The position numbers and the translations under genes are program-made. DNA of 62,426 nt from Clostridia bacterium (GTDB lineage Bacteria; Bacillota; Clostridia; Oscillospirales; UBA644), in contig JAGAPC010000039.1 in the NCBI GenBank assembly GCA_017623475.1, positions 1-62,426 on the forward strand, written 5' to 3'. Shown here in pieces: positions 1 to 62,426 of the stretch. The notes beneath the pieces were generated by a model. It ran no database searches and was not told the DNA's origin. It worked only from the letters and a program-made list of their open reading frames with translations. The number at the start of each line of letters is the position of its first letter. Within the stretch, counting starts at the first letter, position 1.

Positions 1-87
1 AAGACAACATAATGCACATTATGTATCTTTCCCCTTTTTCAGAGGGAAGTTGAAACTGTCAAAAATGAAAACAAGGAGATCATCATC

Positions 88-1029
88 GTGAAAATCAAAC
101 TTGCCATTTTAGAAAAAGACGTCAGTTATTTGAACCGCATCGTAGGCGTGTTCGGAACAAAATATGCAGAAAATTTCCAGGTCTATTCGTTTACGGACTC
201 GGATGCGGCATACTCTACGTTAGAGTCTGCCAAGATTGATGTTTTAATTGCAAGCGATTGTTTCGAGATTGATTTTCAGCAAATCCCGAAGCGTTGCGGC
301 TTTGCATATTTTGTGGATTCTCCCGACATCGAAACCTTGAATGATCAACGGGCCATTTGTAAGTTCCAAAAGGCAGATCTGATTTACAAGCAGATTCTCA
401 GCCTCTATTCTGAAAATGCCGGAAATATTTCCGGGTTGAAATTCGGGGATGACAGTGGCAAGTTGATCTTTTTCCAATCGGTAAGCGGTGGTTCGGGTGC
501 ATCTTCGATGGCGGCAGCTTGCGCGATTCGTTTTGCGGCAAAGGGAAAGAAAACGCTATATCTTAACTTGGAGCGCTTCGGTACCTCCGACGTGTTTTTC
601 AGCGCAGAAGGTCAGTTTGACATGAGTGACGTTATTTTTGCTTTAAAGAGCAAGAAAACAAATCTTGCGATGAAATTGGAAGGCTGTGTCAAACAGGCAG
701 AAAGCGGAGTGTTCTTTTACTCGCAACCCAAGGTCGCACTTGATATGATGGAGTTGAGCCGTGAAGATATTGCTAAACTAATTTCTGAACTCCAACTTAC
801 CGGTTCGTATGATTACATTGTTGTTGATGCTGACTTTTCTATCGATCGTGAAGATCTGAAGCTTTACCGCAAGGCTCACACGGTCGTTTGGGTCGGTGAT
901 GGCTCCGAGCTTTCCAACACCAAGTTGTTCCGCGCGTTCAATGCGTTGAATATCCTGGAACAAAATGCGGAATCTCCCATCGTTGATCGGTTGGCATATG
1001 TACCTTCCATTAATCAGATTGATTTATAG
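88..1029 (+). CDS. TadZ/CpaE-like pilus-localisation ATPase homologue
   Basis: The protein has two parts: an N-terminal response-regulator-like region (about residues 1-110) with no clear phospho-acceptor pattern, and a C-terminal MinD/ParA-like region (about 128-300). The ParA-type P-loop position reads SVSGGSGASS (about 131-140), so both the signature lysine and the usual P-loop lysine are missing; the switch-like DYIVVDADF follows near residue 245. In the family, TadZ/CpaE proteins position Tad/Flp pilus machinery at the cell membrane. The start is GTG at 88 with AAGGAG nine bases upstream. The window opens with the last codons of another reading frame (stop at 10-12), so other pilus genes may lie to the left. 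ATP binding without hydrolysis is an inference. Another MinD-like scaffold function is possible. Confidence 0.75.
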   Translation: MKIKLAILEKDVSYLNRIVGVFGTKYAENFQVYSFTDSDAAYSTLESAKIDVLIASDCFEIDFQQIPKRCGFAYFVDSPDIETLNDQRAICKFQKADLIYKQILSLYSENAGNISGLKFGDDSGKLIFFQSVSGGSGASSMAAACAIRFAAKGKKTLYLNLERFGTSDVFFSAEGQFDMSDVIFALKSKKTNLAMKLEGCVKQAESGVFFYSQPKVALDMMELSREDIAKLISELQLTGSYDYIVVDADFSIDREDLKLYRKAHTVVWVGDGSELSNTKLFRAFNALNILEQNAESPIVDRLAYVPSINQIDL

Positions 1030-1056
1030 TTGTTGCGTGATGCAGTTTTCTTCACA

Positions 1057-1215
1057 TCACCACTTGACTGTTCCATCCTCAAACACAGCAAAGCCTAATT
1101 CTTCTAAAATAAAAACCTCGTCATCGTAGGAAATATATTCACTATTATAGTACATCTCGGAAGTAATAATGCCGAGTAGTAATGCTGTCCAACTTGCAAT
1201 CCACCTTTCACCAAT
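1057..1215 (-). pseudogene. Possible 3' remnant of a small gene
   Basis: An open frame reads to TGA at 1057 and begins just after an in-frame TAA at 1216-1218. It encodes about 52 residues with a coding-like, acidic tail ending FAVFEDGTVKW. The only ATG (1155) would give 32 residues and has no good ribosome site. It looks like the C-terminal stub of a decayed gene. I do not recognise the family. Confidence 0.25.
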
Positions 1216-1287
1216 TTATTCTATTATATCACCATTTTCGATTAATTACAATAGGTTTTTAACGAAATTCGGTTAATTGTAACAAAT

Positions 1288-1326
1288 AAAGAACGGATAA
1301 CAGTTTTTCACTGCTATCCGTTCTTT
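1288..1326. terminator. Long hairpin, probable bidirectional terminator
   Basis: Arms AAAGAACGGATA and TATCCGTTCTTT pair perfectly over 12 bp, and CAGT/ACTG extends the stem around a TTTTC loop. The arms end in A and T tracts, so it could stop transcription in either direction. Confidence 0.7.
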
Positions 1327-1808
1327 GCTTTGCACTCGTCAACCGGCTTCTTTACTGGATTTTCTTAAACATCCTTATGAGAAGCACGGTTTAACTGTCG
1401 CTTTTATGTTTGTTTTATACTGAAACGATTTGATAATGTAGTTCCCAGTCTCTAAAAACATTTGTCAAAACATTTGCAAGGTGGATTTTTGGTTTTGGAT
1501 GTGTTGGAAATGCTGGGGTTTTTGAGGTGGTTCTTGTGGTCTCCAAAACAATGTGTCCTGGGTTCGATCTATAGCGCTCCTGCCAGAAAGCGCGCCGTTC
1601 GCCGCGTGTAGCTTGCTGCGCAAGTGAAGTTGTCCTGCGGATAGTGAGGTTTCTGCGGAAGTGAGGCGTACTTACTTTCACTTTGTGCCCCACAAAACTT
1701 CATTCTGCCGTAATGCGGAACTTTACATCGGCATTAGCCGATACCTTACTAAAAATTGCGAGAGTCCAAAGTGCTATAAAAAAATATTTTTACAAGCCTA
1801 TAGCCGAA
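1327..1808. other. Stretch without an assignable gene
   Basis: A minus-strand frame of 92 codons (1415-1693) is the only long reading frame here. It lacks a convincing ribosome site, and its basic composition (repeated Arg, Thr, Gln) fits no family I know. The segment 1570-1660 is GC-rich with imperfect palindromes (around GCGCTC...GCGCGC), which could be a structured RNA or a mobile-element relic. I make no functional call. Confidence 0.3.
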
Positions 1809-1847
1809 AAAACCGCGCGCAAGAGGGATTTTCTTGCGCGCGGTTTT
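1809..1847. terminator. Strong hairpin terminator of the acnX operon
   Basis: A 15-bp perfect stem (AAAACCGCGCGCAAG with its complement) encloses a nine-base loop. The minus-strand transcript of the acnX operon ends about 33 bases before it and would run into a U tract; the plus strand also ends in TTTT. Confidence 0.85.
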
Positions 1848-1880
1848 AATTTTTGTATTTTTTGTTTTTTGGGGCGGGGG

Positions 1881-2324
1881 TTACTCGACCTCGACGACGC
1901 CGTTTTCCTTGACGGTGATTTTCATGCCGTCTTTTACGTAATGGAGGAATTCGTCGCCCAGGCCGTCAACGACGGGCATGGTAACGCCGTCCACCCAAAC
2001 GTCTGCCAGGACGGCTCCTGCGGCGGCAAGGGAGTCGATGTGGTTGGCAAACAGCATACAGGCGGGGTTTTTCTTCATGGAGCAGGCGCAGTAAAGCACC
2101 AGCCCGCCGGTGGTCGATCCGATGGTCTGGGGCAGGCAAAGAGCCTTCCCGAGCAGGGGTTTTCCGTACAGATCTTGGTTGCTCTGATCTCCGCATTTTA
2201 CTTCCTTATCGCCGAATTGCAACGCCATCTGGAAGGAAGCCAACGTGTTGAAGCCTTCGTTCGTTACCACCGCTTCGGCAGTGACCTGACCGGGAGTAAC
2301 GACTCTTCCTGGAAATTGTCTCAT
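1881..2324 (-). CDS. Aconitase X small (swivel) subunit, DUF126
   Basis: At 147 residues this matches the stand-alone AcnX swivel domain. The signature near residues 66-80 (GSTTGGLVLYCACSMKKNP) corresponds to the family's catalytic-serine loop, and HIDSLAAAGAVLADVW is the usual following segment. It pairs with the large subunit just upstream in the transcript, overlapping its end by four bases (ATGA), so translation is coupled. Characterised AcnX enzymes dehydrate cis-3-hydroxy-L-proline (bacteria) or phosphomevalonate (archaea). The substrate here is not evident from sequence. It is the last gene of the operon, and the 1809-1847 hairpin follows. Confidence 0.9.
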   Translation of the reverse strand: MRQFPGRVVTPGQVTAEAVVTNEGFNTLASFQMALQFGDKEVKCGDQSNQDLYGKPLLGKALCLPQTIGSTTGGLVLYCACSMKKNPACMLFANHIDSLAAAGAVLADVWVDGVTMPVVDGLGDEFLHYVKDGMKITVKENGVVEVE

Positions 2325-3598
2325 TGATTTTTACCTCCCGTAACGATGTTAAGAATTTCTCCGTCGGTGTAATATCTTGCGCTCGTATAGGTGCGCAGCT
2401 TGTTGGACGACGTGATGACGGGCATTTTCTTGCAAAGGGGATTGTTCATGTACATCAGGGGACAGATGTAGGAGGTGATCACGCCGGTTGCCTTGAGTCT
2501 TGCGGCGTATTCGGTTTGTTCAAAGGCTTCCAAAACGCCGGGCGCCGCCGTAAATACGGTGGGAACGGTGATCTTCTTTTTGCCGTTCTTCTTCAGTGCT
2601 TCCTCCAGCTTGACCGTCCAATCCTTCAGCTGCTCCAGGGAAAGATGGGGGCAGCCCACGAAGCAAAGCTTCGGCGTTGCGTCGGGATTTTTCCAGATCA
2701 CGGGGTAGTTGTTCTTCACACGCTCCAGCTCGGCGTCGTCAATGATATATTCCTTTGCGCCCTCGGCAATCAGACCTTCCCCAAGCTCTGCCGCTTCGGG
2801 GGTAAGGTTTGCGATATGGTAAAGCCCCACCGCGCCGTTGGAGGCGGTTGCCGCCCCGAAATCCTTGAGGTACGCCCGGGCGGAATCGTTCAGCTCTCCG
2901 CCGATCCATTGGTCGAGCCCGATCACGTAAGGAACGTCCTCCATGACCTTCATGCCGATGGCAGAGCCCAAAAGCTGGGCTTCGGGTTTTTTCGTGGTCT
3001 GAATTTTCACGACCCAGGTGGCTTTTCTGCCCTCGTCGGTCAGAAGCCCAAAGTAGGGAACGTAGCCGACGATGGAGCCCATAATGTCGATGATCCCCGA
3101 GTTTCGGTTACATCTTGCCCCAAGCACCGAGTTTGCGTAAACCACGGCGCTGGATTCCGCCCAGGAAAGCACGTCGCCCTTCTTCGGCTGATTTCCCACC
3201 TCGTCCATATAGCAGGTGCAGGTGAAGGCGTTTTCGTCCATAAGACCGAGCTTTTTCAGCTGATCCTCGTAAAAGCTCTGCTTCGTGTACATAAATTTAT
3301 TGAACACGAGGTTTTGCAGGAAATTGGCAGGCACGTTTTTGTCCAGCGGACGGGGATCGACGGAAAATTTCTGTCCGGAGCATACCCCGGCGTCCAAAAG
3401 CTGCTGCATCAAATCGTACACGGGGGACATGACCTTGAGCCCGAAGGACGTGACGAGATGATTGTAATCCGAGGTAATCGGTACCAGCTTTTCCGCCTCG
3501 AAGGCGTCGCCGTACATGACGAGGGTTTTCATTACCTTTGCAAGGGTTTCTCCCCGCGCGCCGTCGAGGATCTCTTGCTGTTCTTTTGTCAATATCAT
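2321..3598 (-). CDS. Aconitase X large (catalytic) subunit, DUF521
   Basis: This 425-residue protein spans the whole AcnX catalytic domain, beginning LTKEQQEILDGARGE and including the conserved CTCYMDEVG, ARCNRNSG and GYVPYFGLL segments that supply the cluster and substrate pocket in the family. AcnX is an aconitase-superfamily dehydratase. Having the two subunits as separate genes makes this a split-type AcnX. The start at 3598 has AAAAGGAG upstream. It lies 17 bases after the flavin reductase gene in the same transcript and overlaps the small subunit by four bases. A cis-3-hydroxyproline dehydratase role is possible, but no proline racemase or reductase gene is adjacent. Confidence 0.9.
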   Translation of the reverse strand: MILTKEQQEILDGARGETLAKVMKTLVMYGDAFEAEKLVPITSDYNHLVTSFGLKVMSPVYDLMQQLLDAGVCSGQKFSVDPRPLDKNVPANFLQNLVFNKFMYTKQSFYEDQLKKLGLMDENAFTCTCYMDEVGNQPKKGDVLSWAESSAVVYANSVLGARCNRNSGIIDIMGSIVGYVPYFGLLTDEGRKATWVVKIQTTKKPEAQLLGSAIGMKVMEDVPYVIGLDQWIGGELNDSARAYLKDFGAATASNGAVGLYHIANLTPEAAELGEGLIAEGAKEYIIDDAELERVKNNYPVIWKNPDATPKLCFVGCPHLSLEQLKDWTVKLEEALKKNGKKKITVPTVFTAAPGVLEAFEQTEYAARLKATGVITSYICPLMYMNNPLCKKMPVITSSNKLRTYTSARYYTDGEILNIVTGGKNQ

Positions 3599-3615
3599 AG
3601 CCTTTTCTCCTTTTC

Positions 3616-5685
3616 TTACAGCTTCATTGCCACGTCCCAGGCGCCCCAGATGACGGTGCGGAGATTCCCGACCTTTTTGGCGTCGCCGATGACGTGGATC
3701 TTTCTGCCCTTGTTGGCAACGGGTGCCGGATTGTAGCCCACCGAAAGAATTACCGAATCGGCATCGACGGAGAAGGTTTTTCCTTCCTTATCCTTCAGAA
3801 CGACGCCGGTATCGTTGATTTCGGACAGGGCGGTTTCCAGATATACGGGAACGCGGTTGGTTTTGAAAAAGTCACGAAGATAGCTGGTATTTGCAAGGCA
3901 GATGCCCTTGGTGGTAATCAGGTCGTCCTGCATTTCCACGATGATGGGCTTTTTGCCCTTTTGATAGAGATCGTAGGCGATTTCACATCCCGTAAGACCG
4001 CCGCCGACCACCACGACCGTATCTCCGACGGGCTTGTTCCCCAGCAGGTAATCCACGGCTTCCACCGCGGTTTGAGCGCCCTTGACGGGGATCTTCTTTG
4101 CAACGGCGCCCGTTGCCACGATGATCTCGTCGGCGTCCAGAGAGGCGACGTCTCGGATCTCCGTATTCATGTTGACGGTGATGGGATATTTGTTCAGCTC
4201 CCGGATATACCAGGCAATCAGCGCCCGATCCTTTTCTTTAAAGGAGGGGGCTGCCGCCGCGATAAACACGCCGCCTAACTTGTCGGTTTTTTCGTAAAGG
4301 GTTACGCTGTGTCCCCGTTGTGCGCAGACGATGGCCGCTTCCATTCCGCCGATGCCGCCGCCGATGACGGCGATCTTCTTCTGTTTCTTTGCAGGCTCGA
4401 TGCGGTATTTCTTCGATTGCATGGTTTTGGGGTTGAGGGCGCAGCGGGAAAGCCCCATGGTGTCGGTCAGATCCTGGGTGTTTGCGTGTCCCTTCGACGA
4501 GGAGAAATTGAAGCAGCCGCTGTGGCAGCAGATGCAGGGCTTGATGTCTTCCAAGCGGTCCTCGATCAGCTTCGTGATCCATTCCGGATCAACCAGGAAC
4601 TGACGGGCAACGCCCACGGCGTCGATTCTGCCCTCGGCAACCGCCTTTGCCCCCACCTCTGCGTCCATTCTTCCGGCGCAGACCACCGGAATATCCACGA
4701 ATTTTTTGATGTGGGCAACGTCGTCAAGGTTGCAGTTTTCGGGCATATACATGGGGGGATGCGCCCAATACCAGGAGTCGTAGGTGCCGTTGTCGGCGTT
4801 GAGCATATCGTAGCCCGCGTCCTGGAGATATTTGGCGGCCTTTTCCGATTCTGCCATACCCCGTCCCACTTCGGTGTAGTCCTCTCCGGGCATCGCCCCT
4901 TCGCAGAATCCCTTCATTTTGGATTCCACGGAATAGCGGAGGGATACGGGATAGTCGCTTCCGCAGGCTTCCTTGATGGCTTTTACGACCTCGGCGGCGA
5001 AGCGGTAGCGGTTTTCGAAGCTTCCGCCGTATTCGTCGGTGCGCTTGTTGAAAAATTCAATGGCGAACTGATCCAAAAGATACCCCTCGTGAACCGCGTG
5101 AACCTCCACGCCGTCCACCCCTGCCTCTTTGCACAGCTTTGCGGTTTTTGCAAAGGCTTCGATGATCTCGTGAATCTGCTCCTTGGTCATTTCGGGACAT
5201 TCGATATCGTGCGCCCAGCGGGAGGGCTGGGGGGAGGGAGACGCCAGCTCGTGGGAGGTGTCGATGATCGGCTTGACGATGGCGCGGGTAACCTTGTTTT
5301 TATGTAACGGAGCCACCAGCTCGGTGATCGCCCAGGAGCGTCCCATCCCTGCCGTCAGCTGAACGAAAAGCTTCGCGCCGGTTTTGTGGATTTCGTCCAT
5401 GAAATCCTTCAATTCCTCAAACATTTTGGGGTTCTGCCAAAGCCATTTTCCCCAGAAGGTGTCCCGCAGGGGAGCGATTCCGGGGATAATCAGTCCCACG
5501 TTGTTGTTCGCCCGTTCCAGGAAGAGCTTTGCCGCCTCCTTGTCGAAATGGCAGCCCGTAAGCTCAAACCACCCGAACAGGGACGTGCCTCCCATGGGGC
5601 ACATGACGATGCGGTTTTTGATCTCCACGTTGCCGACGTGCCAGGGCGTAAACAACGCCTCGTACTTTTCATTGGTTACTTTCAT
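3616..5685 (-). CDS. Old Yellow Enzyme-type FMN/4Fe-4S/FAD enoate reductase
   Basis: The 689 residues have the 2,4-dienoyl-CoA reductase / 2-enoate reductase layout. An FMN TIM barrel covers about 10-370, with CPMGG near the start and HEGYLLDQF mid-barrel. A cysteine set (CICCHSGC, then a fourth Cys about 24 residues on) at about 380-412 would hold a 4Fe-4S cluster. An FAD/NAD(P) module follows, with dinucleotide motifs AVIGGGIGG (about 437) and VVVGGGLTG (about 556). In the family, electrons from NAD(P)H pass through FAD and FeS to FMN and reduce an activated C=C bond. Its position between marR and acnX suggests it reduces the product of the AcnX dehydration; that is an inference. Confidence 0.88.
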
Positions 5686-5706
5686 AAAAACGTTCCTTTC
5701 CGTTTT

Positions 5707-6153
5707 TTATTGTACGTGATTTGCCGCAAACAGATTCAGACATTCGCTGATCATCGAAAGATTTCGGTAAAACGCCGCGCGCTCATCCTCCGAAAGATTT
5801 TCGCTGATCGCGTCCAAAACGCCGTTGATCTTGTCTGCGATTTTCTCCCCCATTCTGCTTCCCTTTTCGGTCAAAACGAGGGGGCTTCGGTATCGCTTTG
5901 CGCTTTTGGATTCGCAGGTCAGATACCCGTTGGCTTCCAGAAAATCAAGGGCGCGGGAAATGGTCGCCTTATCCTCCGCACAGCGTTCGCACAGCTCCGT
6001 CGCCGTCAGGGAATCCGCGGAATAAAGATAGTATAAGCAAGACACGTGAATACTGCGAAGCCCGTACCGCGCCATTTCCCGGTTTTTGATTTTTTTGATA
6101 TTTCTGCTGATTCTGTTGATCAGAACCGTAAAGGTCTCAAAGCGCTCCTTCAT
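5707..6153 (-). CDS. MarR-family transcriptional regulator
   Basis: This 148-residue protein carries a MarR-type winged helix-turn-helix (about 45-110). The recognition segment is near TATELCERCAEDKATISRAL, and the wing contains KSAKRYRSPLVLTEKG. N- and C-terminal helices would form the dimer. It is the first gene of the OYE-acnX operon and sits directly behind a perfect palindrome, so negative autoregulation relieved by a ligand is likely. The start at 6153 has AAAAAGGAG at good spacing. The inducer cannot be told from sequence; an aromatic or enoate-like metabolite would fit the neighbours. Confidence 0.92.
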   Translation of the reverse strand: MKERFETFTVLINRISRNIKKIKNREMARYGLRSIHVSCLYYLYSADSLTATELCERCAEDKATISRALDFLEANGYLTCESKSAKRYRSPLVLTEKGSRMGEKIADKINGVLDAISENLSEDERAAFYRNLSMISECLNLFAANHVQ

Positions 6154-6169
6154 GGTTGACTCCTTTTTG

Positions 6170-6189
6170 CTTGTTGAGATTTCAACAAG
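6170..6189. promoter_or_regulatory. Palindromic MarR operator
   Basis: CTTGTTGA-GATT-TCAACAAG is a perfect 8-4-8 inverted repeat. It lies 11 bases downstream of the -10 box, covering the start of the marR operon transcript. This is the expected place and size for a MarR dimer site. Confidence 0.8.
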
Positions 6190-6199
6190 TTCCGCCTAC

Positions 6200-6228
6200 A
6201 GTATAACACAAACCGGGGAAAATGTCAA
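6200..6228 (-). promoter_or_regulatory. Sigma-A promoter of marR-OYE-acnX
   Basis: The minus strand reads TTGACA, a 17-base spacer, then TATACT. Transcription would begin at about 6193, at the edge of the palindromic operator. Confidence 0.85.
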
Positions 6229-6333
6229 TAGGCGTCGGGGGATTCGGCTCGTTTTTTGCCGTTTAAGGAGCTTTTGCAGGGGGCAGGGCGTTATCAGGTT
6301 CATATTTCTAAATTCTTTGGTTCATTTTTTCCA

Positions 6334-6362
6334 TTTACTTTTTGATTTCGTTATGTTATAAT
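6334..6362 (+). promoter_or_regulatory. Promoter of the GH2 gene
   Basis: TTTACT, a 17-base spacer and TATAAT, with an extended TGT before the -10 box. The start codon is 62 bases further on. It diverges from the marR promoter. Confidence 0.75.
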
Positions 6363-6424
6363 GATATCATAAGAAATGCGTTTTTTTTCTTAAACTTCAA
6401 AAAACAAAAAAGGAGAGCGTTTTG

Positions 6425-9400
6425 ATGAGAAAGAAACGATGGCTTTGTCTATCAATGTTCCTCGTAGTGACCCTGCTGGGAAGCGGTATTATCCCAAATA
6501 TCTCCCAAATTATAGCGAAAGGCTCAGAGGTATTGACCATGGCACAGCAAAAGCAAAACGATTTTACTTACACCGAGGCGTTTGAAAATTACGACGCCAC
6601 CGACGTCCGTTATCGGGCGCAGATCGACCTGAATTGGAAATTTATTCAGGACGATAATATCGACGCGTCGGCGAAGGATTACGACGATTCTTCCTGGCGT
6701 CTTTTGAATCTGCCCCACGATTGGTCCATCGAAGGGGAATATTCCCAAGAGAATCCCTCCGGCGGCTCGGGCGGATATCTGCCCACCGGCATCGGCTGGT
6801 ATCGGAAAACTCTGACCATCCCCGAGGAGTGGAGAGACGGTCGGCAGGTTTCCATCGCCTTTGACGGCGTATTCTGTAACAGCACCGTTTACGTGGACGG
6901 AGAAAAGGTCGGCGGTCTGGAATACGGCTGGCTTTCCTTCTCCTGCGATATTACCGAGCAGGTTCAGGGCAAGGAATCGGTCGTGATCGCCGTTAAGGTG
7001 GACAACTCGGTTCAGCCCGCTGCCCGCTGGTACACCGGCTCCGGAATTTACAGCCACGTGTGGATCGTTTCTACCGAAGACGTACACGTTGCGGAAAACG
7101 GAACCTACGTAACCACCCTTGGGGACGACGAAGGCGTTCCCACCGGGGAAATGAACCTGGAAACGCTGGTGAAGAACGACGGCAACGCGGACGTTGACGT
7201 AACCGTTCGCTCCACCGTTTATCGGAAATCCGACGACGGACAGGTGGCGCAGGTCACAAGCCCCGCCGTCACCGTTCCCGCAAACGGAGATTTCACCGTG
7301 ACCCAGACGGCGCTGGTGGAACATCCTGAATTCTGGAATACCGAAACCCCCAACCTTTATTACGTGAAGACCGAGATTTTGGTGGGCGACGCCGTTGCCG
7401 ACGATTATCTCACCGAATTCGGCTTCCGTGTTATCACCTACGACGTGAACGGAATGTACCTCAACGGCGAGAATATCGAGCTGAAGGGCGTTTCCAATCA
7501 CTGGGCGCTGGGTGCCGTGGGTGCGGCGCAGACCACCAACATCATCCGTTATAAGATTCAGATGATGAAGGATATGGGCGTTAACTGTATCCGCACTACC
7601 CACAACGCCTGCCCCCCCGAATTCTATCAGCTGTGCGACGAAATGGGCATGATGGTGATGGACGAATTCTCCGAAGGAGAACGGGGCAAGACCGCCGGGG
7701 ACTACGGAACCCGTTGGTTTGCGGAATTGTGGGAGAGAGATATTGAGTATTGGGTTCGCCGGGATCGGAACCACCCCTCCGTCGTGGTTTGGTCCATCGG
7801 GAATGAAACCGGTAGTGATAACGACAATACCGGTATCAGCGCCCACATCAAGCAATTTGACACTACCCGTCCCACCACCGGCAGCGCCATTCACTACGGC
7901 GTTGATATCCCCGGTGCAAACGGACAGAGTGAGCCTGCCTCCTTTACCCAGCCGGTGGAAGATCTTCCCCTGATCGCCACCGAAGCACCCCACACCCACG
8001 CGGTGCGCGGCGTGTATCGGACCCAGACCTGGGCCCGCGGCAGCGCCACCCAATATCCCGGCGGAAATCATCTGCCCAACCTGAGCGACGTTGAAATTTT
8101 CAACTACGACTGGTCGGGCACCGCAACGCCGGCAAGAAGACTGCCCTCCGATTACGATAACGCCGTTTCCCAGATCTCCGTCCGCAGCCATTGGGCAAAG
8201 ACCCGTGACAACGATTGGCGGATCGGGGAATTCCGCTGGACGGGATTCGACTATTTGGGCGAAGCCAACTACGTGTTGGGCGGCTGGCCCTATCGGATGT
8301 TCCACAGCGGGGCGGTAGATACGGCGCTCTTTGAAAAGAGTATGTACTACCTCTATCAAAGTATGTGGACCGAAGAGCCCATGATTCACATCCTGCCCTC
8401 CTGGACGCACCCCACCATGGAAGAGGGCACGGTCGTTCCTGTTTGGGTTTACTCCAACTGTGAAACGGTGGAACTGTACCTGAACGGCGAATTGTTTGAA
8501 ACCGAAACCCGCGGTCCCGTCGATCAGCGGACCGATCTGGAAATTCAGTTTGACTTTGACGTTCCTTATACCCCCGGCACCATTACCGCCGTGGGCTACG
8601 ACGCAGACGGCAACGAGGTGATCCGCGATACCTACACCACCGCCGCCGCACCTTCTGCCCTTGCATTGGAAAATACCACCGGGGAAGAAATGCCCGCCGA
8701 TCCTTCTTATATCGGTCAGGTCACCGTATCGACCGTTGACAAGGACGGCAACTTCTACCCCTACGGCGAAAACCGTACCTACTACTACGTTTCCGGTCCT
8801 GCCTACATCAAGGCGGCGGACAACGGCTCTCCCATTGATACCGAAAGCCACGTCAATTACAACCGCAACGCCTTCATGGGACTTGCCAAGGTCTTCGTCG
8901 GCGCCACCCAGGATTCCGGCGATATCCTCTTTACCGCCGCGTCCATCGTCGGGGAAAAGCAGCAGCTGACCTCCGATCTGGTTTCCATTGACGTTCAGCA
9001 GCTGGCTCTGCGCGGAAATCCCGAAACGCAAACCTTTGAAATTTACTATACCACCGACGGCTCTGCCCCCGATAAGTCCTCCAATAAATATACGGAAGCC
9101 TTCGCCGTGGAATTGGGCACCACCGTCAAAGCCGCCGTTTACGTGGAAGGCAGCGATTCCGTCATGTTCCTGATGGAAGAGCGCTTTGCCAAGGACGAAG
9201 GCTTGTATTGGGAAGGCTCCAGCACCATCGAAAGAGAAGCCAACGTGTATCTTGCCCAGGATGCGGAAATTTCCGAAGATCTTGGTTACGTAAAATACGG
9301 CTTGTCCGAATATTACGTTGACTTCGGAGGTCGTTCCGGCTGGCTGGAATACACCGTAAACGCAGAAAAGGCAGGGGACTATTACGCCGCCTTCTGCTAC

Positions 9401-12400
9401 AACAACGGTTCGGGAACTGCCGGAAGCGCTTCCAAGACGATGGAGGTTCTGGTAAACGGCAACTCTACGGGCACTCACAAATTTATCGCCAACGGCTCCT
9501 GGACTACCTTCTGGTCTTACCATATCGTGAAGGTTACCCTGAACGAAGGGGAAAACAAGATCCGTCTTGATTCCGGCTCGGGTGTCGGCGCAAACTTCAA
9601 GGAGCTGCGCCTCTTCGCCGCCGACGATACCTACGTGGCGTCGGAAGCAAACATCCTGTCCGGGGACGACGCCATCGGCTCTTATCCCTCCGGATTTGAC
9701 GACGAAGGCGTTGACGTGGGGGCAAACGGCGGCTCGGTCACCTGGACGGTTACCGACAAGCCTGCCGGCATCTATAAGCTGAGCTTCTTCTATTCGACGC
9801 CCAACGGAAGCCTGCGGGAGGTTACCGCCTCGGTCAACGGCGTGATCCGCGGCTATTTCCCCGGGAAGAAGGTTTCTCCCAACTACGGTGCAAGCTGGGG
9901 CTACGAATCCATTGAGGTTTCCCTTGCTCCGGGACAAAACGTTATTACGATTTCCGTTCCCAGGGGCGGCACGCTGCTCGGCGCCGTTATCTTGGAAGAA
10001 AAATCCCTCTACATTTCCACGCCTTCCGTGATCGATTCCTCCTGCGTGGAAGATTCCCGCCTCTTCGCCGCCGGGGCTGATCCCCTCGTAATCGGCGGAA
10101 ACGCGGTTTCTCCCAACGCCGCCTGGGATATCGTCACCACCCTGGAAGGGGATTACTACCTGGTCAACCGTGACACCGGTATGCTGCTGGTCTCCGACGG
10201 TAAGGTAGTGGATCTCGCCAACGGCGAGGCTGCCGGCAACGCCCTGTGGAGACGCGCCGGAGAAGCTCTGAATTACGATTATCTGGTTCACGTCAAATCG
10301 GGCAAGATTCTTGCGCTGGACGAAAACGGCAAGCTGATCGTGGACGACGGCAAGAATTACGACGATTCCAATATGCGCACCAACCGTGGCTATTGGCGGA
10401 TTTCGGAGCTGCCCTCCGTGGAATTTGATTTCGCCGAGGACACCCCCGCCTTTAAGCGCACCACCGACAAACCCTTTACCGTTACCGCAACGGCGGAAAG
10501 CGTGACCTACGCCGTCCTTTCCGGACCTGCCACAGTAGATGCTCTGACCGGGCTCGTTACCCTGACGGGAGAATCCGGCACCGTTCTTTTGAGCGCAACG
10601 GCAACGGTGGGCAGTCAGAGCGTCAGCGCCGTTCACGCCATCCTCGTACAGTCCGTGGGCATCGGCACGACCAAACCTCAAGTTTATCTTGCCAAGGATG
10701 CGGTATTCTCTCCCACCTCCGGAAGCTTCAACTGTAACGAATCTACCAATTATTACGTAGATTTCGCCAACAATTACGGCTCCGTGGACTTTACCATCCG
10801 CGTTCCCGCCGCCGGGGAATATTACCTCGCCGTCGGATATGCGTCGGGCTCGAACAACCGTTATTTGAACGTGGAGGTCAATTCCACCCTCATCGGCACC
10901 TACCTGTGCCATAAGAACGGCGGCTGGACTGCAGATCCCTCCTATCATTTCGTGAAGGTCACCCTGAACGAAGGGGAGAACTCCGTCCGGATCATCCGTC
11001 CCGAATCCTACGGAATTCCTTGTATTACCGATATTACCGTATATCCCGCGGAGGAATGGATCTCTGCGCTGTATATGAACGTGGAAACCGACATGGTCGG
11101 CTCTGCTCTGACCCTGAAGGATTACGCCTCCGGTCTGGACGGCAAGGGCTTTGACAACAGCAACGCCGACGGCACCGTTACCTGGTATATGGACGTCCCC
11201 GTCAGCGGTACGTATAAGATTCAACTCCCCTACGCCACCTCCTCCGTGACCTCCAATGACGTTGCCGTTATCGTGGGCGGACAGGAAATTGCCAGACTGT
11301 GCGCAAACTCCGCGACCACCGGCGGTTACGGCGTCGCCTGGAGAATCGCCGAAACGCCCGAATTCCACTTGGATGCAGGAGAAAACATTCCCGTTACCCT
11401 TGCTTGGTACGGCGGAAGAAACCTGACCGGCTTCCGGATGGAGCTGATTTCCGCGGATCTCGATCCCATCAAGGTTGACGTCAACGCCACCGTCAAGCTG
11501 ACCGACAAAACCCTCAACGCCGAGGACTTCGAGTTCTCTCTCTTAAAGGACGGCGCGGTTCTTCAGACCGTCAAGAACGACGCGGACGGAAAGATCCTCT
11601 TCACGGATCTTGCCTTTGATCAGGTCGGCACTTATACCTACACCCTTCAGCAGACCAAGGGCGATTTGGCAGGCGTGACCTACGACGAAACGGTTTATAC
11701 CGTCGTCGTTACTGTCACCGATTTCAGCGGAATTCTCACCGCATCGGCGGACGTCGTTCCCTGCTTTACCAACGCCTACGCCATTCCCTTTGCCGAGGGC
11801 GAAATCGTCGATGGCAAATATCTCGTTTCCGGCGTCCCCACCGAAATGGGGCTCATCAAGATCGGCGACGATTACTACTACGCAGGCCCCAACGGTGTCC
11901 TGGTTGCCAATCAGAGATATTACGCCTGGAGACAGAACGAAAACTGCGACCTCGCCGAGGGCTGGTACGCCTTTGACGAAACCGGCAAGGTGGTCAAGGA
12001 CGGCATTTTCGACGGCATTTACTACGAAAACTACCTCCCCACCGAAAAGGGTCTGATTCAGCTCGGCAGCGATTATTACTACGCAGGCCCCAACGGCGTG
12101 TTGGTCGTCAATCAACGGTACTACGCGTGGAGGGTTGAAAACTGCGACCTGCCCGCGGCACACTACCGCTTTGACGAGTCCGGCAAGATGATCGGCTCTT
12201 CCGCGGAAGGGGAAATTGTCACCGTTGAAGGCGTCAAGTATTTCTACCGTTCCGGTAAGCCTACCGAAATGGGCTTATTTGAATATGAAGGGAAATACTA
12301 CGTCGCCCAATACGACGGCAAGATCATCACCGGCAAGTATTACGTCTGGAAGATTGACGAATCCGCAAGCGATATTGCCACCGGTTGGTATTATTTCGAT

Positions 12401-12679
12401 GCAGAATCCGGCGAAATGCTGAACGGCATCGCGGACGGTTACTACTACGTCAACGGTAAGCGCACCGAAATGGGTCTGTTCGAGTATAAAGGAAACTACT
12501 ACGTTGCCCAATACGACGGCAAGATTATTACCTCCGAAAACTACACCACCTACGGCGCGGGCAAGTATTACGTCTGGAAGATTCACGAATCTGCCAAGGG
12601 CGAAATTGCCGCAGGCTGGCATTTCTTCGACGAAACCGGCAAGCTGATTTTGGAGGACACGCAAAACGCCGCGGCGTAA
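6425..12679 (+). CDS. Secreted multimodular glycoside hydrolase family 2 protein
   Basis: This 2084-residue exported glycosidase starts with a signal peptide (basic MRKKR, hydrophobic to about 28). Sugar-binding and Ig-like GH2 domains cover about 45-330 and the TIM barrel about 335-640. Candidate catalytic residues are Glu461 (WSIGNE, acid/base) and Glu520 (IATEAPH, nucleophile). A DUF4982-like domain (about 665-740), a chitobiase-C-like Ig repeat (YYTTDGSAPD, about 875), and two pairs of CBM6/35-like jelly rolls (about 940-1195 and 1418-1675) follow, separated by a region with GDYYLVNRDTG. Then come a Spy0128-type pilin Ig domain (about 1678-1775) and four C-terminal repeats rich in Tyr and Gly (PTEMGLFEYEGKYY). 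There is no LPXTG motif; the repeats may anchor it to the wall. ATG at 6425 has AGGAG upstream; TTG at 6422 is an alternative. Beta-galactosidase-like activity is likely, but the exact substrate is unknown. Confidence 0.9.
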   Translation: MRKKRWLCLSMFLVVTLLGSGIIPNISQIIAKGSEVLTMAQQKQNDFTYTEAFENYDATDVRYRAQIDLNWKFIQDDNIDASAKDYDDSSWRLLNLPHDWSIEGEYSQENPSGGSGGYLPTGIGWYRKTLTIPEEWRDGRQVSIAFDGVFCNSTVYVDGEKVGGLEYGWLSFSCDITEQVQGKESVVIAVKVDNSVQPAARWYTGSGIYSHVWIVSTEDVHVAENGTYVTTLGDDEGVPTGEMNLETLVKNDGNADVDVTVRSTVYRKSDDGQVAQVTSPAVTVPANGDFTVTQTALVEHPEFWNTETPNLYYVKTEILVGDAVADDYLTEFGFRVITYDVNGMYLNGENIELKGVSNHWALGAVGAAQTTNIIRYKIQMMKDMGVNCIRTTHNACPPEFYQLCDEMGMMVMDEFSEGERGKTAGDYGTRWFAELWERDIEYWVRRDRNHPSVVVWSIGNETGSDNDNTGISAHIKQFDTTRPTTGSAIHYGVDIPGANGQSEPASFTQPVEDLPLIATEAPHTHAVRGVYRTQTWARGSATQYPGGNHLPNLSDVEIFNYDWSGTATPARRLPSDYDNAVSQISVRSHWAKTRDNDWRIGEFRWTGFDYLGEANYVLGGWPYRMFHSGAVDTALFEKSMYYLYQSMWTEEPMIHILPSWTHPTMEEGTVVPVWVYSNCETVELYLNGELFETETRGPVDQRTDLEIQFDFDVPYTPGTITAVGYDADGNEVIRDTYTTAAAPSALALENTTGEEMPADPSYIGQVTVSTVDKDGNFYPYGENRTYYYVSGPAYIKAADNGSPIDTESHVNYNRNAFMGLAKVFVGATQDSGDILFTAASIVGEKQQLTSDLVSIDVQQLALRGNPETQTFEIYYTTDGSAPDKSSNKYTEAFAVELGTTVKAAVYVEGSDSVMFLMEERFAKDEGLYWEGSSTIEREANVYLAQDAEISEDLGYVKYGLSEYYVDFGGRSGWLEYTVNAEKAGDYYAAFCYNNGSGTAGSASKTMEVLVNGNSTGTHKFIANGSWTTFWSYHIVKVTLNEGENKIRLDSGSGVGANFKELRLFAADDTYVASEANILSGDDAIGSYPSGFDDEGVDVGANGGSVTWTVTDKPAGIYKLSFFYSTPNGSLREVTASVNGVIRGYFPGKKVSPNYGASWGYESIEVSLAPGQNVITISVPRGGTLLGAVILEEKSLYISTPSVIDSSCVEDSRLFAAGADPLVIGGNAVSPNAAWDIVTTLEGDYYLVNRDTGMLLVSDGKVVDLANGEAAGNALWRRAGEALNYDYLVHVKSGKILALDENGKLIVDDGKNYDDSNMRTNRGYWRISELPSVEFDFAEDTPAFKRTTDKPFTVTATAESVTYAVLSGPATVDALTGLVTLTGESGTVLLSATATVGSQSVSAVHAILVQSVGIGTTKPQVYLAKDAVFSPTSGSFNCNESTNYYVDFANNYGSVDFTIRVPAAGEYYLAVGYASGSNNRYLNVEVNSTLIGTYLCHKNGGWTADPSYHFVKVTLNEGENSVRIIRPESYGIPCITDITVYPAEEWISALYMNVETDMVGSALTLKDYASGLDGKGFDNSNADGTVTWYMDVPVSGTYKIQLPYATSSVTSNDVAVIVGGQEIARLCANSATTGGYGVAWRIAETPEFHLDAGENIPVTLAWYGGRNLTGFRMELISADLDPIKVDVNATVKLTDKTLNAEDFEFSLLKDGAVLQTVKNDADGKILFTDLAFDQVGTYTYTLQQTKGDLAGVTYDETVYTVVVTVTDFSGILTASADVVPCFTNAYAIPFAEGEIVDGKYLVSGVPTEMGLIKIGDDYYYAGPNGVLVANQRYYAWRQNENCDLAEGWYAFDETGKVVKDGIFDGIYYENYLPTEKGLIQLGSDYYYAGPNGVLVVNQRYYAWRVENCDLPAAHYRFDESGKMIGSSAEGEIVTVEGVKYFYRSGKPTEMGLFEYEGKYYVAQYDGKIITGKYYVWKIDESASDIATGWYYFDAESGEMLNGIADGYYYVNGKRTEMGLFEYKGNYYVAQYDGKIITSENYTTYGAGKYYVWKIHESAKGEIAAGWHFFDETGKLILEDTQNAAA

Positions 12680-12710
12680 TCGTTCCTGTTTTAAAGAAAA
12701 ATAAAATCGT

Positions 12711-12736
12711 GGGAGGCACGCAATTGCGTGCCTCCC
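12711..12736. terminator. Perfect palindromic hairpin after GH2
   Basis: A 26-base perfect palindrome with half GGGAGGCACGCAA. A nearly identical copy (one base different at the centre) occurs at 12899-12924. It probably ends the GH2 transcript, although no long T tract follows. Confidence 0.6.
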
Positions 12737-12796
12737 GCTACTTATAGCAACAAACGCCCCGAACAGCTCCAACGCAAAACGACGCACTGACGTTTG

Positions 12797-12862
12797 CCTT
12801 CCCTTAGTAAGGGAAGGTGGCACGGCGTGTCCGCCCGCTGTGACGGATGAGATTGTTTCGGA
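12797..12862. repeat. REP/MITE-like half element
   Basis: A perfect hairpin, CCTTCCCTTA-G-TAAGGGAAGG (12797-12817), is followed by TGGCAC and then TGACGGATGAGATTGTTT. The same hairpin and GATGAGRTTGTT core recur at 46357-46484. It has no coding capacity. Confidence 0.65.
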
Positions 12863-12898
12863 TACTTTGTCATTATTTTAGGCTCATAAACAAGATGA

Positions 12899-12924
12899 GG
12901 GAGGCACGCAATCGCGTGCCTCCC
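12899..12924 (-). terminator. Second GGGAGGCACGC hairpin, before murQ end
   Basis: The arms match the 12711-12736 hairpin except for one central base. It lies 20 bases beyond the murQ stop on the minus strand and is followed on the plus strand by GGCGGTTTTTT, so it can act in both directions. Confidence 0.65.
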
Positions 12925-12943
12925 GGCGGTTTTTTATTTCAAA

Positions 12944-13765
12944 TCAGTTGCGTTCCTTGTGCCACGTTACGGCGTTGCGGATGTTCCAACCGTTGGCGTC
13001 CAGGGCGGTGACGGCGGCTTGCTCGTCACAGGAGAGGATGTCTTTCACGATACGGACGACTCTGCCCTTCAGTTTTACGTTGGAGGGGGAAAGGTTGATC
13101 ATCATGTTTTCGTAAACCTTGCCGGTTTTTGCCATAGCACAGGTGGTCAGGGTGTTCAACACGACCTTTTGCGCCGTGCCTGCCTTCAGTCGGGTGGATC
13201 CGGTCAGGATCTCTGCGCCGGTGTCGGTGTAGATCGCAATATCTGCCGCGTTCAAGATTTTCGTGTCGGGGTTGCAGCTGATGCCCACCGTGACGCAGCC
13301 CAGGGCTTTGGCGGTTTCCAACGCGCCCACCACGTAGGCGGCGTTGCCTGCGGCGGAGATCCCAACCAAAACGTCTCCCTGTTGGATTCCGTATTCGGAG
13401 ACGGCGAGAACGCCCATCTCATATTTATCTTCTTCGTTTTCTCCGGCGCGGAACATCCGTTCCTTGCCCCCGGCGATGATTCCGGTGACCAGGTCGTAAT
13501 CGACCCCGAAGGTGGGGGGACATTCTGCGGCGTCGAGAACTCCTAACCGCCCGGAGGTGCCTGCGCCGATGTAGAAGAGCCGATGTCCGCCCTCAAAGGC
13601 GGCGGCGATGGCGTCGATGGCTTTTGCGATGTCCGCGGCGGCGGCTTCTGCCGCTTTGACCGCCTCGTAGTTTGCGGAAATGACCAGCCTTGCCATCTCT
13701 TCGGTGGGCAAGCGATCAAAATTCATGCTTAAGGGATTGCGCATTTCGGTTTTTGGTAAGCTCAT
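12944..13765 (-). CDS. murQ: N-acetylmuramic acid 6-phosphate etherase
   Basis: The 273 residues form a single SIS (sugar isomerase) domain with the MurQ signatures NPLSMNFDRL at the start, FYIGAGTSGRLG (about 65-76) and DAAECPPTF, whose Glu is the catalytic acid/base position. LTGSTRLKAGTAQK follows in the second half. MurQ cleaves the D-lactyl ether of MurNAc-6-phosphate to give GlcNAc-6-phosphate in the cytoplasm during cell-wall recycling. It is somewhat shorter than the usual 295-300 residues at the C-terminus. Its start overlaps the stop of the upstream kinase by four bases, so the two are translationally coupled, which fits kinase product feeding etherase. Confidence 0.95.
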   Translation of the reverse strand: MSLPKTEMRNPLSMNFDRLPTEEMARLVISANYEAVKAAEAAAADIAKAIDAIAAAFEGGHRLFYIGAGTSGRLGVLDAAECPPTFGVDYDLVTGIIAGGKERMFRAGENEEDKYEMGVLAVSEYGIQQGDVLVGISAAGNAAYVVGALETAKALGCVTVGISCNPDTKILNAADIAIYTDTGAEILTGSTRLKAGTAQKVVLNTLTTCAMAKTGKVYENMMINLSPSNVKLKGRVVRIVKDILSCDEQAAVTALDANGWNIRNAVTWHKERN

Positions 13766-14904
13766 TGTTTCAATCCTCCGTACGTGTTACTGAAATTGTT
13801 GTAAAAATCCTCGGAGCATTTCCCCGCTTGGGGCTTGCACGCTTTTCGGCAAGCGCCGTAGATGGGGGGGAGCCCGGTTTGAAGTAAGGTTACGCTGCTG
13901 TATTTTTTGAGGTGGGATAAAACGACGTCTCCGTGATGCTCGAAAATTCCGCCGCTTGCCACCGCCACAGGCCGCGCTCCGTGGAGGGAAACGCCTGCGT
14001 TCAAAAGCCGCGCCAGGGCTTGGGCGGTTTCATCTACGATGCGGATTGCCCGCCGATCTCCCTGCTCGTACGCTTCAAAAACCGTGGTGGAAAAGCTTGC
14101 CACGTAGGGCTTGCCGCCTGCGTACAGGGCGTGAATGTGATCCCAAACCTTGAAGACCTGCATCCGTTTCCGAAGTAATTGCGTCAAAAGTGACGGGGGA
14201 AGCAGGAAATCCTCCTCCTCCAAGGCGGCGGCGATGGCGGATCTGCCCATATCGTAAGCGCTTCCCGCTTGATCGAACAAATATCCCCAGCCCCCCAGCC
14301 GAAGCACCTCGTCTCCCTTTCGGACGAAGACCACCGAGCCGGTGCCGCTGATGACCGCCATATCCGCGCCGTCCTCCATGGCAAGGAGGTTTAAGGCGTC
14401 GGTGCCGATCTGCACGGTCAGTTGAGGAAAGCGTTTTTTGATTTCTGCCGACAGGTTTTTTGCGTGATCTCCCGTGGTGATCCCCGCAATTCCGCAAAAG
14501 ATCCCCTTCACGCCGGGGAACGCCACCAGGGCTTCGGCAATTCCGTCGCAGATCAGCGCCGCGGACTTGGGAAAGCCGATATCGTTGGGGTTTGAGCCGG
14601 ATTTTACGATCCGCTTCAGTACCCGTCCGTCGGGGGAAACGACCGCAAATTCGGTCTTCGTGCCGCCCCCGTCCACCCCCAAAAACAGTTCTTCCTTTTG
14701 GGGACGCAGTAAATCGTCGATTAAAACCCCGAATTGGGAGGCGATGCGGATCAGATTATCCAAATCCGGCGGAGAAATGCCCCGTTCCCAGTTGGAAACC
14801 GCCTGACAGCTGACGTTCAGCCGTTGGGCAAATTCGCTTTGGGTCAGCCCCTGGGACGACCGCAGCTCCCGAATCTTTTTCCCAAGCAATTCCGTATCGA
14901 GCAT
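13762..14904 (-). CDS. XRE-type HTH fused to BadF/MurK-type amino-sugar kinase
   Basis: This is a two-domain protein of 380 residues. Residues 8-62 are an XRE helix-turn-helix (SQGLTQSEFAQRLNVSCQAV). Residues 74-360 are a BadF/BcrAD-type kinase with the nucleotide loop GVDGGGTKTE (76-85), a second loop ISGTGSVVFV, GGWGYLFDQAGSAYDMGR and SGGIF. Clostridial MurK, a MurNAc/GlcNAc kinase, belongs to this fold and works with MurQ, which overlaps the end of this gene. The kinase motifs look intact, so the protein may phosphorylate the sugar and also bind DNA, analogous to ROK repressors but built from different parts. ATG 14904 is preferred over upstream in-frame codons because AAAGGAC precedes it and the promoter (14932-14960) lies just upstream. 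Confidence 0.88.
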   Translation of the reverse strand: MLDTELLGKKIRELRSSQGLTQSEFAQRLNVSCQAVSNWERGISPPDLDNLIRIASQFGVLIDDLLRPQKEELFLGVDGGGTKTEFAVVSPDGRVLKRIVKSGSNPNDIGFPKSAALICDGIAEALVAFPGVKGIFCGIAGITTGDHAKNLSAEIKKRFPQLTVQIGTDALNLLAMEDGADMAVISGTGSVVFVRKGDEVLRLGGWGYLFDQAGSAYDMGRSAIAAALEEEDFLLPPSLLTQLLRKRMQVFKVWDHIHALYAGGKPYVASFSTTVFEAYEQGDRRAIRIVDETAQALARLLNAGVSLHGARPVAVASGGIFEHHGDVVLSHLKKYSSVTLLQTGLPPIYGACRKACKPQAGKCSEDFYNNFSNTYGGLKQ

Positions 14905-14931
14905 AAAACTTGTCCTTTCGGTTTTTTCTTT

Positions 14932-14960
14932 ATTATAACAAATAATAATTGAAGAGTCAA
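14932..14960 (-). promoter_or_regulatory. Promoter of HTH-kinase and murQ
   Basis: On the minus strand TTGACT, 17 bases, TATAAT. The spacer is filled by one copy of the 15-base direct repeat (14939-14953). Confidence 0.85.
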
Positions 14961-15005
14961 TCAATTTTTTCTTTAAAATCGTATTTTTATCAAGTAATAA
15001 TTGAA
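14939..15005. promoter_or_regulatory. Paired 15-bp direct repeats, candidate operator
   Basis: CAAATAATAATTGAA (14939-14953) and CAAGTAATAATTGAA (14991-15005) differ at one base. Their starts are 52 bases apart, about five helical turns. The first sits between the -35 and -10 boxes. A related motif on the opposite strand (TCAATTACTAC) lies at 16896-16906 at the start of the glycosidase transcript. The HTH of the kinase gene is the obvious candidate binder. Confidence 0.6.
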
Positions 15006-15020
15006 TTTTGAGCAAAAAAC

Positions 15021-15047
15021 CCCCGGACTTGTGGTTTCAGTCCGGGG
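15021..15047 (-). terminator. Terminator of the 15054-16877 glycosidase gene
   Basis: CCCCGGACT and AGTCCGGGG form a 9-bp stem. The minus-strand transcript continues into a run of U. Confidence 0.9.
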
Positions 15048-15053
15048 AAAGGT

Positions 15054-16877
15054 TTACTCTTCGGTTACGGAAAACAGGGCGGTGGCGTTTTCGGTCAGGG
15101 TAAATTGAAGGGTGTCGGAGACCTGCGCTTGGACGTCTGCGCCGAACACCGGCTGAATTTTAACCCGCTTCGGCAGGGTGATCGTCTTCGTTCCCTCGAC
15201 GGTGGAGTGATACCCCACGTAGCCGTTGCCCACGTAAACCACGTCGCCCTCTTCGGCATACAGATGAACGCCGTTTTCCTGCAAAAATCTGCGGATCTCT
15301 TCGGTGGAAAGGCTGAAATGCTCCGGGGTTGCGGCAAGGTAGGGGATGTTCATTTCTTCGCACAGGGCGATGGCTTTTTTGCCGGCTTCGGAGGGGGCGG
15401 GGAAGGGGAAGACGGCAACCTTATAGTTCTTCAACACCTCCGGGGCGTCTTCCACCATGCAGGAATCGTAGGGTGCGCCGGTGGTACCCATGGACGTGCG
15501 GGAGTAGATGATCCCCGGGGTCAATTCAAAGTGGGTGCTTAATTGGGGAGATTGGCTGAACAGGTTGGCGTATCCGCACTCGTCGGCGAAAAAGACCACC
15601 TCCGGACGCAAGGGGGATTGCTTGTTTTCCGGCTCTTTTTCGTAGATTTTCAGCATGGATTCCAACTCGTCCATCAAAAGCGGATCGTTGTACCAGCCGC
15701 CCCACATATCAAACCACCAGACGGCGGATGCCTTGGTCAGCTGGTGGGCAAAGCTTTTCCGCAGGGCTTCCCTTGAAAGCTCCGGGGTCGGGGGGCCCGA
15801 CCAGACGGAATTTTTGGTGTTGGTGGGATAGATGGATTCGGGGTATTCACCGGGGCGCGCCTGCTGGATGCCGGTGGTCAGATACGTGCGGATGTCACAT
15901 TCGATAAAGCACAATTTTCCGTGATGCTTGACCGAATCGACGGGGATCATGTCCGCCCAGTCGATGCCGAAGGCACGGTTGCAGGTGTAGGCGTTGGGGG
16001 ATGAGAAGAAATCCACGTTGGGGGAATCCAACAAGCGGCGCAAGCCGTGAGAGCCGAACAAAACCGACCGATTGCACTCAAAGGAATAACCGTAGAAGGC
16101 GCCGACGATCTGGGAATAATCGGTTTCTTCCTTGACCACCTTCGCAAAGTGATCCAGACTTTCCGCCACGCCCAAATTGCAGAACAGGGAATAGCGCTTG
16201 GCGTTTTCGTTGGTCTGACAAACCTGACCCTGATATAAAAAGTCTTCGTTTTTCGGAAGGGTTGCGCCGTTTTCTCCGTAGGTCTCCTTGACCCAGCGGC
16301 GGAAGTATTTTTCTGCGGCAGGGGCGAGACATCCGTTGAGATCGTGGCAAAACCACTCCTGGGTCTGACCGCCGCACAACTGCCAGCCGGCAACCCTGGG
16401 GGCGTAATCGGCGGCTTTTACCCGGTCGATAAAGCGTTTCAGTAATTTCGTGCCGTCTTCCCGGAATTTATCGGAAAACATGGCTTCCCGATAGCCTCCG
16501 AATTTCGTGGGGATTACCTCGTCCGGGTGCTCCGCCACCCACCACTTGGGCATACTGACGTAAACCCGGGGGAAGATGATGGCGTCGGGGCATTTTTTCA
16601 AAATTTTATGTACGGCGTCCTCAAATTCCGAATAATCCGGATGCTCCGGGTCTTCGTAAACCCCGACGTGGAAGGGGGTAAACCCGGTTTTACTGCTGTT
16701 GATCGGGGAGGTGGTAAAGGATGCGTTGACGAAGAAAATGCGGTATCCCTTTTCCAAAAAGTCCTCGTAACGGCTCCGTTCCTCAAAATAGGTGGTGTAC
16801 GCCATGGCGGCGACGGGCTTATCCTCCACCAAAAGAAGGGGTTTTCCGTTGTTTCTTTGAAGTCGGCTTGTTAACAT
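15054..16877 (-). CDS. Putative clan GH-A-like glycosidase (GH42-like), family unassigned
   Basis: The 607 residues have a barrel-like N-terminal two thirds (about 1-400), a Rossmann/amidotransferase-like region (about 420-530) and a short beta-rich tail (about 535-605), the order seen in GH42-type beta-galactosidases. Candidate catalytic acids are the Glu of GGQTQEWF (about 172) and the Glu of LCFIECDIRTYL (about 325). There is no signal peptide, so it acts inside the cell. It has its own promoter and terminator but shares a sequence motif with the HTH-kinase promoter, which suggests it releases an amino sugar or related monosaccharide. The family and substrate are uncertain. The start at 16877 has AGAGGAG upstream. 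Confidence 0.65.
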   Translation of the reverse strand: MLTSRLQRNNGKPLLLVEDKPVAAMAYTTYFEERSRYEDFLEKGYRIFFVNASFTTSPINSSKTGFTPFHVGVYEDPEHPDYSEFEDAVHKILKKCPDAIIFPRVYVSMPKWWVAEHPDEVIPTKFGGYREAMFSDKFREDGTKLLKRFIDRVKAADYAPRVAGWQLCGGQTQEWFCHDLNGCLAPAAEKYFRRWVKETYGENGATLPKNEDFLYQGQVCQTNENAKRYSLFCNLGVAESLDHFAKVVKEETDYSQIVGAFYGYSFECNRSVLFGSHGLRRLLDSPNVDFFSSPNAYTCNRAFGIDWADMIPVDSVKHHGKLCFIECDIRTYLTTGIQQARPGEYPESIYPTNTKNSVWSGPPTPELSREALRKSFAHQLTKASAVWWFDMWGGWYNDPLLMDELESMLKIYEKEPENKQSPLRPEVVFFADECGYANLFSQSPQLSTHFELTPGIIYSRTSMGTTGAPYDSCMVEDAPEVLKNYKVAVFPFPAPSEAGKKAIALCEEMNIPYLAATPEHFSLSTEEIRRFLQENGVHLYAEEGDVVYVGNGYVGYHSTVEGTKTITLPKRVKIQPVFGADVQAQVSDTLQFTLTENATALFSVTEE

Positions 16878-16895
16878 CTTGCAAAACTCCTCTTG

Positions 16896-16906
16896 TCAAT
16901 TACTAC
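16896..16906. promoter_or_regulatory. Operator-like TCAATTACTAC at the glycosidase transcript start
   Basis: TCAATTACTAC differs at one base from the complement of the direct repeats at 14939-15005. It lies just downstream of the -10 box, about at the transcription start. Confidence 0.45.
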
Positions 16907-16910
16907 CTTT

Positions 16911-16939
16911 ATTATATTATGTTTTTGGGGAAAAAGCAA
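16911..16939 (-). promoter_or_regulatory. Promoter of the glycosidase gene
   Basis: Minus strand TTGCTT, 17 bases, TATAAT, placed 34 bases before the ATG. Confidence 0.7.
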
Positions 16940-17005
16940 ACAATTTGTAATTGAAAAAAATACAGGAAACAACGGGTGGTTGAATCCTGTATTTCCATTG
17001 ATGAT

Positions 17006-17275
17006 TTAATAATCTTCTTCGTCTTCGGCGTATTCGTCGGCGTCAAAGTCGGTGGCGTAATAATCGTCCAGGGCTTCCTTGGCTTCCTTTTCCAGCCGCC
17101 GCTGTTTTAACTTCCGAATCAGGAGCGCGATCCCCACGACCAGGGCGATTCCGGTCAGCGCCAACGAAAGACCGACGGCGATCTTTTTGCCCTTTTTTTC
17201 TTCGGCAGGGGCGCTTGATTTTTTGAATAGATCAAAAAACGCTTTGAGCTTTGCCATGGTTTCTAAAAATTTCAT
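17006..17275 (-). CDS. Small single-pass membrane protein
   Basis: The 89-residue protein has a short amphipathic N-terminus (MKFLETMAKLKAFFDLFKKS), a transmembrane helix (about 35-55), a basic stop-transfer segment (RKLKQRRLEKEAKE) and a strongly acidic tail rich in Asp, Glu and Tyr. ATG 17275 is chosen over an upstream frame start because AGGAGG lies ten bases before it. It lies downstream of the thioredoxin gene on the same strand with a 131-base gap. I do not recognise the family. Confidence 0.6.
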   Translation of the reverse strand: MKFLETMAKLKAFFDLFKKSSAPAEEKKGKKIAVGLSLALTGIALVVGIALLIRKLKQRRLEKEAKEALDDYYATDFDADEYAEDEEDY

Positions 17276-17406
17276 CGGGGAAGGTCCTCCTTTTCCGTAT
17301 TTGCCGTTTGAAATATTCCGTTTCCTATTATAAACCAAAAGAATCTTCAATGCAATATCATTCACAAAAATGTGCTAATTTTAAGAAATTCTTAAGGTTC
17401 GCGGAG

Positions 17407-17712
17407 TTAATAAAGCAGATCCAACACTTTGGCTTTGGGTTGAACTCCAACGGTCTGTCCGATGACGGCGCCGTTTTTCAGGGCAACCAGCGTCGGGATC
17501 GACGAGATGCCGAACCGTTGCGCCAATTCCGGCTCTTCGTCCACGTTGACCTTGCCTACCAGAATATCCGGGTTGTCCCGGGCGATTTCTTCCACGGTGG
17601 GCGCCATCATTCGGCAGGGACCGCACCAAACCGCCCAAAAGTCCAAAAGCACGGGTTTTTCGCTCTTCGCGACCAATTCGTCGTAATTTTCCTTCGTGAT
17701 AATCTGTACCAT
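17407..17712 (-). CDS. trxA: Thioredoxin
   Basis: A 101-residue classical thioredoxin with active-site WCGPC (Cys30 and Cys33), VDEEPELAQRFGISSIPTL including the conserved cis-Pro, and the closing Gly-rich strand. It reduces protein disulfides in the cytoplasm. ATG 17712 is chosen because AAAGGACG precedes it and the protein then begins at the usual family position. The FTR-like gene ends 13 bases upstream in the same transcript, so its electrons may come from reduced ferredoxin through that partner rather than from NADPH. Confidence 0.96.
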   Translation of the reverse strand: MVQIITKENYDELVAKSEKPVLLDFWAVWCGPCRMMAPTVEEIARDNPDILVGKVNVDEEPELAQRFGISSIPTLVALKNGAVIGQTVGVQPKAKVLDLLY

Positions 17713-17725
17713 ACGAAACGTCCTT

Positions 17726-17926
17726 TCAATCCTTTGATTTGTAGTATAAAAGGCAGTGGCAGTATCCTTCAAATTCCGGATCGGCGATCTGATCCCGAAA
17801 TTCTTTGCACATACACTTGTTTTCTTCGGTTTTTTCCAACCGGCAGGGGCAATATCCGCCCTTTGCCTTCAGACCTTCTTTGATCTGGGCAACGATTTGC
17901 TTGTCTTCATTCAAACGAACCGCCAT
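17726..17926 (-). CDS. Ferredoxin:thioredoxin reductase catalytic-chain-like protein
   Basis: This 66-residue protein has three CxC pairs: CPC (26-28), CMC (38-40) and CHC (56-58). This is the cysteine inventory of the FTR catalytic chain, where four cysteines hold a 4Fe-4S cluster and two form the redox-active disulfide. The spacing differs from plant FTR (a shorter first gap and a longer second gap), and the chain is short. It is directly upstream of thioredoxin in the same operon, which supports a role in reducing that thioredoxin from ferredoxin. No variable (alpha) chain gene is adjacent. The start at 17926 has AGAGGTG upstream. Confidence 0.85.
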   Translation of the reverse strand: MAVRLNEDKQIVAQIKEGLKAKGGYCPCRLEKTEENKCMCKEFRDQIADPEFEGYCHCLLYYKSKD

Positions 17927-17977
17927 TATAACACCTCTTTCGGTTATAGAATGTCCAATTTTTTGTTTATTTTGCGT

Positions 17978-18565
17978 TTAACTCTTCATGCCTGCCCACA
18001 GGAATACGATGATCTGTGCGGGGATTCCGATGACGAAAATCAGCCAGATATTCAGCCCCGCGGCGAAAAAGACGGTAAAGAAGGCGCACGCCAAAAGCGA
18101 CCAGATCAGCACCGAGACGGTGGTAAACAACCAGCGCTTGCCCCACCACAGGGCGCTGAACACCAAAAGCACGATGCAGCAGACGGGGACGGCGGCGAGG
18201 AACACCACCCACGACCAGGACGGCACGGACGCCACGAATCCCAGGGAGAAATAGACGATAGACGCGATGAGCCACACGGTAACTGCCGAAATGCCGGTGA
18301 TCATCGCCCGATTGCGGCGCTTCCGCTTCGAGACCGGAACGGCGGCAGGCTCGTGATCCTGCGTCAGCATATAATCTACGGTAACCTCAAACAGATCCGC
18401 GATCTGCTTTAAGATGGTTACGTCGGGCAACGATTCGCCCCGTTCCCATTTGGATACGGCTTTGTCCGAATAGTTCAGCCGTTCTGCCAGTTCCAGCTGG
18501 GTCCAGCCCTTTTTCTTGCGCAGTGCCGCAAGATTTTCGGCAAAAATCGGTTTTAAATCGGTCAT
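17978..18565 (-). CDS. Membrane-anchored XRE-family regulator
   Basis: The 195 residues have an XRE helix-turn-helix at about 8-62 (GWTQLELAERLNYSDKAV, then WERGESLPDV), a basic linker (SKRKRRNR), and four predicted hydrophobic helices in the C-terminal half. ATG 18565 is chosen because AAAGGAG lies at the right distance. The gene is transcribed from a consensus promoter that is bracketed by two TCTAC-N5-GTAGA palindromes, which suggests autoregulation and control of the divergent degV gene. In the family, such HTH-plus-membrane proteins often respond to envelope stress. The signal here is unknown. Confidence 0.85.
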   Translation of the reverse strand: MTDLKPIFAENLAALRKKKGWTQLELAERLNYSDKAVSKWERGESLPDVTILKQIADLFEVTVDYMLTQDHEPAAVPVSKRKRRNRAMITGISAVTVWLIASIVYFSLGFVASVPSWSWVVFLAAVPVCCIVLLVFSALWWGKRWLFTTVSVLIWSLLACAFFTVFFAAGLNIWLIFVIGIPAQIIVFLWAGMKS

Positions 18566-18598
18566 GGCTTCTTCTCCTTTCGGGGGAAGGGGTGGGAT

Positions 18599-18613
18599 TC
18601 TACCTGCAGTAGA
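18599..18613. promoter_or_regulatory. TCTAC-N5-GTAGA operator, site 1
   Basis: TCTAC-CTGCA-GTAGA lies in the 5' leader of the XRE gene, about 34 bases before its ATG. The half sites are identical to site 2 at 18773-18787. Confidence 0.65.
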
Positions 18614-18739
18614 GTTGCAAAATATCGATGGTTTCGTTTGCAAAAAACGGTTGATTGGAGAAAAATAAATTCTCCCGTCCGTTCAAAGGGCGGCTTGCTC
18701 CGTCGAAATCTGTCGGAGGGAAAATCCGTTCTTTTCCTT

Positions 18740-18768
18740 ATTATATCACAAAAAACGCGTGTTGTCAA
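18740..18768 (-). promoter_or_regulatory. Consensus promoter of the membrane XRE gene
   Basis: Minus strand TTGACA, 17 bases, TATAAT. Operator site 2 adjoins the -35 box. The leader to the start codon is about 165 bases. Confidence 0.9.
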
Positions 18769-18772
18769 GAGT

Positions 18773-18787
18773 TCTACCCATAGTAGA
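18773..18787. promoter_or_regulatory. TCTAC-N5-GTAGA operator, site 2
   Basis: TCTAC-CCATA-GTAGA, extended by one base each side to TTCTAC/GTAGAA. It lies between the divergent XRE and degV promoters. A looser pair, TCTACCG and CGGTAGA, follows at 18804-18830. Confidence 0.7.
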
Positions 18788-18851
18788 ATTTCTATTTTTC
18801 GACTCTACCGAGAAAAAATGAAACGGTAGAAGGAAAAACGGTAAGGGTAGG

Positions 18852-18880
18852 TTGATTTTTTCTCCAAAAAAAGGTAGAAT
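18852..18880 (+). promoter_or_regulatory. Promoter of the first degV gene
   Basis: TTGATT, 17 bases, TAGAAT. The -10 box forms part of a GGTAGAAT half site matching the nearby palindromes, so the same regulator could block it. Confidence 0.65.
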
Positions 18881-18915
18881 ATTATATATACAGATTGAAG
18901 GTAAGGAGACCGACG

Positions 18916-19803
18916 ATGAGCGAATACGTATTGAGTTGTTGTTCCACGGCGGATATGACCAAGGAACACTTTGAAAACCGTAATATTGAATACATCTGCT
19001 TCCATTATTTCCTGGATGGGAAGCAATATCCCGACGATTTGGGGCAGACCATTCCCTTTGCCGATTTTTATCAGGCGATGGTGGACGGGGCGGAAACCAA
19101 AACGTCCCAAATCAACGCCACGGAATATCTGGCGTATTTCACGAAATTTTTGGAGCAGGGGAAGGATATTTTCCACGTTTCCCTTTCGTCGGGCTTGTCC
19201 GGTTCGGTGCAGTCGGCGAAGATCGCCGCAGAGATGGCGAAGGAGCAATTCCCCGACCGTCGGATCGAGATCGTCGATTCCCTTGCCGCCGCCTCCGGGT
19301 ACGGACTTTTGATGGATCGGCTGGCGGATCTTCGGGACGAGGGCTATACGATGGATCAGCTGAAGGAATGGGCGGAAGCCAACAAATTAAAGATGCACCA
19401 TTGGTTCTTTACCACCGACCTGACCTTCTTCGTCAAGGGCGGAAGAGTTTCCAAGGCGTCCGGCTTCGTGGGGGGCGTTTTGAACATCTGCCCGCTGCTG
19501 AACGTGGATCACGAGGGACATCTGATCCCCCGAAAAAAGTGCATGGGGAAAAAGAAGGTCATCGCCGAGATCGTTGCCCGCATGGAAGAATTGGCAGACG
19601 ACCGCTTGGATTACGGCGGAAAATGTTATATGTGCCATTCCGCCTGCTACGACGATGCCCGCGCCGTGGCGGATTTGGTGGAAGCCAAATTCCCCAAGCT
19701 GAACGGCAAGGTGGAGATCTACGACATCGGCACCACCATCGGCAGCCACACCGGTCCCGGCACCGTGGCGCTCTTCTTCTGGGGCGATAAGCGCGTTGAT
19801 TAA
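18916..19803 (+). CDS. DegV family fatty-acid-binding protein (FakB-like)
   Basis: The 295-residue protein matches the DegV fold: N-terminal SCCSTADMT in place of the usual TDSTADL loop, TSQINATEY, SLSSGLSGSV (about 98-107), the central KGGRVSKASGFVGG, and the closing GTTIGSHTGPGTVALFF. DegV/FakB proteins hold a fatty acid while FakA phosphorylates it. A FakA gene lies at 25523-27160. ATG 18916 has AAGGAG seven bases upstream. It faces away from the membrane XRE regulator and shares operator palindromes with it. The fatty-acid specificity cannot be read from sequence. Confidence 0.92.
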   Translation: MSEYVLSCCSTADMTKEHFENRNIEYICFHYFLDGKQYPDDLGQTIPFADFYQAMVDGAETKTSQINATEYLAYFTKFLEQGKDIFHVSLSSGLSGSVQSAKIAAEMAKEQFPDRRIEIVDSLAAASGYGLLMDRLADLRDEGYTMDQLKEWAEANKLKMHHWFFTTDLTFFVKGGRVSKASGFVGGVLNICPLLNVDHEGHLIPRKKCMGKKKVIAEIVARMEELADDRLDYGGKCYMCHSACYDDARAVADLVEAKFPKLNGKVEIYDIGTTIGSHTGPGTVALFFWGDKRVD

Positions 19804-19822
19804 AATTTAAGATAAAACAAAA

Positions 19823-19856
19823 CCCCCGAAACGCCGTATGCGTTCCGGGGGTTTTT
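19823..19856 (+). terminator. Terminator of degV
   Basis: CCCCCG...CGGGGG stem with an inner ACG/CGT pair, followed by TTTTT. It lies between convergent degV and the YuiD-like gene. Confidence 0.9.
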
Positions 19857-19863
19857 CTTTATT

Positions 19864-20325
19864 TTACAGAACCAAAAAGTGTAATATCACCGCCACGCCG
19901 ATGCCGATGAGGGCGCCCACGGCGATCTGCAGGGGAGTGTGACCGATGAAGATATTCAAGGGCTCGTCGGAGAGGGGTGCTTTCTCGTCGGTGTTCAGGG
20001 TATCGACCACCTTGTTCAGCAGCTTTGCCTGTTTTTCGGTCTCCCGACGGACGCCCACCGCATCCCGGCAGACCACCACCGTCAGAATGGCGCTGACGGC
20101 AAACACGGCGCTGTCAAACCCGGCGTTCAGCCCGCACGTGGCGGCAAGGGCGGTGACCGTCGCCGTATGTCCGCTGGGCATTCCTCCGTCGCCGAAAAGC
20201 CGTCGGATCTCTAATTTTTTATGGATCACGGCGTGGATGACCGTCTTGACGGTTTGAGCCGTCAGCCAGGCGCAAAGGCAGGAAAGAAGGTAGGGATTGG
20301 AGCACAACGCGGAAATAAAATTCAT
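19864..20325 (-). CDS. YuiD-type divergent PAP2 membrane protein
   Basis: The 153 residues match the DUF212/YuiD family: an N-terminal helix, then the phosphatase-like GDGGMPSGHTATVTALA (about 45-61), DAVGVRRETEKQAKLLN, and a C-terminal GHTPLQIAVGALIGIGVAV. Four hydrophobic helices are predicted. The family resembles PAP2 phosphatases but its activity is not settled. It lies 15 bases after the hydrolase gene in a lipid-related operon, which is consistent with a role on a polyprenyl or phosphatidyl phosphate. Confidence 0.93.
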   Translation of the reverse strand: MNFISALCSNPYLLSCLCAWLTAQTVKTVIHAVIHKKLEIRRLFGDGGMPSGHTATVTALAATCGLNAGFDSAVFAVSAILTVVVCRDAVGVRRETEKQAKLLNKVVDTLNTDEKAPLSDEPLNIFIGHTPLQIAVGALIGIGVAVILHFLVL

Positions 20326-20340
20326 GAAAGAGATCCTTTC

Positions 20341-21405
20341 TTAAGCGGGGAAAAGTTCCTGCAAAAAGGCTTTGATCGCTCCGTCGTATTTCTCCGGATC
20401 CTGATAACGGAGCTGGGAATGAACGCCGTCCTCGAACCAGACGATGGTTTTTTGGTCGCTCCCGCATTTTTCGTATAATTTTTCCGCCTCACAGGGGAGA
20501 GAGTACAGATCCCCCGTGCCGTGAAGCATCAGAAGGGGGCGGTTCAGCCGGTCGATGACGTCGATGGGGCCTTTTTTCATGGAATGTCCGGTCAAAAGCA
20601 TCATCCAAGCGTTGATAAAGGGAAGCCCGAACAGGGGCTTTTTCAGCTCGATCATGTGGTTGCGGAAGCTTTCCCAAAAGTTGGGGTACATTCCGTCTGC
20701 CACCATGCCTGCGACGTAATCGGGGCAGTCCTTGTGGGTCAAGGCGTAAAGGGCGCCGGCAGAGCCGATGCAGATTCCGTGGAACAAAATCGTCTCGGAA
20801 TGATGGTTTTCGTGGAGATAGTTTGCCCAGGCAAGCAGGTCTTTATGTTCTTCAAAGCCGACGGTGTTGTATTTTCCGTCGCTTTTTCCGTGGGCTCGGT
20901 TGTCGATGGTCAAAATATTGTATCCGCTTTCGGCGTAGGGACGGGCAAAATAATAATTGTAGCGCAACCCCTCGGTGCGTCCCGCCACTAAAATCACCGT
21001 TTTATCCGAGGAAAAATCGAAAAATTCTCCGTAAAGATTCAGTTTTTCGCTGACGATATGAACGTCCTGCTTTTTCGCTTCATTTGCCCGAAACCATTCC
21101 ATTCCCTCGTCGTACATCCCCTGTTGTACGGGGGTGTCGGCGGAGCAATCCCGCGTCCACTTGGTCTTTTTGGTTCGTTTTAGGTGCATGACGTAAATGA
21201 TGTACCCCACGATGATATTGGGGGCGAGAAACAGGAAAAACACGAGAGAGACGGCGGTGAGTAAAATCCCCCAAAGAATGGGGGCGACGGCGGCAAAAAT
21301 ACTTTGCACCGTGGGGGAAAGCGCCGTGATCCCTTGCATCAGCGAATCCAAAAGGATCCGAAGGGCGTCCCAAAGAGGATCAAAAAGAAATAAAAACGGC
21401 GTCAT
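20341..21405 (-). CDS. Membrane-anchored alpha/beta hydrolase
   Basis: The 354 residues begin with a hydrophobic region (about 1-65, two helices) and continue as an alpha/beta hydrolase. The oxyanion region is LVAGRTEGLRYNYYF, the nucleophile elbow FHGICIGSAGAL places the motif GICIGS where GxSxG is expected, so a Cys stands at the nucleophile position, and the C-terminal acid/His region includes LLMLHGTGDLY and DGVHSQLRY. ATG 21405 follows the plsC stop by one base, with AAAGGACG upstream. Its place after plsC suggests a lipid esterase or thioesterase role. The Cys is unusual and needs confirming. Confidence 0.8.
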   Translation of the reverse strand: MTPFLFLFDPLWDALRILLDSLMQGITALSPTVQSIFAAVAPILWGILLTAVSLVFFLFLAPNIIVGYIIYVMHLKRTKKTKWTRDCSADTPVQQGMYDEGMEWFRANEAKKQDVHIVSEKLNLYGEFFDFSSDKTVILVAGRTEGLRYNYYFARPYAESGYNILTIDNRAHGKSDGKYNTVGFEEHKDLLAWANYLHENHHSETILFHGICIGSAGALYALTHKDCPDYVAGMVADGMYPNFWESFRNHMIELKKPLFGLPFINAWMMLLTGHSMKKGPIDVIDRLNRPLLMLHGTGDLYSLPCEAEKLYEKCGSDQKTIVWFEDGVHSQLRYQDPEKYDGAIKAFLQELFPA

Positions 21406-21406
21406 G

Positions 21407-22072
21407 TTAACGTCCTTTCCGTGATTTTTTCGCTCGGTCTTCCTCAATGCGCCGATGCAGTTCTTCCTGCAATTCCAGGCACTTTCCCCGAACGATGCGG
21501 TTTAATTCGGTCATCTGCTCCCGATTGGGATTTGCGTAGGGACAGTAATCGGAAAGAAGAATGGGCTTGCCGATGATGACGTGGGTGCGCTTGTTCCAGC
21601 CGTAGTTTCCGTCGGTGATCACCGGAATGATGGGCAGATCCGCCCGCTGGGCAATCATCAGATAGCCGGTTTTAAATTCCCGCATCCTTCCGTCCTCGGT
21701 GATGTACGCCTCGGGGAAGATCTGAACCAGCCGCCCCTTTTTCAGATGGGCAACGCTTTCGTCGATAAACCGCATCCCCATGGTGTCACGCTCGGACTTG
21801 ATGCCCCCGAAGATCGACATCCCCCAGGCGGTAAATTTGTGTTTATAAATATCGCTTTTCAGCACCACGTACAGCTTGCGGAAGGGAAACAGCCCGGCGT
21901 TGACGATAAAATCGTACACGTGGTAGTGGTTGGAGACGATCAGCGCGCCCCCCTTGATCCAACGGCTTTGCACCGATTTGTCCTCGTAATAGGTTTTCCG
22001 CTTGAAATAGGCAAGATACAGAGGGTAGCCGGACAACAAGCCGTACCAACGCAAAATTTCCTTATAGATCAT
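21407..22072 (-). CDS. 1-acyl-sn-glycerol-3-phosphate acyltransferase-like (PlsC)
   Basis: The 221-residue protein has the acyltransferase HX4D motif (His49-Asp54 in SNHYHVYDF), a second block GGIKSERDTMG, and FPEAYITEDG in the third block, where FPEGTR is common. It moves an acyl group to lysophosphatidate or a related lyso-lipid at the membrane. Its start overlaps the stop of the acyl-activating enzyme by four bases and the hydrolase starts one base after its stop, so the three are a tightly coupled operon. The basic C-terminus (RAKKSRKGR) may touch the membrane. Confidence 0.9.
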   Translation of the reverse strand: MIYKEILRWYGLLSGYPLYLAYFKRKTYYEDKSVQSRWIKGGALIVSNHYHVYDFIVNAGLFPFRKLYVVLKSDIYKHKFTAWGMSIFGGIKSERDTMGMRFIDESVAHLKKGRLVQIFPEAYITEDGRMREFKTGYLMIAQRADLPIIPVITDGNYGWNKRTHVIIGKPILLSDYCPYANPNREQMTELNRIVRGKCLELQEELHRRIEEDRAKKSRKGR

Positions 22073-23991
22073 GGGCGTTTTTCTCCTATAATTCGCGCAA
22101 AATCGTTGAGACAGTAGGAAAATTGCTCCATTTCAAACTCCAGCGTAACGCCGTATTCCTCGTCGATTTTGCCGAGCAGGGTAAAATAATCCAGGCTCGA
22201 TCCCCCTAAATCGTTCATGAAATGCCCCGTGTCGGTCACGTCTTCCGGCGGGATCTCCAAAATTTCCGCGAAAATCCCACGCAATTCTGCCTTTAAGGGA
22301 GACTCGTCGGCAGGGCGCTCGGAGGGCTCGGAATCGCCCAAGGAATCAAACAATCGGACGGTGCCTTCGGTAATCTGACGGCGGAGCCTTGCGCGGCTGA
22401 CCTTGATCTCCCGGGGAGACAGGATCGGATCGAAGGTAAAATAAATTTCTTTGATCTGATAGGCGGGGGGAAGCTTGCCCGTTCCGTCGGCAATTTCCTG
22501 CAAAAGAAGGGCTTTTTGTTCTTTGGTCAAACCGTTCGGAATTTGAACGACCAAAATCAATTTTTCGTTGTCCTTGTCCCCGGTGACGGTAAAATTTACC
22601 GCCTGGGTCAAGGAAAAGACTTGCTCCGCCAGATCCGGGTTGAGATTTTCCCCCTCGTCTCCGAAGACCAAGTCCGAGGCTCTGCCCGAAATCCGATACT
22701 GTCCCTTTTCGTTTCGCGTCATCAGATCGCCGGTGTTGAACCATTCTCCCATGGGGCAGTCCAACCCGTCCACCGTCATTTTTCCGCAAAGGGAATCTCC
22801 CTTGACCAGCAGCCGTCCGTCACAGTCAATGCGGTACGCCACCGACGAAAAGGGTCTGCCGACCGTCGCCAAAAGACGGTCCTTTATATTTTTGGAAAGA
22901 TCGACGGAGGTAATGCCGATCTCACTCATGCCGTAGCCGTTGCAGAGATGGTACCCCACGCCGTTTAAAAGCTCCAGGGTGGAGGGCTTGATGGGGCTGC
23001 CTCCGGAAATGCAGAAGATCAGCGAATCCCCGAACAATTTTGCCTGCACGTCCCGAAACAGGATCCGGGCGATTTTTTGCCCCAATTTGGGGAAGATCCC
23101 TTGAAGAGTTCGGGAAATTTTTAATCCGGTCTCTAATTTCTTTTGGGTTTTCGGGTCTTTCGACGCTTCCTTGCGGACGCTTTTTTCCACCGCCGCCCAA
23201 AGAAGGGGCACGGCAAAAATATGGGTAATTTCGTGATCCCGAACGGTGCGCAGCAGATGCTCCGGGTTCATGTCCGGGGGGAATACGAAGGTGGAGCCGA
23301 AAAAGGAGTACCACAAAAAGACCGCCTCCAGCCCGAAAATATGGTAGAGGGGCAGGAAGGTCAGATGGCGGATCTGTCCCTTTCGATCCTTTACGATGGC
23401 GGGGTTTTCTTTCATCATCCCCATGACGTTCAAGATCTGCGCCGCCACGTTTTTTCCGGTATAAACGCAGATTTTTTTGCTCAAGGTCGTTCCGCTGGTC
23501 GAGAGGGCAAAGCCGTCGGCAAAGGGGGCGTGGACGATCGGAGCGTCGCCGGTCATCAACGTCTGATAAGAAATCGTTTGCGTGCCGAAATCCGGGGCGT
23601 TCTCCACGCAGACCGTTACCGTCGCCCCCAGGGATTTCAGCGCGTCGGCGGTAAAGTCCGCAGGCTGGCGGAGATTGATCAGATAGGGCGTATTTCCGCT
23701 TTTCAAAATCGCCCAGAACAAAATCATCCATTGGGGCTTATTCTCTCCGTAAAGCCCGATGAATTTCCCCGTTTCCCCCTTCGTATGCAGGGCAATTCCC
23801 CGGGCGGCGCGTTCGATCTCCTCCCGGGCTTGGCGGTAGGTCTTTCGGGAAGACGCCCCAACCAGGGAGGCGTCCACCGTCATGACCTTGTCACCGTGGG
23901 TAAATATGATGTTGTAGATGGTTTCCATCGTTCGGGGGGAATCCGCCAAGCGCCGACAATTCGCCCGAATCTGTTTTTGAAAAGAAGACAT
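22069..23991 (-). CDS. AMP-forming acyl-activating enzyme fused to an acyl carrier domain
   Basis: The 640 residues comprise an adenylation domain (about 1-540) with SGTTLSKK (about 167), NGYGMSEIG (about 350), WFNTGDL (about 414) and a C-terminal segment with SPREIKVSRARLRR that contains the usual catalytic lysine region, followed by an acyl carrier domain (about 565-638) with DLGGSSLDYF, whose first or second Ser (about 598) would carry phosphopantetheine. It would adenylate a fatty acid and load it on its own carrier. PlsC follows with a four-base overlap, an arrangement like the fused Aas acyl-ACP synthetase/acyltransferase. A lipid-recycling function is inferred; a small secondary-metabolite role is less likely. 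Confidence 0.88.
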   Translation of the reverse strand: MSSFQKQIRANCRRLADSPRTMETIYNIIFTHGDKVMTVDASLVGASSRKTYRQAREEIERAARGIALHTKGETGKFIGLYGENKPQWMILFWAILKSGNTPYLINLRQPADFTADALKSLGATVTVCVENAPDFGTQTISYQTLMTGDAPIVHAPFADGFALSTSGTTLSKKICVYTGKNVAAQILNVMGMMKENPAIVKDRKGQIRHLTFLPLYHIFGLEAVFLWYSFFGSTFVFPPDMNPEHLLRTVRDHEITHIFAVPLLWAAVEKSVRKEASKDPKTQKKLETGLKISRTLQGIFPKLGQKIARILFRDVQAKLFGDSLIFCISGGSPIKPSTLELLNGVGYHLCNGYGMSEIGITSVDLSKNIKDRLLATVGRPFSSVAYRIDCDGRLLVKGDSLCGKMTVDGLDCPMGEWFNTGDLMTRNEKGQYRISGRASDLVFGDEGENLNPDLAEQVFSLTQAVNFTVTGDKDNEKLILVVQIPNGLTKEQKALLLQEIADGTGKLPPAYQIKEIYFTFDPILSPREIKVSRARLRRQITEGTVRLFDSLGDSEPSERPADESPLKAELRGIFAEILEIPPEDVTDTGHFMNDLGGSSLDYFTLLGKIDEEYGVTLEFEMEQFSYCLNDFARIIGEKRP

Positions 23992-24000
23992 AGATTTAAA

Positions 24001-24153
24001 GAGTGAAGATAGGAGAGTGAAGAGTGGAGAGTTAAGATATAATATTTTGCATTTTGCTCTGCCTCCCCCCCCGCCTCAGGGGCGAGGGGGAGGGGGACCG
24101 CCTTTGGCGGTGGTGGGGGTTAATTTTGCATTCTGCATTCTGCATTTTGCATT
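24001..24153. repeat. Composite heptad-repeat element A
   Basis: GAGTGAA/GAGTGGA-type heptads (24001-24036), a TGCAAAA-class unit, a GC-rich hairpin (CCTCCCCC...GGGGGAGG), a CCGCC...GGCGG hairpin, then four heptads of the TGCAAAA/TGCAGAA class ending at the stop codon of the transporter gene. Confidence 0.75.
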
Positions 24154-25484
24154 TATTCTTTATGCTCTTTTCCCATGTACGCAATCGACTTTGGCAGGAA
24201 GAACGCCAAAACGAAGGCGGTCATGCAGGCGGCGGCGATGACCAGGGTCATGTAGGGGATTCCGCCGTTCTGCTTCAGCCAGACCAGCATGGGACCCGAC
24301 GCCAACCCTGCTGCCGTTCCTTCAAACAAGCCCTGGACGGCGAAGTACATGGACGAGGCGCAGATGCCGGTGCGGGCGTTTTCATCCGCCGCCAGCTGGG
24401 AGGGCACGGTGTAGGTAATCGAAAAGAAGGTGCCCATGGCAAAGGACACGATAATTCCGCCCACGAGCGCCACGGGGGTCATGATATTCATGGGGAGGTT
24501 GCGGCAGAAGAACATCAGAACCATGGCGAAGGAATAGACCAAAAGACAGTATTGGAATCCGAATTTGATTCCCTTTTTCTTGACTAACTTATTGTAGATC
24601 TGCAGGGTAAAGGGCACGGGGGCGAAGGACGACGCCATAACCAGCGTCATGTTCAGCCCGGTGGAGGAGAAATATTCGTTGATTCCGCTTAAAAACAGCT
24701 GAAGCCCGAAATTCATTACCGAGGCGCAGATCATCCAATAGATAAAATCCTTATTGCGGAAGGAGTAGGTGATGGATTTGATGAAATTGACCCCGCGGGC
24801 GTCCTTTGATCCTTCGGGGATCCCGTCCTTGGTGGAGGGCTCTTTGATCATAAACAAGGGGATAAACATACTTGCCGCCAGGGGGAGGAATAACAGAGCA
24901 ACCCAGCGGATGTTCATCCGGCTGACGTTGACGAACACGGGAACCAACGCAAAGGAGATGGAAAAATAAACCACGTCGCAAATGGACTTTACGTTGGACA
25001 AAAAGAGCCGATCCTGGTCGTTGTCCAAAATTTCCGCAAAGGTGGCGTAGTAGGTCACCATCGTTAGGGTGTAAGCTCCGTAGAACAGGCAGAGCAGAGA
25101 CGCAAACCAAACGGTGTTCAGCACGGTGGAGCCGTTGTTCAGGGGGATTAAAAACAGAAGATAGGCGATGATCATGGGGATATAGCCGATCAGAATCGCA
25201 GGACGGCGGCGCCCCCAACGGGTTTTGAGATTGTCGGTAAAGGACGCCAGAGGAATGTCGATGATTCCGTCGATTGCCTTTGCCACCAAAATCAGCGTTG
25301 CCCAGATCCCGGCGATGACCAGGTTTTTGTCCGTGTAGGTCCAATACCCCACGTCTTCCGCGGCGAAGCCCCCGGTCAAAAGGGCGGAGCATAAGTACGA
25401 GCCGACGATCATATTCAGCATATTCACGCCGATTCCGGAGCATCCGTAAAGGATAATCTGCCATTTTTTGGTTAGAGTTTTCAC
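24153..25484 (-). CDS. GPH-type major facilitator transporter
   Basis: A 443-residue protein with about 12 hydrophobic helices. The loop after helix 2, SFTDNLKTRWGRRRP (about 81-95), is the glycoside-pentoside-hexuronide/cation symporter signature (D..RTRWGRRRP). The domain runs full length to FLPKSIAYMGKEHKE. Such proteins import sugars or glycosides with Na+ or H+. Its neighbours are lipid genes, so a lysolipid role as in LplT is conceivable, though the signature favours sugars. The start is GTG at 25484. A heptad-repeat element begins at its stop codon. Confidence 0.88.
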   Translation of the reverse strand: MKTLTKKWQIILYGCSGIGVNMLNMIVGSYLCSALLTGGFAAEDVGYWTYTDKNLVIAGIWATLILVAKAIDGIIDIPLASFTDNLKTRWGRRRPAILIGYIPMIIAYLLFLIPLNNGSTVLNTVWFASLLCLFYGAYTLTMVTYYATFAEILDNDQDRLFLSNVKSICDVVYFSISFALVPVFVNVSRMNIRWVALLFLPLAASMFIPLFMIKEPSTKDGIPEGSKDARGVNFIKSITYSFRNKDFIYWMICASVMNFGLQLFLSGINEYFSSTGLNMTLVMASSFAPVPFTLQIYNKLVKKKGIKFGFQYCLLVYSFAMVLMFFCRNLPMNIMTPVALVGGIIVSFAMGTFFSITYTVPSQLAADENARTGICASSMYFAVQGLFEGTAAGLASGPMLVWLKQNGGIPYMTLVIAAACMTAFVLAFFLPKSIAYMGKEHKE

Positions 25485-25522
25485 GTTGTTTTTCCATCCT
25501 TATATAGAAATTCGTTTTTTGG

Positions 25523-27160
25523 TTATTCGAAGGAAATCAAAAGATCGAAGGTGTTGTTGCCGGTGGAAATGACGTCCAGATCGGTCAGAGGATGGTGCTT
25601 TTCCACGTAGGCGGAGATGGAATCCAATTCCTCTTCGGGGACGGAATTCCCCGCAAAGAGGGTGACCGTATCCCGATCCGAATCCCGCAGCACCGTTTCC
25701 AGGGTGCGGACGGCAACGGCGATCCGTTCCTTTGCTACGCCCAAAAGCTCCGTGCCGGAAAGGGCGAGAAAATCGTCCTTTTCAATCTGCGTTTCGTTGA
25801 AAACGCTGGATTTGGCGGCTTTGGTAATCAGCACGGTGGCGACATTTTGGATAATACTGCGGATCTCGTCTGCCAAAAGGGCTTTGTCGGGGGCTTCAAA
25901 ATCCATCATGGAAAGGGCGGCGTAGCATTCCGCCACGGATTTCGTATCAAAGACCGTTACGTTTCCGTCGGGGTAAAATTCCCCCGCCTTTTCCGCCGCA
26001 AGGTTGGAATTTTTACTGTTGGGAAATACGAAGATTTCCTTTGCGCCGGTCAAGGCGAACGCCTTCAAAAAATCCTTCGTGGAGGGTTGGATTTTCGCAT
26101 CCCCCGCGATCACCGCGTCTGCCCCCATGGATTGGAACAGCTCTTTCATCTTTTGGTCGTGGGCAACGGCGATGACGGCGAAATCTCCGTACTCTCCGCT
26201 TCCCCAAATCTCGATCCCCGCCGGGTTTTCCGTATGCTGAACGCTCATATTTTCGATCTTCAGCGTCAGAAATTCTCCGAATTTATGGGCGTAAGACAAC
26301 ACGCTTGCGGGGGCTTTGGTATGGACGTGTACTTTGATTTTGTCCTCGTCAAAGACCGTGACCACCGAATCTCCCAGGGAAAGGATTTCCTGTTTGAATT
26401 CCTCTCGGTTGACCGGGGCTTTGCCGTTGGTCAGCTGCAACAGAAATTCGGTGCAGTAGCCGTATTCAAAGGCGGAGGATCGGTCAAAGCGGGAATAATC
26501 CACCGCCGCTTCCTCGTTTTGCGAGACGGGGGCTTCGATGGGTTGATTGTTCAGGCATTTTTCCATGCCCTCAAATAAATAGACGATCCCCGCCCCGCCG
26601 CTGTCCACCACGCCGGCGGATTTCAGAACGGGAAGCAGATTGGGGGTGTTGTCCAGGGATCTTTTTGCCTGTTGTAAAAAGAGAGCGATCAATTCCTCCA
26701 CCGTGGTAATGTTCCCGGCGGACAGATTTTTTTGTACCGAATCCGAGGCCTCCCGCAGAACGGTCAGCATCGTGCCTTCCACGGGGTGCGCCACCGATTG
26801 ATACGCCGTCTGAACCCCCGACTGCAACGCCGAGGCGATCTGCTGCAGGTCTGCTTCGGTTTTTTCAAAGAGACATTCGGAAAAGCCCTTGAAAAATTGG
26901 GCGGTGATGACCCCCGAATTCCCTCGGGCGCCGAAGACGACTGCCTTGGAGAATTTTTGGGAAAGATCCTTCAGATCTCCGGGAACGCCCTGAATGGCGC
27001 GGAATCCGTTCTGCAGGGTCTTGACCATGTTCGTTCCCGTATCGCCGTCGGGCACGGGGAACACGTTCAGCTCGTTGACCTTGTTGCAGTAGATGGTCAG
27101 ATTTCGGATTCCGTAATCGATCAAATTTTGATATTGCTTGCCGCTTATCGTAGTCGTCAT
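25523..27160 (-). CDS. fakA: Fatty acid kinase subunit A (DAK2/YloV family)
   Basis: The 545 residues have an N-terminal DhaL-type kinase domain (about 8-200) with the metal/ATP motif NVFPVPDGDTGTNM (about 32-45), GARGNSGVI and DSGGAGIVYL, a middle domain (about 225-310), and a C-terminal DegV-like EDD domain (about 320-545). FakA phosphorylates fatty acids bound to DegV/FakB partners so that they enter phospholipid synthesis. A degV gene lies 16 bases upstream in the same transcript, and another degV lies at 18916. The start at 27160 has TTGGAG upstream. Confidence 0.95.
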   Translation of the reverse strand: MTTTISGKQYQNLIDYGIRNLTIYCNKVNELNVFPVPDGDTGTNMVKTLQNGFRAIQGVPGDLKDLSQKFSKAVVFGARGNSGVITAQFFKGFSECLFEKTEADLQQIASALQSGVQTAYQSVAHPVEGTMLTVLREASDSVQKNLSAGNITTVEELIALFLQQAKRSLDNTPNLLPVLKSAGVVDSGGAGIVYLFEGMEKCLNNQPIEAPVSQNEEAAVDYSRFDRSSAFEYGYCTEFLLQLTNGKAPVNREEFKQEILSLGDSVVTVFDEDKIKVHVHTKAPASVLSYAHKFGEFLTLKIENMSVQHTENPAGIEIWGSGEYGDFAVIAVAHDQKMKELFQSMGADAVIAGDAKIQPSTKDFLKAFALTGAKEIFVFPNSKNSNLAAEKAGEFYPDGNVTVFDTKSVAECYAALSMMDFEAPDKALLADEIRSIIQNVATVLITKAAKSSVFNETQIEKDDFLALSGTELLGVAKERIAVAVRTLETVLRDSDRDTVTLFAGNSVPEEELDSISAYVEKHHPLTDLDVISTGNNTFDLLISFE

Positions 27161-27176
27161 AATAACTCCAACCGTT

Positions 27177-28105
27177 TTATTTTCCGAGGATCCGGTTCAT
27201 GGCTTCTTTTTCTGCCGAAAGATCCGGGGAGATGGGCTTGCCCAGATAATAGACCCCGATCATGCCGGGACCGATGTTGGCGCCGCTTCCGGCAAAGACG
27301 TCGCTTACGTAAACCTTTTTGGGATTCAGCTCCTTTTCGAGCATTTCCTTAAGGGTATTTGCGTACAGCTCCCGATCGGAATGGGAGATAATCAGGAATT
27401 GATCTTCAATCCCGTCGGCGGTTTCTTTGACGTATTTTACCGTAATATCCAGGGCTTTTTTGATGCCCTTCGCCTTGGTCAGCACGGTGGTGTAGCCGTC
27501 GGAGTTGCAGTCGCCCATGGGTTTTACCCCGGCAAAGGAGCCCATAATCGCCTTGCCCATGGTGATCCGTCCTCGGCGGGCAACGTAGATCAGATCGTCG
27601 ATGGGACCCATCTGATGCACCCGCACCTTGTTTTCCTCCAGCCAATCAATAACCTCTTGCATGGTTTTGCCCTCGTTTTTCAGCCGATGGGCGTGGGCGA
27701 CCAGAAGCCCGAAGGCGCCGGACATCCGAAAGGAGTCGAAGCAGTAAATTTCCGCTTGGGGATGTTTCTCCCGTACCCGATTGGCGGCAACGCAGGAAAA
27801 ATCGTACGTGCCGGAGATCTTGGACGAGATCGACATACTCAAAACGCCGTAGCCCTCGTTGATGTATTTGGTAAAGATTTCGCAGTATTCCTCCAAATTG
27901 GGGGGCGCGGTGGTGATCTTTACCCTTTTATCCCCTAATTTCTGATAAAATTCTTCCCGGGAGATCAGATCCCAATCCAGCTGGGTCAGCATTTCCCGAC
28001 CGTCCACGGTAATATGCCCCTTGAGGTAATCGGCAACGCCGAAGTCCTTCGCAATTCCCGGGACAGATCGCAGGTCAGATCTGCCAAAATAACAAAATCC
28101 TTCAT
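27177..28105 (-). CDS. DegV family protein (FakB-like), frameshifted near the N-terminus
   Basis: The body (from KDFGVADYLKG onward, about 290 residues) is a normal DegV protein: SMSISSKISGTYD, RRGRITMGKAIMGSFAG and GSGANIGPGMIGVYYLG. The expected N-terminus MKDFVILADLTCDLSREL, with the conserved ATDxTCDL-type loop, is found in another frame starting at ATG 28105 behind GAGGGA. The two frames join if one base is added near 28049-28056. Reading the body frame upstream to 28160 gives an unrelated N-terminus. A promoter lies at 28171-28199, and fakA follows 16 bases downstream. It is either a true inactivating deletion or a sequence error. Confidence 0.85.
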
Positions 28106-28170
28106 AAAAATCCCTCGCAACGATGAATCGTTTCTTTCGTGTTTCATACAATTCTGACACAATTATCTAC

Positions 28171-28199
28171 ATTATAACACATTTCGACGAAAAATGCAA
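28171..28199 (-). promoter_or_regulatory. Promoter of degV-fakA
   Basis: Minus strand TTGCAT, 17 bases, TATAAT, about 60 bases before the ATG at 28105. Confidence 0.8.
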
Positions 28200-28234
28200 T
28201 AGATTTTTACAGAATATTTTTCCTTTGAAAATAA

Positions 28235-28266
28235 GCCGAAAGCTCTTCGAGGGAAGAACTTTCGGC
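28235..28266. terminator. Terminator between ACT-like gene and degV
   Basis: GCCGAAAG/CTTTCGGC with an inner TCTTC/GAAGA stem and a GTTTTT tail on the plus strand. It separates the dapA transcript from the degV promoter. Confidence 0.75.
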
Positions 28267-28345
28267 GTTTTTCGTTTTATTCCTTGGGCTTCGTCGCAAG
28301 GATTACGACGGATTCGGCTTTTCTTTTGGGTACTTTTCGCCCTCT

Positions 28346-28780
28346 CTATACCGCCCGAATTCCGAAGGTGCGTTCCAGCAGAGTCAGCACGGTGTTCCGC
28401 GCCGCTTCCGGGAGATAGTGGGTGACGCCGCCGCAGTTGGAGCAGGCGAGGGGCAGGGGGATCTTTGCGTCGGAGAGCACCGATTCCCACAACGCCGCCA
28501 AGCCCTTTCCTTCGGTCAGCCGATGCCCCCGAAGGGTCAGGCGGAACACCTCTGTTTCCACGGTCACGCCGTCCAAAAGTTCCGAAAAATCCGCGCCTTT
28601 ACGTTGGGGAAAAATTGCCATAACTCCACGGGTTTCATCTGCGGTAAAGGCGTCGATAAAAACTTTTTGTTCCTCAAGCCGCTGAAACAGCTCATTCATC
28701 CGTTCCCGCGGGAAAAACAGCAGGACTGCCCCCGGCGTTATATCGGCGCCGACGACCGTTTCTTCCAAATTGAATTTCAC
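28346..28780 (-). CDS. ACT-domain-like small protein coupled to dapA
   Basis: The protein has about 144 residues with two similar alpha/beta halves. The second (LAALWESVLSDAKIPL, then a Cys-containing loop, then THYLPEAARNTVLTLLERTFGI) follows the pattern of aspartokinase ACT domains, where the regulatory amino acid binds. GTG 28780 is taken as start because GGAGG lies five to six bases upstream and the dapA stop is two bases away. Coupling to dapA hints at lysine-pathway regulation. The ACT assignment rests on pattern similarity only. It could be an unknown family. Confidence 0.65.
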   Translation of the reverse strand: MKFNLEETVVGADITPGAVLLFFPRERMNELFQRLEEQKVFIDAFTADETRGVMAIFPQRKGADFSELLDGVTVETEVFRLTLRGHRLTEGKGLAALWESVLSDAKIPLPLACSNCGGVTHYLPEAARNTVLTLLERTFGIRAV

Positions 28781-28782
28781 GG

Positions 28783-29670
28783 TTACTCCTCCTTCAACCA
28801 AGGCTTCATCGCTTCAAAGACCGACTCTTTTTCTTCTGCGGATAAGGGACAGAGGGGAAGGCGTAAAAATTGCTCCGGATATCCCAGGTATTCCAACGCC
28901 CCCTTGATCGGAACGGGGTTGGTTCTTCGGAACAGGGCCTTTACCAAAGGCATCAGACGGAGTTGCAGGTCGCAAGCCCCCTTGACGTCGCCCGAAAACC
29001 ATGCTATACACAGATTATGTACCACCCGGGGGAGAATATTCGACACCACCGAAATCACGCCCTCGCCTCCAAGGGATAAAAAGGGAACGATACAGCCGTC
29101 GTCTCCCGAATAAACCGGCAGATCGTCTCCGCAAAGGCTTCGCACCGTAGCCGCCTCCTGCAACGATCCTCCCGCATCCTTCAGCCCGACGATATTGGGG
29201 TGGGCGGACAATTCCTTCAGCGTCTCGGGGGCGATTCCTCTGCCCGTTCGCCCCGGCACGTGATAGACGATGACCGGGGAGCCCAAATCCGCCAAGGTCT
29301 CGTAATGCCTTCGGATCCCCTCCTGCTCCGGCTTGTTGTAATAGGGACAGACCGCCAAAATTCCATCGACTCCAAGGTGTTGGGCAGATTTGGTCAGGGC
29401 GGCGGATTTTGCGGTATCGTTGGTTCCCGTCCCCGCGATGACCGGGATTCTGCCGGCGGTTTTCCACAGGGTGTATTCGATGACCGAAAGCCGTTCCTTG
29501 TCGTTCATGGTGGCGCTCTCTCCGGTGGTTCCGCAGGGCACCAAGGCGTCGGTTCCGGCGGAGATCTGGGTGTCGATCAGCCGCCCCAGAGTTTCGTAAT
29601 CCACCGCCCCGTCGGAAAAGAACGGAGTGACCAACGCCGTGGCGCTTCCCCGAAAAATAGGTTGCTTCAT
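28783..29670 (-). CDS. dapA: 4-hydroxy-tetrahydrodipicolinate synthase
   Basis: The 295-residue TIM barrel has the Schiff-base lysine in VGLKDAGG (Lys164), the catalytic tyrosine in IVYHVPGRTG (Tyr136; His follows where Asn is usual), GTTGES (47-52) and YYNKP. It condenses pyruvate with aspartate semialdehyde, the first step toward diaminopimelate and lysine. No other dap genes are adjacent; the next gene is the ACT-like protein. GGGAGG precedes ATG 29670. A dapA-like aldolase of another specificity is less likely given the conserved active-site set. Confidence 0.92.
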   Translation of the reverse strand: MKQPIFRGSATALVTPFFSDGAVDYETLGRLIDTQISAGTDALVPCGTTGESATMNDKERLSVIEYTLWKTAGRIPVIAGTGTNDTAKSAALTKSAQHLGVDGILAVCPYYNKPEQEGIRRHYETLADLGSPVIVYHVPGRTGRGIAPETLKELSAHPNIVGLKDAGGSLQEAATVRSLCGDDLPVYSGDDGCIVPFLSLGGEGVISVVSNILPRVVHNLCIAWFSGDVKGACDLQLRLMPLVKALFRRTNPVPIKGALEYLGYPEQFLRLPLCPLSAEEKESVFEAMKPWLKEE

Positions 29671-29762
29671 ATCGTTACCTCCCGCGTCGTAAGTTGCTGT
29701 TCCATTCTATTCCGCACCCCCTCGTTTCGTTCTGCATATTCTGTCGTGAAAGGAGGAGTTTC

Positions 29763-30545
29763 GTGAATACGGAAGTGTTATTCGGGCTTCTTTTGCCTTT
29801 CTTCGGAACGGCGCTGGGAGCCGGATGCGTATTTTTTATGAAAAAAACCATGAACCCCTGCTTGCGTCGGGCGTTGACCGGCTTTGCCGCAGGGGTGATG
29901 ACCGCGGCATCGGTCTGGAGCTTGCTGATTCCTGCTATGAATCGGTCGGAATTTTTGGGATCTTTTGCTTTTTTGCCCGCCCTTGCGGGGCTTTGGCTGG
30001 GCATTGGATTTTTACTGCTCCTGGATAAAATCATCCCTCATCTTCACTTTGGAAACGGACTTGCGGAGGGGCCGGAAAGCCGCCTGAAGCGGTCGAGTAA
30101 GCTGGTCTTGGCGGTCACGCTTCACAATCTGCCGGAGGGTATGGCGGTGGGGGCGGTTTTAGCCGGATTTTTGCAGGGAGAGCCGGGGATCACCGGAGCT
30201 ACGGTCATCGCCCTTGCGGTGGGGATCGCCCTGCAGAATTTCCCGGAAGGAGCGATTATTTCTCTCCCCCTGCGCGCCGAGGGGATGAACAAGGGGCGCG
30301 CCTTCTGGATGGGAACGCTGTCGGGCATTGTAGAGCCGATCGGGGCGGCGTTGACCCTGCTGTTTGCCGGGCTGATCACCCCCGCCCTGCCGGTGCTTCT
30401 TTCCTTTGCCGCAGGGGCGATGCTGTTCGTGGTGGTGGAGGAGCTGATCCCCGAAATGGCAGAGGGAGATCCGTCGAATTTTGGTACGATCTTCTTCGGC
30501 GCAGGGTTTTCGCTGATGATGGCGCTGGACGTAGCTTTAGGATAA
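29763..30545 (+). CDS. ZIP family metal transporter
   Basis: The 260 residues have eight predicted helices. Helices IV and V carry HNLPEGMAVG and NFPEGAIIS, the binuclear metal-site motifs of ZIP proteins, and FVVVEELIPE lies in helix VII. It imports a divalent cation such as zinc across the membrane. The start is GTG 29763 with AGGAGGAG directly upstream. An in-frame upstream extension lacks a ribosome site. It is divergent from dapA, and heptad repeats begin immediately after its stop. Confidence 0.92.
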   Translation: MNTEVLFGLLLPFFGTALGAGCVFFMKKTMNPCLRRALTGFAAGVMTAASVWSLLIPAMNRSEFLGSFAFLPALAGLWLGIGFLLLLDKIIPHLHFGNGLAEGPESRLKRSSKLVLAVTLHNLPEGMAVGAVLAGFLQGEPGITGATVIALAVGIALQNFPEGAIISLPLRAEGMNKGRAFWMGTLSGIVEPIGAALTLLFAGLITPALPVLLSFAAGAMLFVVVEELIPEMAEGDPSNFGTIFFGAGFSLMMALDVALG

Positions 30546-30695
30546 AATGCAAAATGCAGAATGCAAAATGCAAAATTAAGTGAGACCCAGAAAATTCAAG
30601 TCGCAGACGCAGAATTTTCGGAGGATCGATGCTTCTGCGTAGCAAAGCCGTTTCTCCGCTACGGGTCGGGGACGGCAAAGCAGAATATAAAATGT
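30546..30695. repeat. Heptad-repeat element B
   Basis: TGCAAAA/TGCAGAA heptads (30546-30577) begin at the stop of the ZIP gene, followed by TTAAGTGAG and a diverged inverted copy of the 80-90 base unit seen at 31843 and 33366, then GGGTCGGGGACGGCAAAGCAGA. Confidence 0.7.
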
Positions 30696-30705
30696 GTCCT
30701 GCATC

Positions 30706-30734
30706 TTGCAATTTTTTTGAAAGTATGATATAAT
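30706..30734 (+). promoter_or_regulatory. Promoter of queA
   Basis: TTGCAA, 17 bases, TATAAT, 30 bases before the ATG. Confidence 0.75.
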
Positions 30735-30763
30735 AAGATATATTTCAAATAAAGGACTGCAAG

Positions 30764-31786
30764 ATGAAATTATCGGATTTTTCTTACGACCTGCCGGAGG
30801 AATTGATTGCCCAGACGCCCTTGCAGCAGCGGGACGCCAGCCGTCTTTTGGTGTTGAACCGAAGAACGGGGGAATATCAGGATCGGCATTTTAACGATAT
30901 ATTGGACTATTTTCAGCCGGGGGATTGCCTGATCGCCAACGATTCCAGGGTCATTCCCGCCCGGTTGCAGGCGAAACGTCCCACGGGGGGCGCGGTGGAG
31001 ATCTTTTTGCTCCGCCCCCGGGCTGACGATTGCTGGGAATGTTTGGTGAAGCCGGGGCGGAACGCCCGGGAGAGACAAGTCCTTCTTTTGGGGGATCTGA
31101 CCGCTACGGTAACGTCGGTTCTGGAAGACGGAAACAGAGTGATTTCCTTTTCTGCCTCCGACGGCGGCGACGTGACCGAAAAATTAAAGGCGCTGGGAGA
31201 AGTTCCCCTGCCCCCTTATATCCACGAAAAATTGGGGGATGCGGAACGGTATCAGACCGTCTATTCCAAGGCGGAGGGCTCGGTTGCCGCCCCCACCGCA
31301 GGGTTGCATTTTACCCCCGAATTACTGCAGGCGTTGAGAGATAAAGGGGTAAAGATCGGATACGTCACCCTCCACGTGGGGCTGGGCACCTTCCGTCCGG
31401 TAAAGGTGGAAGATCCCACCACCCACAAAATGCACTCGGAATACTACATTTTACCCCAAGCCACCGTCGATCTGATCAACGAGACCAAGGCGCAAGGGGG
31501 CAGAGTGACCGCCGTGGGAACCACTGCCACGCGGGTTTTGGAAACTGCCGGACGGCAGGGGCTTCCCTTGACGGCGCAAAGCGGAGATACGGATATTTTC
31601 ATCTATCCCGGCTTTGAATTCCGGGTCATCGATCGGCTGATTACCAATTTCCATCTGCCGGAAAGCACCTTGATTATGCTGATCTCCGCCTTTTCGAAGA
31701 GGGAGTTCGTTCTTGACGCCTACAAGCACGCCGTGGAAGAAAAATACCGCTTCTTCTCCTTCGGAGACGCGATGCTTCTCCGATAA
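30764..31786 (+). CDS. queA: S-adenosylmethionine:tRNA ribosyltransferase-isomerase
   Basis: The 340 residues match QueA throughout: SDFSYDLPEELIAQTPLQQRDASRLL at the start (cited here only as a family block), VKPGRNAR, EVPLPPYI, YQTVYSKAEGSVAAPTAG, VTLHVGLGTFRPV, and the C-terminal NFHLPESTL. It adds the epoxycyclopentane ring from SAM to preQ1 in tRNA, the penultimate step of queuosine synthesis. tgt follows on the same strand, but a repeat element separates them by 206 bases. AAAGGAC precedes the ATG. Confidence 0.97.
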   Translation: MKLSDFSYDLPEELIAQTPLQQRDASRLLVLNRRTGEYQDRHFNDILDYFQPGDCLIANDSRVIPARLQAKRPTGGAVEIFLLRPRADDCWECLVKPGRNARERQVLLLGDLTATVTSVLEDGNRVISFSASDGGDVTEKLKALGEVPLPPYIHEKLGDAERYQTVYSKAEGSVAAPTAGLHFTPELLQALRDKGVKIGYVTLHVGLGTFRPVKVEDPTTHKMHSEYYILPQATVDLINETKAQGGRVTAVGTTATRVLETAGRQGLPLTAQSGDTDIFIYPGFEFRVIDRLITNFHLPESTLIMLISAFSKREFVLDAYKHAVEEKYRFFSFGDAMLLR

Positions 31787-31808
31787 AGGACGCAGTCCTT
31801 TATCGGAG

Positions 31809-31965
31809 AAGAGTGAAGAGTTAAGAGTTAAGAGTGAAGATATTCAGCGATTTGTTGCATAAGTTCGGCTTAGCTAAAAATCCTACGCCTGCGGCTTGAA
31901 TTTTCAGAGCCTCACTTAACTCTCCTATCTTCACTCTTTACTCTCCACTCTCAAAAAACCGTGGG
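31809..31965. repeat. Heptad-repeat element C
   Basis: GAGTGAA/GAGTTAA heptads (31809-31842), an 80-base unit with AAGTTCGGCTTAGCT and ATCCTACGCCTGCGGCTTG (31843-31915), then CTCTCCT/CTTCACT-type heptads to about 31960. The unit recurs at 33366-33452. It fills the gap between queA and tgt. Confidence 0.75.
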
Positions 31966-31989
31966 GCTGTTTTCCCCATAGGAGGATAA

Positions 31990-33123
<1,134 letters not shown>

Positions 33124-33127
33124 GAAA

Positions 33128-33475
33128 GAATGCAAAATGCACCCCTTCCACCATCCTTCGGATGGTCCCCCTTCCCCAACCCTGCGGGTCGGGGACGGCA
33201 GAGCAAAATGCAAAATGCAGAATGCAAAATGCAAAATTAACCCCCACCACCGTCCTGCGGACGGTTCCCCTCCCCCTCGCCCCTGAGACGGGGGGAGGCA
33301 GAGCAAAATGCAAAATGTTATATCTTAACTCTCCACTCTTCACTCTCCACTCTTCACTCTTCACTCTTCAGCGACTCGCTTACGCTCGCTGCATAAGTTC
33401 GGCTTAGCTGAAAATCCTACGCCTGCGGCTTGCATTTTCAGAGCCTCACTTAACTCTCCACTCTCCACTCTCCCT
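33128..33475. repeat. Heptad-repeat element D (largest)
   Basis: It contains three TGCAAAA-class runs (about 33130, 33203-33239, 33303-33318), GC-rich hairpins with GGACGGC and GGGGGGAGG, CTCTCCA/CTCTTCA heptads (33328-33368), the AAGTTCGGCTTAGCT unit (33366-33452), and a final CTCTCCA run (to 33475). It occupies almost all of the tgt-yajC gap. No gene is visible in it. Confidence 0.8.
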
Positions 33476-33579
33476 TTTTCTATTGTTTGGAAATTCGTAC
33501 TATTTTTGCCCTTAAAATCTTACACTTTGCGCGTATAATATATTTACTGCAGAAAATATAATTTCGGAGGTATATCCCA

Positions 33580-33939
33580 ATGAATCTTACCAATCTTTTG
33601 CTCCTTGCCACCGACGTGGCGACCGACGGCGGCGCTTCCAATCAGACCCCTCTGGAGAGTCTGTGGGGAATTTTGGGTTCCGTTCTTTCCTTTGCGTTGA
33701 TCATCGTCGTGTTCTATTTCTTCCTGATCCGTCCTCAGAAGAAGCAACAAAAGGAAACCGAAAAAATGCGTTCCTCCATCGAGGTGGGCGACCAGGTCAC
33801 CACCATCGGCGGAATCGTCGGTACCGTTCGTCAGATCAAGGACGACGGCGAATTGTACGTCATTGAAACCGGCGCCAACAACGACCGCTTGACCATCCAC
33901 AAATGGGCGGTTCAGTCGAAGGACACCATTTCCGAATAA
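33580..33939 (+). CDS. yajC: Preprotein translocase accessory subunit YajC
   Basis: This 119-residue protein has one N-terminal transmembrane helix (about 28-48) ending in FFLIRPQKKQQKE, the YajC hallmark, then EVGDQVTTIGGIVGTV. YajC joins SecDF in the Sec translocase membrane complex. secD and secF, its usual followers, are absent downstream. TCGGAGG precedes ATG 33580. Confidence 0.95.
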   Translation: MNLTNLLLLATDVATDGGASNQTPLESLWGILGSVLSFALIIVVFYFFLIRPQKKQQKETEKMRSSIEVGDQVTTIGGIVGTVRQIKDDGELYVIETGANNDRLTIHKWAVQSKDTISE

Positions 33940-34008
33940 GATCTGTCATGTTCCCCGTCTCTCCGGCATAAAGTGTATCAACGATATTTTATGCCTGGAG
34001 TTGATGGT

Positions 34009-34389
34009 ATGGAGCAGATCTCGATTTCCCCGATGCGGGTGGCGAAGGTGACGTTGCTTGGATTTGCCGCAGGCGTTTGCTCCGCGGTGCTTCTGACGTT
34101 GTTGTTTTCCGCCCTTCTCGCCCTTGGCGTTCCGGACGGTGCGATTCCCCTTTTCACGTATCTTACCGTGTTTTTTGCGGCGGGCTGCGGAGGGCTTTGC
34201 GCCGGAATGAAGGGAAAAACCCGTGGGCTTCTCTTCGGGCTTTGCGCCGGGATCGCCTTTTTTCTTCTGCATTTCCTTTCGTCAGCGTTGTTCGGCGAGA
34301 TCACGGCATCTCTTTTGACCTATCTTGCAACGGAGGTCGTCGGAGGGATTTTCGGGGGGATTTTAGGCGTGAATCTGCGTCGAAGCTGA
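34009..34389 (+). CDS. TIGR04086-like four-helix membrane protein
   Basis: The 126 residues contain four hydrophobic helices with Gly-rich faces (LLGFAAGVCSAVLL, VFFAAGCGGLCAGMKGK, and a closing VVGGIFGGILGVNL). This pattern matches the YrzE/TIGR04086 membrane family of Firmicutes, which often follows yajC. Function unknown. ATG 34009 has TGGAG eight bases upstream; ATG 33991 and GTG 33973 are alternatives. Confidence 0.75.
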   Translation: MEQISISPMRVAKVTLLGFAAGVCSAVLLTLLFSALLALGVPDGAIPLFTYLTVFFAAGCGGLCAGMKGKTRGLLFGLCAGIAFFLLHFLSSALFGEITASLLTYLATEVVGGIFGGILGVNLRRS

Positions 34390-34402
34390 ACTTTGTCAAC
34401 GT

Positions 34403-34435
34403 AAAAATCCGTCGGGATCTCTCGGCGGATTTTTT
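34403..34435 (+). terminator. Terminator after the yajC cluster
   Basis: AAAAATCCGTCG pairs with CGGCGGATTTTT (one G-T wobble) and is followed by a T run. Confidence 0.85.
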
Positions 34436-34529
34436 GCAAAAGCAGGTCTTGGCAGAAATTGGCGGAAGGATTTTTCATGATTTTTTGACCCTTTCGGAGA
34501 TAATAATTCCCGAAAGGACGAAAAAAATT

Positions 34530-34913
34530 ATGGAATTTATCTTTTATCTCTTTGCCTTTTGGCTCGGAGGAACGGTATATCAGACCCTGGAGCTGTGGTG
34601 GCGCAGAAGAACCCACTGGACCATGTTTTTGGCGGGGGGTGTCTGCGCGGTGCTTTTGGAATTTTTGTGCAACGGCGTCTTTTTTGCCCTGCCCCTGCCC
34701 TTTAAATGTATCTTGGGGGCTTTGATTATCACCGCCGTGGAATTTTCCTTCGGCTGCGTGGTCAATCTGAAAATGGGTATGAAGGTTTGGGATTATTCCA
34801 ACCTTCGGGGGAATATTTTAGGACAAGTCTGCCCCTATTTTTCTGCCCTTTGGTGCGTGTTGTCTCTTCCTGCCCTGTTGCTTTTAAATTTACTCCATAC
34901 CGCAATCGTATGA
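34530..34913 (+). CDS. CmpB-like (putative ABC transporter type IV) membrane protein
   Basis: The 127 residues match the PF06541 pattern: FWLGGTVYQTLELWWRRRTH, then GGVCAVLLEFLCN, ITAVEFSFGCVVNL and VWDYSNLRGNILGQVCPYFSALW. Four helices are predicted. The family is named for a putative transporter, but its function is unproven. ATG 34530 has AAAGGAC about ten bases upstream. A long in-frame extension to 34077 overlaps the previous gene and is rejected. Confidence 0.8.
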   Translation: MEFIFYLFAFWLGGTVYQTLELWWRRRTHWTMFLAGGVCAVLLEFLCNGVFFALPLPFKCILGALIITAVEFSFGCVVNLKMGMKVWDYSNLRGNILGQVCPYFSALWCVLSLPALLLLNLLHTAIV

Positions 34914-34923
34914 GGAGATTTTT

Positions 34924-35400
34924 ATGAAATTACTGTTTAAACAAAGGATGTTTTCCTGGTTTGATTCCTACGACGTGTATTACGAGACCGGCAACGTCGC
35001 CTATACCGTGAAGGGGCAGTTGAGCTGGGGCAAATGCCTGAAAATTTTCGACGCTTGGGGCAATCACGTAGGAACGGTGAAGCAGCGGATCTTCACTTTT
35101 CTTCCCAAGTTTGATCTGTACGAGGGGGAGGAATGTTTTTCCACCCTCTGCAAGGAATTTTCCTTTTTCAAGCCCCGCTATCATTTCGACGGAGGCCCCG
35201 GCTGGGAGATCGAAGGGGACTTCTTCTGTTGGGATTATACCTTGACCGATCCCCAAGGAAATCCGGTGGCACTCATCTCCAAAGAGTTGTGGAACTGGAC
35301 CGATACATACTCCATTGAGGTCTTCGATCCCAATAACGCCCTTTCTGCCCTGATGTCGGTCATTGCCATCGACGCGGTACAGGAGCAACAGGATAACTAA
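34924..35400 (+). CDS. LURP-one-related family protein
   Basis: The 158 residues follow the LURP-one/tubby-like beta-barrel pattern: KLLFKQRMFSWFDSYDVY at the start, then VKGQLSWGKCLKIFD, HVGTVKQR, WDYTLTDPQGNPVALISKE and YSIEVFDP. Proteins of this type may bind lipids or scaffold membrane contacts; no enzymatic residues stand out. It follows the CmpB-like gene by 10 bases with GAGGAG upstream, so they probably share a transcript. Confidence 0.88.
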   Translation: MKLLFKQRMFSWFDSYDVYYETGNVAYTVKGQLSWGKCLKIFDAWGNHVGTVKQRIFTFLPKFDLYEGEECFSTLCKEFSFFKPRYHFDGGPGWEIEGDFFCWDYTLTDPQGNPVALISKELWNWTDTYSIEVFDPNNALSALMSVIAIDAVQEQQDN

Positions 35401-35407
35401 AGAAAAA

Positions 35408-35431
35408 AGGCACGCTCGAAAGAGCGTGCCT
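35408..35431. terminator. Bidirectional terminator
   Basis: GGCACGCTC-GAAA-GAGCGTGCC, with A tract before and T-rich sequence after. It separates convergent LURP and HD genes. Confidence 0.88.
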
Positions 35432-35437
35432 CGAATT

Positions 35438-37090
35438 TTACTTCTTTCCCCATTCGTTGAGGTATTTTTGGAACGCCGTGCCTGCCAGCGTCCGATCCAC
35501 GTGGGGGGCGACGAAGAGGTATCCCCGCCATTTCCCCCGATTGAAGGTCTGCGTCCAATCCTCGATCCGCTGAATTGCCTTGTCTCCCGGCAGGGGGCGG
35601 TGTTGCTTATCCACCACCGTCAGAGAAAGATCGGTCTCAAGGGGAGGCTGGAAGGACAGCACCAGGTCGAAGGCGTCGAAATCCACCGGCTTCCCGACCG
35701 TTTCGTATGCTTCTGCGATTTTTTCGGCGATGATCTTCCGTTCCGCAATATTCTGTTCCACGGAGCAGTTTTTCAAAAATTGAATGTACGACGCCACGGT
35801 TTCGGGGAAGAGGGTGTTTTGTTGCCATTGATCCAAAAGGTCTTGAAGGATCTGCTTTTTTTCGACGTCGCTTTTGGCAGATTCCAGATTTTTCAACGTC
35901 CGGGACAGTATTTGGTCGGGCAAGTTCTGCTCGGAAAAGCTGTCGGGGGAAAGCTCCAGCGCCCGCTTTGGCAGGGTTCTGCGGGAAAACGCCTGCATGA
36001 GCGATTCCAGGGTTTTCGTCTCCGCGCCGTCGGTGGCAAAGGGGCGTTTTTTGGAATGATACAAGGCGCTTAATTCCTGGTTGTTCAGGAACAGAAAATC
36101 GCAGGGGTGCTTGATTTTCCCCACCCGAACCAAGGCGTAAATGGCGTCTCTCATCTGGGCTTCGGCTGCCAAAACCTTTTGATGGCGGTACATATAATGA
36201 TACAGCATGGAACGGTTAAAGAGCAATTCTTCTACGGTGGATAAGGCGTCGGCGGTGATGCCCAATCGGTAGTCGATCACGCCTTGTTCTTCGGTTTTAC
36301 AAAGCACCAGCTTCAGCAAAAACCGTTCCACTCCGTAGGTCAGGGCGATGCCTGCGGTATAACTGTCCCGTTGGGTATAATCTAATTTGTCCGCGTCGAA
36401 ATTCCCGTTCAAAACCGTCGTTAAATAGGAATATTTCGTGCCGTCCTTTCCGCAATTTACCGCCCCTACCACCATATTTGCCGCCCGTTGCAGTAACTCC
36501 TTCGCCTGCGCTCTGGTGCGGACGCCGGGGTAGTGGATATTTCGGAAAAAGAAATTGATAAAAGCGTCGGAAACGATAATCAGATAGGAAAACACCTCGT
36601 GGGGAGAGGGGGAGATCTCCTGTCCCGTTGCGGCGATCACGTACTCCCGCATGGGGGCAAATTCGGGCATCGTTCCATAGACCGCCTCCGACAGGTGGGA
36701 GTAGGGACAATGCCCCACGTCGTGGAGCAACGCCGCAAGGCGCACCAGACGGATCTCGTCCTCGCCGATGACCGACGCCACGTCGGGACGCTGCCGTGCC
36801 TCGGAGGAAAGCTGCTCCATCATCCGCGACGCGATGGCGGCAGTGCCCAGGGAATGTTCAAAGCGGGTATGTCGGGCGGCAGGGTAGGTGGAATCCGCCA
36901 ACCCTACCTGGTTGACGTTGCGAAGCCGCTGAAACAACGGGGAGTCGATAAGACGAACCTCCCACGGATGAAAGACCACCGATCCCCAGATGGGATCGTG
37001 GATGATTTTCGTGCCCGTGGCGGTGGGAAGATATCCCTTTACCATGGCTTTGACGTACCGATCAATGTACGGGCGGAAACTTTCGTTCAT
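35438..37090 (-). CDS. HD-superfamily phosphohydrolase
   Basis: The 550-residue HD-domain protein has TRFEHSLG (metal His, about 74-81), LLHDVGHCPYSH (HD, about 122-133) and DADKLDYTQRDSY (distal Asp, about 232-244). This is the dNTP-triphosphohydrolase/SAMHD1-like arrangement. The C-terminal third (about 370-550) has no motif I recognise. The substrate may be a dNTP or another phosphorylated nucleotide; an adjacent dCMP deaminase gene is suggestive but divergent. AAAAGGGGG precedes the ATG. Confidence 0.9.
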   Translation of the reverse strand: MNESFRPYIDRYVKAMVKGYLPTATGTKIIHDPIWGSVVFHPWEVRLIDSPLFQRLRNVNQVGLADSTYPAARHTRFEHSLGTAAIASRMMEQLSSEARQRPDVASVIGEDEIRLVRLAALLHDVGHCPYSHLSEAVYGTMPEFAPMREYVIAATGQEISPSPHEVFSYLIIVSDAFINFFFRNIHYPGVRTRAQAKELLQRAANMVVGAVNCGKDGTKYSYLTTVLNGNFDADKLDYTQRDSYTAGIALTYGVERFLLKLVLCKTEEQGVIDYRLGITADALSTVEELLFNRSMLYHYMYRHQKVLAAEAQMRDAIYALVRVGKIKHPCDFLFLNNQELSALYHSKKRPFATDGAETKTLESLMQAFSRRTLPKRALELSPDSFSEQNLPDQILSRTLKNLESAKSDVEKKQILQDLLDQWQQNTLFPETVASYIQFLKNCSVEQNIAERKIIAEKIAEAYETVGKPVDFDAFDLVLSFQPPLETDLSLTVVDKQHRPLPGDKAIQRIEDWTQTFNRGKWRGYLFVAPHVDRTLAGTAFQKYLNEWGKK

Positions 37091-37107
37091 AAAAACCCCC
37101 TTTTATA

Positions 37108-37157
37108 GAAAATGCAAAATATCTTCACTCTTAACTCTTCACTCTTAACTCTCTCCT
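37108..37157. repeat. Heptad-repeat element E
   Basis: A short TGCAAAA unit is followed by CTCTTAA/CTCTTCA heptads (about 37125-37157). It sits upstream of the HD gene. Confidence 0.7.
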
Positions 37158-37226
37158 ATTATCTCATGAAATTCGTTCTCCGTCAAGGGGTTTTTGTAAC
37201 TTTTTTGCAACGATTCGCCGCTTTCC

Positions 37227-37256
37227 TTGATTTCTGCCCCACGGCTATGTTATAAT
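37227..37256 (+). promoter_or_regulatory. Promoter of the dCMP deaminase gene
   Basis: TTGATT, 18 bases, TATAAT, 26 bases before the start codon. Confidence 0.75.
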
Positions 37257-37282
37257 AAAGAAAACAAAGGAGGGGATTTTCC

Positions 37283-37774
37283 ATGATTCGCAGAGATAAA
37301 GAAAATTACTATCTTGATATTGCCGGCACGGTCTGTGAGCGCAGTACCTGTCTGCGCAAGACCTACGGGGCGGTGATCGTGAAAAACGATACCATCATTT
37401 CCACCGGCTACAACGGAGCGCCCCGCGGACGGCAGAATTGCAGTGATCTGGGCTGGTGTCTTCGGGAAAAGCACCACATCCCCAGCGGCGAACGGTATGA
37501 GCTGTGCCGGTCGGTGCACGCGGAGGCAAACGCCATCATCGTCGCCCCCCGGGAGGAGATGATCGGCGCCACCCTGTATATGGTCTGCCGGGATCCCAAG
37601 GACGGCTCGTTGGTGTCGGGAACCAATTCCTGCTCCATGTGTAAGCGGTTGATTATCAACGCGGGGATCTCCACCGTGGTCATTCGGGATACCCAGACGG
37701 AATACCGGGTCATCGACGTGTACAAGGAATGGGTAGAAAACGACTCCTCGCTGGAATTACATTCCGGGTATTGA
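37283..37774 (+). CDS. dCMP deaminase / ComEB-type deaminase
   Basis: The 163-residue cytidine-deaminase-fold protein has HAE (79-81), with the catalytic Glu81, and SCSMC, with Cys117 and Cys120 as zinc ligands; NGAPRG is the substrate loop. It deaminates dCMP to dUMP for dTMP supply. AAAGGAGGGG sits upstream of the ATG. It stands alone between a promoter and an A/T-rich gap. Confidence 0.95.
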   Translation: MIRRDKENYYLDIAGTVCERSTCLRKTYGAVIVKNDTIISTGYNGAPRGRQNCSDLGWCLREKHHIPSGERYELCRSVHAEANAIIVAPREEMIGATLYMVCRDPKDGSLVSGTNSCSMCKRLIINAGISTVVIRDTQTEYRVIDVYKEWVENDSSLELHSGY

Positions 37775-37884
37775 TTTTTTAAAAAAAGTTCAAAAATCAT
37801 TCGTCAAAATACACAGAAACCAACGGCTGATTTTGGGCATTATGCCGATAATTGTGTTAGTTTTTTGAGACTTTAAAAAAAGCC

Positions 37885-37914
37885 TTGACAAGCGTATTAT
37901 AAAATTGTTATAAT
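37885..37914 (+). promoter_or_regulatory. Promoter of the first solute-binding lipoprotein
   Basis: TTGACA, 18 bases, TATAAT. The leader contains a small GCCCC/GGGGC hairpin at 37928-37939. Confidence 0.8.
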
Positions 37915-37968
37915 ATAAGGCACGAAAGCCCCTCGGGGCAAAACCATTTTCGAAAGAGGTATTCTATC

Positions 37969-39489
37969 ATGAAAATCGCAAGAAGATTGTTGTCTCTGCT
38001 CCTTGCCCTTCTGATGGTCTTCGCTCTGGCTGCCTGCGGCGGCGACGGAGAACCCACGGATAGCGGAGTTCAGAACAATCCCAATCCCGACAACCCCCAG
38101 GGCGGCAACACCCAGGGAGGTAACGATGACGTTGATGATTTCGTTATGCCCGACCGTCCCACCTCGGAAACGGAAGGCAAAACCTACATCATCATCCAAC
38201 ACGAAGATACGGTGGATCGCTTCGGCTATTCCCAGGACTCCAAGATGGGTCTTCAGATTGGCGACCGTATTGAGGAGGTTCAGAATCTTTACGGCTGTAC
38301 CATTGACTTCTCTCAGATCGCTTACGGCAGCGGCTTCGTTACCCAGATGCAGGCGCTTCAGTTTGCTGAAAACGGCGGGGACCTGGTCTTCGCGTACAAG
38401 AACGCTTACCTGCGTCAGTGCCTCGGTACCGGCGGGGACGAATCCTTGATGCAGGATCTTTTGGCGGTTGACAATATCATCAATTTCTGGAATTCTGAAA
38501 AATGGGGCACCATCACTGCCCGTGAATCCATGATGGCAGGCGGTACCTTCTACGGTGTTTCCCCCGCGTTGTGGGTTGACTGCACTCCCTTGCCCTATTA
38601 TCAAATCGTTTATAACAAGAGCCTGGTGGAATCCGCAGGGGCTACCGATCCTCAGGAATATTGGGAAAATGAGGAATGGGATCGCTACGCGATGCTCGAC
38701 GTAATCAAGGCTACCACCGACGAAGCCAACGGTGTTTGGGGCATGAACGGTAACGTAGAGCATATGATCCGCGCCACCTTCCTCTCCACCGGCGTTCAGC
38801 TGGCGCAGATCGACAAGATCAACGCCGACGGTACGGTGGAATGGACCAACGGTCTGAAGACCGCAGAAGCGGCAGAAGCCATCGGCTGGCTGCAGCAAAC
38901 TCTGAAGTCCAATGCAAAATGCTTTAACAACGGAGGCACTTCTCCGGTTGGCGAAGGCTGGGGTGGATACTCTTCCTTCACCGAAGGTCTCTGCGCTATG
39001 CAGATTACCCGTCCCATCGACCTGTTCGACTACATTGTCGTCGATAGCCAGGATCCCTTCGGTCTGATCTGCTGGGCCGGGGTTGACGCCAATACGTTGT
39101 CCGGTTACTACGAACAGGTTTATTCCGTTGCAATCCCCGTGTTTGCTCAAGACGTTAAGCATTCCGCGTTCCTGATGGCAGATCTGTTCGAAGGTCTGGA
39201 AGACGTTGAATCTTACCAGGACGTTATCGATTACTACGGCGATACCTATTTCGATTCCGAAATGGATCTGGAAATGCTGATCCGTCCCGACGCTACCCTT
39301 CAGTATTCTTATTGGCCCAACGACGGCATTGACACCGTTTGGACCAATATGAGAGATCAGTTCCTGACCCTGTCCGTTTCTTCTCTGATCGACCGCTACG
39401 CCGGTATCATCGACACCGCCGTGGAAACCCACATCGTTCCCAACAAGGTCGCACTTCAGGCTTGGGCAAGCGAAAAGAATTTTGACTGA
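37969..39489 (+). CDS. Sugar-type ABC solute-binding lipoprotein
   Basis: The 506-residue exported lipoprotein has a basic n-region, a hydrophobic core and lipobox ALAAC (Cys23), then a disordered linker rich in Asn, Gly, Pro and Asp (about 25-60). The mature domain resembles family 1 extracellular sugar-binding proteins, with a Trp/Tyr-rich ligand region. No permease or ATPase gene is adjacent, so it is an orphan binding protein that may feed a transporter encoded elsewhere. It has its own promoter and terminator. The ligand is unknown. Confidence 0.85.
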   Translation: MKIARRLLSLLLALLMVFALAACGGDGEPTDSGVQNNPNPDNPQGGNTQGGNDDVDDFVMPDRPTSETEGKTYIIIQHEDTVDRFGYSQDSKMGLQIGDRIEEVQNLYGCTIDFSQIAYGSGFVTQMQALQFAENGGDLVFAYKNAYLRQCLGTGGDESLMQDLLAVDNIINFWNSEKWGTITARESMMAGGTFYGVSPALWVDCTPLPYYQIVYNKSLVESAGATDPQEYWENEEWDRYAMLDVIKATTDEANGVWGMNGNVEHMIRATFLSTGVQLAQIDKINADGTVEWTNGLKTAEAAEAIGWLQQTLKSNAKCFNNGGTSPVGEGWGGYSSFTEGLCAMQITRPIDLFDYIVVDSQDPFGLICWAGVDANTLSGYYEQVYSVAIPVFAQDVKHSAFLMADLFEGLEDVESYQDVIDYYGDTYFDSEMDLEMLIRPDATLQYSYWPNDGIDTVWTNMRDQFLTLSVSSLIDRYAGIIDTAVETHIVPNKVALQAWASEKNFD

Positions 39490-39510
39490 TTCTGTCGAAT
39501 AGAATATCAT

Positions 39511-39540
39511 TCAGCGGTATGTCATTGACATGCCGCTGAT
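39511..39540 (+). terminator. Hairpin after the first lipoprotein
   Basis: CAGCGGTATGTCA pairs with TGACATGCCGCTG (one wobble), followed by a short T-rich tail. Confidence 0.75.
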
Positions 39541-39586
39541 TTTATGGTAAAATAGAAATATCGAAAAAGGAAAGGGGCGGATTGCC

Positions 39587-40369
39587 GTGAAGGATCGATT
39601 GTCTGCCGAGGGCGTCCGGCGATTGCTGACCGCGCCCTATCGGGTGTTTGCGGTGGACGAAACCGGCTCCACCAACGCCGACGTAAAACGCTTGGCGGAG
39701 CAGGGCGAGGCGGAGGGCTACGTGCTGATCGCCGATCGGCAAAGCCAAGGCAGAGGACGGTTGAACCGATCCTTTCATTCCCCCCGGGGAACGGGCTTGT
39801 ATCTTTCGGTACTGCTGCGCCCTGTCGGATCTGCCGCCGACGCCGTCTTTCTGACCGTTGCCGCCGCCGTCGCCGCCGCCCGGGGGATTCAATCCGCCTT
39901 CGGCATCGACGTTGGGATCAAATGGGTCAACGACCTTTATTATAAGGAACGGAAGGTGTGCGGAATTTTGACCGAGGCATCGGTAAATTTTGATTCCGAT
40001 ACCTTGGATTACGCGGTCTGCGGCATTGGGTTTAACGTCTTTTCTCCCCCCGAAGGATTTCCGACGGAGCTGACGGGGATTGCCGGTTCTCTTTTGGACT
40101 CTTACGACGACGAAGCCCGTCTCCGTCTTGCCGCCGCCTTTCTCAACGAATTTTATCGGATTCAGACCGAAGATCGTGCCGCGGTGTTGGACGAATACCG
40201 CCGCCGTTCGGTTCTGATCGGAAAAACCGTGACCTCTCCCACCGGAGCCTTTGAGGGGACTGCCGAGGTGTTGGGAATCGACGATTCCGCCGGGTTGGTC
40301 GTCCGTCTGTCCGACGGCACGCAGCGGGTTCTGTCCTGCGGGGAAGTGAGCGTGCGGATCTACGGATAA
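39587..40369 (+). CDS. birA: Biotin-[acetyl-CoA-carboxylase] ligase, catalytic type
   Basis: The 260 residues contain the biotinoyl-AMP motif QGRGRLNRSF (about 54-63), KWVNDLYY (about 112) and the C-terminal SH3-like domain. The N-terminal HTH of bifunctional BirA is missing, so this enzyme should biotinylate carrier proteins without repressing transcription. The start is GTG 39587 behind GGAAAGGGG. The next gene, an amino-acid-type binding lipoprotein, is 48 bases downstream. Confidence 0.95.
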   Translation: MKDRLSAEGVRRLLTAPYRVFAVDETGSTNADVKRLAEQGEAEGYVLIADRQSQGRGRLNRSFHSPRGTGLYLSVLLRPVGSAADAVFLTVAAAVAAARGIQSAFGIDVGIKWVNDLYYKERKVCGILTEASVNFDSDTLDYAVCGIGFNVFSPPEGFPTELTGIAGSLLDSYDDEARLRLAAAFLNEFYRIQTEDRAAVLDEYRRRSVLIGKTVTSPTGAFEGTAEVLGIDDSAGLVVRLSDGTQRVLSCGEVSVRIYG

Positions 40370-40417
40370 CGTCGGGCGTGCCTGTATTTTGCAAATTCTT
40401 CTCTTTTGAGGTGTCGT

Positions 40418-41605
40418 ATGAAAAAAATTCTTTCTCTTTGCCTGGTTCTTCTGCTGGCCTGCTCCTTCGCCGCGTGCAGCAGTACCCCTCACGTGGGGAT
40501 TGACAGTTCGGCGTTGGATCCCTTCGTCATCGGGGGGATCGGACCGCTGACCGAGGATCGGGGCGATTACGGACGCTCGGTTTATCAGGGGGCTCAGATC
40601 GCGGTGGAGGAGATCAATGCCACCGGGGGTGTCAACGGCTTTCGGCTGGTGCTGAATTTCCAGGATTCCAAGGGAGATCCCCAAACCGCCGTCACCCTGT
40701 ACGAAAAATTGCTGGATAACGATATGAAGGTTTTGTTGGGGGGCGTTTTTTCCGATGAAACCGATGCGTTAATTCCCATTGCCGCCCAAGACGGACTGTT
40801 GATGGTCTCTCCCACCTCTTCCCGAAGCGATGCCTTGGGAACGACCGGAAACGGCTTCCGCATTTGCTTTTCCGACGTCCGATTGGGCACGATTGCCGCC
40901 AACTTTATCGCGGATAACCGCCTTACCACCAACGTCTCCGTGATCTGGTCGGACGACGTGTTCGGTGGGAAGGAGCAGGCAGAAGCCTTCCAATCTGCCT
41001 TTGAATCCCGAGGCGGCACGGTGGAATCCTACGAGATTCCCAAAGAAGAGCCGGTGAACGCCGCTACCGATTATTCGTCGGTGATCGACCGCTTGCAGAA
41101 CGATCCCCCGGAGATGATCTACCTCGCCCTTTCCCCCGCCGAAAGCAAGGCGTTTTTGAAGGCGTATGAATGGGACGGCGCCCTGTCCCCCGTAAAAATC
41201 ATCGGAAGCAGCGGGCTGGAGGGAATGTTGGAGTCGGCGGAAGCCCCCACCATGCTGGAGGGCACGTTCGTCGTTACGTCCTTTGCTTCGGATGAGGATT
41301 CCACGCTGGTGCAGAGCTTTGTCTCCGCCTATCGGGAGGCCTACGGCACGACCCCCGACCGCTACGCCGCCGACGGATACGATGCGGTTTACGCTATCGC
41401 CGAGGGGTTGCGGAAGGCGGGAATTACGCCGGAAAACGTGGACAACGACGATTTTAACCGAAAGATGGTGTCTGCCATGACCAAAATCACCGTCAACGGC
41501 ATCACCGGAACCATGTCCTGGACCACCGACGGCGAAACCACCCGCCCCGCTTCGGTTAAAGTCATTCAAAGCGGAAGATACACGACCTTTGTGAAAGCTC
41601 AATAA
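40418..41605 (+). CDS. Branched-chain-amino-acid-type ABC binding lipoprotein
   Basis: The 395-residue lipoprotein (lipobox SFAAC, Cys20) has the LivJ-type periplasmic fold: GGIGPLTEDRGDYGRSVYQG, EINATGGVNG, VSPTSSRSDALG, and DGYDAVYAIAEGL. It would bind an amino acid, amide or other small ligand outside the cell. LivHMGF-type partners are not nearby. ATG 40418 is used since GAGGTG and the signal peptide both fit. A strong terminator follows. Confidence 0.9.
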   Translation: MKKILSLCLVLLLACSFAACSSTPHVGIDSSALDPFVIGGIGPLTEDRGDYGRSVYQGAQIAVEEINATGGVNGFRLVLNFQDSKGDPQTAVTLYEKLLDNDMKVLLGGVFSDETDALIPIAAQDGLLMVSPTSSRSDALGTTGNGFRICFSDVRLGTIAANFIADNRLTTNVSVIWSDDVFGGKEQAEAFQSAFESRGGTVESYEIPKEEPVNAATDYSSVIDRLQNDPPEMIYLALSPAESKAFLKAYEWDGALSPVKIIGSSGLEGMLESAEAPTMLEGTFVVTSFASDEDSTLVQSFVSAYREAYGTTPDRYAADGYDAVYAIAEGLRKAGITPENVDNDDFNRKMVSAMTKITVNGITGTMSWTTDGETTRPASVKVIQSGRYTTFVKAQ

Positions 41606-41611
41606 AATCAA

Positions 41612-41642
41612 CCCCCGATGATATTGGATCCATCATCGGGGG
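41612..41642. terminator. Terminator of the second lipoprotein
   Basis: CCCCCGATGAT and ATCATCGGGGG pair perfectly over 11 bp; CGTTTTG follows. It lies between convergent genes. Confidence 0.88.
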
Positions 41643-41650
41643 CGTTTTGT

Positions 41651-42481
41651 TTAGAAATTCAATTTTCGGAATTTTAAGGGGGTCAGTCCTGTCGCCTGTT
41701 TGAAGGCGCAAATGAAATGGGGGGTACTGTGAAATCCCGATCGTTCGGCGATGACATCCATTGAAAATCGGGTTTGCAGTAACAATTTTTTTGCTCGCTC
41801 GATCCGCCGGGAAAGAAGGTATTCGTAAGGGGACATCTTGGTGGAATCTTTGAAAATTTTGGAAAAATACGATGGGCTGAAATGCACCGCCGTGGCGATT
41901 TGTTCCACCGACAGATCTTGCTCCAAATGTTCTTCCATAAAGGTTTTCGCTTCGCTGATCGCCGGAGAATAGTTTTCCGTTGCCTGGGATTCGGAAAAGG
42001 CGGAGATGTCACAGAGAAGAGTATAGATTTTTGCGGAAAGAAGATATTCGTTTTCCCCGGTCTTGATTCCGTCCATGATGCTCCGGATCATGTGTGGGCA
42101 ACGGGGGCTTCCCCGGAGTGCTTGCCCGTGGGCTTCGGTGAGATTTTTGAACCAGGAAACGCTGGAATTTCCGTCAAAATGAAGCCAGAGCAATTTTGCG
42201 TAGGAATCCGTAAAATATTCATGTTCCCCATAGCAGTTCACCAAAAGCATATCCCCGGATTCCCCTTTGTAGAGGGTTCCGTTTTGTTTTAAGTACAAAC
42301 TTCCATCTGCAACGTACAAAATTAAAATACTGTCGTAGTGTTTCCGATGGATTCGATAATCCCGGACTTTTTCATAACTTCCCACTGCCACAGGGTAAAA
42401 GAGTTCCCGCCGGGCGAATTCGGAAGGCGTATGGAAATAGTAGATGCTTTCCCCAAGAAATTGAATTTGTTTCGGATTCAT
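41651..42481 (-). CDS. AraC-family transcriptional regulator
   Basis: The 276-residue protein has an N-terminal cupin ligand domain (about 20-145) and two C-terminal HTHs (about 180-275): DLSVEQIATAVHFSPSYF and the second with ERSGFHSTPHF and FKQATGLTPLKFR. Such regulators usually activate sugar genes. It diverges from the URO-D-like gene and probably controls it. ATG 42481 is taken as the start. A GTG nine bases upstream is equally possible because no clear ribosome site distinguishes them. Confidence 0.9.
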   Translation of the reverse strand: MNPKQIQFLGESIYYFHTPSEFARRELFYPVAVGSYEKVRDYRIHRKHYDSILILYVADGSLYLKQNGTLYKGESGDMLLVNCYGEHEYFTDSYAKLLWLHFDGNSSVSWFKNLTEAHGQALRGSPRCPHMIRSIMDGIKTGENEYLLSAKIYTLLCDISAFSESQATENYSPAISEAKTFMEEHLEQDLSVEQIATAVHFSPSYFSKIFKDSTKMSPYEYLLSRRIERAKKLLLQTRFSMDVIAERSGFHSTPHFICAFKQATGLTPLKFRKLNF

Positions 42482-42606
42482 AGCAAACACCGTAGGATTT
42501 CTAAATTTTTTAGTTTTATTTCAAAACAAATTGGTTCGCTTATATGATACAATAAAATCAGAAAAATGTCAAGTGCTTTTGCTTATTGCAGAAAGGAATC
42601 TTTGAT

Positions 42607-43842
42607 ATGGAACAAATTTCGTTACAAGATCGGGAAATTTTGCGGGAATTGGCAGAGAAAAAACTCGCTTATGCCAACAGTCCGAGAAACGAAGAAATTT
42701 TAAAACAATGGAACGCTTTGGGGAATGGAAAAAGAGAAGCCCCCACCGTTCGCCTTTTGTACAGCAATTTCGTAGCGGAAGCGGTTGTGCCCCGGATGCG
42801 TTGTACCGGAGAGGCGGCTCGTCGGTTGGAAGATGCCTTATTGCGCAGTATGACCGGACGGGAACTGTTTGACGATGACACCCCCATTTCTCCTACCTTC
42901 GATATCCGTATCGGACCACGGGTGAATCCCTTTGGAATCGAGCCGCAACGGGTTCGGGATCTGAAAACCGGCGGTTATCACATCGAGCCGGTCATTGAAG
43001 ATCTGGAAGAGGAAATTGAAAAATTAGAAGGTGGGTCCTTCCACTTTAACCGTCAGGCATTTTTGGATCAGAAAGCCCAAGCGGAAGAAGTGTTCGGGGA
43101 TATTTTGCCTGCCCGTTTCCTTATGAATCCTTTAAGCGGTTCGATGACCAACCCCTTGGTGCATCTGATGGGGATGGAAAATTACTATATGGCGATGTAC
43201 GATTGCCCCGAAACGTTGCACAAAGTCATGGATATGGCAACGACGATTTTCGAGCGCTGTTACGATTATCTGGAGCAAGAAGGGCTTTTGCTTCCCACTT
43301 GCGGAATCAGCCCGTTGCATCAGGAATCCTTTGCCTTCAATCATGAATTGCCCACCGACAAAGCAACCAAAACCACCGATTGTTGGGGCTTTTTGGAATC
43401 TCAGGAAACTACCGCCGTTTCTCCCGAAACCTTTGGGGAATTTGTTTTCCCCTATCAGGATCGCCTTGTTAAGCGGTTCGGACTTTTGTCTTACGGTTGT
43501 TGTGAGCGTGTGGATGCCATCTGGCCCGATTACCTTTCCAAGTGGGAAAATCTTCGGAAACTTTCCGTTTCCCCCTTCAATAACGAAGATCAGGTTGGGG
43601 AATATCTCCGGGGCAGTAACGTAATTTATTACAGCAAACCTCGGGCGGATCTGGTGACCCATCCCGGACCTTTGGATGAAGATGCGTTGCGTCGTGATTT
43701 CAAACGGGTCTGCACCGCCGCTTCCGGCTGTCTGTTTGAAATTGCCCAACGGGAAGTTATGACCTTGCGGGGCGATATGGAACGGGGGCGTCGCTACGTT
43801 CAGATCGCCAAAGAATGTGTTCAGGAATATTGGAAACCGTAA
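42607..43842 (+). CDS. Uroporphyrinogen decarboxylase-like (URO-D fold) protein
   Basis: The 411 residues have a URO-D/methyltransferase-like barrel in the C-terminal two thirds (about 135-405): MENYYMAMYDCPETLHKV, LPTCGISPLH, SLG-like SYGCCERVD, and NNEDQVGEYL. The N-terminal region to about 110 is unlike HemE. No heme genes are nearby. Proteins of this group act as cobalamin-dependent methyltransferases or have unknown roles in glycan loci, and pairing with an AraC regulator supports the latter. AAAGGA precedes ATG 42607. Confidence 0.75.
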   Translation: MEQISLQDREILRELAEKKLAYANSPRNEEILKQWNALGNGKREAPTVRLLYSNFVAEAVVPRMRCTGEAARRLEDALLRSMTGRELFDDDTPISPTFDIRIGPRVNPFGIEPQRVRDLKTGGYHIEPVIEDLEEEIEKLEGGSFHFNRQAFLDQKAQAEEVFGDILPARFLMNPLSGSMTNPLVHLMGMENYYMAMYDCPETLHKVMDMATTIFERCYDYLEQEGLLLPTCGISPLHQESFAFNHELPTDKATKTTDCWGFLESQETTAVSPETFGEFVFPYQDRLVKRFGLLSYGCCERVDAIWPDYLSKWENLRKLSVSPFNNEDQVGEYLRGSNVIYYSKPRADLVTHPGPLDEDALRRDFKRVCTAASGCLFEIAQREVMTLRGDMERGRRYVQIAKECVQEYWKP

Positions 43843-43850
43843 AAAATTTA

Positions 43851-43888
43851 TCTCGTGGGATTCTTTTGGGATTCCACGGGATTTTTTT
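43851..43888 (+). terminator. Terminator of the URO-D-like gene
   Basis: Stem around CTCGTGGGAT and ATTCCACGGG with a TTTTTTT tail. Confidence 0.75.
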
Positions 43889-43897
43889 GGATAGGGC

Positions 43898-43926
43898 TTG
43901 ATTTTTCTGTAATAATGTGATATAAT
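43898..43926 (+). promoter_or_regulatory. Promoter of tyrS
   Basis: TTGATT, 17 bases, TATAAT. Only 33 bases separate it from the start codon, so no T-box leader fits. Confidence 0.8.
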
Positions 43927-43959
43927 GGTAGAAATTGAATGTATTATAGGAGTAATATC

Positions 43960-45183
43960 ATGCAGATTTATGAAGAATTGGTCGCCCGGGGCTTGATCGC
44001 CCAGACCACCGATGAAGATCAAATTCGGGATCTTGTCAACAACGGCAAGGCGACTTTTTATATCGGTTTTGACCCCACGGCAGACTCCCTTCACGTGGGT
44101 CACTTCATGGCGCTTTGTTTGATGAAGCGTCTGCAAATGGCAGGCAACCGTCCCATCGCCCTGATCGGCGGCGGTACTGCCATGATCGGCGACCCTTCGG
44201 GACGGACGGATATGCGTTCCATGATGACCAAGGAGGTCATCGACCACAACTGCGCCTGCTTCAAAAAGCAGATGGAACGGTTTATTGAATTTGGCGAAGG
44301 CAAAGCCCAAATGGTCAACAACGCCGACTGGCTTTTGAACCTGAATTATATCGACTTTATCCGGGATATCGGCGGTTGCTTCTCGGTCAACACCATGTTG
44401 CGTGCCGAATGTTTCAAGCAACGGATGGAAAAGGGTCTGTCCTTCCTGGAATTTAACTATATGCCCATGCAGTCTTACGACTTCTATTATCTCTATCAGC
44501 ATTATAACTGCAATTTGCAGTTCGGCGGCAACGATCAGTGGTCGAATATGCTGGGCGGTACCGAGTTGATTCGCCGCAAGCTGGGCAAGGACGCCCACGC
44601 CATGACCATCACGCTGCTCCTCAATTCCGAGGGCAAAAAGATGGGCAAAACCGCCAAGGGTGCCGTGTGGCTTGATCCCAACAAAACGTCCCCCTTCGAT
44701 TTCTATCAGTATTGGCGGAACGTGGAAGACGCCGACGTGTTGAAATGTATCCGGATGTTGACCTTCCTGCCCTTGGAAGAAATCGACAAGATGGACGCTT
44801 GGGAAGGCAGTCAGTTGAACCAAGCCAAGGAAATTTTGGCATACGAATTGACCAAATTGGTTCACGGCGAGGACGAGGCAAACAAAGCCCAAGCCGCCGC
44901 AAAGGCTCTGTTCTCCCAAGGGGGCGACAGCGCCAATATGCCCACCTGCACGTTGACCGACGATGATTTCGTCGATGGCAAAATCGACATCCTCGCCGTT
45001 CTCGTCAAGGCAGGGCTGAACCCCTCCCGCGCCGAAGCCCGCCGCGCCGTTGACCAAGGGGGCGTATCGGTGGACGGTGAAAAAGTCACCGACAACAAAA
45101 CTACCTACACCAAAGCCGACCTGGCAGACGGAAAAGTCTTCCGCCGCGGCAAAAAGGCTTACATGAAAGTGGTTGTAGAATAA
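43960..45183 (+). CDS. tyrS: Tyrosyl-tRNA synthetase
   Basis: The 407-residue class I synthetase has the HIGH-type motif HVGH near residue 48, GDPSGRTDMR, the tyrosine pocket YDFYYLYQHYNC and GGNDQWSN, the KMSKS-type loop KMGKT, and a C-terminal S4 RNA-binding domain (about 345-405). It charges tRNA-Tyr. ATG 43960 is preferred because AGGAG lies seven bases upstream; the frame continues upstream without a ribosome site. A strong hairpin terminator follows. Confidence 0.96.
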   Translation: MQIYEELVARGLIAQTTDEDQIRDLVNNGKATFYIGFDPTADSLHVGHFMALCLMKRLQMAGNRPIALIGGGTAMIGDPSGRTDMRSMMTKEVIDHNCACFKKQMERFIEFGEGKAQMVNNADWLLNLNYIDFIRDIGGCFSVNTMLRAECFKQRMEKGLSFLEFNYMPMQSYDFYYLYQHYNCNLQFGGNDQWSNMLGGTELIRRKLGKDAHAMTITLLLNSEGKKMGKTAKGAVWLDPNKTSPFDFYQYWRNVEDADVLKCIRMLTFLPLEEIDKMDAWEGSQLNQAKEILAYELTKLVHGEDEANKAQAAAKALFSQGGDSANMPTCTLTDDDFVDGKIDILAVLVKAGLNPSRAEARRAVDQGGVSVDGEKVTDNKTTYTKADLADGKVFRRGKKAYMKVVVE

Positions 45184-45318
45184 AAATCGCCGCCTAAAAC
45201 GTCGTTCTTTTCCGTCGACCGCACCTCTCGACGTACTCTCGGTACGCCTTCGGGTGCCTGCAACGAAAAATAACTTCCGTTTATGAACGGCTTCGACTGT
45301 GAATTTAATAAAAAATAT

Positions 45319-45350
45319 CGGAGAACTTCTAATTTTGAAGTTCTCCGTTT
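45319..45350. terminator. Terminator between tyrS and GH43
   Basis: CGGAGAACTTC and GAAGTTCTCCG form an 11-bp stem followed by TTTTCTTTT; A-rich sequence on the other side lets it serve both convergent genes. Confidence 0.9.
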
Positions 45351-45354
45351 TCTT

Positions 45355-46221
45355 TTAAATAAAAATTTTCTCGCCGTCGTGTTTCAGTTCGGTCAGCACG
45401 GGGCGTTCGTTGGTGCGACTGTTGGGGCGGTGCATGAGGAAGTATTCTTTGCCGTCAAAGGCTTTAAAAATCATGCCGTGGCCACCGTCTTCGGCGGAGA
45501 GGGGGGTGTCGAGAACTGTCCAGTTGCCGTCGATGTCGCCGTTGTCACTTTTGGAAATGAGTTCCACGTAACCTTGGGCGTTGAAAGATGACCAAATCGC
45601 CAGCAGATCGTCTCCGTTGCGGTACAAGAAGGGTCCGTCGGTGACGTAATTTGCGCCCCCACGTTTCCCGACCACGTCTTTGTAATCCGATCCTTTCCAA
45701 AGAAGTTTCGGTTCGCCGATGGGGGTGGAGAGATCGTTGGATAATTCTACGGCACAGACCGTTCCGTCGCCGATTTGAGTCCATTCGTGGCAGAAGACCA
45801 TATAGGGTTTTCCGGCTTTATCTACGTAGAACGTTCCGTCCAGACATTCCCAATCCGAGGGCGTTGCCGGGTCGGGGGATACGGGAACGAAGGTTCCGTC
45901 GGGGGTGTCGCAAACGAAAATATGGGTGCCCCGAGGGTGTGTTTTGGAGATAAAGGAAGCAAAAAGATAAAATTTCCCGTTATACCGATGGACTTCCGGT
46001 GCCCACGCATCTCGTTCTCCCCAAAAGTCGGGAGTACATTCAAAAATGCTTTTCGGTTCGCTCCAATCGTCCAAGTCCGTGGAAGTATAAACGTCAAATC
46101 CGTCTTGTTTGCCCCAGTAATGCTCATCGGTTGGGGTGGTAACCCGGGATCCGTACAGGTAATATTTTCCGTCGTAGGGCAGGATAAAGGGATCTCGGAT
46201 GTTGATTTCGTTTAATTTCAT
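45355..46221 (-). CDS. Glycoside hydrolase family 43 protein
   Basis: The 288-residue five-bladed propeller has INIRDPFIL (catalytic base Asp, about 9), the pKa-modulating Asp in ECLDGTFYVD (about 129), and NYVTDGPFLYRNG (about 194). There the family's general-acid Glu is an Asp. There is no signal peptide, so it is cytoplasmic. GH43 enzymes cleave arabinosyl, xylosyl or galactosyl residues. No transporter is adjacent. AAGGAG precedes the ATG. Confidence 0.88.
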   Translation of the reverse strand: MKLNEINIRDPFILPYDGKYYLYGSRVTTPTDEHYWGKQDGFDVYTSTDLDDWSEPKSIFECTPDFWGERDAWAPEVHRYNGKFYLFASFISKTHPRGTHIFVCDTPDGTFVPVSPDPATPSDWECLDGTFYVDKAGKPYMVFCHEWTQIGDGTVCAVELSNDLSTPIGEPKLLWKGSDYKDVVGKRGGANYVTDGPFLYRNGDDLLAIWSSFNAQGYVELISKSDNGDIDGNWTVLDTPLSAEDGGHGMIFKAFDGKEYFLMHRPNSRTNERPVLTELKHDGEKIFI

Positions 46222-46256
46222 GGTCGTGCTCCTTATTTTGTCTTTTCAAAATTCTC

Positions 46257-46340
46257 TTTTGTGATTTTCAGATCGCAGGTGCCCCCGCCTTTTCGAATCC
46301 GCTGAAACCCGGCGGCGGTAAATCCCTTGACGGCGGCGGT
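46257..46340 (-). pseudogene. Duplicated 3' end of the adjacent GNAT gene
   Basis: This 84-bp segment matches 46501-46584 at all but three positions. It encodes the same AGFQRIRKGGGTCDLKITKE tail, then continues to ENFEKTK and a stop at 46233. The REP/MITE-like element lies between the two copies. Either it is a leftover of a duplicated gene, or it is the original 3' end of the GNAT gene displaced by an insertion. Confidence 0.8.
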
Positions 46341-46356
46341 GCGGTTCGTCTGGTAG

Positions 46357-46484
46357 GCTTCCCCTGGTAGGGGAAGCTGGCGCCGCAGGCGACTGATGAG
46401 GTTGTTTAGGAATGGATTAAGTAGTTTGCATTGGAACAATCTCATCCCCCACTTCGTGGTCCCCCTTCCCTTACTAAGGGAAGG
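46357..46484. mobile_element. REP/MITE-like element with hairpin ends
   Basis: Left end hairpin GCTTCCCC-TGGTA-GGGGAAGC (46357-46377) and right end hairpin CCTTCCCTTA-C-TAAGGGAAGG (46464-46484). Inside, GATGAGGTTGTTT and AACAATCTCATC form an imperfect inverted repeat. It encodes no protein. It shares the hairpin and core with 12797-12862. The GNAT stop codon (46474-46476) lies inside the right hairpin. Confidence 0.7.
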
Positions 46485-46986
46485 CTTTTCCCCATTCTTC
46501 TTTTGTGATTTTCAGATCGCAGGTGCCCCCGCCTTTTCGAATCCGCTGAAATCCGGCGTTGGTAAATCCCTTGACGGCGGCGGTATTGGCGGTGGACAAA
46601 GTGACTGACAGCGAGGGGAGATGATTTTGCTCAAAGGCGCGTTGGAGCAACAGGCGGAGGGCAGGGGTGCAATATCCTTTGCCCCGATGCTTTGCCAGGA
46701 TAATGATGCCTACGTGGTGCTTTTCTCCGTCAAAGAACCAGGAAATTTCTCCTACCGGGGTTCTGCCGTCGGCGATGACGGCGTAGAAATTGTCCGGCTC
46801 CCGATCCATCCAAAAATCGTACCACAACGCCCAGGTGGATCTGGGGAAATCAATACATCCCGTGTCGGGGTGGTAATCCTCCATCGGCTCTTTAAAGCGG
46901 TTGAACGCCATGGTTTGCGGGTCGGAAAGCAACTGCTCCCGAAACAGAAGCTCGTTGTATTGCGGCAGATAAAGTCGTAATTCCAT
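46474..46986 (-). CDS. GNAT-family N-acetyltransferase
   Basis: The 170 residues have a GNAT core with VGEISWFFD, the acetyl-CoA loop LAKHRGKGYCTPAL (about 97-110; family pattern Q/RxxGxG/A) and a C-terminal NTAAVKGFTNAGF. It transfers an acetyl group to an unknown amine. Its start codon shares a base with the addA stop (TAATG), so it is translationally coupled to addA. The last few codons (KAFP-stop) come from the inserted repeat element, so its C-terminus is altered relative to the duplicated tail at 46257-46340. Confidence 0.88.
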   Translation of the reverse strand: MELRLYLPQYNELLFREQLLSDPQTMAFNRFKEPMEDYHPDTGCIDFPRSTWALWYDFWMDREPDNFYAVIADGRTPVGEISWFFDGEKHHVGIIILAKHRGKGYCTPALRLLLQRAFEQNHLPSLSVTLSTANTAAVKGFTNAGFQRIRKGGGTCDLKITKEEWGKAFP

Positions 46987-49900
46987 TATAATTCTTCTTC
47001 CTTGACGTCAAGGGCTTTCCCCAAACGGAACGCCCAGATTTTGCAACCGACGACCGGTTTTTCGTACAACCGGCGGACGGCGGCGGCGTAGAGATTCAAC
47101 TGTCGGGAGTAGCGGGAGAGCAATTCCTCCTCCGTAGCCCGATCGGATTTGAAATCGACGATGAGATACCCCTCCTCCAATTCGCAGAGAAGGTCGATGG
47201 CGCCCTGCATGAGCATTTCGCCCGACTCTCCCGGATTGCCGGAGTAGTAGGAAACGGGGATTTTGCAGGTAAACCGCACCTCCCGATCGTATCCCACAGA
47301 GGAGTTCAGGGTTTGCATCAGGTCGCTTTCCAAAAACCGTTGAAGGAGTTTTTGGTCGATGGCGTTTGCCCCTGCCTTGGTCAGATGCCCCGCCTCGGTC
47401 AGCCGTTGAAGCTCGTCGGGGATGGGCTTGTCAAAATCCGCAAATTGGCAATAGGTGTGGATCGCCGTGCCCGCTTCGGCGGCGGTGACGGCGGCTTCGT
47501 CCAAGAATTTGGGCTTTAAAATCGGCGGCTCGGTGATGAGAAGCTCACTGTCCGGGTCGGGGGATGCCTTTGCGATCTCCGTGACCGAAACCTTTGCGGG
47601 AACGGTGGATAAATGTCCGTCGTATCGGAAGGAAAACCGACGGTTCAATTCTTCCTCCGAAAGTCCGCAGACCGTCTCTTCCACGGCGTAGGAGGCATCG
47701 ACGCGGTCAGGAGGCTGTACGAAGCAGACCCGAAGCCGCCCCTCCTCGTCTTCGGGCTTCAGCCACGCCGAGGAAATAATTCCGGCGTCGGGGTGGGCTA
47801 CGGCGCGGTCTAAAATGGGGCTTCGGAAATTGTTCATTTCCAAAAGATCAATCAGCCGTACCGCCCCCTGTTCCGAGTGAAGTCCGTGCAGATCCAATTT
47901 TTCCAGCTTGTCGCTGACCCGTCCGATGACCGTCAGCCGATCTCTTGCCCGCGTTAGGGCGACGTAGAGATTCCGCAGCTCCTCTTCCACCTCGGAACGG
48001 TTGGCGCGATGCCCGATAAATTCCCGCATCAGGGTGGTGTATTCCGCCGTTTCTCCCTCGTTTTTGATCTTGGGGGCAACTCCGTATTCTCCGTCCACCC
48101 GAACCTTATCCCGATCGGAGCGCAGGGGGCGTTCCAGCTCGGGGAAGATGCACCAGGCGTATTCCAGCCCCTTGGATTTGTGTACCGTCATCAGACGGAC
48201 GAAATCTCCTTCGGGGGCAGCGCCCTGCTCCCGCACCTTGCCCGACGCCTTTGCCCGATCGGCAAATTCCAAAAAGCCGAACAGACCGTCGCTTTTGGAG
48301 TATCGGCAGGCAAAAGAATAAAATTTCATCAGATTGCTTCGGGCGACAGGGTCGGTTGCCGATTCCAACGCCAGATAATCGGTGGCGGTGTAGATCTCCC
48401 ACAACAATTTCGGGACGGGGAGATTTTCCGCAAGAATCCGAAATTTTTTCAGGGTTTTCACGGCGTTTTGCGCCAAGGGATCTTCCTTTGCCGCCTCTTC
48501 CAACCCAACCCAAAGGGCTTTATCCTTCGCCTTCAGGTGCAGTTCTGCAAGGGTTTGGGGGGACATGGAAAAGACGCTTCCGGTCAAGGTCACGAACAAC
48601 GCCATATCGTCCCAGGGATCATTGACCGCCTGCAAAAACGCTAAAATTCCGCAGACCTCCGGGGTGTCCAGGAAGGTCTCGCCGTCGGAAGAAAGCAGGG
48701 GAATCCCACTCTCCCGAAAGACCTGTTCGTACAACGGCGCCGAAGACATATAGCGCAACAGAATCGCCACGTCGGAATAGCGCATGGGGCGGTGGGCGTT
48801 TTGGTTTTTATCATAGACGGTGGCGCCTCCCTCCACCGCGTCCCGAATCAGCTGGGCGCAAAGCTTCGCTTCCTCGGCGTAGTGGGTTTCTCCGATCCGT
48901 CCGGCGGTGGGGAGTAAAAGCAATTCCGCGTCCGGCTCGGTCTCTTCGGTGTGAGGCGCGGGAAGTCCGTCGGGAGAAATCAAGGTTTTCTCGTAATTTT
49001 TGGGATAAGGAACTGCTTCGTCGGGATTCCTTCCGGCGAAGAGTTTTTCCCCCTCGTCGTAGGTAAATCCGCCTACGGCTTTGGAGAATAACCCCCGGCA
49101 CAGGAAGTTGACGAAGTCCAAAATTCCCTTTCGGCTTCGGAAGTTTTTATTTAAGGCGATGACCTTGCAGGTCTCTTTTTTCCGCAAAAAGTTATCGGCG
49201 TTTGCCCCCCGAAATCCGTAAATGCTTTGCTTTACGTCACCCACCGCAAAGCAGTTGTTATCAGTGACCGCGCGGAAAAACAAATCCTGCAGGTCGTTGA
49301 CGTCCTGGTATTCGTCGATCAAAACCTCGTCGTAGGACGCTTGCTCCGCCAGGGCGACTTGGGTGGGGGTGAATTCTCCCGATTCGTGGGAATAGTCGGC
49401 GACGGTCAGCTGCAACGCCAATTCCGCCAGGGCAGAGAAGGAATACGCTCCTCTGCGGTGCATTTCCTCGGTGACCTCTCGGCGGAAGGCTTCCACGGCG
49501 GAGAGCAAAAATTCCATACCCGGGCGCAAGGCGTCCAGGTCCTTTTTGCATTGGTCGGAGGAGAGATAAAAGATCTCTTCCCCCTCCAAAAACGCCTTCA
49601 GTCCGGAACGGTATTCTTTGTAGAGGTACGCTTCCTTCGGGTATCCCTTCCGCACGGCGGGGGCTTTGTCGAAAATATGTCCCCGAACCCGACGGCTGAC
49701 CTCGTCCCAATCGCCCCGTTGCAGGGCGTCGCAAAGGGTTTTCAGTAACCGATGCTCGTCCAAAACCACGTCCATGGTCGGGAAGGGCGCGGCGGCGACG
49801 ATCTGATCGAAAATGTGCAGATATTCTTCCAGGATCGGCTGCAGGAGTAGGCAGGCGGCAGCGCACCAGGCGTCGCCTTCCGACAAGCGGGCTTTTTGTC

Positions 49901-50468
49901 TGTGAAGCCACAGGTCTCCGAAGGGGAAGGTTTCGATCTTCCGCGCTACGGTGTCGATGGTGCTTTCCATGGCGCGGCTGTCGGTTTCTCCCCCGAACAG
50001 GGCTTCAAATTCCCGAAATCCCTCGGGGATTTTGTGATAATAATCCTCGATCTGCCGCTGGAGAACGGCAGATTTCAACACCGCCAATTCGGTCTCGTCC
50101 ATGACGGTAAAATCGGGGGAGATCCCCGCCTTTTGGAAATTGCGGCGCAACAGATCCATACCGTAGCTGTCGATGGTGCAGATCTTTGCCTTGTACAGCG
50201 TCAAACTTTGCCGTCTCAGGTGGGCGTCCCCCGGATTTGCGGCGGCGCGGGCTGCAAGATCCCGTGCGATGCGGGTTCTCATTTCCGCGGCGGCGGCGTT
50301 GGTAAAGGTGACGATCAAAAGACGGTCGAGCCGTCCTCCCTGCTCCACGAATTCGCCCACGCGGGCGGAAAGCACGGCGGTTTTGCCCGATCCGGCGGCG
50401 GCGGAGACCAAAAGATTGCGTCCCCGGGTATGAATGGCTTCTAATTGGGCGTCAGTCCACTTGGGCAT
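46986..50468 (-). CDS. addA: ATP-dependent helicase/nuclease subunit A
   Basis: The 1160-residue AddA has an N-terminal UvrD-type helicase with Walker A SAAAGSGKTAVL (about 23-34), DEYQDVNDLQ (motif II), GDVKQSIYGFRGAN (motif III), and VHKSKGLEY (motif V). A RecB-type nuclease domain at the C-terminus carries YLIVDFKSDRATEEE and QLNLYAAAV. With AddB it resects double-strand breaks to start recombination. ATG 50468 is chosen since AAAGGAG lies seven bases upstream; it overlaps the addB end by 17 bases. Confidence 0.97.
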   Translation of the reverse strand: MPKWTDAQLEAIHTRGRNLLVSAAAGSGKTAVLSARVGEFVEQGGRLDRLLIVTFTNAAAAEMRTRIARDLAARAAANPGDAHLRRQSLTLYKAKICTIDSYGMDLLRRNFQKAGISPDFTVMDETELAVLKSAVLQRQIEDYYHKIPEGFREFEALFGGETDSRAMESTIDTVARKIETFPFGDLWLHRQKARLSEGDAWCAAACLLLQPILEEYLHIFDQIVAAAPFPTMDVVLDEHRLLKTLCDALQRGDWDEVSRRVRGHIFDKAPAVRKGYPKEAYLYKEYRSGLKAFLEGEEIFYLSSDQCKKDLDALRPGMEFLLSAVEAFRREVTEEMHRRGAYSFSALAELALQLTVADYSHESGEFTPTQVALAEQASYDEVLIDEYQDVNDLQDLFFRAVTDNNCFAVGDVKQSIYGFRGANADNFLRKKETCKVIALNKNFRSRKGILDFVNFLCRGLFSKAVGGFTYDEGEKLFAGRNPDEAVPYPKNYEKTLISPDGLPAPHTEETEPDAELLLLPTAGRIGETHYAEEAKLCAQLIRDAVEGGATVYDKNQNAHRPMRYSDVAILLRYMSSAPLYEQVFRESGIPLLSSDGETFLDTPEVCGILAFLQAVNDPWDDMALFVTLTGSVFSMSPQTLAELHLKAKDKALWVGLEEAAKEDPLAQNAVKTLKKFRILAENLPVPKLLWEIYTATDYLALESATDPVARSNLMKFYSFACRYSKSDGLFGFLEFADRAKASGKVREQGAAPEGDFVRLMTVHKSKGLEYAWCIFPELERPLRSDRDKVRVDGEYGVAPKIKNEGETAEYTTLMREFIGHRANRSEVEEELRNLYVALTRARDRLTVIGRVSDKLEKLDLHGLHSEQGAVRLIDLLEMNNFRSPILDRAVAHPDAGIISSAWLKPEDEEGRLRVCFVQPPDRVDASYAVEETVCGLSEEELNRRFSFRYDGHLSTVPAKVSVTEIAKASPDPDSELLITEPPILKPKFLDEAAVTAAEAGTAIHTYCQFADFDKPIPDELQRLTEAGHLTKAGANAIDQKLLQRFLESDLMQTLNSSVGYDREVRFTCKIPVSYYSGNPGESGEMLMQGAIDLLCELEEGYLIVDFKSDRATEEELLSRYSRQLNLYAAAVRRLYEKPVVGCKIWAFRLGKALDVKEEEL

Positions 50469-53400
50469 CGGGCTTCTCCTTTCCGACGGCAAAGACGTCG
50501 CGGGGCGTTTCGTGCCGACAGTAATCCTTCAGATCGCAGTAATTACAACTGCAATAGGCGCTTCCGATCCTGATGGGATTTTTCTCCACCTTCCCCTCGT
50601 GCAGGGCGTTGCCCATTTTTTGCAACAGGTCGGAAATCTGCCCGAAAAGCTTGCCGAATTGCTCGGCGGTGATGAAGAAGGGAGAGTCGTTTTGCTTGAT
50701 CCGCAAAAACTTCCGTTCCTCCGTATTGTCCATGGCGTGAAGCACCGCGGGGTCCTTCAGATAGACCCCCGATCGGGGCGTTTCGCTTTCCCATTGTAAC
50801 AGAACCTTTTCCTCCGGATCGCTCCGTTTCCCCGACACGGTTTTGGGGTTCGATCCGATGTACTGCACCCCGGCGGGAATACAGACCTCTCCGGGGAAGA
50901 GATTTTGCTGCAGGGCGTAAAGGTACATCAGCATCTGAATGTCGATGCCGTTTTGGATCAGCTGGAAGGAAAAATCCTTTTTCCCGGTCTTATAATCCAC
51001 CACCCGCAGGTATTTTTTGCCGTCTTTTTCAAAAAGATCGACCCGATCGACTACGCCGATCATGGATAAAGTTCCGGTTTCCAAGGGGATCTTGACCGAT
51101 TCCACCGCGTCTTGTCCGATGCCTACCCGTTGTTCAAAGGCGTAGGGGACGAATTGGGAGGCTTGGAATTCCTTGCGGAATAAGGTCAAAAGCCGTTCGA
51201 TCTTCTTCATCAGCGCGTCAAAATAGCTTTGCACCGTGGGGGGCGGGGTTTCGTCGCCGTAGAATTTGTAAATCTGCCCTTGTCCGAAGTCCCGGACCCG
51301 TTGGTGCAGTTCCTCGTCGGAGCAATCCAGCCCTTGGGAAATGATGGATTCCAACGCCTCGTGGATGATCGTTCCCCGTTGTCGCGGATCCAATTCTGCC
51401 CGACTTCGGGGGGAGATCCCCAGCCCGTAGCGGAGGAAATAGGCGTAGCGGCATTGGTGGTACTTGTCCGCTTTGGAGGCGGAAAGGCGAAGATGCTTGG
51501 GATAGATCTGCAGGGCGGTTTCCGACGTTAAGGGGGCGATTCGTTCCCGACGGGCAAGAAGGTCTGCGTACTGCTTTTGCCCGGAAAAATACGCGCCCAG
51601 CTCTTCCACCGGGGTTTTGGTGTGCAACGCAAAGGCGGCGCGCTCCCGCTGGATCCGTTCTTGGAGCGATTCCTGCTCGGAAAGGCGAAGCCGTTGGGTG
51701 GGAAGATCGGGGAAAATCTCCAAAATCCGCCCGACTACCGCCGATGGGGACGCCTCTCCGCCGATGACCGACGCGTAGGAAAGGTACAATTCCTCCCGGG
51801 GGGCGGTGAGGGAAAGATAGACGTAAAACATCTCGTGCAGGATTTTATCGTCGGTGGTTTCTCCCATGCCGAAGGGGGATAACTGCTCCCGATCCTTGTC
51901 GGTCAAAAGGCGGTTATCGTCGATATTTTTTGGGAATACCCCCTCGTTCAGCCCCAAAATAAAGACGCATCGGGGGGAGATCATGGGCAGGGTTTCGGGA
52001 GAGCCTGCGGTCACCTCGTCCAGCGACGTGGGCAAGATGGCAACGTCGTGGGTGTCGATGACCGAGAAGAACAGATCCCGGTATTCCTTCAGGGTAATTT
52101 TATCGTTTCCGGCGGTGAGAACCATCTCGTCCAACGCCAAAATCAACTGCTCGTAAACCTTTTTCTGTCGGGCGGAAAGCTCGTATTCTCCGTACTCCCG
52201 ATAGGTTTCGGCGTTGCGGTTCAACGCTTCGGGGATCTGCAGGGTCTCCAAAATTTCGTAAAGTGCGGTGGAAATTTCCCGCACGGTGGCGTTTTGAGAC
52301 CGAGATTTTAAAGTCTCTACCGTATTAACAACCTTTTTCCGCAACGTTTCCGCGCCGTTCCGCATGAGAATTTCTTCTTCGGTTTCCCGATCGGTATATC
52401 CGGCGATGGGGCGGGTAAAGGGGGTTTTGAAGCGATTGTACCGAATCCCCCAGACGTTGACGTACCGTTCAAATCGGGAACCCTCCTCGGGGGTGCAGAC
52501 GAATCCGCTTTTGACGAAGGACAGCACCGCGTCGGTGGAAAAGCCCTCCACCGCCATGGAAAACAGGGAGGTAATCAGGGGGATGGGATTCCGTTGCCGC
52601 AAGGGGGTTTTGCGATGATAAAACAGAGGAATCTCGTATTGATCGAAGACCGGATCGAGGATCCCGGCGTAATCGTCCAAAGAACGGACGATCAGGGTAA
52701 AATCTCCGTAGCGGTAGCCCTCCTCCCGAACCTTTTTTGCGATGACGGAAGCGGCGAATTCCGCCTCGTCAAAGCGGTCGGATCCGCAATAAAGGTGCAA
52801 ATACTTCGGAATTCCCTCCCACGTTTTTTCGGTGGGGCGGGCGTATTCCGATTCCAAAAGGGCAAATTCTTCGGAGGAAAAAGCGGCATTCTTCTGCAGA
52901 TTAACCACCCGACATTCTTCCCCGGTACGGCGGCAATAGGCGATCAGCTTCCGCGCCTCTTCCGCCGCATCGGCGGTAGGACCTGCCTGCTCCGGGTCGG
53001 TGGTGTCGGTGGGCAGGGCGACGGTGACGTAAGCACCGTTTTTGACCATCTGCAAAAGGATGTTCCGTTCCCGATTGTAAAAGGTGCGGAAATTTGCCAC
53101 GTAAACGAGCTCGTTTTCAAAATCCCCGGTGGCTTCCAGCAGTTTTTTCAATCGGGCGGGAGCGTCGTCCGGGTCGAAATACCCCTCGGAAAGATAGCCC
53201 TCATAGACCTGGGCGATCATCGCCAGGTCGTATAATTTATCGTTCTTTTCTTTTTTTGCCGTTTCCATCAGCTCGTCGGCGGAGATTCCGGCGGCCTTCA
53301 GCTCCTTGATCGCCCCCAAAAGCAAGGGCAAAAAGCGGGGGTTGCGATAGGTGGGGGGATAGTGCTTCAAGGACGGGGCAACGGCGTCGAAGGCTTTTTT

Positions 53401-53679
53401 CAGAAGCACCGTTTTGCCGCCCTCCCCCAAAAAGCGGGCGGGGATTCCGTGGGCGGAAAATTCCGTTCGGGCAAGGGATTTTAAGGAGGTGACGTTCAGA
53501 TACCGAAAGCGCTTTTCTCCGATTTTATCCAAAAAATATTGCTCCGACGCCACCGTGTATTGATCCGGAACCAGCAGGGTGATTTTTTCTTTCCGGTCGT
53601 CGATGCGGCGGGCAATTTCTTCCGCCATGTAGGCGGTTTTCCCGCATCCGACTCTGCCCAAAATTAACGTCAAAGGCAT
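50452..53679 (-). CDS. addB: ATP-dependent helicase/nuclease subunit B
   Basis: The 1075-residue AddB has Walker A GRVGCGKTAYM (8-18), an inactivated helicase fold, and a C-terminal nuclease domain with VVDYKTGKKDF. Iron-sulfur cysteines are seen in KYHQCRYAYFLRYG and near the C-terminus in YCSCNYCDLKDYC, the 4Fe-4S set known for AddB. It partners with AddA, whose start overlaps its 3' end by 17 bases. It lies 18 bases after a small membrane-protein gene. Confidence 0.97.
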   Translation of the reverse strand: MPLTLILGRVGCGKTAYMAEEIARRIDDRKEKITLLVPDQYTVASEQYFLDKIGEKRFRYLNVTSLKSLARTEFSAHGIPARFLGEGGKTVLLKKAFDAVAPSLKHYPPTYRNPRFLPLLLGAIKELKAAGISADELMETAKKEKNDKLYDLAMIAQVYEGYLSEGYFDPDDAPARLKKLLEATGDFENELVYVANFRTFYNRERNILLQMVKNGAYVTVALPTDTTDPEQAGPTADAAEEARKLIAYCRRTGEECRVVNLQKNAAFSSEEFALLESEYARPTEKTWEGIPKYLHLYCGSDRFDEAEFAASVIAKKVREEGYRYGDFTLIVRSLDDYAGILDPVFDQYEIPLFYHRKTPLRQRNPIPLITSLFSMAVEGFSTDAVLSFVKSGFVCTPEEGSRFERYVNVWGIRYNRFKTPFTRPIAGYTDRETEEEILMRNGAETLRKKVVNTVETLKSRSQNATVREISTALYEILETLQIPEALNRNAETYREYGEYELSARQKKVYEQLILALDEMVLTAGNDKITLKEYRDLFFSVIDTHDVAILPTSLDEVTAGSPETLPMISPRCVFILGLNEGVFPKNIDDNRLLTDKDREQLSPFGMGETTDDKILHEMFYVYLSLTAPREELYLSYASVIGGEASPSAVVGRILEIFPDLPTQRLRLSEQESLQERIQRERAAFALHTKTPVEELGAYFSGQKQYADLLARRERIAPLTSETALQIYPKHLRLSASKADKYHQCRYAYFLRYGLGISPRSRAELDPRQRGTIIHEALESIISQGLDCSDEELHQRVRDFGQGQIYKFYGDETPPPTVQSYFDALMKKIERLLTLFRKEFQASQFVPYAFEQRVGIGQDAVESVKIPLETGTLSMIGVVDRVDLFEKDGKKYLRVVDYKTGKKDFSFQLIQNGIDIQMLMYLYALQQNLFPGEVCIPAGVQYIGSNPKTVSGKRSDPEEKVLLQWESETPRSGVYLKDPAVLHAMDNTEERKFLRIKQNDSPFFITAEQFGKLFGQISDLLQKMGNALHEGKVEKNPIRIGSAYCSCNYCDLKDYCRHETPRDVFAVGKEKPDAQVD

Positions 53680-53697
53680 AAAATCAACCCCCTTCCA

Positions 53698-53883
53698 TTA
53701 AAAATTACGAAAGATATTCCATAAAAACCAACAAGCAAAAAAGCCGCAAAAAAGCGCCAATTTCCAGGATTTTATCCATTTTGCCTCGGGAAGACCGCTG
53801 CAATGGGAGATATATCCCCAAATCAAAAACACGCCCTCGGCAATCCCCGTAAGGATCGTGAAAATCAAAAAAAGCAATTCCAT
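53698..53883 (-). CDS. Small two-helix membrane protein
   Basis: The 61-residue hydrophobic protein has helices at about 2-24 and 42-60, joined by a loop with HCSGLPEAKWIKSWK. AGGGGG precedes the ATG. It lies between the DUF2752-like gene (10 bases) and addB (18 bases), so it is probably co-transcribed with addB. I do not recognise the family. Confidence 0.65.
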   Translation of the reverse strand: MELLFLIFTILTGIAEGVFLIWGYISHCSGLPEAKWIKSWKLALFCGFFACWFLWNIFRNF

Positions 53884-53893
53884 AAGCAGCCCC

Positions 53894-54226
53894 CTATTTA
53901 AACGAACTCAACAGGTATTCCAAAAAGGAGCAGCGCCGCTTCAGAAGCGTCGTTGCCGCATCCTGTACAGCCGTTGCCCAGAAGGCGGGAAAGATCACGG
54001 CGCAAAAGACCGGATTTAACTGCCACGCCGCCGCAAGATCTCCGTGGAGAAGCAGGGAAAAGGCGCGGGTAACGCCGCAGCCGGGGCATTGAAGTCCCAC
54101 CCAGGTGGAGGGGCAGGAGAACCATCCGTCTGCCACCGCCTCGTAGGGAAGGAGGAAAAAGGTCAAAAAAAGTACGGCGTAGCACCCAATGCGGATCCAT
54201 CGGAACAAAACCGTTTTTCGTTGCAT
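53894..54226 (-). CDS. DUF2752-like membrane protein
   Basis: The 110 residues contain three hydrophobic helices and the DUF2752 signature CPGCGVTRA (about 45-53), with a conserved W-x-L-NP later (AWQLNPVF). Function unknown. ATG 54226 has GGAGG four bases upstream. An in-frame GTG or ATG further upstream would overlap the sigG leader. It diverges from sigG and heads the addB-addA transcript. Confidence 0.85.
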   Translation of the reverse strand: MQRKTVLFRWIRIGCYAVLFLTFFLLPYEAVADGWFSCPSTWVGLQCPGCGVTRAFSLLLHGDLAAAWQLNPVFCAVIFPAFWATAVQDAATTLLKRRCSFLEYLLSSFK

Positions 54227-54264
54227 AAAACCTCCGGAGAAAACAAATACTTTGTTCAAAGGGG

Positions 54265-55047
54265 ATGATCAAAGCCGTGCTGAACAAGGTTGAAATTTGT
54301 GGGATCAACACGTCGGAATTAAAGGTATTGAGCGAGGCGGAAAAAACCGCCCTGCTTCATCGGATCAAGCAGGGGGATGAAGCCGCCCGCACCGCCTTCG
54401 TCAACGGAAATCTGAAATTGGTGTTGAGCGTGGTGCAGCGCTTTGCCCATCGGGGAGAGGATCCGGACGATCTGTTTCAGATCGGGTGTATCGGGCTGAT
54501 CAAGTCCATCGACAATTTTGATCTGACCCAGGAGGTGCGGTTTTCCACATACGCCGTGCCCATGATCATCGGGGAGATCCGCCGTTATCTACGGGATAAC
54601 AATCCCATTCGGGTGTCCCGATCCCTGCGGGATACGGCGTACAAGGCGCTGGGGGCAAAGGAACGGCTGACGGCGAAGCTGAGCCGAGAGCCGACCATCG
54701 AGGAAATTTCCGCGGAGATGGGCATGAAGCGGGAAGAGATCGTCGTCGCTCTGGATGCCATCGTCGATCCGGTTTCTCTGTTCGATTCGGTGTACAACGA
54801 CGACAGCGACACCATTTATCTGATGGATCAGGTGCGGGATCTTCACGAGACCGAGTCTAATTGGGTGGAGGAAATTTCGTTACGCCAAGCCATTTCCCGC
54901 CTTACCGATCGGGAAAAGCGGATTTTGTCTCTGCGGTTTTACGCGGGCAAGACCCAAACCGAGGTCGCCGCGGAGATCGGCATTTCCCAAGCCCAGGTGT
55001 CTCGGTTGGAGAAGAATGCGTTGACCGAGATTAAAAAACACCTTTAG
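54265..55047 (+). CDS. sigG: Forespore RNA polymerase sigma factor SigG
   Basis: The 260 residues match sigma-G: NKVEICGINTSELKVLS at the N-terminus, region 2 with LVLSVVQRFAHRGEDPDDLF and STYAVPMIIGEIRRYLRDN, PIRVSRSLRDTAYKAL, EEIVVALDAIVDPVSLFDSVYND, and region 4 with GKTQTEVAAEIGISQAQVSR. Sigma-G directs late forespore gene expression, so the organism has a sporulation program. spoIIG genes, usual neighbours, are absent. AAAGGGG abuts the ATG at 54265. A GTG at 54277 is a possible better-spaced start. Confidence 0.95.
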   Translation: MIKAVLNKVEICGINTSELKVLSEAEKTALLHRIKQGDEAARTAFVNGNLKLVLSVVQRFAHRGEDPDDLFQIGCIGLIKSIDNFDLTQEVRFSTYAVPMIIGEIRRYLRDNNPIRVSRSLRDTAYKALGAKERLTAKLSREPTIEEISAEMGMKREEIVVALDAIVDPVSLFDSVYNDDSDTIYLMDQVRDLHETESNWVEEISLRQAISRLTDREKRILSLRFYAGKTQTEVAAEIGISQAQVSRLEKNALTEIKKHL

Positions 55048-55049
55048 GG

Positions 55050-55085
55050 AAATGCAAAATGCAGAATGCAAAATGCAAAATAAGC
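55050..55085. repeat. Heptad-repeat element F
   Basis: TGCAAAA/TGCAGAA heptads start two bases after the sigG stop, followed by CTTCACTCTTCG. Confidence 0.75.
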
Positions 55086-55087
55086 CT

Positions 55088-55282
55088 TCACTCTTCGTTC
55101 TCTGAGGAAACTCGTTTTTCCTGCCGTTTTTCTGCCCGCTTTCGTTCTTTTATAAAGTGCTGGATCAGAAGAAAGGCGGTGCCGCCGCAGACCAGGGCGG
55201 TCAGCACCATGCCGATCACGAAAATGACTAAGGCAGAATCCTCCGGCAAAAAGGGGGAAACGATAACGTCCAACAATTTCAT
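55088..55282 (-). CDS. Small single-pass membrane protein
   Basis: The 64-residue protein has one transmembrane helix (about 15-40, with ALVIFVIGMVLTALVCGG) and a highly charged tail (KERKRAEKRQEKRVSSENEE). Its ATG overlaps the MFS stop by four bases (ATGA), with AAAGGAG upstream. Co-translation suggests it associates with that transporter. Family not recognised. Confidence 0.65.
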   Translation of the reverse strand: MKLLDVIVSPFLPEDSALVIFVIGMVLTALVCGGTAFLLIQHFIKERKRAEKRQEKRVSSENEE

Positions 55283-56361
55283 CTGGTTTCTCCTTTTCTT
55301 TGGGATAAGCGTTTTCTCAAATGGAAAAACCGACAATGATCGGTGTATAAGCATAGGCTGACTGCCAGCGCCACGGTCAACAATCCCGCGCACAAAAAGC
55401 GGATCGACGTGGTGGGAACGATACGGAAAAATCCGGGGATCGTACCCAGCAAAATCGCCAGCGACGCCGTCCCCATCGCAAGGTGCGGTCTTTCAGGTAA
55501 CGCCGCCGTTGCCGTGCCGAAGCAGATGGAAGCAGGGGCGCACAGGGCACCGAGCCCGATGCAGTAAAGCCAGGGAACGTGGGTAAATACCGTCAATAAC
55601 AGCAGGGCGATCCCGAAGGCAACCGCCGCAGTCTTTTTCGGACCGAACCGATCTGCTCCGACGCCTCCCGCCATCCGTCCCACCATGCAAAGCGCCGCAG
55701 GAATCAGAATTTTAGGTCCCTCCGTCCAATCCGCCGGCAGAAGGCTTCCCACCAGGGAAATAAGAAACAGGGGGATCAACGTCAGCCCCAAGACCGCCCA
55801 ATCGGGGAAGATACGAACCACGCTGTTGCGGAAGGATCGGATTTTTTTCGGATATTTTCGGGCTTCCGTAAAGAAGAAGCAGGCAAGGGCGAGCGCCAAA
55901 AGAAGTAAGGGCAGCATCCAGCCCGAAAGAGAACCTTGCCGCGCCAAAAAGATTCCCAGAGCTCCGCCGAAGATTCCGGTGGAAATGACCGCGGCGTTTC
56001 GGGAGAAAAAGCCCCGGGCAAAGGAAACGCTTTCGCCCAACGCCCCCACGTGGAACAGGGCGCTTCCCACCGCCGCCGGAAACAGGGCGATCCACGCCGC
56101 CGCCGGGGGCAGCAGGCACGCCAGGGCGACCAACAGACACCCCACTGCCTGGGGGTGAAGCTGAAGGGGCATTTCATCCAAAAGCACTCCCAGAAAGGGG
56201 CGCAGTCCGTAGGACAGAATCAGAAAAATCATGAATCCGGCGCCCACAAGCAACGTGGTCTGGGCGGTTTTGGTAAAATTCCCCGCCAGTAAAAAGAAAC
56301 AGGCAAGGTCAATGACCAAATGGGCGATGGTCTCGGTGATAACCGCCTCTTTTCTCGGCAT
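55279..56361 (-). CDS. Major facilitator superfamily transporter
   Basis: The 360 residues form about 11-12 hydrophobic helices with MFS-type patterns: LSYGLRPFLGVLLDE, RNAAVISTGIFGGALG, and GRMAGGVGADRFGPKKT in the second half, equivalent to the D-R-x-G-R/K loop. The substrate is unknown. It is regulated by a promoter whose -10 box sits inside a 22-bp palindrome. The small membrane protein overlaps its end. Confidence 0.8.
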   Translation of the reverse strand: MPRKEAVITETIAHLVIDLACFFLLAGNFTKTAQTTLLVGAGFMIFLILSYGLRPFLGVLLDEMPLQLHPQAVGCLLVALACLLPPAAAWIALFPAAVGSALFHVGALGESVSFARGFFSRNAAVISTGIFGGALGIFLARQGSLSGWMLPLLLLALALACFFFTEARKYPKKIRSFRNSVVRIFPDWAVLGLTLIPLFLISLVGSLLPADWTEGPKILIPAALCMVGRMAGGVGADRFGPKKTAAVAFGIALLLLTVFTHVPWLYCIGLGALCAPASICFGTATAALPERPHLAMGTASLAILLGTIPGFFRIVPTTSIRFLCAGLLTVALAVSLCLYTDHCRFFHLRKRLSQRKGETR

Positions 56362-56392
56362 AAAAACCCTTCCTCTCTATATATAAATCTAT

Positions 56393-56414
56393 ATGATATA
56401 TTTAAGTATATCAT
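56393..56414. promoter_or_regulatory. Palindromic operator on the MFS promoter
   Basis: ATGATATA-TTTAAG-TATATCAT is a perfect 8-6-8 inverted repeat that covers the -10 box. Confidence 0.7.
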
Positions 56415-56433
56415 TTTTTTTCTTTTATGTCAA
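56405..56433 (-). promoter_or_regulatory. Promoter of the MFS gene
   Basis: Minus strand TTGACA, 17 bases, TATACT, overlapping the palindrome at 56393-56414. Confidence 0.82.
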
Positions 56434-56462
56434 GGTTTGCCCCGATTTTCGGCAAAAAAAAA

Positions 56463-56483
56463 GCTCTCTCCATGGGAGAGAGC
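56463..56483 (-). terminator. Terminator of the DUF5684-like gene
   Basis: GCTCTCTCC-ATG-GGAGAGAGC with nine U on the minus-strand transcript. Confidence 0.92.
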
Positions 56484-56502
56484 CTGAATGATACGAAAAT
56501 CG

Positions 56503-57099
56503 TTACTCTGCAGTTGCTTCGGGAACCGGTTCTTCCTTCGGTTCTTCCTGGGCGGTCGCCTGTGCCGTTGCGGCCTTGTAAGCGGCGTCTAAAATGGCTT
56601 GCTTTTTCGCTTCCTCCAGCCGTTTGTCCTCGTAGCGGACGTGCTTGGATTTTCCAAAGCCCAAAATGAGAACGAAGATATAGGGGAAGAAGAACAGACC
56701 GAGGGTATAGCCCAATCCGTGACCGAAGGATTCCGACAGCTTTTGCACCGTCAAAATCGCCACCAGGATATTCACGCCGGGAATCAGCATGAACAGGAAA
56801 TAAAGTCCGCTTCCCCACGCAACGTTGAAAAATTCCACCCATCCGTAAACGGGGATCAGATTCGACCAACCGGGTCTGCCTGCCTTGGTGTAGATCTTCC
56901 ACCAGGCGATGATGAAAAATACGACGGCGGCAATCGCGATGGCAACGCCTAAAACGATCAGGATAATCCCGAAAATCGTGGCAAATGCGGCGCCTCCGCT
57001 ACTGCCTGCGCCTGCGTCCATGGCTCCGTTCATTACCATGTCCGTCGCCGTGTTGACGGCGTCTGTGCCTTGAAGTGCTGGTTGCATTATGTTTCCCAT
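56503..57099 (-). CDS. DUF5684-like membrane protein
   Basis: The 198 residues have a helix at about 40-65, then the family-type AGRPGWSNLIPVYGWVEF, LFMLIPGVNILVAILT and FGHGLGYTLGLFFFPYIF, ending ILGFGKSKHVRYEDK, and finally an Ala/Glu/Pro-rich tail. Four helices are predicted. Function unknown. ATG 57099 has AGGAGG upstream, and a consensus promoter lies at 57157-57185. Confidence 0.82.
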   Translation of the reverse strand: MGNIMQPALQGTDAVNTATDMVMNGAMDAGAGSSGGAAFATIFGIILIVLGVAIAIAAVVFFIIAWWKIYTKAGRPGWSNLIPVYGWVEFFNVAWGSGLYFLFMLIPGVNILVAILTVQKLSESFGHGLGYTLGLFFFPYIFVLILGFGKSKHVRYEDKRLEEAKKQAILDAAYKAATAQATAQEEPKEEPVPEATAE

Positions 57100-57156
57100 A
57101 CAAATCCTCCTTTTTTCGATGCCGTTTTCTCTCTCTGCTATCGACATCTTTTTCCT

Positions 57157-57185
57157 ATTATAACACATTCTTACAATTTTGTCAA
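57157..57185 (-). promoter_or_regulatory. Consensus promoter of the DUF5684-like gene
   Basis: Minus strand TTGACA, 17 bases, TATAAT. Confidence 0.9.
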
Positions 57186-57229
57186 TATTTAACCCCCCAC
57201 CGAAGGGGCTTCGATGGGGGGGGGATCGT

Positions 57230-58666
57230 TTAACACTGTTTCATCAGGCGCAGATAAAATTCCACCGCACGTTTGACGGCGTCAAGGCGGATGCGCTCGT
57301 TGTTGCCGTGGATGGTTGCCCGTTCCTCGGCGGTCAGATCCATGGCGGAGAAGCGATAGACCTTGTCGGAAATTCTGCCGTAGTGTCGGCAGTCGGAGCA
57401 TTGAACCATCAGATAAGGCGCTACGAGGCAGCCCTTCCAGGTTTCTGCAACGGCTTTTTCGACCTTTCTCCAGGCGTCGCAGTCGGTTTGGGAGATTCGG
57501 CTGGGGTTCATGTGGCTTCCCACGGTGACGGTGACGGTTTCATCGTCGATGATCTTTTACAGCCGTGCCTTTGCCGATTCCACCGTGTCCATGGGATTCA
57601 GCCGCAGATTTGCCACCATCGTTGCCTGGGGCGGAATGACGTTGGGCGCCGCGCTTCCTTCCATTTGGGTAAAGGCGACGGTGGTGCGCAGCAGGGCGTT
57701 GATTTCGCCCCCGGATTTTTTGCCCAAAAGATCCAAAACACCCTTGAAAATACCGAAATTGGCAAAGATGATTTTATACAAAAAGGTAGAGTGCCGTCCC
57801 AAGGTGTCAAACATTTCCGCGGCGGGCTTGGTCACGTGCATGGGGAAGGGATTTGCCTCCAATTTACAGCAAGCCTTCGACAAAATGCCCACGGGCGTGT
57901 GGGGCTTGGGCGCGGAGGCGTGACCTCCCTGGGATTTGACGGTGAAAATTGCGTTCATCATGCCCTTTTCCGCAATCCCGACCACGCCGCAGGGGGCTTT
58001 GACCCCGGGGAAGACGTTTTCGACCACGCCGCCCCCTTCATCGACCACCAGCCCCAGATCGATCTTCCGTTCTTCGAACCAATCCACGATGTTGGACGCG
58101 CCTTTTCCGTTGATTTCTTCTCCGCCGGAAAAGGCGAAGTAAATATCGTTTTCGGGAACGAATCCTTTGGAAATCAAGGTGTCTGCCGCAGTCAGTACGG
58201 CGTTCATGGTTACCTTGGTGTCCAACGTTCCGCGTCCCCACAAAACTCCGTTGTCAATCTCTCCGCAGAAGGGATCCTTTTCCCATTGATCCTCGTTGAC
58301 CGGCACCACGTCGTAATGCGCCATCATCACCGAGGGATGATCGTGGCTCGTTCCCTCCCACTTAAAAAGCAGCGCCCGGTCGGGGAGACGGTCGAAGGAG
58401 CAGACCCGAAAGACCTCCGGGTACAGCTGGGGCAAAAGTCCGATGAGCTTTTCAAATTCTTCGTCGTCTTCCTTGGACGGATCGTAATAAGAAACGGTTT
58501 TGCACCGCACCAGCTGTTGCAGGGAAGCGATCGCTCGTTCTCCGTCGAATTCCACCGGCTCGGATTCGGTCACCGGAAAGGTTTTGGGACGAAACGCCGC
58601 CGCCCGAAGGAGAATGACTGCTAAAAATACGGTAACCAGCCCTAAAATGATGTAAAGAATAATCAT
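57230..58666 (-). pseudogene. M20 peptidase (PM20D1/CPS1-like) with an in-frame TAA
   Basis: An N-terminal anchor helix (about 1-25) precedes an M20 metallopeptidase: MMAHYDVVPV (metal His and Asp), GRGTLDTK, FSGGEEINGKG (catalytic and metal Glu), VVDEGGGV, a dimerisation domain with SQGGHASAP, and a late VQCSDCRHYGR (metal His). Codon 370 is TAA (57557-57559), yet the same frame continues without other stops for 108 codons to 57230 with family-typical sequence. A single base change (AAA to TAA) explains it. The truncated product would lack the last metal His. The expected substrate is a dipeptide or N-acyl amino acid. Two paired membrane proteins precede it in the transcript. Confidence 0.85.
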
Positions 58667-58682
58667 AATAACCTCTTTTTAA

Positions 58683-58725
58683 AATGAAGAATGCAAAATG
58701 CAGAATGCAAAATGCAAAATTATAT
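58683..58725. repeat. Heptad-repeat element G
   Basis: Runs of TGCAAAA/TGCAGAA heptads just before the M20 gene on its transcript. AAAGGGCAA and TTGCCCTTT (58777-58824) form a looser inverted pair beyond it. Confidence 0.75.
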
Positions 58726-58830
58726 CAAGGAGCCAAACAATGTAAAATGTAGAGGATCATGTTTTTTAAATTTAAAAGGGCAAGGTGCTTGTTTTTTGTT
58801 TCTTTATTTTGTATTTTGCCCTTTGCATTT

Positions 58831-58868
58831 GTATAAGAAAAATCTGTTACAACAGATTTTTCTTATAC
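58831..58868. terminator. 17-bp perfect inverted repeat at the end of the membrane gene
   Basis: Arms of 17 bp starting GTATAAGAAAAATCTGT around a four-base loop. One arm is the last six codons of the 58847-59512 gene, and the stop codon is in the loop. It has no U tract, so its role as terminator or RNA-stability element is uncertain. Confidence 0.55.
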
Positions 58869-59512
58869 ATGATCCTGCTGACGATCAGGGTAAATACCAC
58901 GCTGACCGGAACCATAATCCCCACGGTTCCCGCATTCAGGGCGGGGACGGCGATAAAGAGGATCAGCATCAGCGTTACCGGCGCGATGGCAAGCTTCCAA
59001 TTCCGGGAGACGAAGACCACGCCCAACCCTCCGAAGAGCGCGGGGATCATCTGATCAAAGGCGGGGGTTAAAACGGGGGATTCCAGCACCGGCGTCAGAG
59101 GGGTAATCAAAATTACGCCCAAGATGATAATCAGCGTCGTTACGATGGACGAAACGGCGATGGCGATGGTGGAAACCACCTCTCCCTCCTCGGAATTCGC
59201 CTTGACCTTCGCCTGTTCCAGGGCGTTCAGGGCGCAGGGGAGCTTTAAGTTTGAGATATTTCCGGTCACGAAGGACAGATACGACCCGCCCGCACCGAGC
59301 ATAGGAATGTAAGTAACGGTTTCAATGACACCCACCGCCCAATACATGGGCGCCGTCGCCAACAGACCCTTCCACAGACCGTTCATGTCGGGAAACGCCT
59401 TGAAAATCAAGGCAACCGCGATGGGGAATGCCAGCAAGATTGCCATCATCGAAAGGTTCCAAACAGTGCCCCAACGATGGACTTGATCCATATAAGTCAT
59501 TTCTTTTTTCAT
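58847..59512 (-). CDS. Membrane protein, partner of the DUF5058-like protein
   Basis: The 221 residues have about six hydrophobic helices. Distinctive parts are MLGAGGSYLSFVTGNISNLKLPCA (in the centre, quoted as a family-type block) and the Gly-rich FGGLGVVFVSRNWKLA. It starts 12 bases after the DUF5058-like gene and precedes an M20 peptidase, an order I associate with two-part transporters for peptides or amino-acid conjugates. That function is inferred from context only. Confidence 0.75.
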   Translation of the reverse strand: MKKEMTYMDQVHRWGTVWNLSMMAILLAFPIAVALIFKAFPDMNGLWKGLLATAPMYWAVGVIETVTYIPMLGAGGSYLSFVTGNISNLKLPCALNALEQAKVKANSEEGEVVSTIAIAVSSIVTTLIIILGVILITPLTPVLESPVLTPAFDQMIPALFGGLGVVFVSRNWKLAIAPVTLMLILFIAVPALNAGTVGIMVPVSVVFTLIVSRIMYKKNLL

Positions 59513-59524
59513 GCTTCAGCCTCC

Positions 59525-60259
59525 TTAAGACAACCAGGCGGTAAAGGGAATCGCGCTTGCCATCCCCACGATCAGGGACACCGGAAGGGCGTAGTCGGCG
59601 ATCCAATGGATCTTTTTGAATTTCCCTGCCAACAGTCCGCAAATTGCCATAACCAACGCGGAAACGACCATAACGCAAACGGGAATCAATCCTTTGAAAT
59701 TCCCGGAAAAAGCGTCGGAAACGTCGCAGAACACAAAGCCGACGAAAGCGGCGATCATACCGATAAACATGGCAGATTGGAAAACGTCTGCCCATTTTTT
59801 ATCCCGCTGCTCCAATTTTCCCATACCGCCCTGCAGCTTTTTGCAGATCGCAGGCACCAGCCAGATCCCCACCATGATCGACAGGGTCATAACCAGGGCG
59901 ATGGTCACGAATTGGGACGCGTTGGGGGTGGCGCTTCCGGTCAACCCCATCGCAAGGGACGTATTTTCCGCCGCGATGGCTTCGTAGGACAACGATCCCA
60001 CCACGCTCAACCGCAGCCAGGGGAGTGCAACCCCCAATTTTTTGGAAAGAGCGATGACGCTGATGACGATGGCAACCGCCGGAGCGACGGTAAAGATCCC
60101 CGCCGTTGCGGCGATGCTCCGCAGTTTTTTCTTGTCCATGCCGATGGCAACGCCCCGCTTCCACGCTTTAATCAGGAAGAAGATCGATTGCCCCAAAACT
60201 GCCGCCACGATGATTGCCACCAAGACGAACAGAATCGGATGATTTACGCTAAATTCCAT
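59525..60259 (-). CDS. DUF5058-like membrane protein
   Basis: The 244 residues contain about seven helices. The DUF5058 pattern is seen in VLGQSIFFLIKAWKRGVAIGM (about 20-40), FTVAPAVAIVISVIAL, and PWLRLSVVGSLSYEAIAAE. Function unproven. It is the first gene of the membrane pair plus M20 peptidase set, with a promoter at 60301-60329 and AAAGGGG before the ATG. A transporter role is likely from helix content and neighbours. Confidence 0.85.
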   Translation of the reverse strand: MEFSVNHPILFVLVAIIVAAVLGQSIFFLIKAWKRGVAIGMDKKKLRSIAATAGIFTVAPAVAIVISVIALSKKLGVALPWLRLSVVGSLSYEAIAAENTSLAMGLTGSATPNASQFVTIALVMTLSIMVGIWLVPAICKKLQGGMGKLEQRDKKWADVFQSAMFIGMIAAFVGFVFCDVSDAFSGNFKGLIPVCVMVVSALVMAICGLLAGKFKKIHWIADYALPVSLIVGMASAIPFTAWLS

Positions 60260-60300
60260 AAATGAACCCCTTTCGGACGCAATTTATTTTCATCCTTTAT

Positions 60301-60329
60301 ATCATACCATATTTCCCCAAGAAATGCAA
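60301..60329 (-). promoter_or_regulatory. Promoter of the DUF5058-M20 set
   Basis: Minus strand TTGCAT, 17 bases, TATGAT. Confidence 0.65.
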
Positions 60330-60343
60330 GGGCAAAAGTTTAA

Positions 60344-61864
60344 CTTTTCATACACCACCTTGCTAATAGTCACGAAATTACCCACGTATTGGAAGGAACG
60401 GAACTGTATTCCCAACTGCAAACCGCCCTTTTTAAGTACGCCGAGGGGAAGGGCGAACTGCAGAGCCGCCGGGAAACCTTGGAAAAACTGTATGCCAATG
60501 TGGAAGGTGCCAACATTGACGGTGAATTGACCGCCGACCTGGTAGGTGACTACATCTTTACCGACGCGGATTTTCTTCGAAACCTTTCCACCAACCATCG
60601 GAACGTCTTTGAAAAGATCTTCGACGAGGTTAAATACCTTTATAAGGTTGCTACCGCCGGGAGTAAAGAAGCCCGGGAGTTGGAGAAGATCAAGAAGACC
60701 TTTGAAAAGGTGTATCGCGAAACCGATGCACAAAAAAACACCGCCGAGAGTGGCGGTACGAAATATTCCATTGTTGCGTTGGATAATGGGAATGTCTATG
60801 TTAAGGCGAGCCGTAATGTCATAAAGGGAAAAACACGAAAAGAACAGCGAAGGGATATTACGAAGTTCTTCTCCAATCTATTAGAAAGACAACCATCACT
60901 GGACATTCATACCATTGGTGGAGACATTCTTACAATAACCAAAAGAGACACGGCCTGGAAGGCTAAGGATGATTATAAAAGTGTTTCGGGTTATCCTGTG
61001 AAATTAACAGACGAAGAGTTTGCAGTAAAGCTGCGTGTTGAGGCTCACATAGACGAAATTGTAGAAACATCATCACAACGAGGGTATAGTCCTGACAGTA
61101 AAGGGCACAGTTTCGCAAAGAATGGATTTACATACCACCGGGCATATTTTGAAGATTTTGATGGGCAATATTATGAAATTACTTTTTCGGTAGGACATAA
61201 AGGCACGGTGGCTACGGTCTATAACGTGGGAAAAATAAAAGCAAGCGTTACACCTTCAGCTAAAATAATAGCCGTAGTGGGGTCAAAGCCCCTTGGTGGA
61301 ACACCTGCTAATAATATTATACCACAAAACAATCAAAATGTCAATAGCCAAAATTCCCTTTCTGCAGAAAACGAAGATCTTCCTACCCATGGGTACCGAA
61401 TTTCAGGGAAGGATGTTGCCTTGGACGAGCCTTTGCCCTTGCGGGAAAGTTCCTCTGTTTCCAACGAAGCCGCCGCCGAGGATTCCGAAACATTGTACAC
61501 CCAAGAGGAACGGTCAAAACGCTTGGAGCGAAAACTTCAGCGGATCGACAAGCGACTGGAACGGGAAAAGGAAGACCTCAAAGCGGAATTTGAAAACCGC
61601 CGGCAGACGATGGAAGAATCTCTTGGAGATAAAAACGATTTTGTCAGCAACCGAGCTTCGGAATTGTACGAAGAACTACGGAACCTGAAAAAGGGAATTC
61701 GGGCGTCGGAATCGTTGGGGTATCTCTTAGATCACGGTTATCCATGGAGCGACGTAAAAACGGCGCTTTTGAACATCAAGAATCGCCCCGGGGCGCTTCG
61801 GGAACCGTGCCCCGGACACCCATTCACTCCCGCCCCTTTCGATTCTTGCAATCTCTTCAGATAA
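60344..61864 (+). pseudogene. Fragment of a phage/ICE large polyvalent protein
   Basis: The frame opens after a TAA at 60341 without a start codon or ribosome site. It begins with a metallopeptidase-like HEITH (HExxH, 60371-60385) and VLEGTELY. A middle part (about 60760-61320) has KYSIVALDNGNVYVKAS, HSFAKNGFTYHRAYF and EITFSVGHKG, the pattern of Barnase/EndoU/RelE-fold (BECR) nuclease domains in phage polyproteins. A charged coiled coil (about 61490-61700) and ASESLGYLLDHGYPW follow. The known-type sequence ends near 61790 in mid-helix, and a short unrelated tail leads to the stop. Both ends are lost, so it is a relic. Confidence 0.8.
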
Positions 61865-61960
61865 AAAAGGGATACCAATTCTTCGGACGGCTCTCCTTAT
61901 TTTTACGGGAAAATCAGGAGCCAAAATATAGACTTTTTTCAAAAATGAAGCACTTTTACC

Positions 61961-61989
61961 TTGACAGGCTTGAAAGATTGTGTTATAAT
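61961..61989 (+). promoter_or_regulatory. Consensus promoter of the tRNA-Ser region
   Basis: TTGACA, 17 bases, TATAAT, 38 bases before the first tRNA-Ser-like sequence. Confidence 0.88.
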
Positions 61990-62027
61990 GTATCACGGTA
62001 TAGCGGTTTAAAGCCATATCACATATT

Positions 62028-62053
62028 GGAGAGTTATCGAAGCGGTCATAACG
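62028..62053 (+). pseudogene. Duplicated 5' 26 bases of tRNA-Ser
   Basis: Positions 62028-62053 are identical to the first 26 bases of the tRNA at 62201 (acceptor strand through D-arm). The rest of the tRNA is missing here. Confidence 0.9.
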
Positions 62054-62160
62054 GGCACGACAGCCGAAGCGCCGCCTGTGGCGGAAGGAGCGAGGGTGTC
62101 GTGGCGCAGCGGTCTGAAAAATCAAGTACCAACGGATACGCAGATTTTTCAGGGCACCGC
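62054..62160 (+). other. Structured spacer between tRNA-Ser copies
   Basis: Nested palindromes: CACGACA/TGTCGTG (62056-62103) around CCGCC-TGT-GGCGG (62072-62084), then GCGGT-CTGAAAAATC paired with GATTTTTCAG-GGC-ACCGC (62109-62160). It would be transcribed between promoter and tRNA. It has no coding capacity. A small RNA, processing signal or mobile palindrome are all possible. Confidence 0.5.
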
Positions 62161-62200
62161 AAGAGGGCACGGAAAAAGTTTTTCATCAAATTAAATATTC

Positions 62201-62289
62201 GGAGAGTTATCGAAGCGGTCATAACGAGGCGGTCTTGAAAACCGTTTGGGCTCACGCCCACGTGGGTTCGAATCCCACACTCTCCGCCA
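62201..62289 (+). tRNA. tRNA-Ser (UGA anticodon)
   Basis: The acceptor stem GGAGAGT/ACTCTCC, discriminator G and encoded CCA are present. The anticodon arm GCGGT-CTTGAAA-ACCGT gives UGA; the extra arm is long (class II), and GTGGG-TTCGAAT-CCCAC is the T arm. It reads UCN serine codons, mainly UCA. It appears to be transcribed from 61961-61989 through the duplicated segment and spacer. Confidence 0.97.
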
Positions 62290-62319
62290 AAAGGGTTGCA
62301 TAAAATAGATGCACCCACA

Positions 62320-62346
62320 GAAAACCCCGATTTTATCGGGGTTTTC
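62320..62346 (+). terminator. Terminator after tRNA-Ser
   Basis: GAAAACCCCGAT and ATCGGGGTTTTC pair over 12 bp around a three-base loop. No gene is visible in the remaining 80 bases of the window. Confidence 0.9.
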
Positions 62347-62426
62347 GCCGTTTTTACGGTCAAAAAACACAAAGGTAGAATGACAGATGAAAACCGCCTA
62401 TTTTGCCTAAACCGAGAGATTTGAAC

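Follow-up and report, generated by a model that had tools for sequence, protein, structure and literature searches.

The window analyzed here, a stretch of 62,426 nucleotides from the genome of a Clostridia bacterium, carries on its minus strand, in this order, a glycosidase gene, a terminator-like hairpin, a gene that fuses a helix-turn-helix (HTH) domain to a kinase, and murQ. The glycosidase gene (15054–16877) encodes a protein of 607 aa (P0003) with a weak GH42 match and no obvious signal peptide. A hairpin followed by a T-run, read directly in the sequence (CCCCGGACT...AGTCCGGGG TTTTTT; 15021–15047, minus strand), probably separates its transcript from that of the kinase. The fusion gene (13762–14904) is a single open reading frame for a protein of 380 aa (P0001), with its ATG at 14904 and AAAGGA upstream, and its stop codon TGA (13762–13764) overlaps the ATG of murQ (13763–13765) in the arrangement ATGA, as stated in the initial annotation. 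The murQ gene (12944–13765) encodes a full-length protein of 273 aa that scores 332.8 bits against PRK05441, the model for N-acetylmuramic acid 6-phosphate (MurNAc-6-P) etherase (cut-off 168), and 300.0 bits against TIGR00274, slightly under the cut-off of 302.

Profile searches place HTH_3 at residues 11–65 of P0001 (E 3.3e-15; 56.3 bits versus a cut-off of 23) and BcrAD_BadFG (PF01869) at residues 75–325 (E 8.1e-24; 85 bits versus a cut-off of 31.5), and about five residues join the HTH to the first strand of the kinase. In full, the XRE/HTH_3 domain spans residues ~8–67 (14704–14883) and the BadF/NagK/MurK-type kinase domain, which is also matched structurally, spans residues ~72–325 (13930–14691). 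The recognition helix (SCQAVSNWERG; residues 32–42) is of the Q-type, SxQAVSNWERG, as in the XRE family. The kinase motifs DGGGTKT, GTG, and GG are all found, as is the predicted catalytic base Asp169 (codon 14398–14400), which corresponds to D95 of Tannerella forsythia MurK, so that an XRE HTH is indeed fused to an apparently intact BadF/MurK kinase, as first read from the sequence. Asp169 is invariant in 38 of 38 aligned homologs, and all 24 fused relatives retain, without exception, the aspartate of DGGGTKT, the catalytic aspartate itself, GTG, and the first G of GG. This invariance argues that P0001 is a working enzyme, unlike BzdR, and a kinase activity is inferred from it.

By its kinase, P0001 belongs to the BadF/MurK family, and by its DNA-binding domain to the XRE family. 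Its best solved relative by sequence is the MurNAc/GlcNAc kinase 8zo3, the MurK of Clostridium acetobutylicum, whose annotation covers both substrates. An AlphaFold model of P0001 computed from three sequences reached a pLDDT of 57 and supports the overall kinase fold only; with this low-confidence model as query, Foldseek likewise returned 8zo3 as top match (E 2.1e-13) and also matched ROK repressors. Two other placements were considered and set aside. Assignment to the ROK repressors (PF00480) was dropped since the ROK profile scores 18.4 bits (cut-off 22.9) over a match of 27 residues and the HTH is HTH_3; assignment to the BzdR type was dropped since PRK08154 matches residues 6–71, that is, the HTH only, with 21.3 bits versus 204. 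The phrase ‘ROK-like logic from unrelated domains’, by which the fusion had initially been characterized, holds for the HTH; the kinase half is not entirely unrelated, the ASKHA fold being common to BadF and ROK kinases.

Upstream of the fusion gene, the initial annotation had reported two 15-bp direct repeats, and these are present on the minus strand as TTCAATTATTATTTG (14939–14953) and TTCAATTATTACTTG (14991–15005), with one mismatch and 52 bp from start to start. They prove to be two of three copies of an imperfect 15-bp dyad, TCAA-N7-TTGA, the middle copy having been overlooked. The three predicted operators are O1 (TCAATTATTACTTGA; 14990–15004), 44 bp upstream of the −35 box with its center at about −72; O2 (TAAAGAAAAAATTGA; 14961–14975), which abuts the −35 box, ending one base before it, with its center at about −43; and O3 (TCAATTATTATTTGT; 14938–14952), with its center at about −20. 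O1 and O2 are 29 bp apart, and O2 and O3 are 23 bp apart. The promoter consists of a −35 box TTGACT (14955–14960) and a −10 box TATAAT (14932–14937) with a 17-bp spacer, into which O3 falls, so that one repeat does lie between the two boxes as had been claimed.

This arrangement is conserved. When the promoters of eight species (protein identity 41–100%) were aligned without gaps on the first dyad, all eight showed a second dyad at +29, and most showed a third at +52 (+53 in two), L038 being without O3. The dyads at 0, +29, and +52 scored on average 7.75, 7.0, and 5.1 out of a possible 8, whereas 1000 shuffles never exceeded 4.62; L106, which has a stop in its frame, was excluded from this footprint. 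The suggested genome search for HTH-BadF fusions with upstream repeats recovered such fusions, and eight species keep the O1-O2-O3 layout with the exception just named. TCAAN7TTGA occurs upstream of five of six close relatives where 0.10 was expected (0 of 2000 shuffles). In a held-out set (L098–L105), retrieved after the motif had been fixed, CAAN7TTG occurs within 125 bp in 5 of 8 where 0.49 was expected (0 of 3000 shuffles). O1 lies 42–46 bp before the −35 box in clades A and B; for L040 and L099 the scripted distances deviate, and the alignment gives 44 bp. In clade B, which holds more distant fusions, O1 is left alone, as CAAC-N5-GTTG. In two genomes (G043 and G417) the kinase is embedded in a longer operon, and it is the promoter of the whole operon that carries the dyad (TCAACTTGGGGTTGA and TCAAGCGCAGCTTGA, respectively); operators so placed accompany nagA or a DUF6259 protein, nagA preceding the kinase in G417. 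Among unfused kinases, TCAAN7TTGA was found in 1 of 13 (L061; 0.04 expected). Conservation of the operator at its own promoter suggests that the fusion is autoregulatory.

The operator also changes together with the recognition helix, in which Q34 and N38 are the covarying positions. In 19 of 19 fusions, residue 38 and operator base 5 vary together: the nine with K38 all have C at base 5 and G at base 11, and none of the ten with N, A, S, or Q at this position has C at base 5. Restricted to the 17 fusions with Q34, the association has a Fisher p of 4e-5, a value that ignores shared ancestry; the clade C pair L062 (K38, C:G) and L045 (Q38, T:A) provides an independent contrast. In clade C, Q34 is replaced by K, and both of the dyads recognized there have the form TCTA-N7-TAGA in place of TCAA. 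The initial annotation had named as counterevidence homologs that retain the HTH while the motif is not conserved upstream. This was not encountered in 18 fusions with a Q-type helix, apart from L101, for which no recognizable site was seen upstream; the picture is mixed in the six clade C fusions, where the helix has changed and a changed dyad accompanies it in two only, a clear dyad not being seen at the other four promoters. Together with the conserved dyads, the covariation of residue 38 hints indirectly that the HTH of P0001 may bind the dyad specifically.

Additional targets were sought by pattern scans of the genome. A scan with the single dyad TCAAN7TTGW was unspecific, with about 200 strand-wise matches (its reversed-pattern control was unmatched in composition), and was replaced by the paired pattern TCAAN7TTG-N15-TCAAN7TTG with at most one mismatch. 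The whole 1.57-Mb genome contains only three matches to this pattern. One lies at the kinase promoter, one, free of mismatches, at the glycosidase promoter, and one at 57734–57776, inside an open reading frame. Applied to seven other genomes, the pattern picked up the kinase promoter in six of them and gave three stray matches, two of them in open reading frames of at least 650 aa and the third in an open frame of 179 codons. As a control, the reversed pattern matched twice in the genome studied here and once in one of the others, with zero matches in the remainder. Other close repeat matches inspected (L082 and L083) lie inside coding sequence and were dropped. That the repeats are chance features of AT-rich DNA, with an HTH that is vestigial or active elsewhere, could draw on the commonness of single dyads, but is scarcely credible given the register kept in eight species, the held-out confirmation, the covariation, and the scarcity of paired sites; the conserved footprint already refutes it at high odds.

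At the glycosidase promoter, the predicted operators O1' (TCAACCACCCGTTGT; 16969–16983, minus strand) and O2' (TCAATTACAAATTGT; 16940–16954, minus strand) are 29 bp apart and lie 44 and 15 bp before the −35 box, which O2' abuts, in the exact register of the kinase promoter. The −35 box is weak (TTGCTT; 16934–16939), the −10 box is TATAAT (16911–16916), and there is no O3. A terminator-like hairpin has O1' in its loop, which may account in part for the symmetry of this site. The site to which control of the glycosidase had first been ascribed, TCAATTACTAC, is present at 16896–16906 (plus strand), over the predicted transcript start; it is a half-site that scores 5 of 8 against the dyad and has no conserved counterpart, and it was rejected as the main operator in favor of the better pair O1' and O2'. 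The broader proposal, that the fusion controls the glycosidase promoter as well as its own, is nonetheless supported by footprinting, helix covariation, and the genome-wide scan for paired sites.

The glycosidase is tied to the pathway independently in that its ortholog lies within the kinase-murQ operon in four genomes (G004, G385, G055, and G449), so that co-control appears to be the common state. In G001 and G002 the ortholog is located elsewhere, in G002 after nagA, and no dyad was found in its upstream region in either genome, so that it is not predicted to belong to the regulon there. In the glycosidase P0003 itself, the GH42 match is partial (residues 104–202; 25.4 bits versus a cut-off of 21), the best hit of a profile search against the PDB has an E of 0.0013, and an AlphaFold model of P0003 alone has a pLDDT of 40.

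Many XRE proteins autoregulate only, and together with the conserved autoregulatory site this lends something to the reading that P0001 is a plain, constitutive or concentration-dependent autorepressor whose HTH keeps the amount of enzyme constant while sugar has no effect on DNA binding. This is improbable, since a second target gene has the same operator, operators also occur at the promoters of entire operons that include nagA or a DUF6259 protein, the active site is strictly conserved in the fusions, and the kinase relatives close strongly on sugar.

The host of the fusion is a gut bacterium. In its genus, the fusion is present in four of five genomes; elsewhere in the family, 15 further genomes gave none at E 1e-20. 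Of 394 genomes sampled from the order, 68 gave a match, fused and unfused kinases both being present and often standing before murQ; in nearly all fusions inspected, murQ follows directly 3' of the kinase. One further match (G533), aligned over residues 50–373 only, came from a sample of 398 genomes from the phylum. In a tree built from 23 fused and 14 unfused kinase domains, at least three changes are required, two of them forced by well-supported branches, which suggests that the fusion is old and has been lost or gained more than once.

We consider it reasonably probable, at roughly 0.6, that P0001 is both a sugar kinase and a one-component transcription regulator, a repressor of the kinase-murQ and glycosidase promoters that is released by sugar. 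The sequence shows the domain architecture, the intact active-site motifs, conserved predicted operators in fixed register, the covariation of HTH and operator, and a putative two-promoter regulon; DNA binding, the repressive sign, the ligand, the allosteric step, and kinase activity are inferred. Dimers of P0001 would bind the dyads O1, O2, O3, O1', and O2' via the XRE HTH, and would most likely keep transcription from both promoters low as long as no amino sugar (MurNAc, or possibly GlcNAc) has entered the cytoplasm. T. forsythia MurK closes on MurNAc with a shift of the N-lobe by 4.5–6.9 Å, and in its dimer both N-lobes move towards each other (PMC10465942). In P0001, closure of the kinase cleft on the sugar would swing the N-terminal lobes and, through the short linker, the HTHs attached to them, so that the pair of HTHs would no longer fit the dyad and the DNA would be released; this geometry of HTH and lobe is a proposal, the structural model being poor. 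Freed P0001 would phosphorylate the sugar, and MurQ would then remove the lactyl ether. Once the sugar is depleted, P0001 would re-open and rebind its operators, catalysis itself thus removing the inducer.

The identity of the effector may differ from that assumed above. It is possible, though not the favored version, that P0001 responds to its product or to a different amino-sugar phosphate, or that GlcNAc or a disaccharide cleaved by the glycosidase takes the place of MurNAc. The effector of NagC, GlcNAc-6-P, is an established precedent, nagA adjoins the kinase in G417 and the glycosidase in G002, and the MurK 8zo3 is annotated for both sugars. Pointing the other way are the position of murQ directly after the kinase in nearly all fusions inspected and the small residue T168 of P0001, which occupies the position of T94 of T. 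forsythia MurK, the residue that makes room for the lactyl group (PMC10465942).

The sign of regulation is the weakest step of the model. Repression is favored by the near-consensus promoters and by O3 inside the spacer; the constant position of O1 at −72, the single-site promoters of clade B, and the weak glycosidase −35 box leave activation possible. Activators, too, classically bind with a center near −72 and at an almost constant distance from the promoter, and the glycosidase promoter resembles many activated promoters in combining a weak −35 box with the absence of O3. Protein p4 of phage phi29 represses from about −71 by over-stabilizing the polymerase, and by analogy this leaves room for repression by P0001 from a similar position. 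P0001 might alternatively be a dual autoregulator resembling lambda cI at PRM, with O1 and O2 activating, O3 shutting the promoter at high protein, sugar tuning the response, and the glycosidase promoter purely activated. This is unlikely: the three sites are of graded quality (O1 > O2 > O3), their centers at about −72, −43, and −20 resemble OR1-OR2-OR3 at PRM, the distance from O1 to the promoter is fixed even where O1 stands alone, and the glycosidase −35 box TTGCTT is weak, but the near-perfect −35 and −10 boxes of the kinase promoters (12 of 12 positions in L009, L010, and L102) need no activator, and the spacing of O1 and O2 is 29 rather than 24 bp. More doubtful still is a version in which an active kinase forms a PRM-like three-operator switch, O1 and O2 activating and O3 repressing, with turnover of the inducer resetting the promoter. 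If true, it would be a natural counterpart of the engineered chimera Q1, which is both kinase and repressor (PMC3602430).

Several known systems share parts of this design, and P0001 may work like ROK repressors or BzdR. The MurK/NAGK kinases (PF01869; C. acetobutylicum 8zo3 and T. forsythia) agree with P0001 in the kinase domain, the catalytic Asp, the phosphate and adenosine motifs, and the operon with murQ, but those described are stand-alone kinases, to which P0001 adds an N-terminal XRE HTH and promoter operators. ROK repressors (NagC, Mlc, and Lmo0178) likewise join an HTH to an ASKHA sugar-kinase fold and control amino-sugar genes in response to sugar, as proposed here for P0001; they have generally lost kinase activity, whereas P0001 lacks a ROK domain, has another type of HTH, and retains its kinase motifs. 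NadR, with an N-terminal HTH, an NMN adenylyltransferase, and a ribosyl-nicotinamide kinase, is an enzyme-repressor of its own pathway that differs in enzymes, ligand, and pathway. BzdR carries an XRE HTH N-terminal to a shikimate-kinase-like domain that is inactive and senses benzoyl-CoA, and it acts on three operator regions at its target promoter (PMC3602430). The N-terminal XRE HTH on a kinase-fold sensor and the three operator regions recur in P0001, although the kinase fold is unrelated and P0001 is a natural fusion with intact motifs whose apparent target is its own pathway. With lambda cI at OR1-OR2-OR3 and PRM, it shares an XRE-type HTH, three graded dyads, a spacing of 23 bp between O2 and O3, and one operator in the spacer; it differs in the 29 bp between O1 and O2, in a metabolic enzyme that replaces the C-terminal domain of cI, and in having no divergent promoter. 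The MurR/RpiR-type regulators of murQ also exert local control of MurNAc-6-P use, but their SIS-domain sensor is separate from the kinase and they are unrelated to P0001 in sequence.

The principle of an enzyme-repressor fusion is thus already known from ROK proteins, BzdR, and NadR, and we judge the version with a BadF/MurK fold to be new; a prior description of HTH-BadF regulators was not found in the literature searched, a search whose reach did not extend to most subscription journals. The finding would add a class of BadF/MurK-fold regulators to the few enzymes that double as regulators of their own pathway. With a kinase site that is apparently fully preserved, unlike in ROK proteins and BzdR, a single protein would sense the sugar, catalyze the first step, and act as the switch. 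The predicted operators, together with the rule that links helix to base (K38 with C:G at base 5), may allow regulons to be read in uncultured gut Clostridia, and they would tie little-known glycosidases and DUF4838/DUF6259 proteins to the salvage of cell-wall amino sugars.

Three of the relatives' kinase-murQ operons, each in a different genome, include a protein of approximately 580 amino acids (L071:9902-11683, L079:8654-10399, and L152:2378-4108). The copy in L152 matched DUF4838 (E 2e-89) and has a GH67-like N-terminus, and the protein is a candidate enzyme of amino-sugar salvage. At another locus, a DUF6259 protein (L078:7664-9712) is encoded by the first gene of an operon that also includes the fused kinase and murQ, and this operon is preceded by a TCAACTTGGGGTTGA dyad.

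In the window, the sugar operon is adjoined by a large, predicted secreted glycosidase, a GH2 enzyme of 2085 amino acids (window 6422-12679) that is convergent with the murQ operon and that carries CBM35, FctA-like, and choline-binding repeat regions. Downstream of murQ are two 26-bp hairpins of nearly the same sequence, GGGAGGCACGCAATYGCGTGCCTCCC (window 12711-12736 and 12899-12924), spaced 188 bp apart, and none would be expected by chance; these may be the ends of a small repeated element or, alternatively, terminators. Elsewhere, a small protein resembling the catalytic chain of ferredoxin-thioredoxin reductase (FeThRed_B, E 2.8e-5) is encoded directly adjacent to a thioredoxin gene (the pair occupying window 17726-17926 and 17407-17772), and another XRE HTH protein (window 17978-18643; HTH_3, E 4e-16) is joined to a membrane-protein-like region.

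The dyad TCAAN7TTGA was also detected upstream of an unfused kinase, in L061 (0.04 expected over the 13 such upstream regions), where it might be bound by a separate HTH protein. In G417, the fused kinase is the last gene of an operon that lacks murQ (L150:2484-7538), its companions being nagA-like, Gfo/Idh-type, and isomerase-type genes, with a dyad at 7638. The fused regulator may serve another amino-sugar path in this genome.

Follow-up and report, generated by a model that had tools for sequence, protein, structure and literature searches.

The window analysed here, the whole 62,426-nt contig JAGAPC010000039.1 of a Clostridia bacterium (assembly GCA_017623475.1), contains a single tRNA by ARAGORN, a tRNA-Ser(TGA) preceded by a promoter-like site, a partial copy of its own 5' end and a structured spacer (Table 1). 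The sequence GGAGAGTTATCGAAGCGGTCATAACG occurs exactly at 62028-62053 and again at 62201-62226 (start-to-start spacing 173), the first occurrence matching bases 1-26 of the tRNA from 173 bp upstream of it. We ruled out a chance repeat by comparison with related contigs, where an exact direct repeat of at least 20 nt at the window's geometry was found at 0 of 390 control positions. Both the exact 26-base copy and the promoter ahead of it had been described in an initial annotation made from the sequence alone, and both are borne out here; the structured spacer described there was recovered as well, in the form of two conserved hairpins, although the two 26-nt copies are separated by 147 nt (62054-62200) and not by about 107. 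Structure in this region is above chance both when folded as RNA (z = -2.95 for 62054-62200) and as DNA (z = -4.86 for 62054-62170).

Table 1. Features of the tRNA-Ser leader region in the window
Feature	Coordinates	Strand	Evidence
Promoter-like site TTGACA-17-TATAAT, sigma-70-like, extended -10	61961..61989	+	12/12 consensus matches; reads into E and tRNA-Ser
Exact copy of tRNA-Ser bases 1-26	62028..62053	+	Repeat search; ends at E boundary
Element E: GGGC - hairpin 1 - GGCGCA - hairpin 2 - AAGAGGGC	62053..62168	+	Covariance-model match, 116.7 bits, E-value 6.0e-22 for its genome; DNA matches elsewhere in genome
Hairpin 1: 10-bp variable outer stem, tandem G.A/A.G, 2-bp GC stem, CCGCC/GGCGG inner stem	62056..62103	+	Helices 1-3 of covariation analysis
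Hairpin 2: conserved base GCGGT/ACCGC, variable 10-bp stem, GGC bulge on 3' side	62109..62160	+	Helices 4-5 of covariation analysis
AT-rich stretch from E to tRNA-Ser	62169..62200	+	Local alignment with leader 61995-62027
Intact tRNA-Ser(TGA)	62201..62289	+	ARAGORN; Rfam tRNA 55.6 bits
Terminator-like hairpin 3' of tRNA	62320..62346	+	12 pairs, then T-rich tail

The two hairpins occupy the 5' ~115 nt of the spacer and belong to an element, here called E, whose first G is also the last base of the 26-nt tRNA copy. Past position 26 the native tRNA-Ser continues as AGGCGG; in the window no more tRNA bases follow 3' of E, and the copy stops exactly at the E boundary. The 3' 32 nt of the spacer are AT-rich and leader-like, and their local alignment with the leader (score 26, reached by 49 of 2000 shuffles that preserve base composition only) gives a weak hint that this stretch may be a duplicated leader that has since diverged. 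The 26-nt copy sits at the native distance of a tRNA start from its promoter, with a gap to the -10 box of 38 nt: at E-free loci the tRNA directly follows the promoter at native spacing, and by eye it starts about 12-32 nt past the -10 box at same-family loci with neither E nor an upstream copy (L188, L189, L192, L193, L194 and L202).

The surrounding sequence carries further repeats. A second repeat-like hairpin at 61777-61848 (outer arms CAAGAATCG/CGATTCTTG, motif CATTCACTCCC, fold z = -3.25) lies within the 3' end of ORF 60389-61864, and motifs similar to the CATTCACTCCC hairpin occur in T-loop copies beside tRNA-Ala, tRNA-Leu and tRNA-Arg at other loci (L010, L163, L164). The phage relic that had been placed just upstream of the tRNA was not confirmed, this one ORF having been tested and giving no convincing Pfam or PHROG match. 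At the other side, the last 163 bases of the window (62264-62426) match the end of contig C16, after a tRNA-Gln, at 97%, with weaker relatives after tRNA-Pro and tRNA-Leu at the ends of contigs C19 and C13. Contigs C2 and C16 both break off at GAGATTTGAAC, a tRNA T-loop read in reverse, which points to a multicopy sequence as the probable cause of the assembly break there.

Element E is a family of its own with covarying stems

E is a two-hairpin element of about 114 nt, forming its own family and not representing tRNA debris. Because the core of the spacer belongs to this dispersed family, which also occurs far from tRNAs, we reject the collapsed tandem tRNA that the initial annotation had offered as one origin of the spacer. 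Across copies, the 10-bp outer stem of hairpin 1 can have any sequence and the base of hairpin 2 is nearly fixed, with the tandem pairs in hairpin 1 being G.A in 115 and A.G in 100 of 126 copies. At gathering score, tRNA was the only Rfam 15 family to match the window or any of seven E loci, leaving E unmatched and ruling out a known RNA family at Rfam thresholds, and relaxed cut-offs (E-values up to 10 for the window and up to 5 for L009 1-3000) gave nothing convincing. We also set aside a likeness between hairpin 2 and the tRNA-Trp anticodon arm, because by reading the usual base of E is kept unchanged beside a tRNA-Trp with a different anticodon stem.

We quantified stem conservation in two alignments, A4 (14 hand-chosen copies of one loop type) and A5 (115 distinct copies, fitted to an A4-based model and hence biased towards its structure). 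In A4, 96.9% of stem cells pair, with a covariation score of 0.541 against 0.129 for shuffled alignments and at most 0.101 with slid partners; the corresponding values for A5 are 94.7% and 0.573, against 0.142 when shuffled. Changes in the A5 stems are two-sided in 907 cells and one-sided in 36, and the 238 cells that are not Watson-Crick comprise 48 G-U, 30 A-C and 160 other combinations. Because two-sided changes far outnumber one-sided ones and G-U pairs are few, the two arms of each stem appear to change together, a pattern that copying at the DNA level would fit better than slow RNA compensation.

E is dispersed across gut Clostridia

Using a covariance model built on 14 copies (R1), we found six copies of E in the window's genome, namely the window copy plus five more; a DNA search of the same genome with 61940-62426 matched 62060-62169 to C31:15106-15215 and to four places on C6. 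One side observation concerns C6, where the first 860 bases (L009, 1-860) hold tandem E between broken tRNA-Met-like 3' halves and a palindromic piece of ~32 nt splits the T-loop. R1 also matched 11 of 20 genomes of the family, all five of the carrier genomes chosen (2 to 9 matches each), and 64 of 197 sampled genomes of the order, spanning 35 of 110 genera. A conserved-core pattern found E in 6 of the 20 family genomes, in one IMG/VR contig and in at least 117 stretches of species genomes. Among the matches listed, carriers are nearly all Clostridia, such as Ruminococcus, Faecalibacterium, Gemmiger, Fournierella and others, the outliers being one Melainabacteria and one Paludibacteraceae record, which may be binning errors. 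Plasmid records gave no match, and phage records gave two weak ones, both in unannotated human fecal phage records.

E is associated with tRNA genes in several layouts

To place E in context, we took the 115 pattern-found arrays among the matches listed and dropped 37 with short flanks, leaving 78; five loci duplicating genomes already included were left out, and 15 of 141 parsed copies had no clean 5' arm. A tRNA or fragment was counted if it measured at least 16 nt and lay no more than 200 nt to the left or 250 nt to the right of E, with 390 random positions on the same contigs serving as controls. Among the matches listed, a tRNA or fragment flanks E in 62 of the 78 arrays (8/390 controls) and lies on both sides in 34 (0/390), and exact direct repeats of at least 20 nt span E in 28 (0/390). 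This enrichment applies to the canonical subfamily, because the pattern used the conserved core. The commonest partners, again among the matches listed, are tRNA-Ser and tRNA-Trp (20 each), followed by tRNA-Pro (10), tRNA-Met (5) and tRNA-Gln (4), and ARAGORN reported a complete tRNA in 19 of 36 stretches around R1 matches in other genomes.

Three layouts recur. In the first, a partial 5' tRNA copy, E and a whole tRNA follow one another, as in the window and at L018, L046, L111 and L147; in the second, a whole tRNA with its terminator is followed by E and then by a 3' piece beginning at the T-loop (L043, L119, L128); and in the third, E lies antisense to a tRNA-Gly or tRNA-Gln, past its 3' end (L010, L022, L070, L145). 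E is additionally found within 3' tRNA-Trp fragments that start at the anticodon loop (L080, L086, L088, L092). Two further observations concern individual loci. At L119, L038, L128 and L235, E follows a complete tRNA with inverted tRNA bases just before it and a direct 3' copy after it, which together would close E in a stem. L018, an IMG/VR contig, holds a tRNA-Pro 5' copy, two tandem copies of E and a whole tRNA-Pro, and the adjoining genes resemble large serine recombinases by eye.

The remaining 16 of the 78 arrays among the matches listed have no tRNA nearby. Examples, with genes named by reading the sequence, are L037, where E follows guaA, and L039 and L062 in Faecalibacterium, where it precedes a nanA-like gene; E also occurs with a sugar permease on one side and a nanA-like gene on the other. 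At the guaA and sugar-permease ends, the last bases of the host gene make up one hairpin arm of E. At L031, L037 and L152, E starts inside the final guaA codons (TGGGAATAA); these bases serve as the 5' arm of hairpin 1, and the 3' arm is complementary to them.

Copies, targets and candidate enzymes

Three genomes carry near-identical copies of E in unlike flanks, mostly outside tRNAs; those of the window's own genome are more diverged. In G026, four copies are 90-100% alike and their flanks agree at only 20-28% of the 60 bases to the left. G197 has three identical copies, which share 12-13 nt next to E and are unlike beyond, and by eye also CGGGATG...CATCCC arms outside the hairpins, with none obvious at the window copy. 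G086 has nine copies, of which the seven compared are 91-100% alike, mostly inside a dispersed palindrome of which we found eight uninterrupted copies (e.g., TTGGCTCCCTCTGG/GAGGGAGCTGTC, the slash marking the insertion point). Reading the insertion point from this palindrome gives G/(G)AGGG, again a G/AGG-type site. Likewise, among the matches listed, 17 arrays have an uninterrupted target nearby, with G second past the junction in 16 and AGG next in nine. Near-identical copies in unrelated flanks, together with uninterrupted copies of one target, show that E moves.

Flank-to-flank alignment was possible in 39 of the 78 arrays among the matches listed, and in 17 of these the left copy ends exactly at E. 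The flank repeats in the 39 are long and variable (17-118 nt), such as 84 nt, 98% identical and abutting E on both sides, at L049 and L145, and 78 nt at L070; a target-site duplication of fixed short length is thus not what is seen. By reading, the G086 insertions have no obvious target duplication, and long duplication is therefore not a constant feature of E.

We looked for a mobilising enzyme in genomes of the family, which are mostly incomplete, and none could be linked to E. Of the 11 E-bearing genomes, five had Y1_Tnp, the transposase type that mobilises IS200/IS605-type or REP elements, and none had the reverse transcriptase domain RVT_1; of the nine others, three and two did, respectively, so that these mostly incomplete genomes do not support RNA-templated spread of E. 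The 2.4 kb separating two copies at L163 holds one long ORF, with no transposase recognised on inspection, and no autonomous element sharing the ends of E was recognised in this interval or through the two Pfam families. In the window, the 147-nt spacer (E plus 32 nt) holds no integrase, as an integrated element flanked by a pair of tRNA fragments would.

The tRNA-Ser locus in relatives

Comparison with related genomes, along the lines proposed in the initial annotation, placed E between the promoter and tRNA-Ser(TGA) in four of five same-genus genomes (G000, G016, G017, G019), with a promoter-like site upstream of E by eye at L020, L021 and L023. The 5' tRNA copy accompanies E in only two of the four, G000 (26/26) and G017 (a 25-nt exact run), none of at least 12 nt being found at the E loci of G016 and G019; the 26-nt repeat may thus be a later or independent event. 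At the G017 locus (L021), promoter, 5' copy, E and tRNA stand in the window's order with diverged sequence. Among the same-genus genomes the stretch from E to the tRNA has diverged as well, and E is still paired with quite different stem sequences. In the fifth genome (G018), the E-free locus L199 has a 43-nt copy of the tRNA-Ser 5' end, reaching to the anticodon loop, which is followed by an unrelated spacer and a second, complete tRNA-Ser; L201 has the same arrangement. These E-free copies indicate that integration-type scars occur at tRNA-Ser.

Origin of the window's arrangement

Our preferred reading, to which we give a probability of roughly three in four, is that the spacer arose when E, as a non-autonomous mobile element of MITE-like type, inserted at the G/AGG of a tRNA-Ser copy, with an intact tRNA retained. 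E would tend to enter tRNA sequence at G/AGG-type sites, here after tRNA-Ser position 26, and, given the cost that disruption of a serine tRNA would carry, its insertion would have survived only in a form keeping an intact tRNA-Ser, whether through duplication at insertion or through a pre-existing partial copy. Bases 1-26 would stay as a stub at the native promoter with the complete tRNA following E; transcription from 61961 should place stub, E and tRNA in one precursor, from which E would presumably be removed through normal 5' processing. We infer that this particular copy of E arrived by insertion and that the duplication came with it rather than from an older partial copy. On this last point the loci point both ways, the tRNA-Gln cases favouring duplication made at insertion and L199, L201, L173 and L226 a pre-existing copy. 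Of the three origins that the initial annotation had offered, an insertion with a 26-base duplication fares best, since the core of the spacer belongs to a dispersed, mobile family, although the repeat is confined to two of the four same-genus E loci.

A secondary explanation, markedly less probable, reverses the order: the partial copy came first, left behind as a scar of site-specific integration or by deletion of a tandem tRNA, and this redundant fragment received E later. The E-free 43-nt copies at L199 (same genus) and L201 fit such a sequence of events, as do L173 and L226, where E lies inside a tRNA fragment and the next few tRNA bases resume beyond it, and the tRNA-Trp 3' fragments starting at the anticodon loop. 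In the window, by contrast, the copy ends at the E boundary with no resumption, as in the 17 of 39 alignable arrays noted above. The att-like scar suggested initially is supported only in part, by these 43-nt copies and by the partial copy beside an intact tRNA, but not by a 147-nt spacer without an integrase.

That E is instead a functional RNA kept in tRNA leaders, with the 5' copy and E forming a switch for tRNA-Ser maturation, we consider improbable. The recurrent promoter-E-tRNA-Ser(TGA) order in four of five same-genus genomes, the pairing kept while the leader diverged, and the conserved internal loops of E with their tandem G.A pairs speak for such a role. Folding of the predicted precursor, a check also proposed at the outset, lends it a possible mechanism: in ViennaRNA, whose energy model ignores tRNA tertiary structure, pairing of the acceptor 3' strand with the left copy or with the true 5' half gives -90.1 and -89.7 kcal/mol, within 0.4 kcal/mol of each other, with predicted pairing probabilities of 0.86 for the left copy and 0.11 for the true 5' half, and shuffling the left copy brings the true pairing to 0.86. 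Under the insertion reading too, because the two acceptor pairings are near-equal in energy, the misfolding foreseen in the initial annotation is possible on paper, and competition between the two 5' halves may impose a folding cost on tRNA-Ser. However, the 5' copy is absent from two relatives, copies of E are also found in antisense orientation to tRNAs (Gly, Gln), downstream of guaA, in the gap between permease and nanA-like genes and in dispersed palindromes, and the excess of two-sided over one-sided changes (907 vs. 36), with 48 G-U against 190 non-pairing cells, is unlike what selection on RNA pairing is expected to leave. An assembly artefact, i.e., a chimeric or collapsed tRNA repeat, is very improbable: the window does end in a repeat common to other contig ends, a sign of repeat-broken assembly, but L021 has the window's order in diverged sequence, and further assemblies (L018, L111, L147) repeat that order.

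Returning to insertion of a mobile E, we tentatively extend this reading, in a form that we regard as doubtful for now, to propose a mobile system, so far undescribed, that acts on single-stranded hairpin DNA and has E as its non-autonomous form; such a system would prey on tRNA genes, leave an intact tRNA beside a broken copy, and have the stems of E rewritten as whole complementary arms in DNA. A single element, dispersed and recognisable by its structure, explains a set of unusual tRNA surroundings in gut Clostridia. If E is mobile in the way proposed, even elements much smaller than prophages would use tRNA genes as landing sites, and tRNA fragments of a new origin would turn up in genome annotation. 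Scarcity of one-sided pair changes, in turn, offers a concrete way of telling structure that arises through DNA-level copying from structure under selection as RNA.

Comparison with known systems

Small mobile palindromes and integration-derived tRNA fragments are both known kinds of sequence. In E. coli, the RtT units of tyrT follow tRNA-Tyr and carry its 3' end. Like the window, the tyrT repeats and RtT RNA involve a repeated unit with a tRNA piece beside a tRNA gene in the same transcript; in contrast, E precedes tRNA-Ser and accompanies the 5' end of the tRNA, and the Rfam RtT model has no match in the window at gathering score, nor in 61950-62426 at E-values up to 10.

An E-like element tied to tRNA genes across the order was not found in Rfam 15 or in the open-access literature searched. 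One study of structured RNA candidates from the human microbiome lists 3,161 from gut bacteria, 250 of them palindromic (PMC8040213), and E may be among them; the passages compared here make no mention of E or of a link with tRNA genes.

Fragments of tRNA genes are a recognised outcome of integration (PMC9897764). Those left by integrases, at anticodon-loop or T-loop attachment sites, resemble the window in placing a partial copy beside an intact tRNA, and E differs from such scars in its length of ~114 nt, the absence of an integrase, its use of other tRNA positions, its occurrence in either orientation and its additional non-tRNA targets. From MITEs and REP/BIME sequences E differs in not being defined by a simple terminal inverted repeat, in its two unlike hairpins with conserved internal loops, in its enrichment at tRNA sequences and in that a partner transposase was not found; like them, it is short, non-coding, dispersed and strongly structured, with several copies per genome, some in tandem and often after genes.
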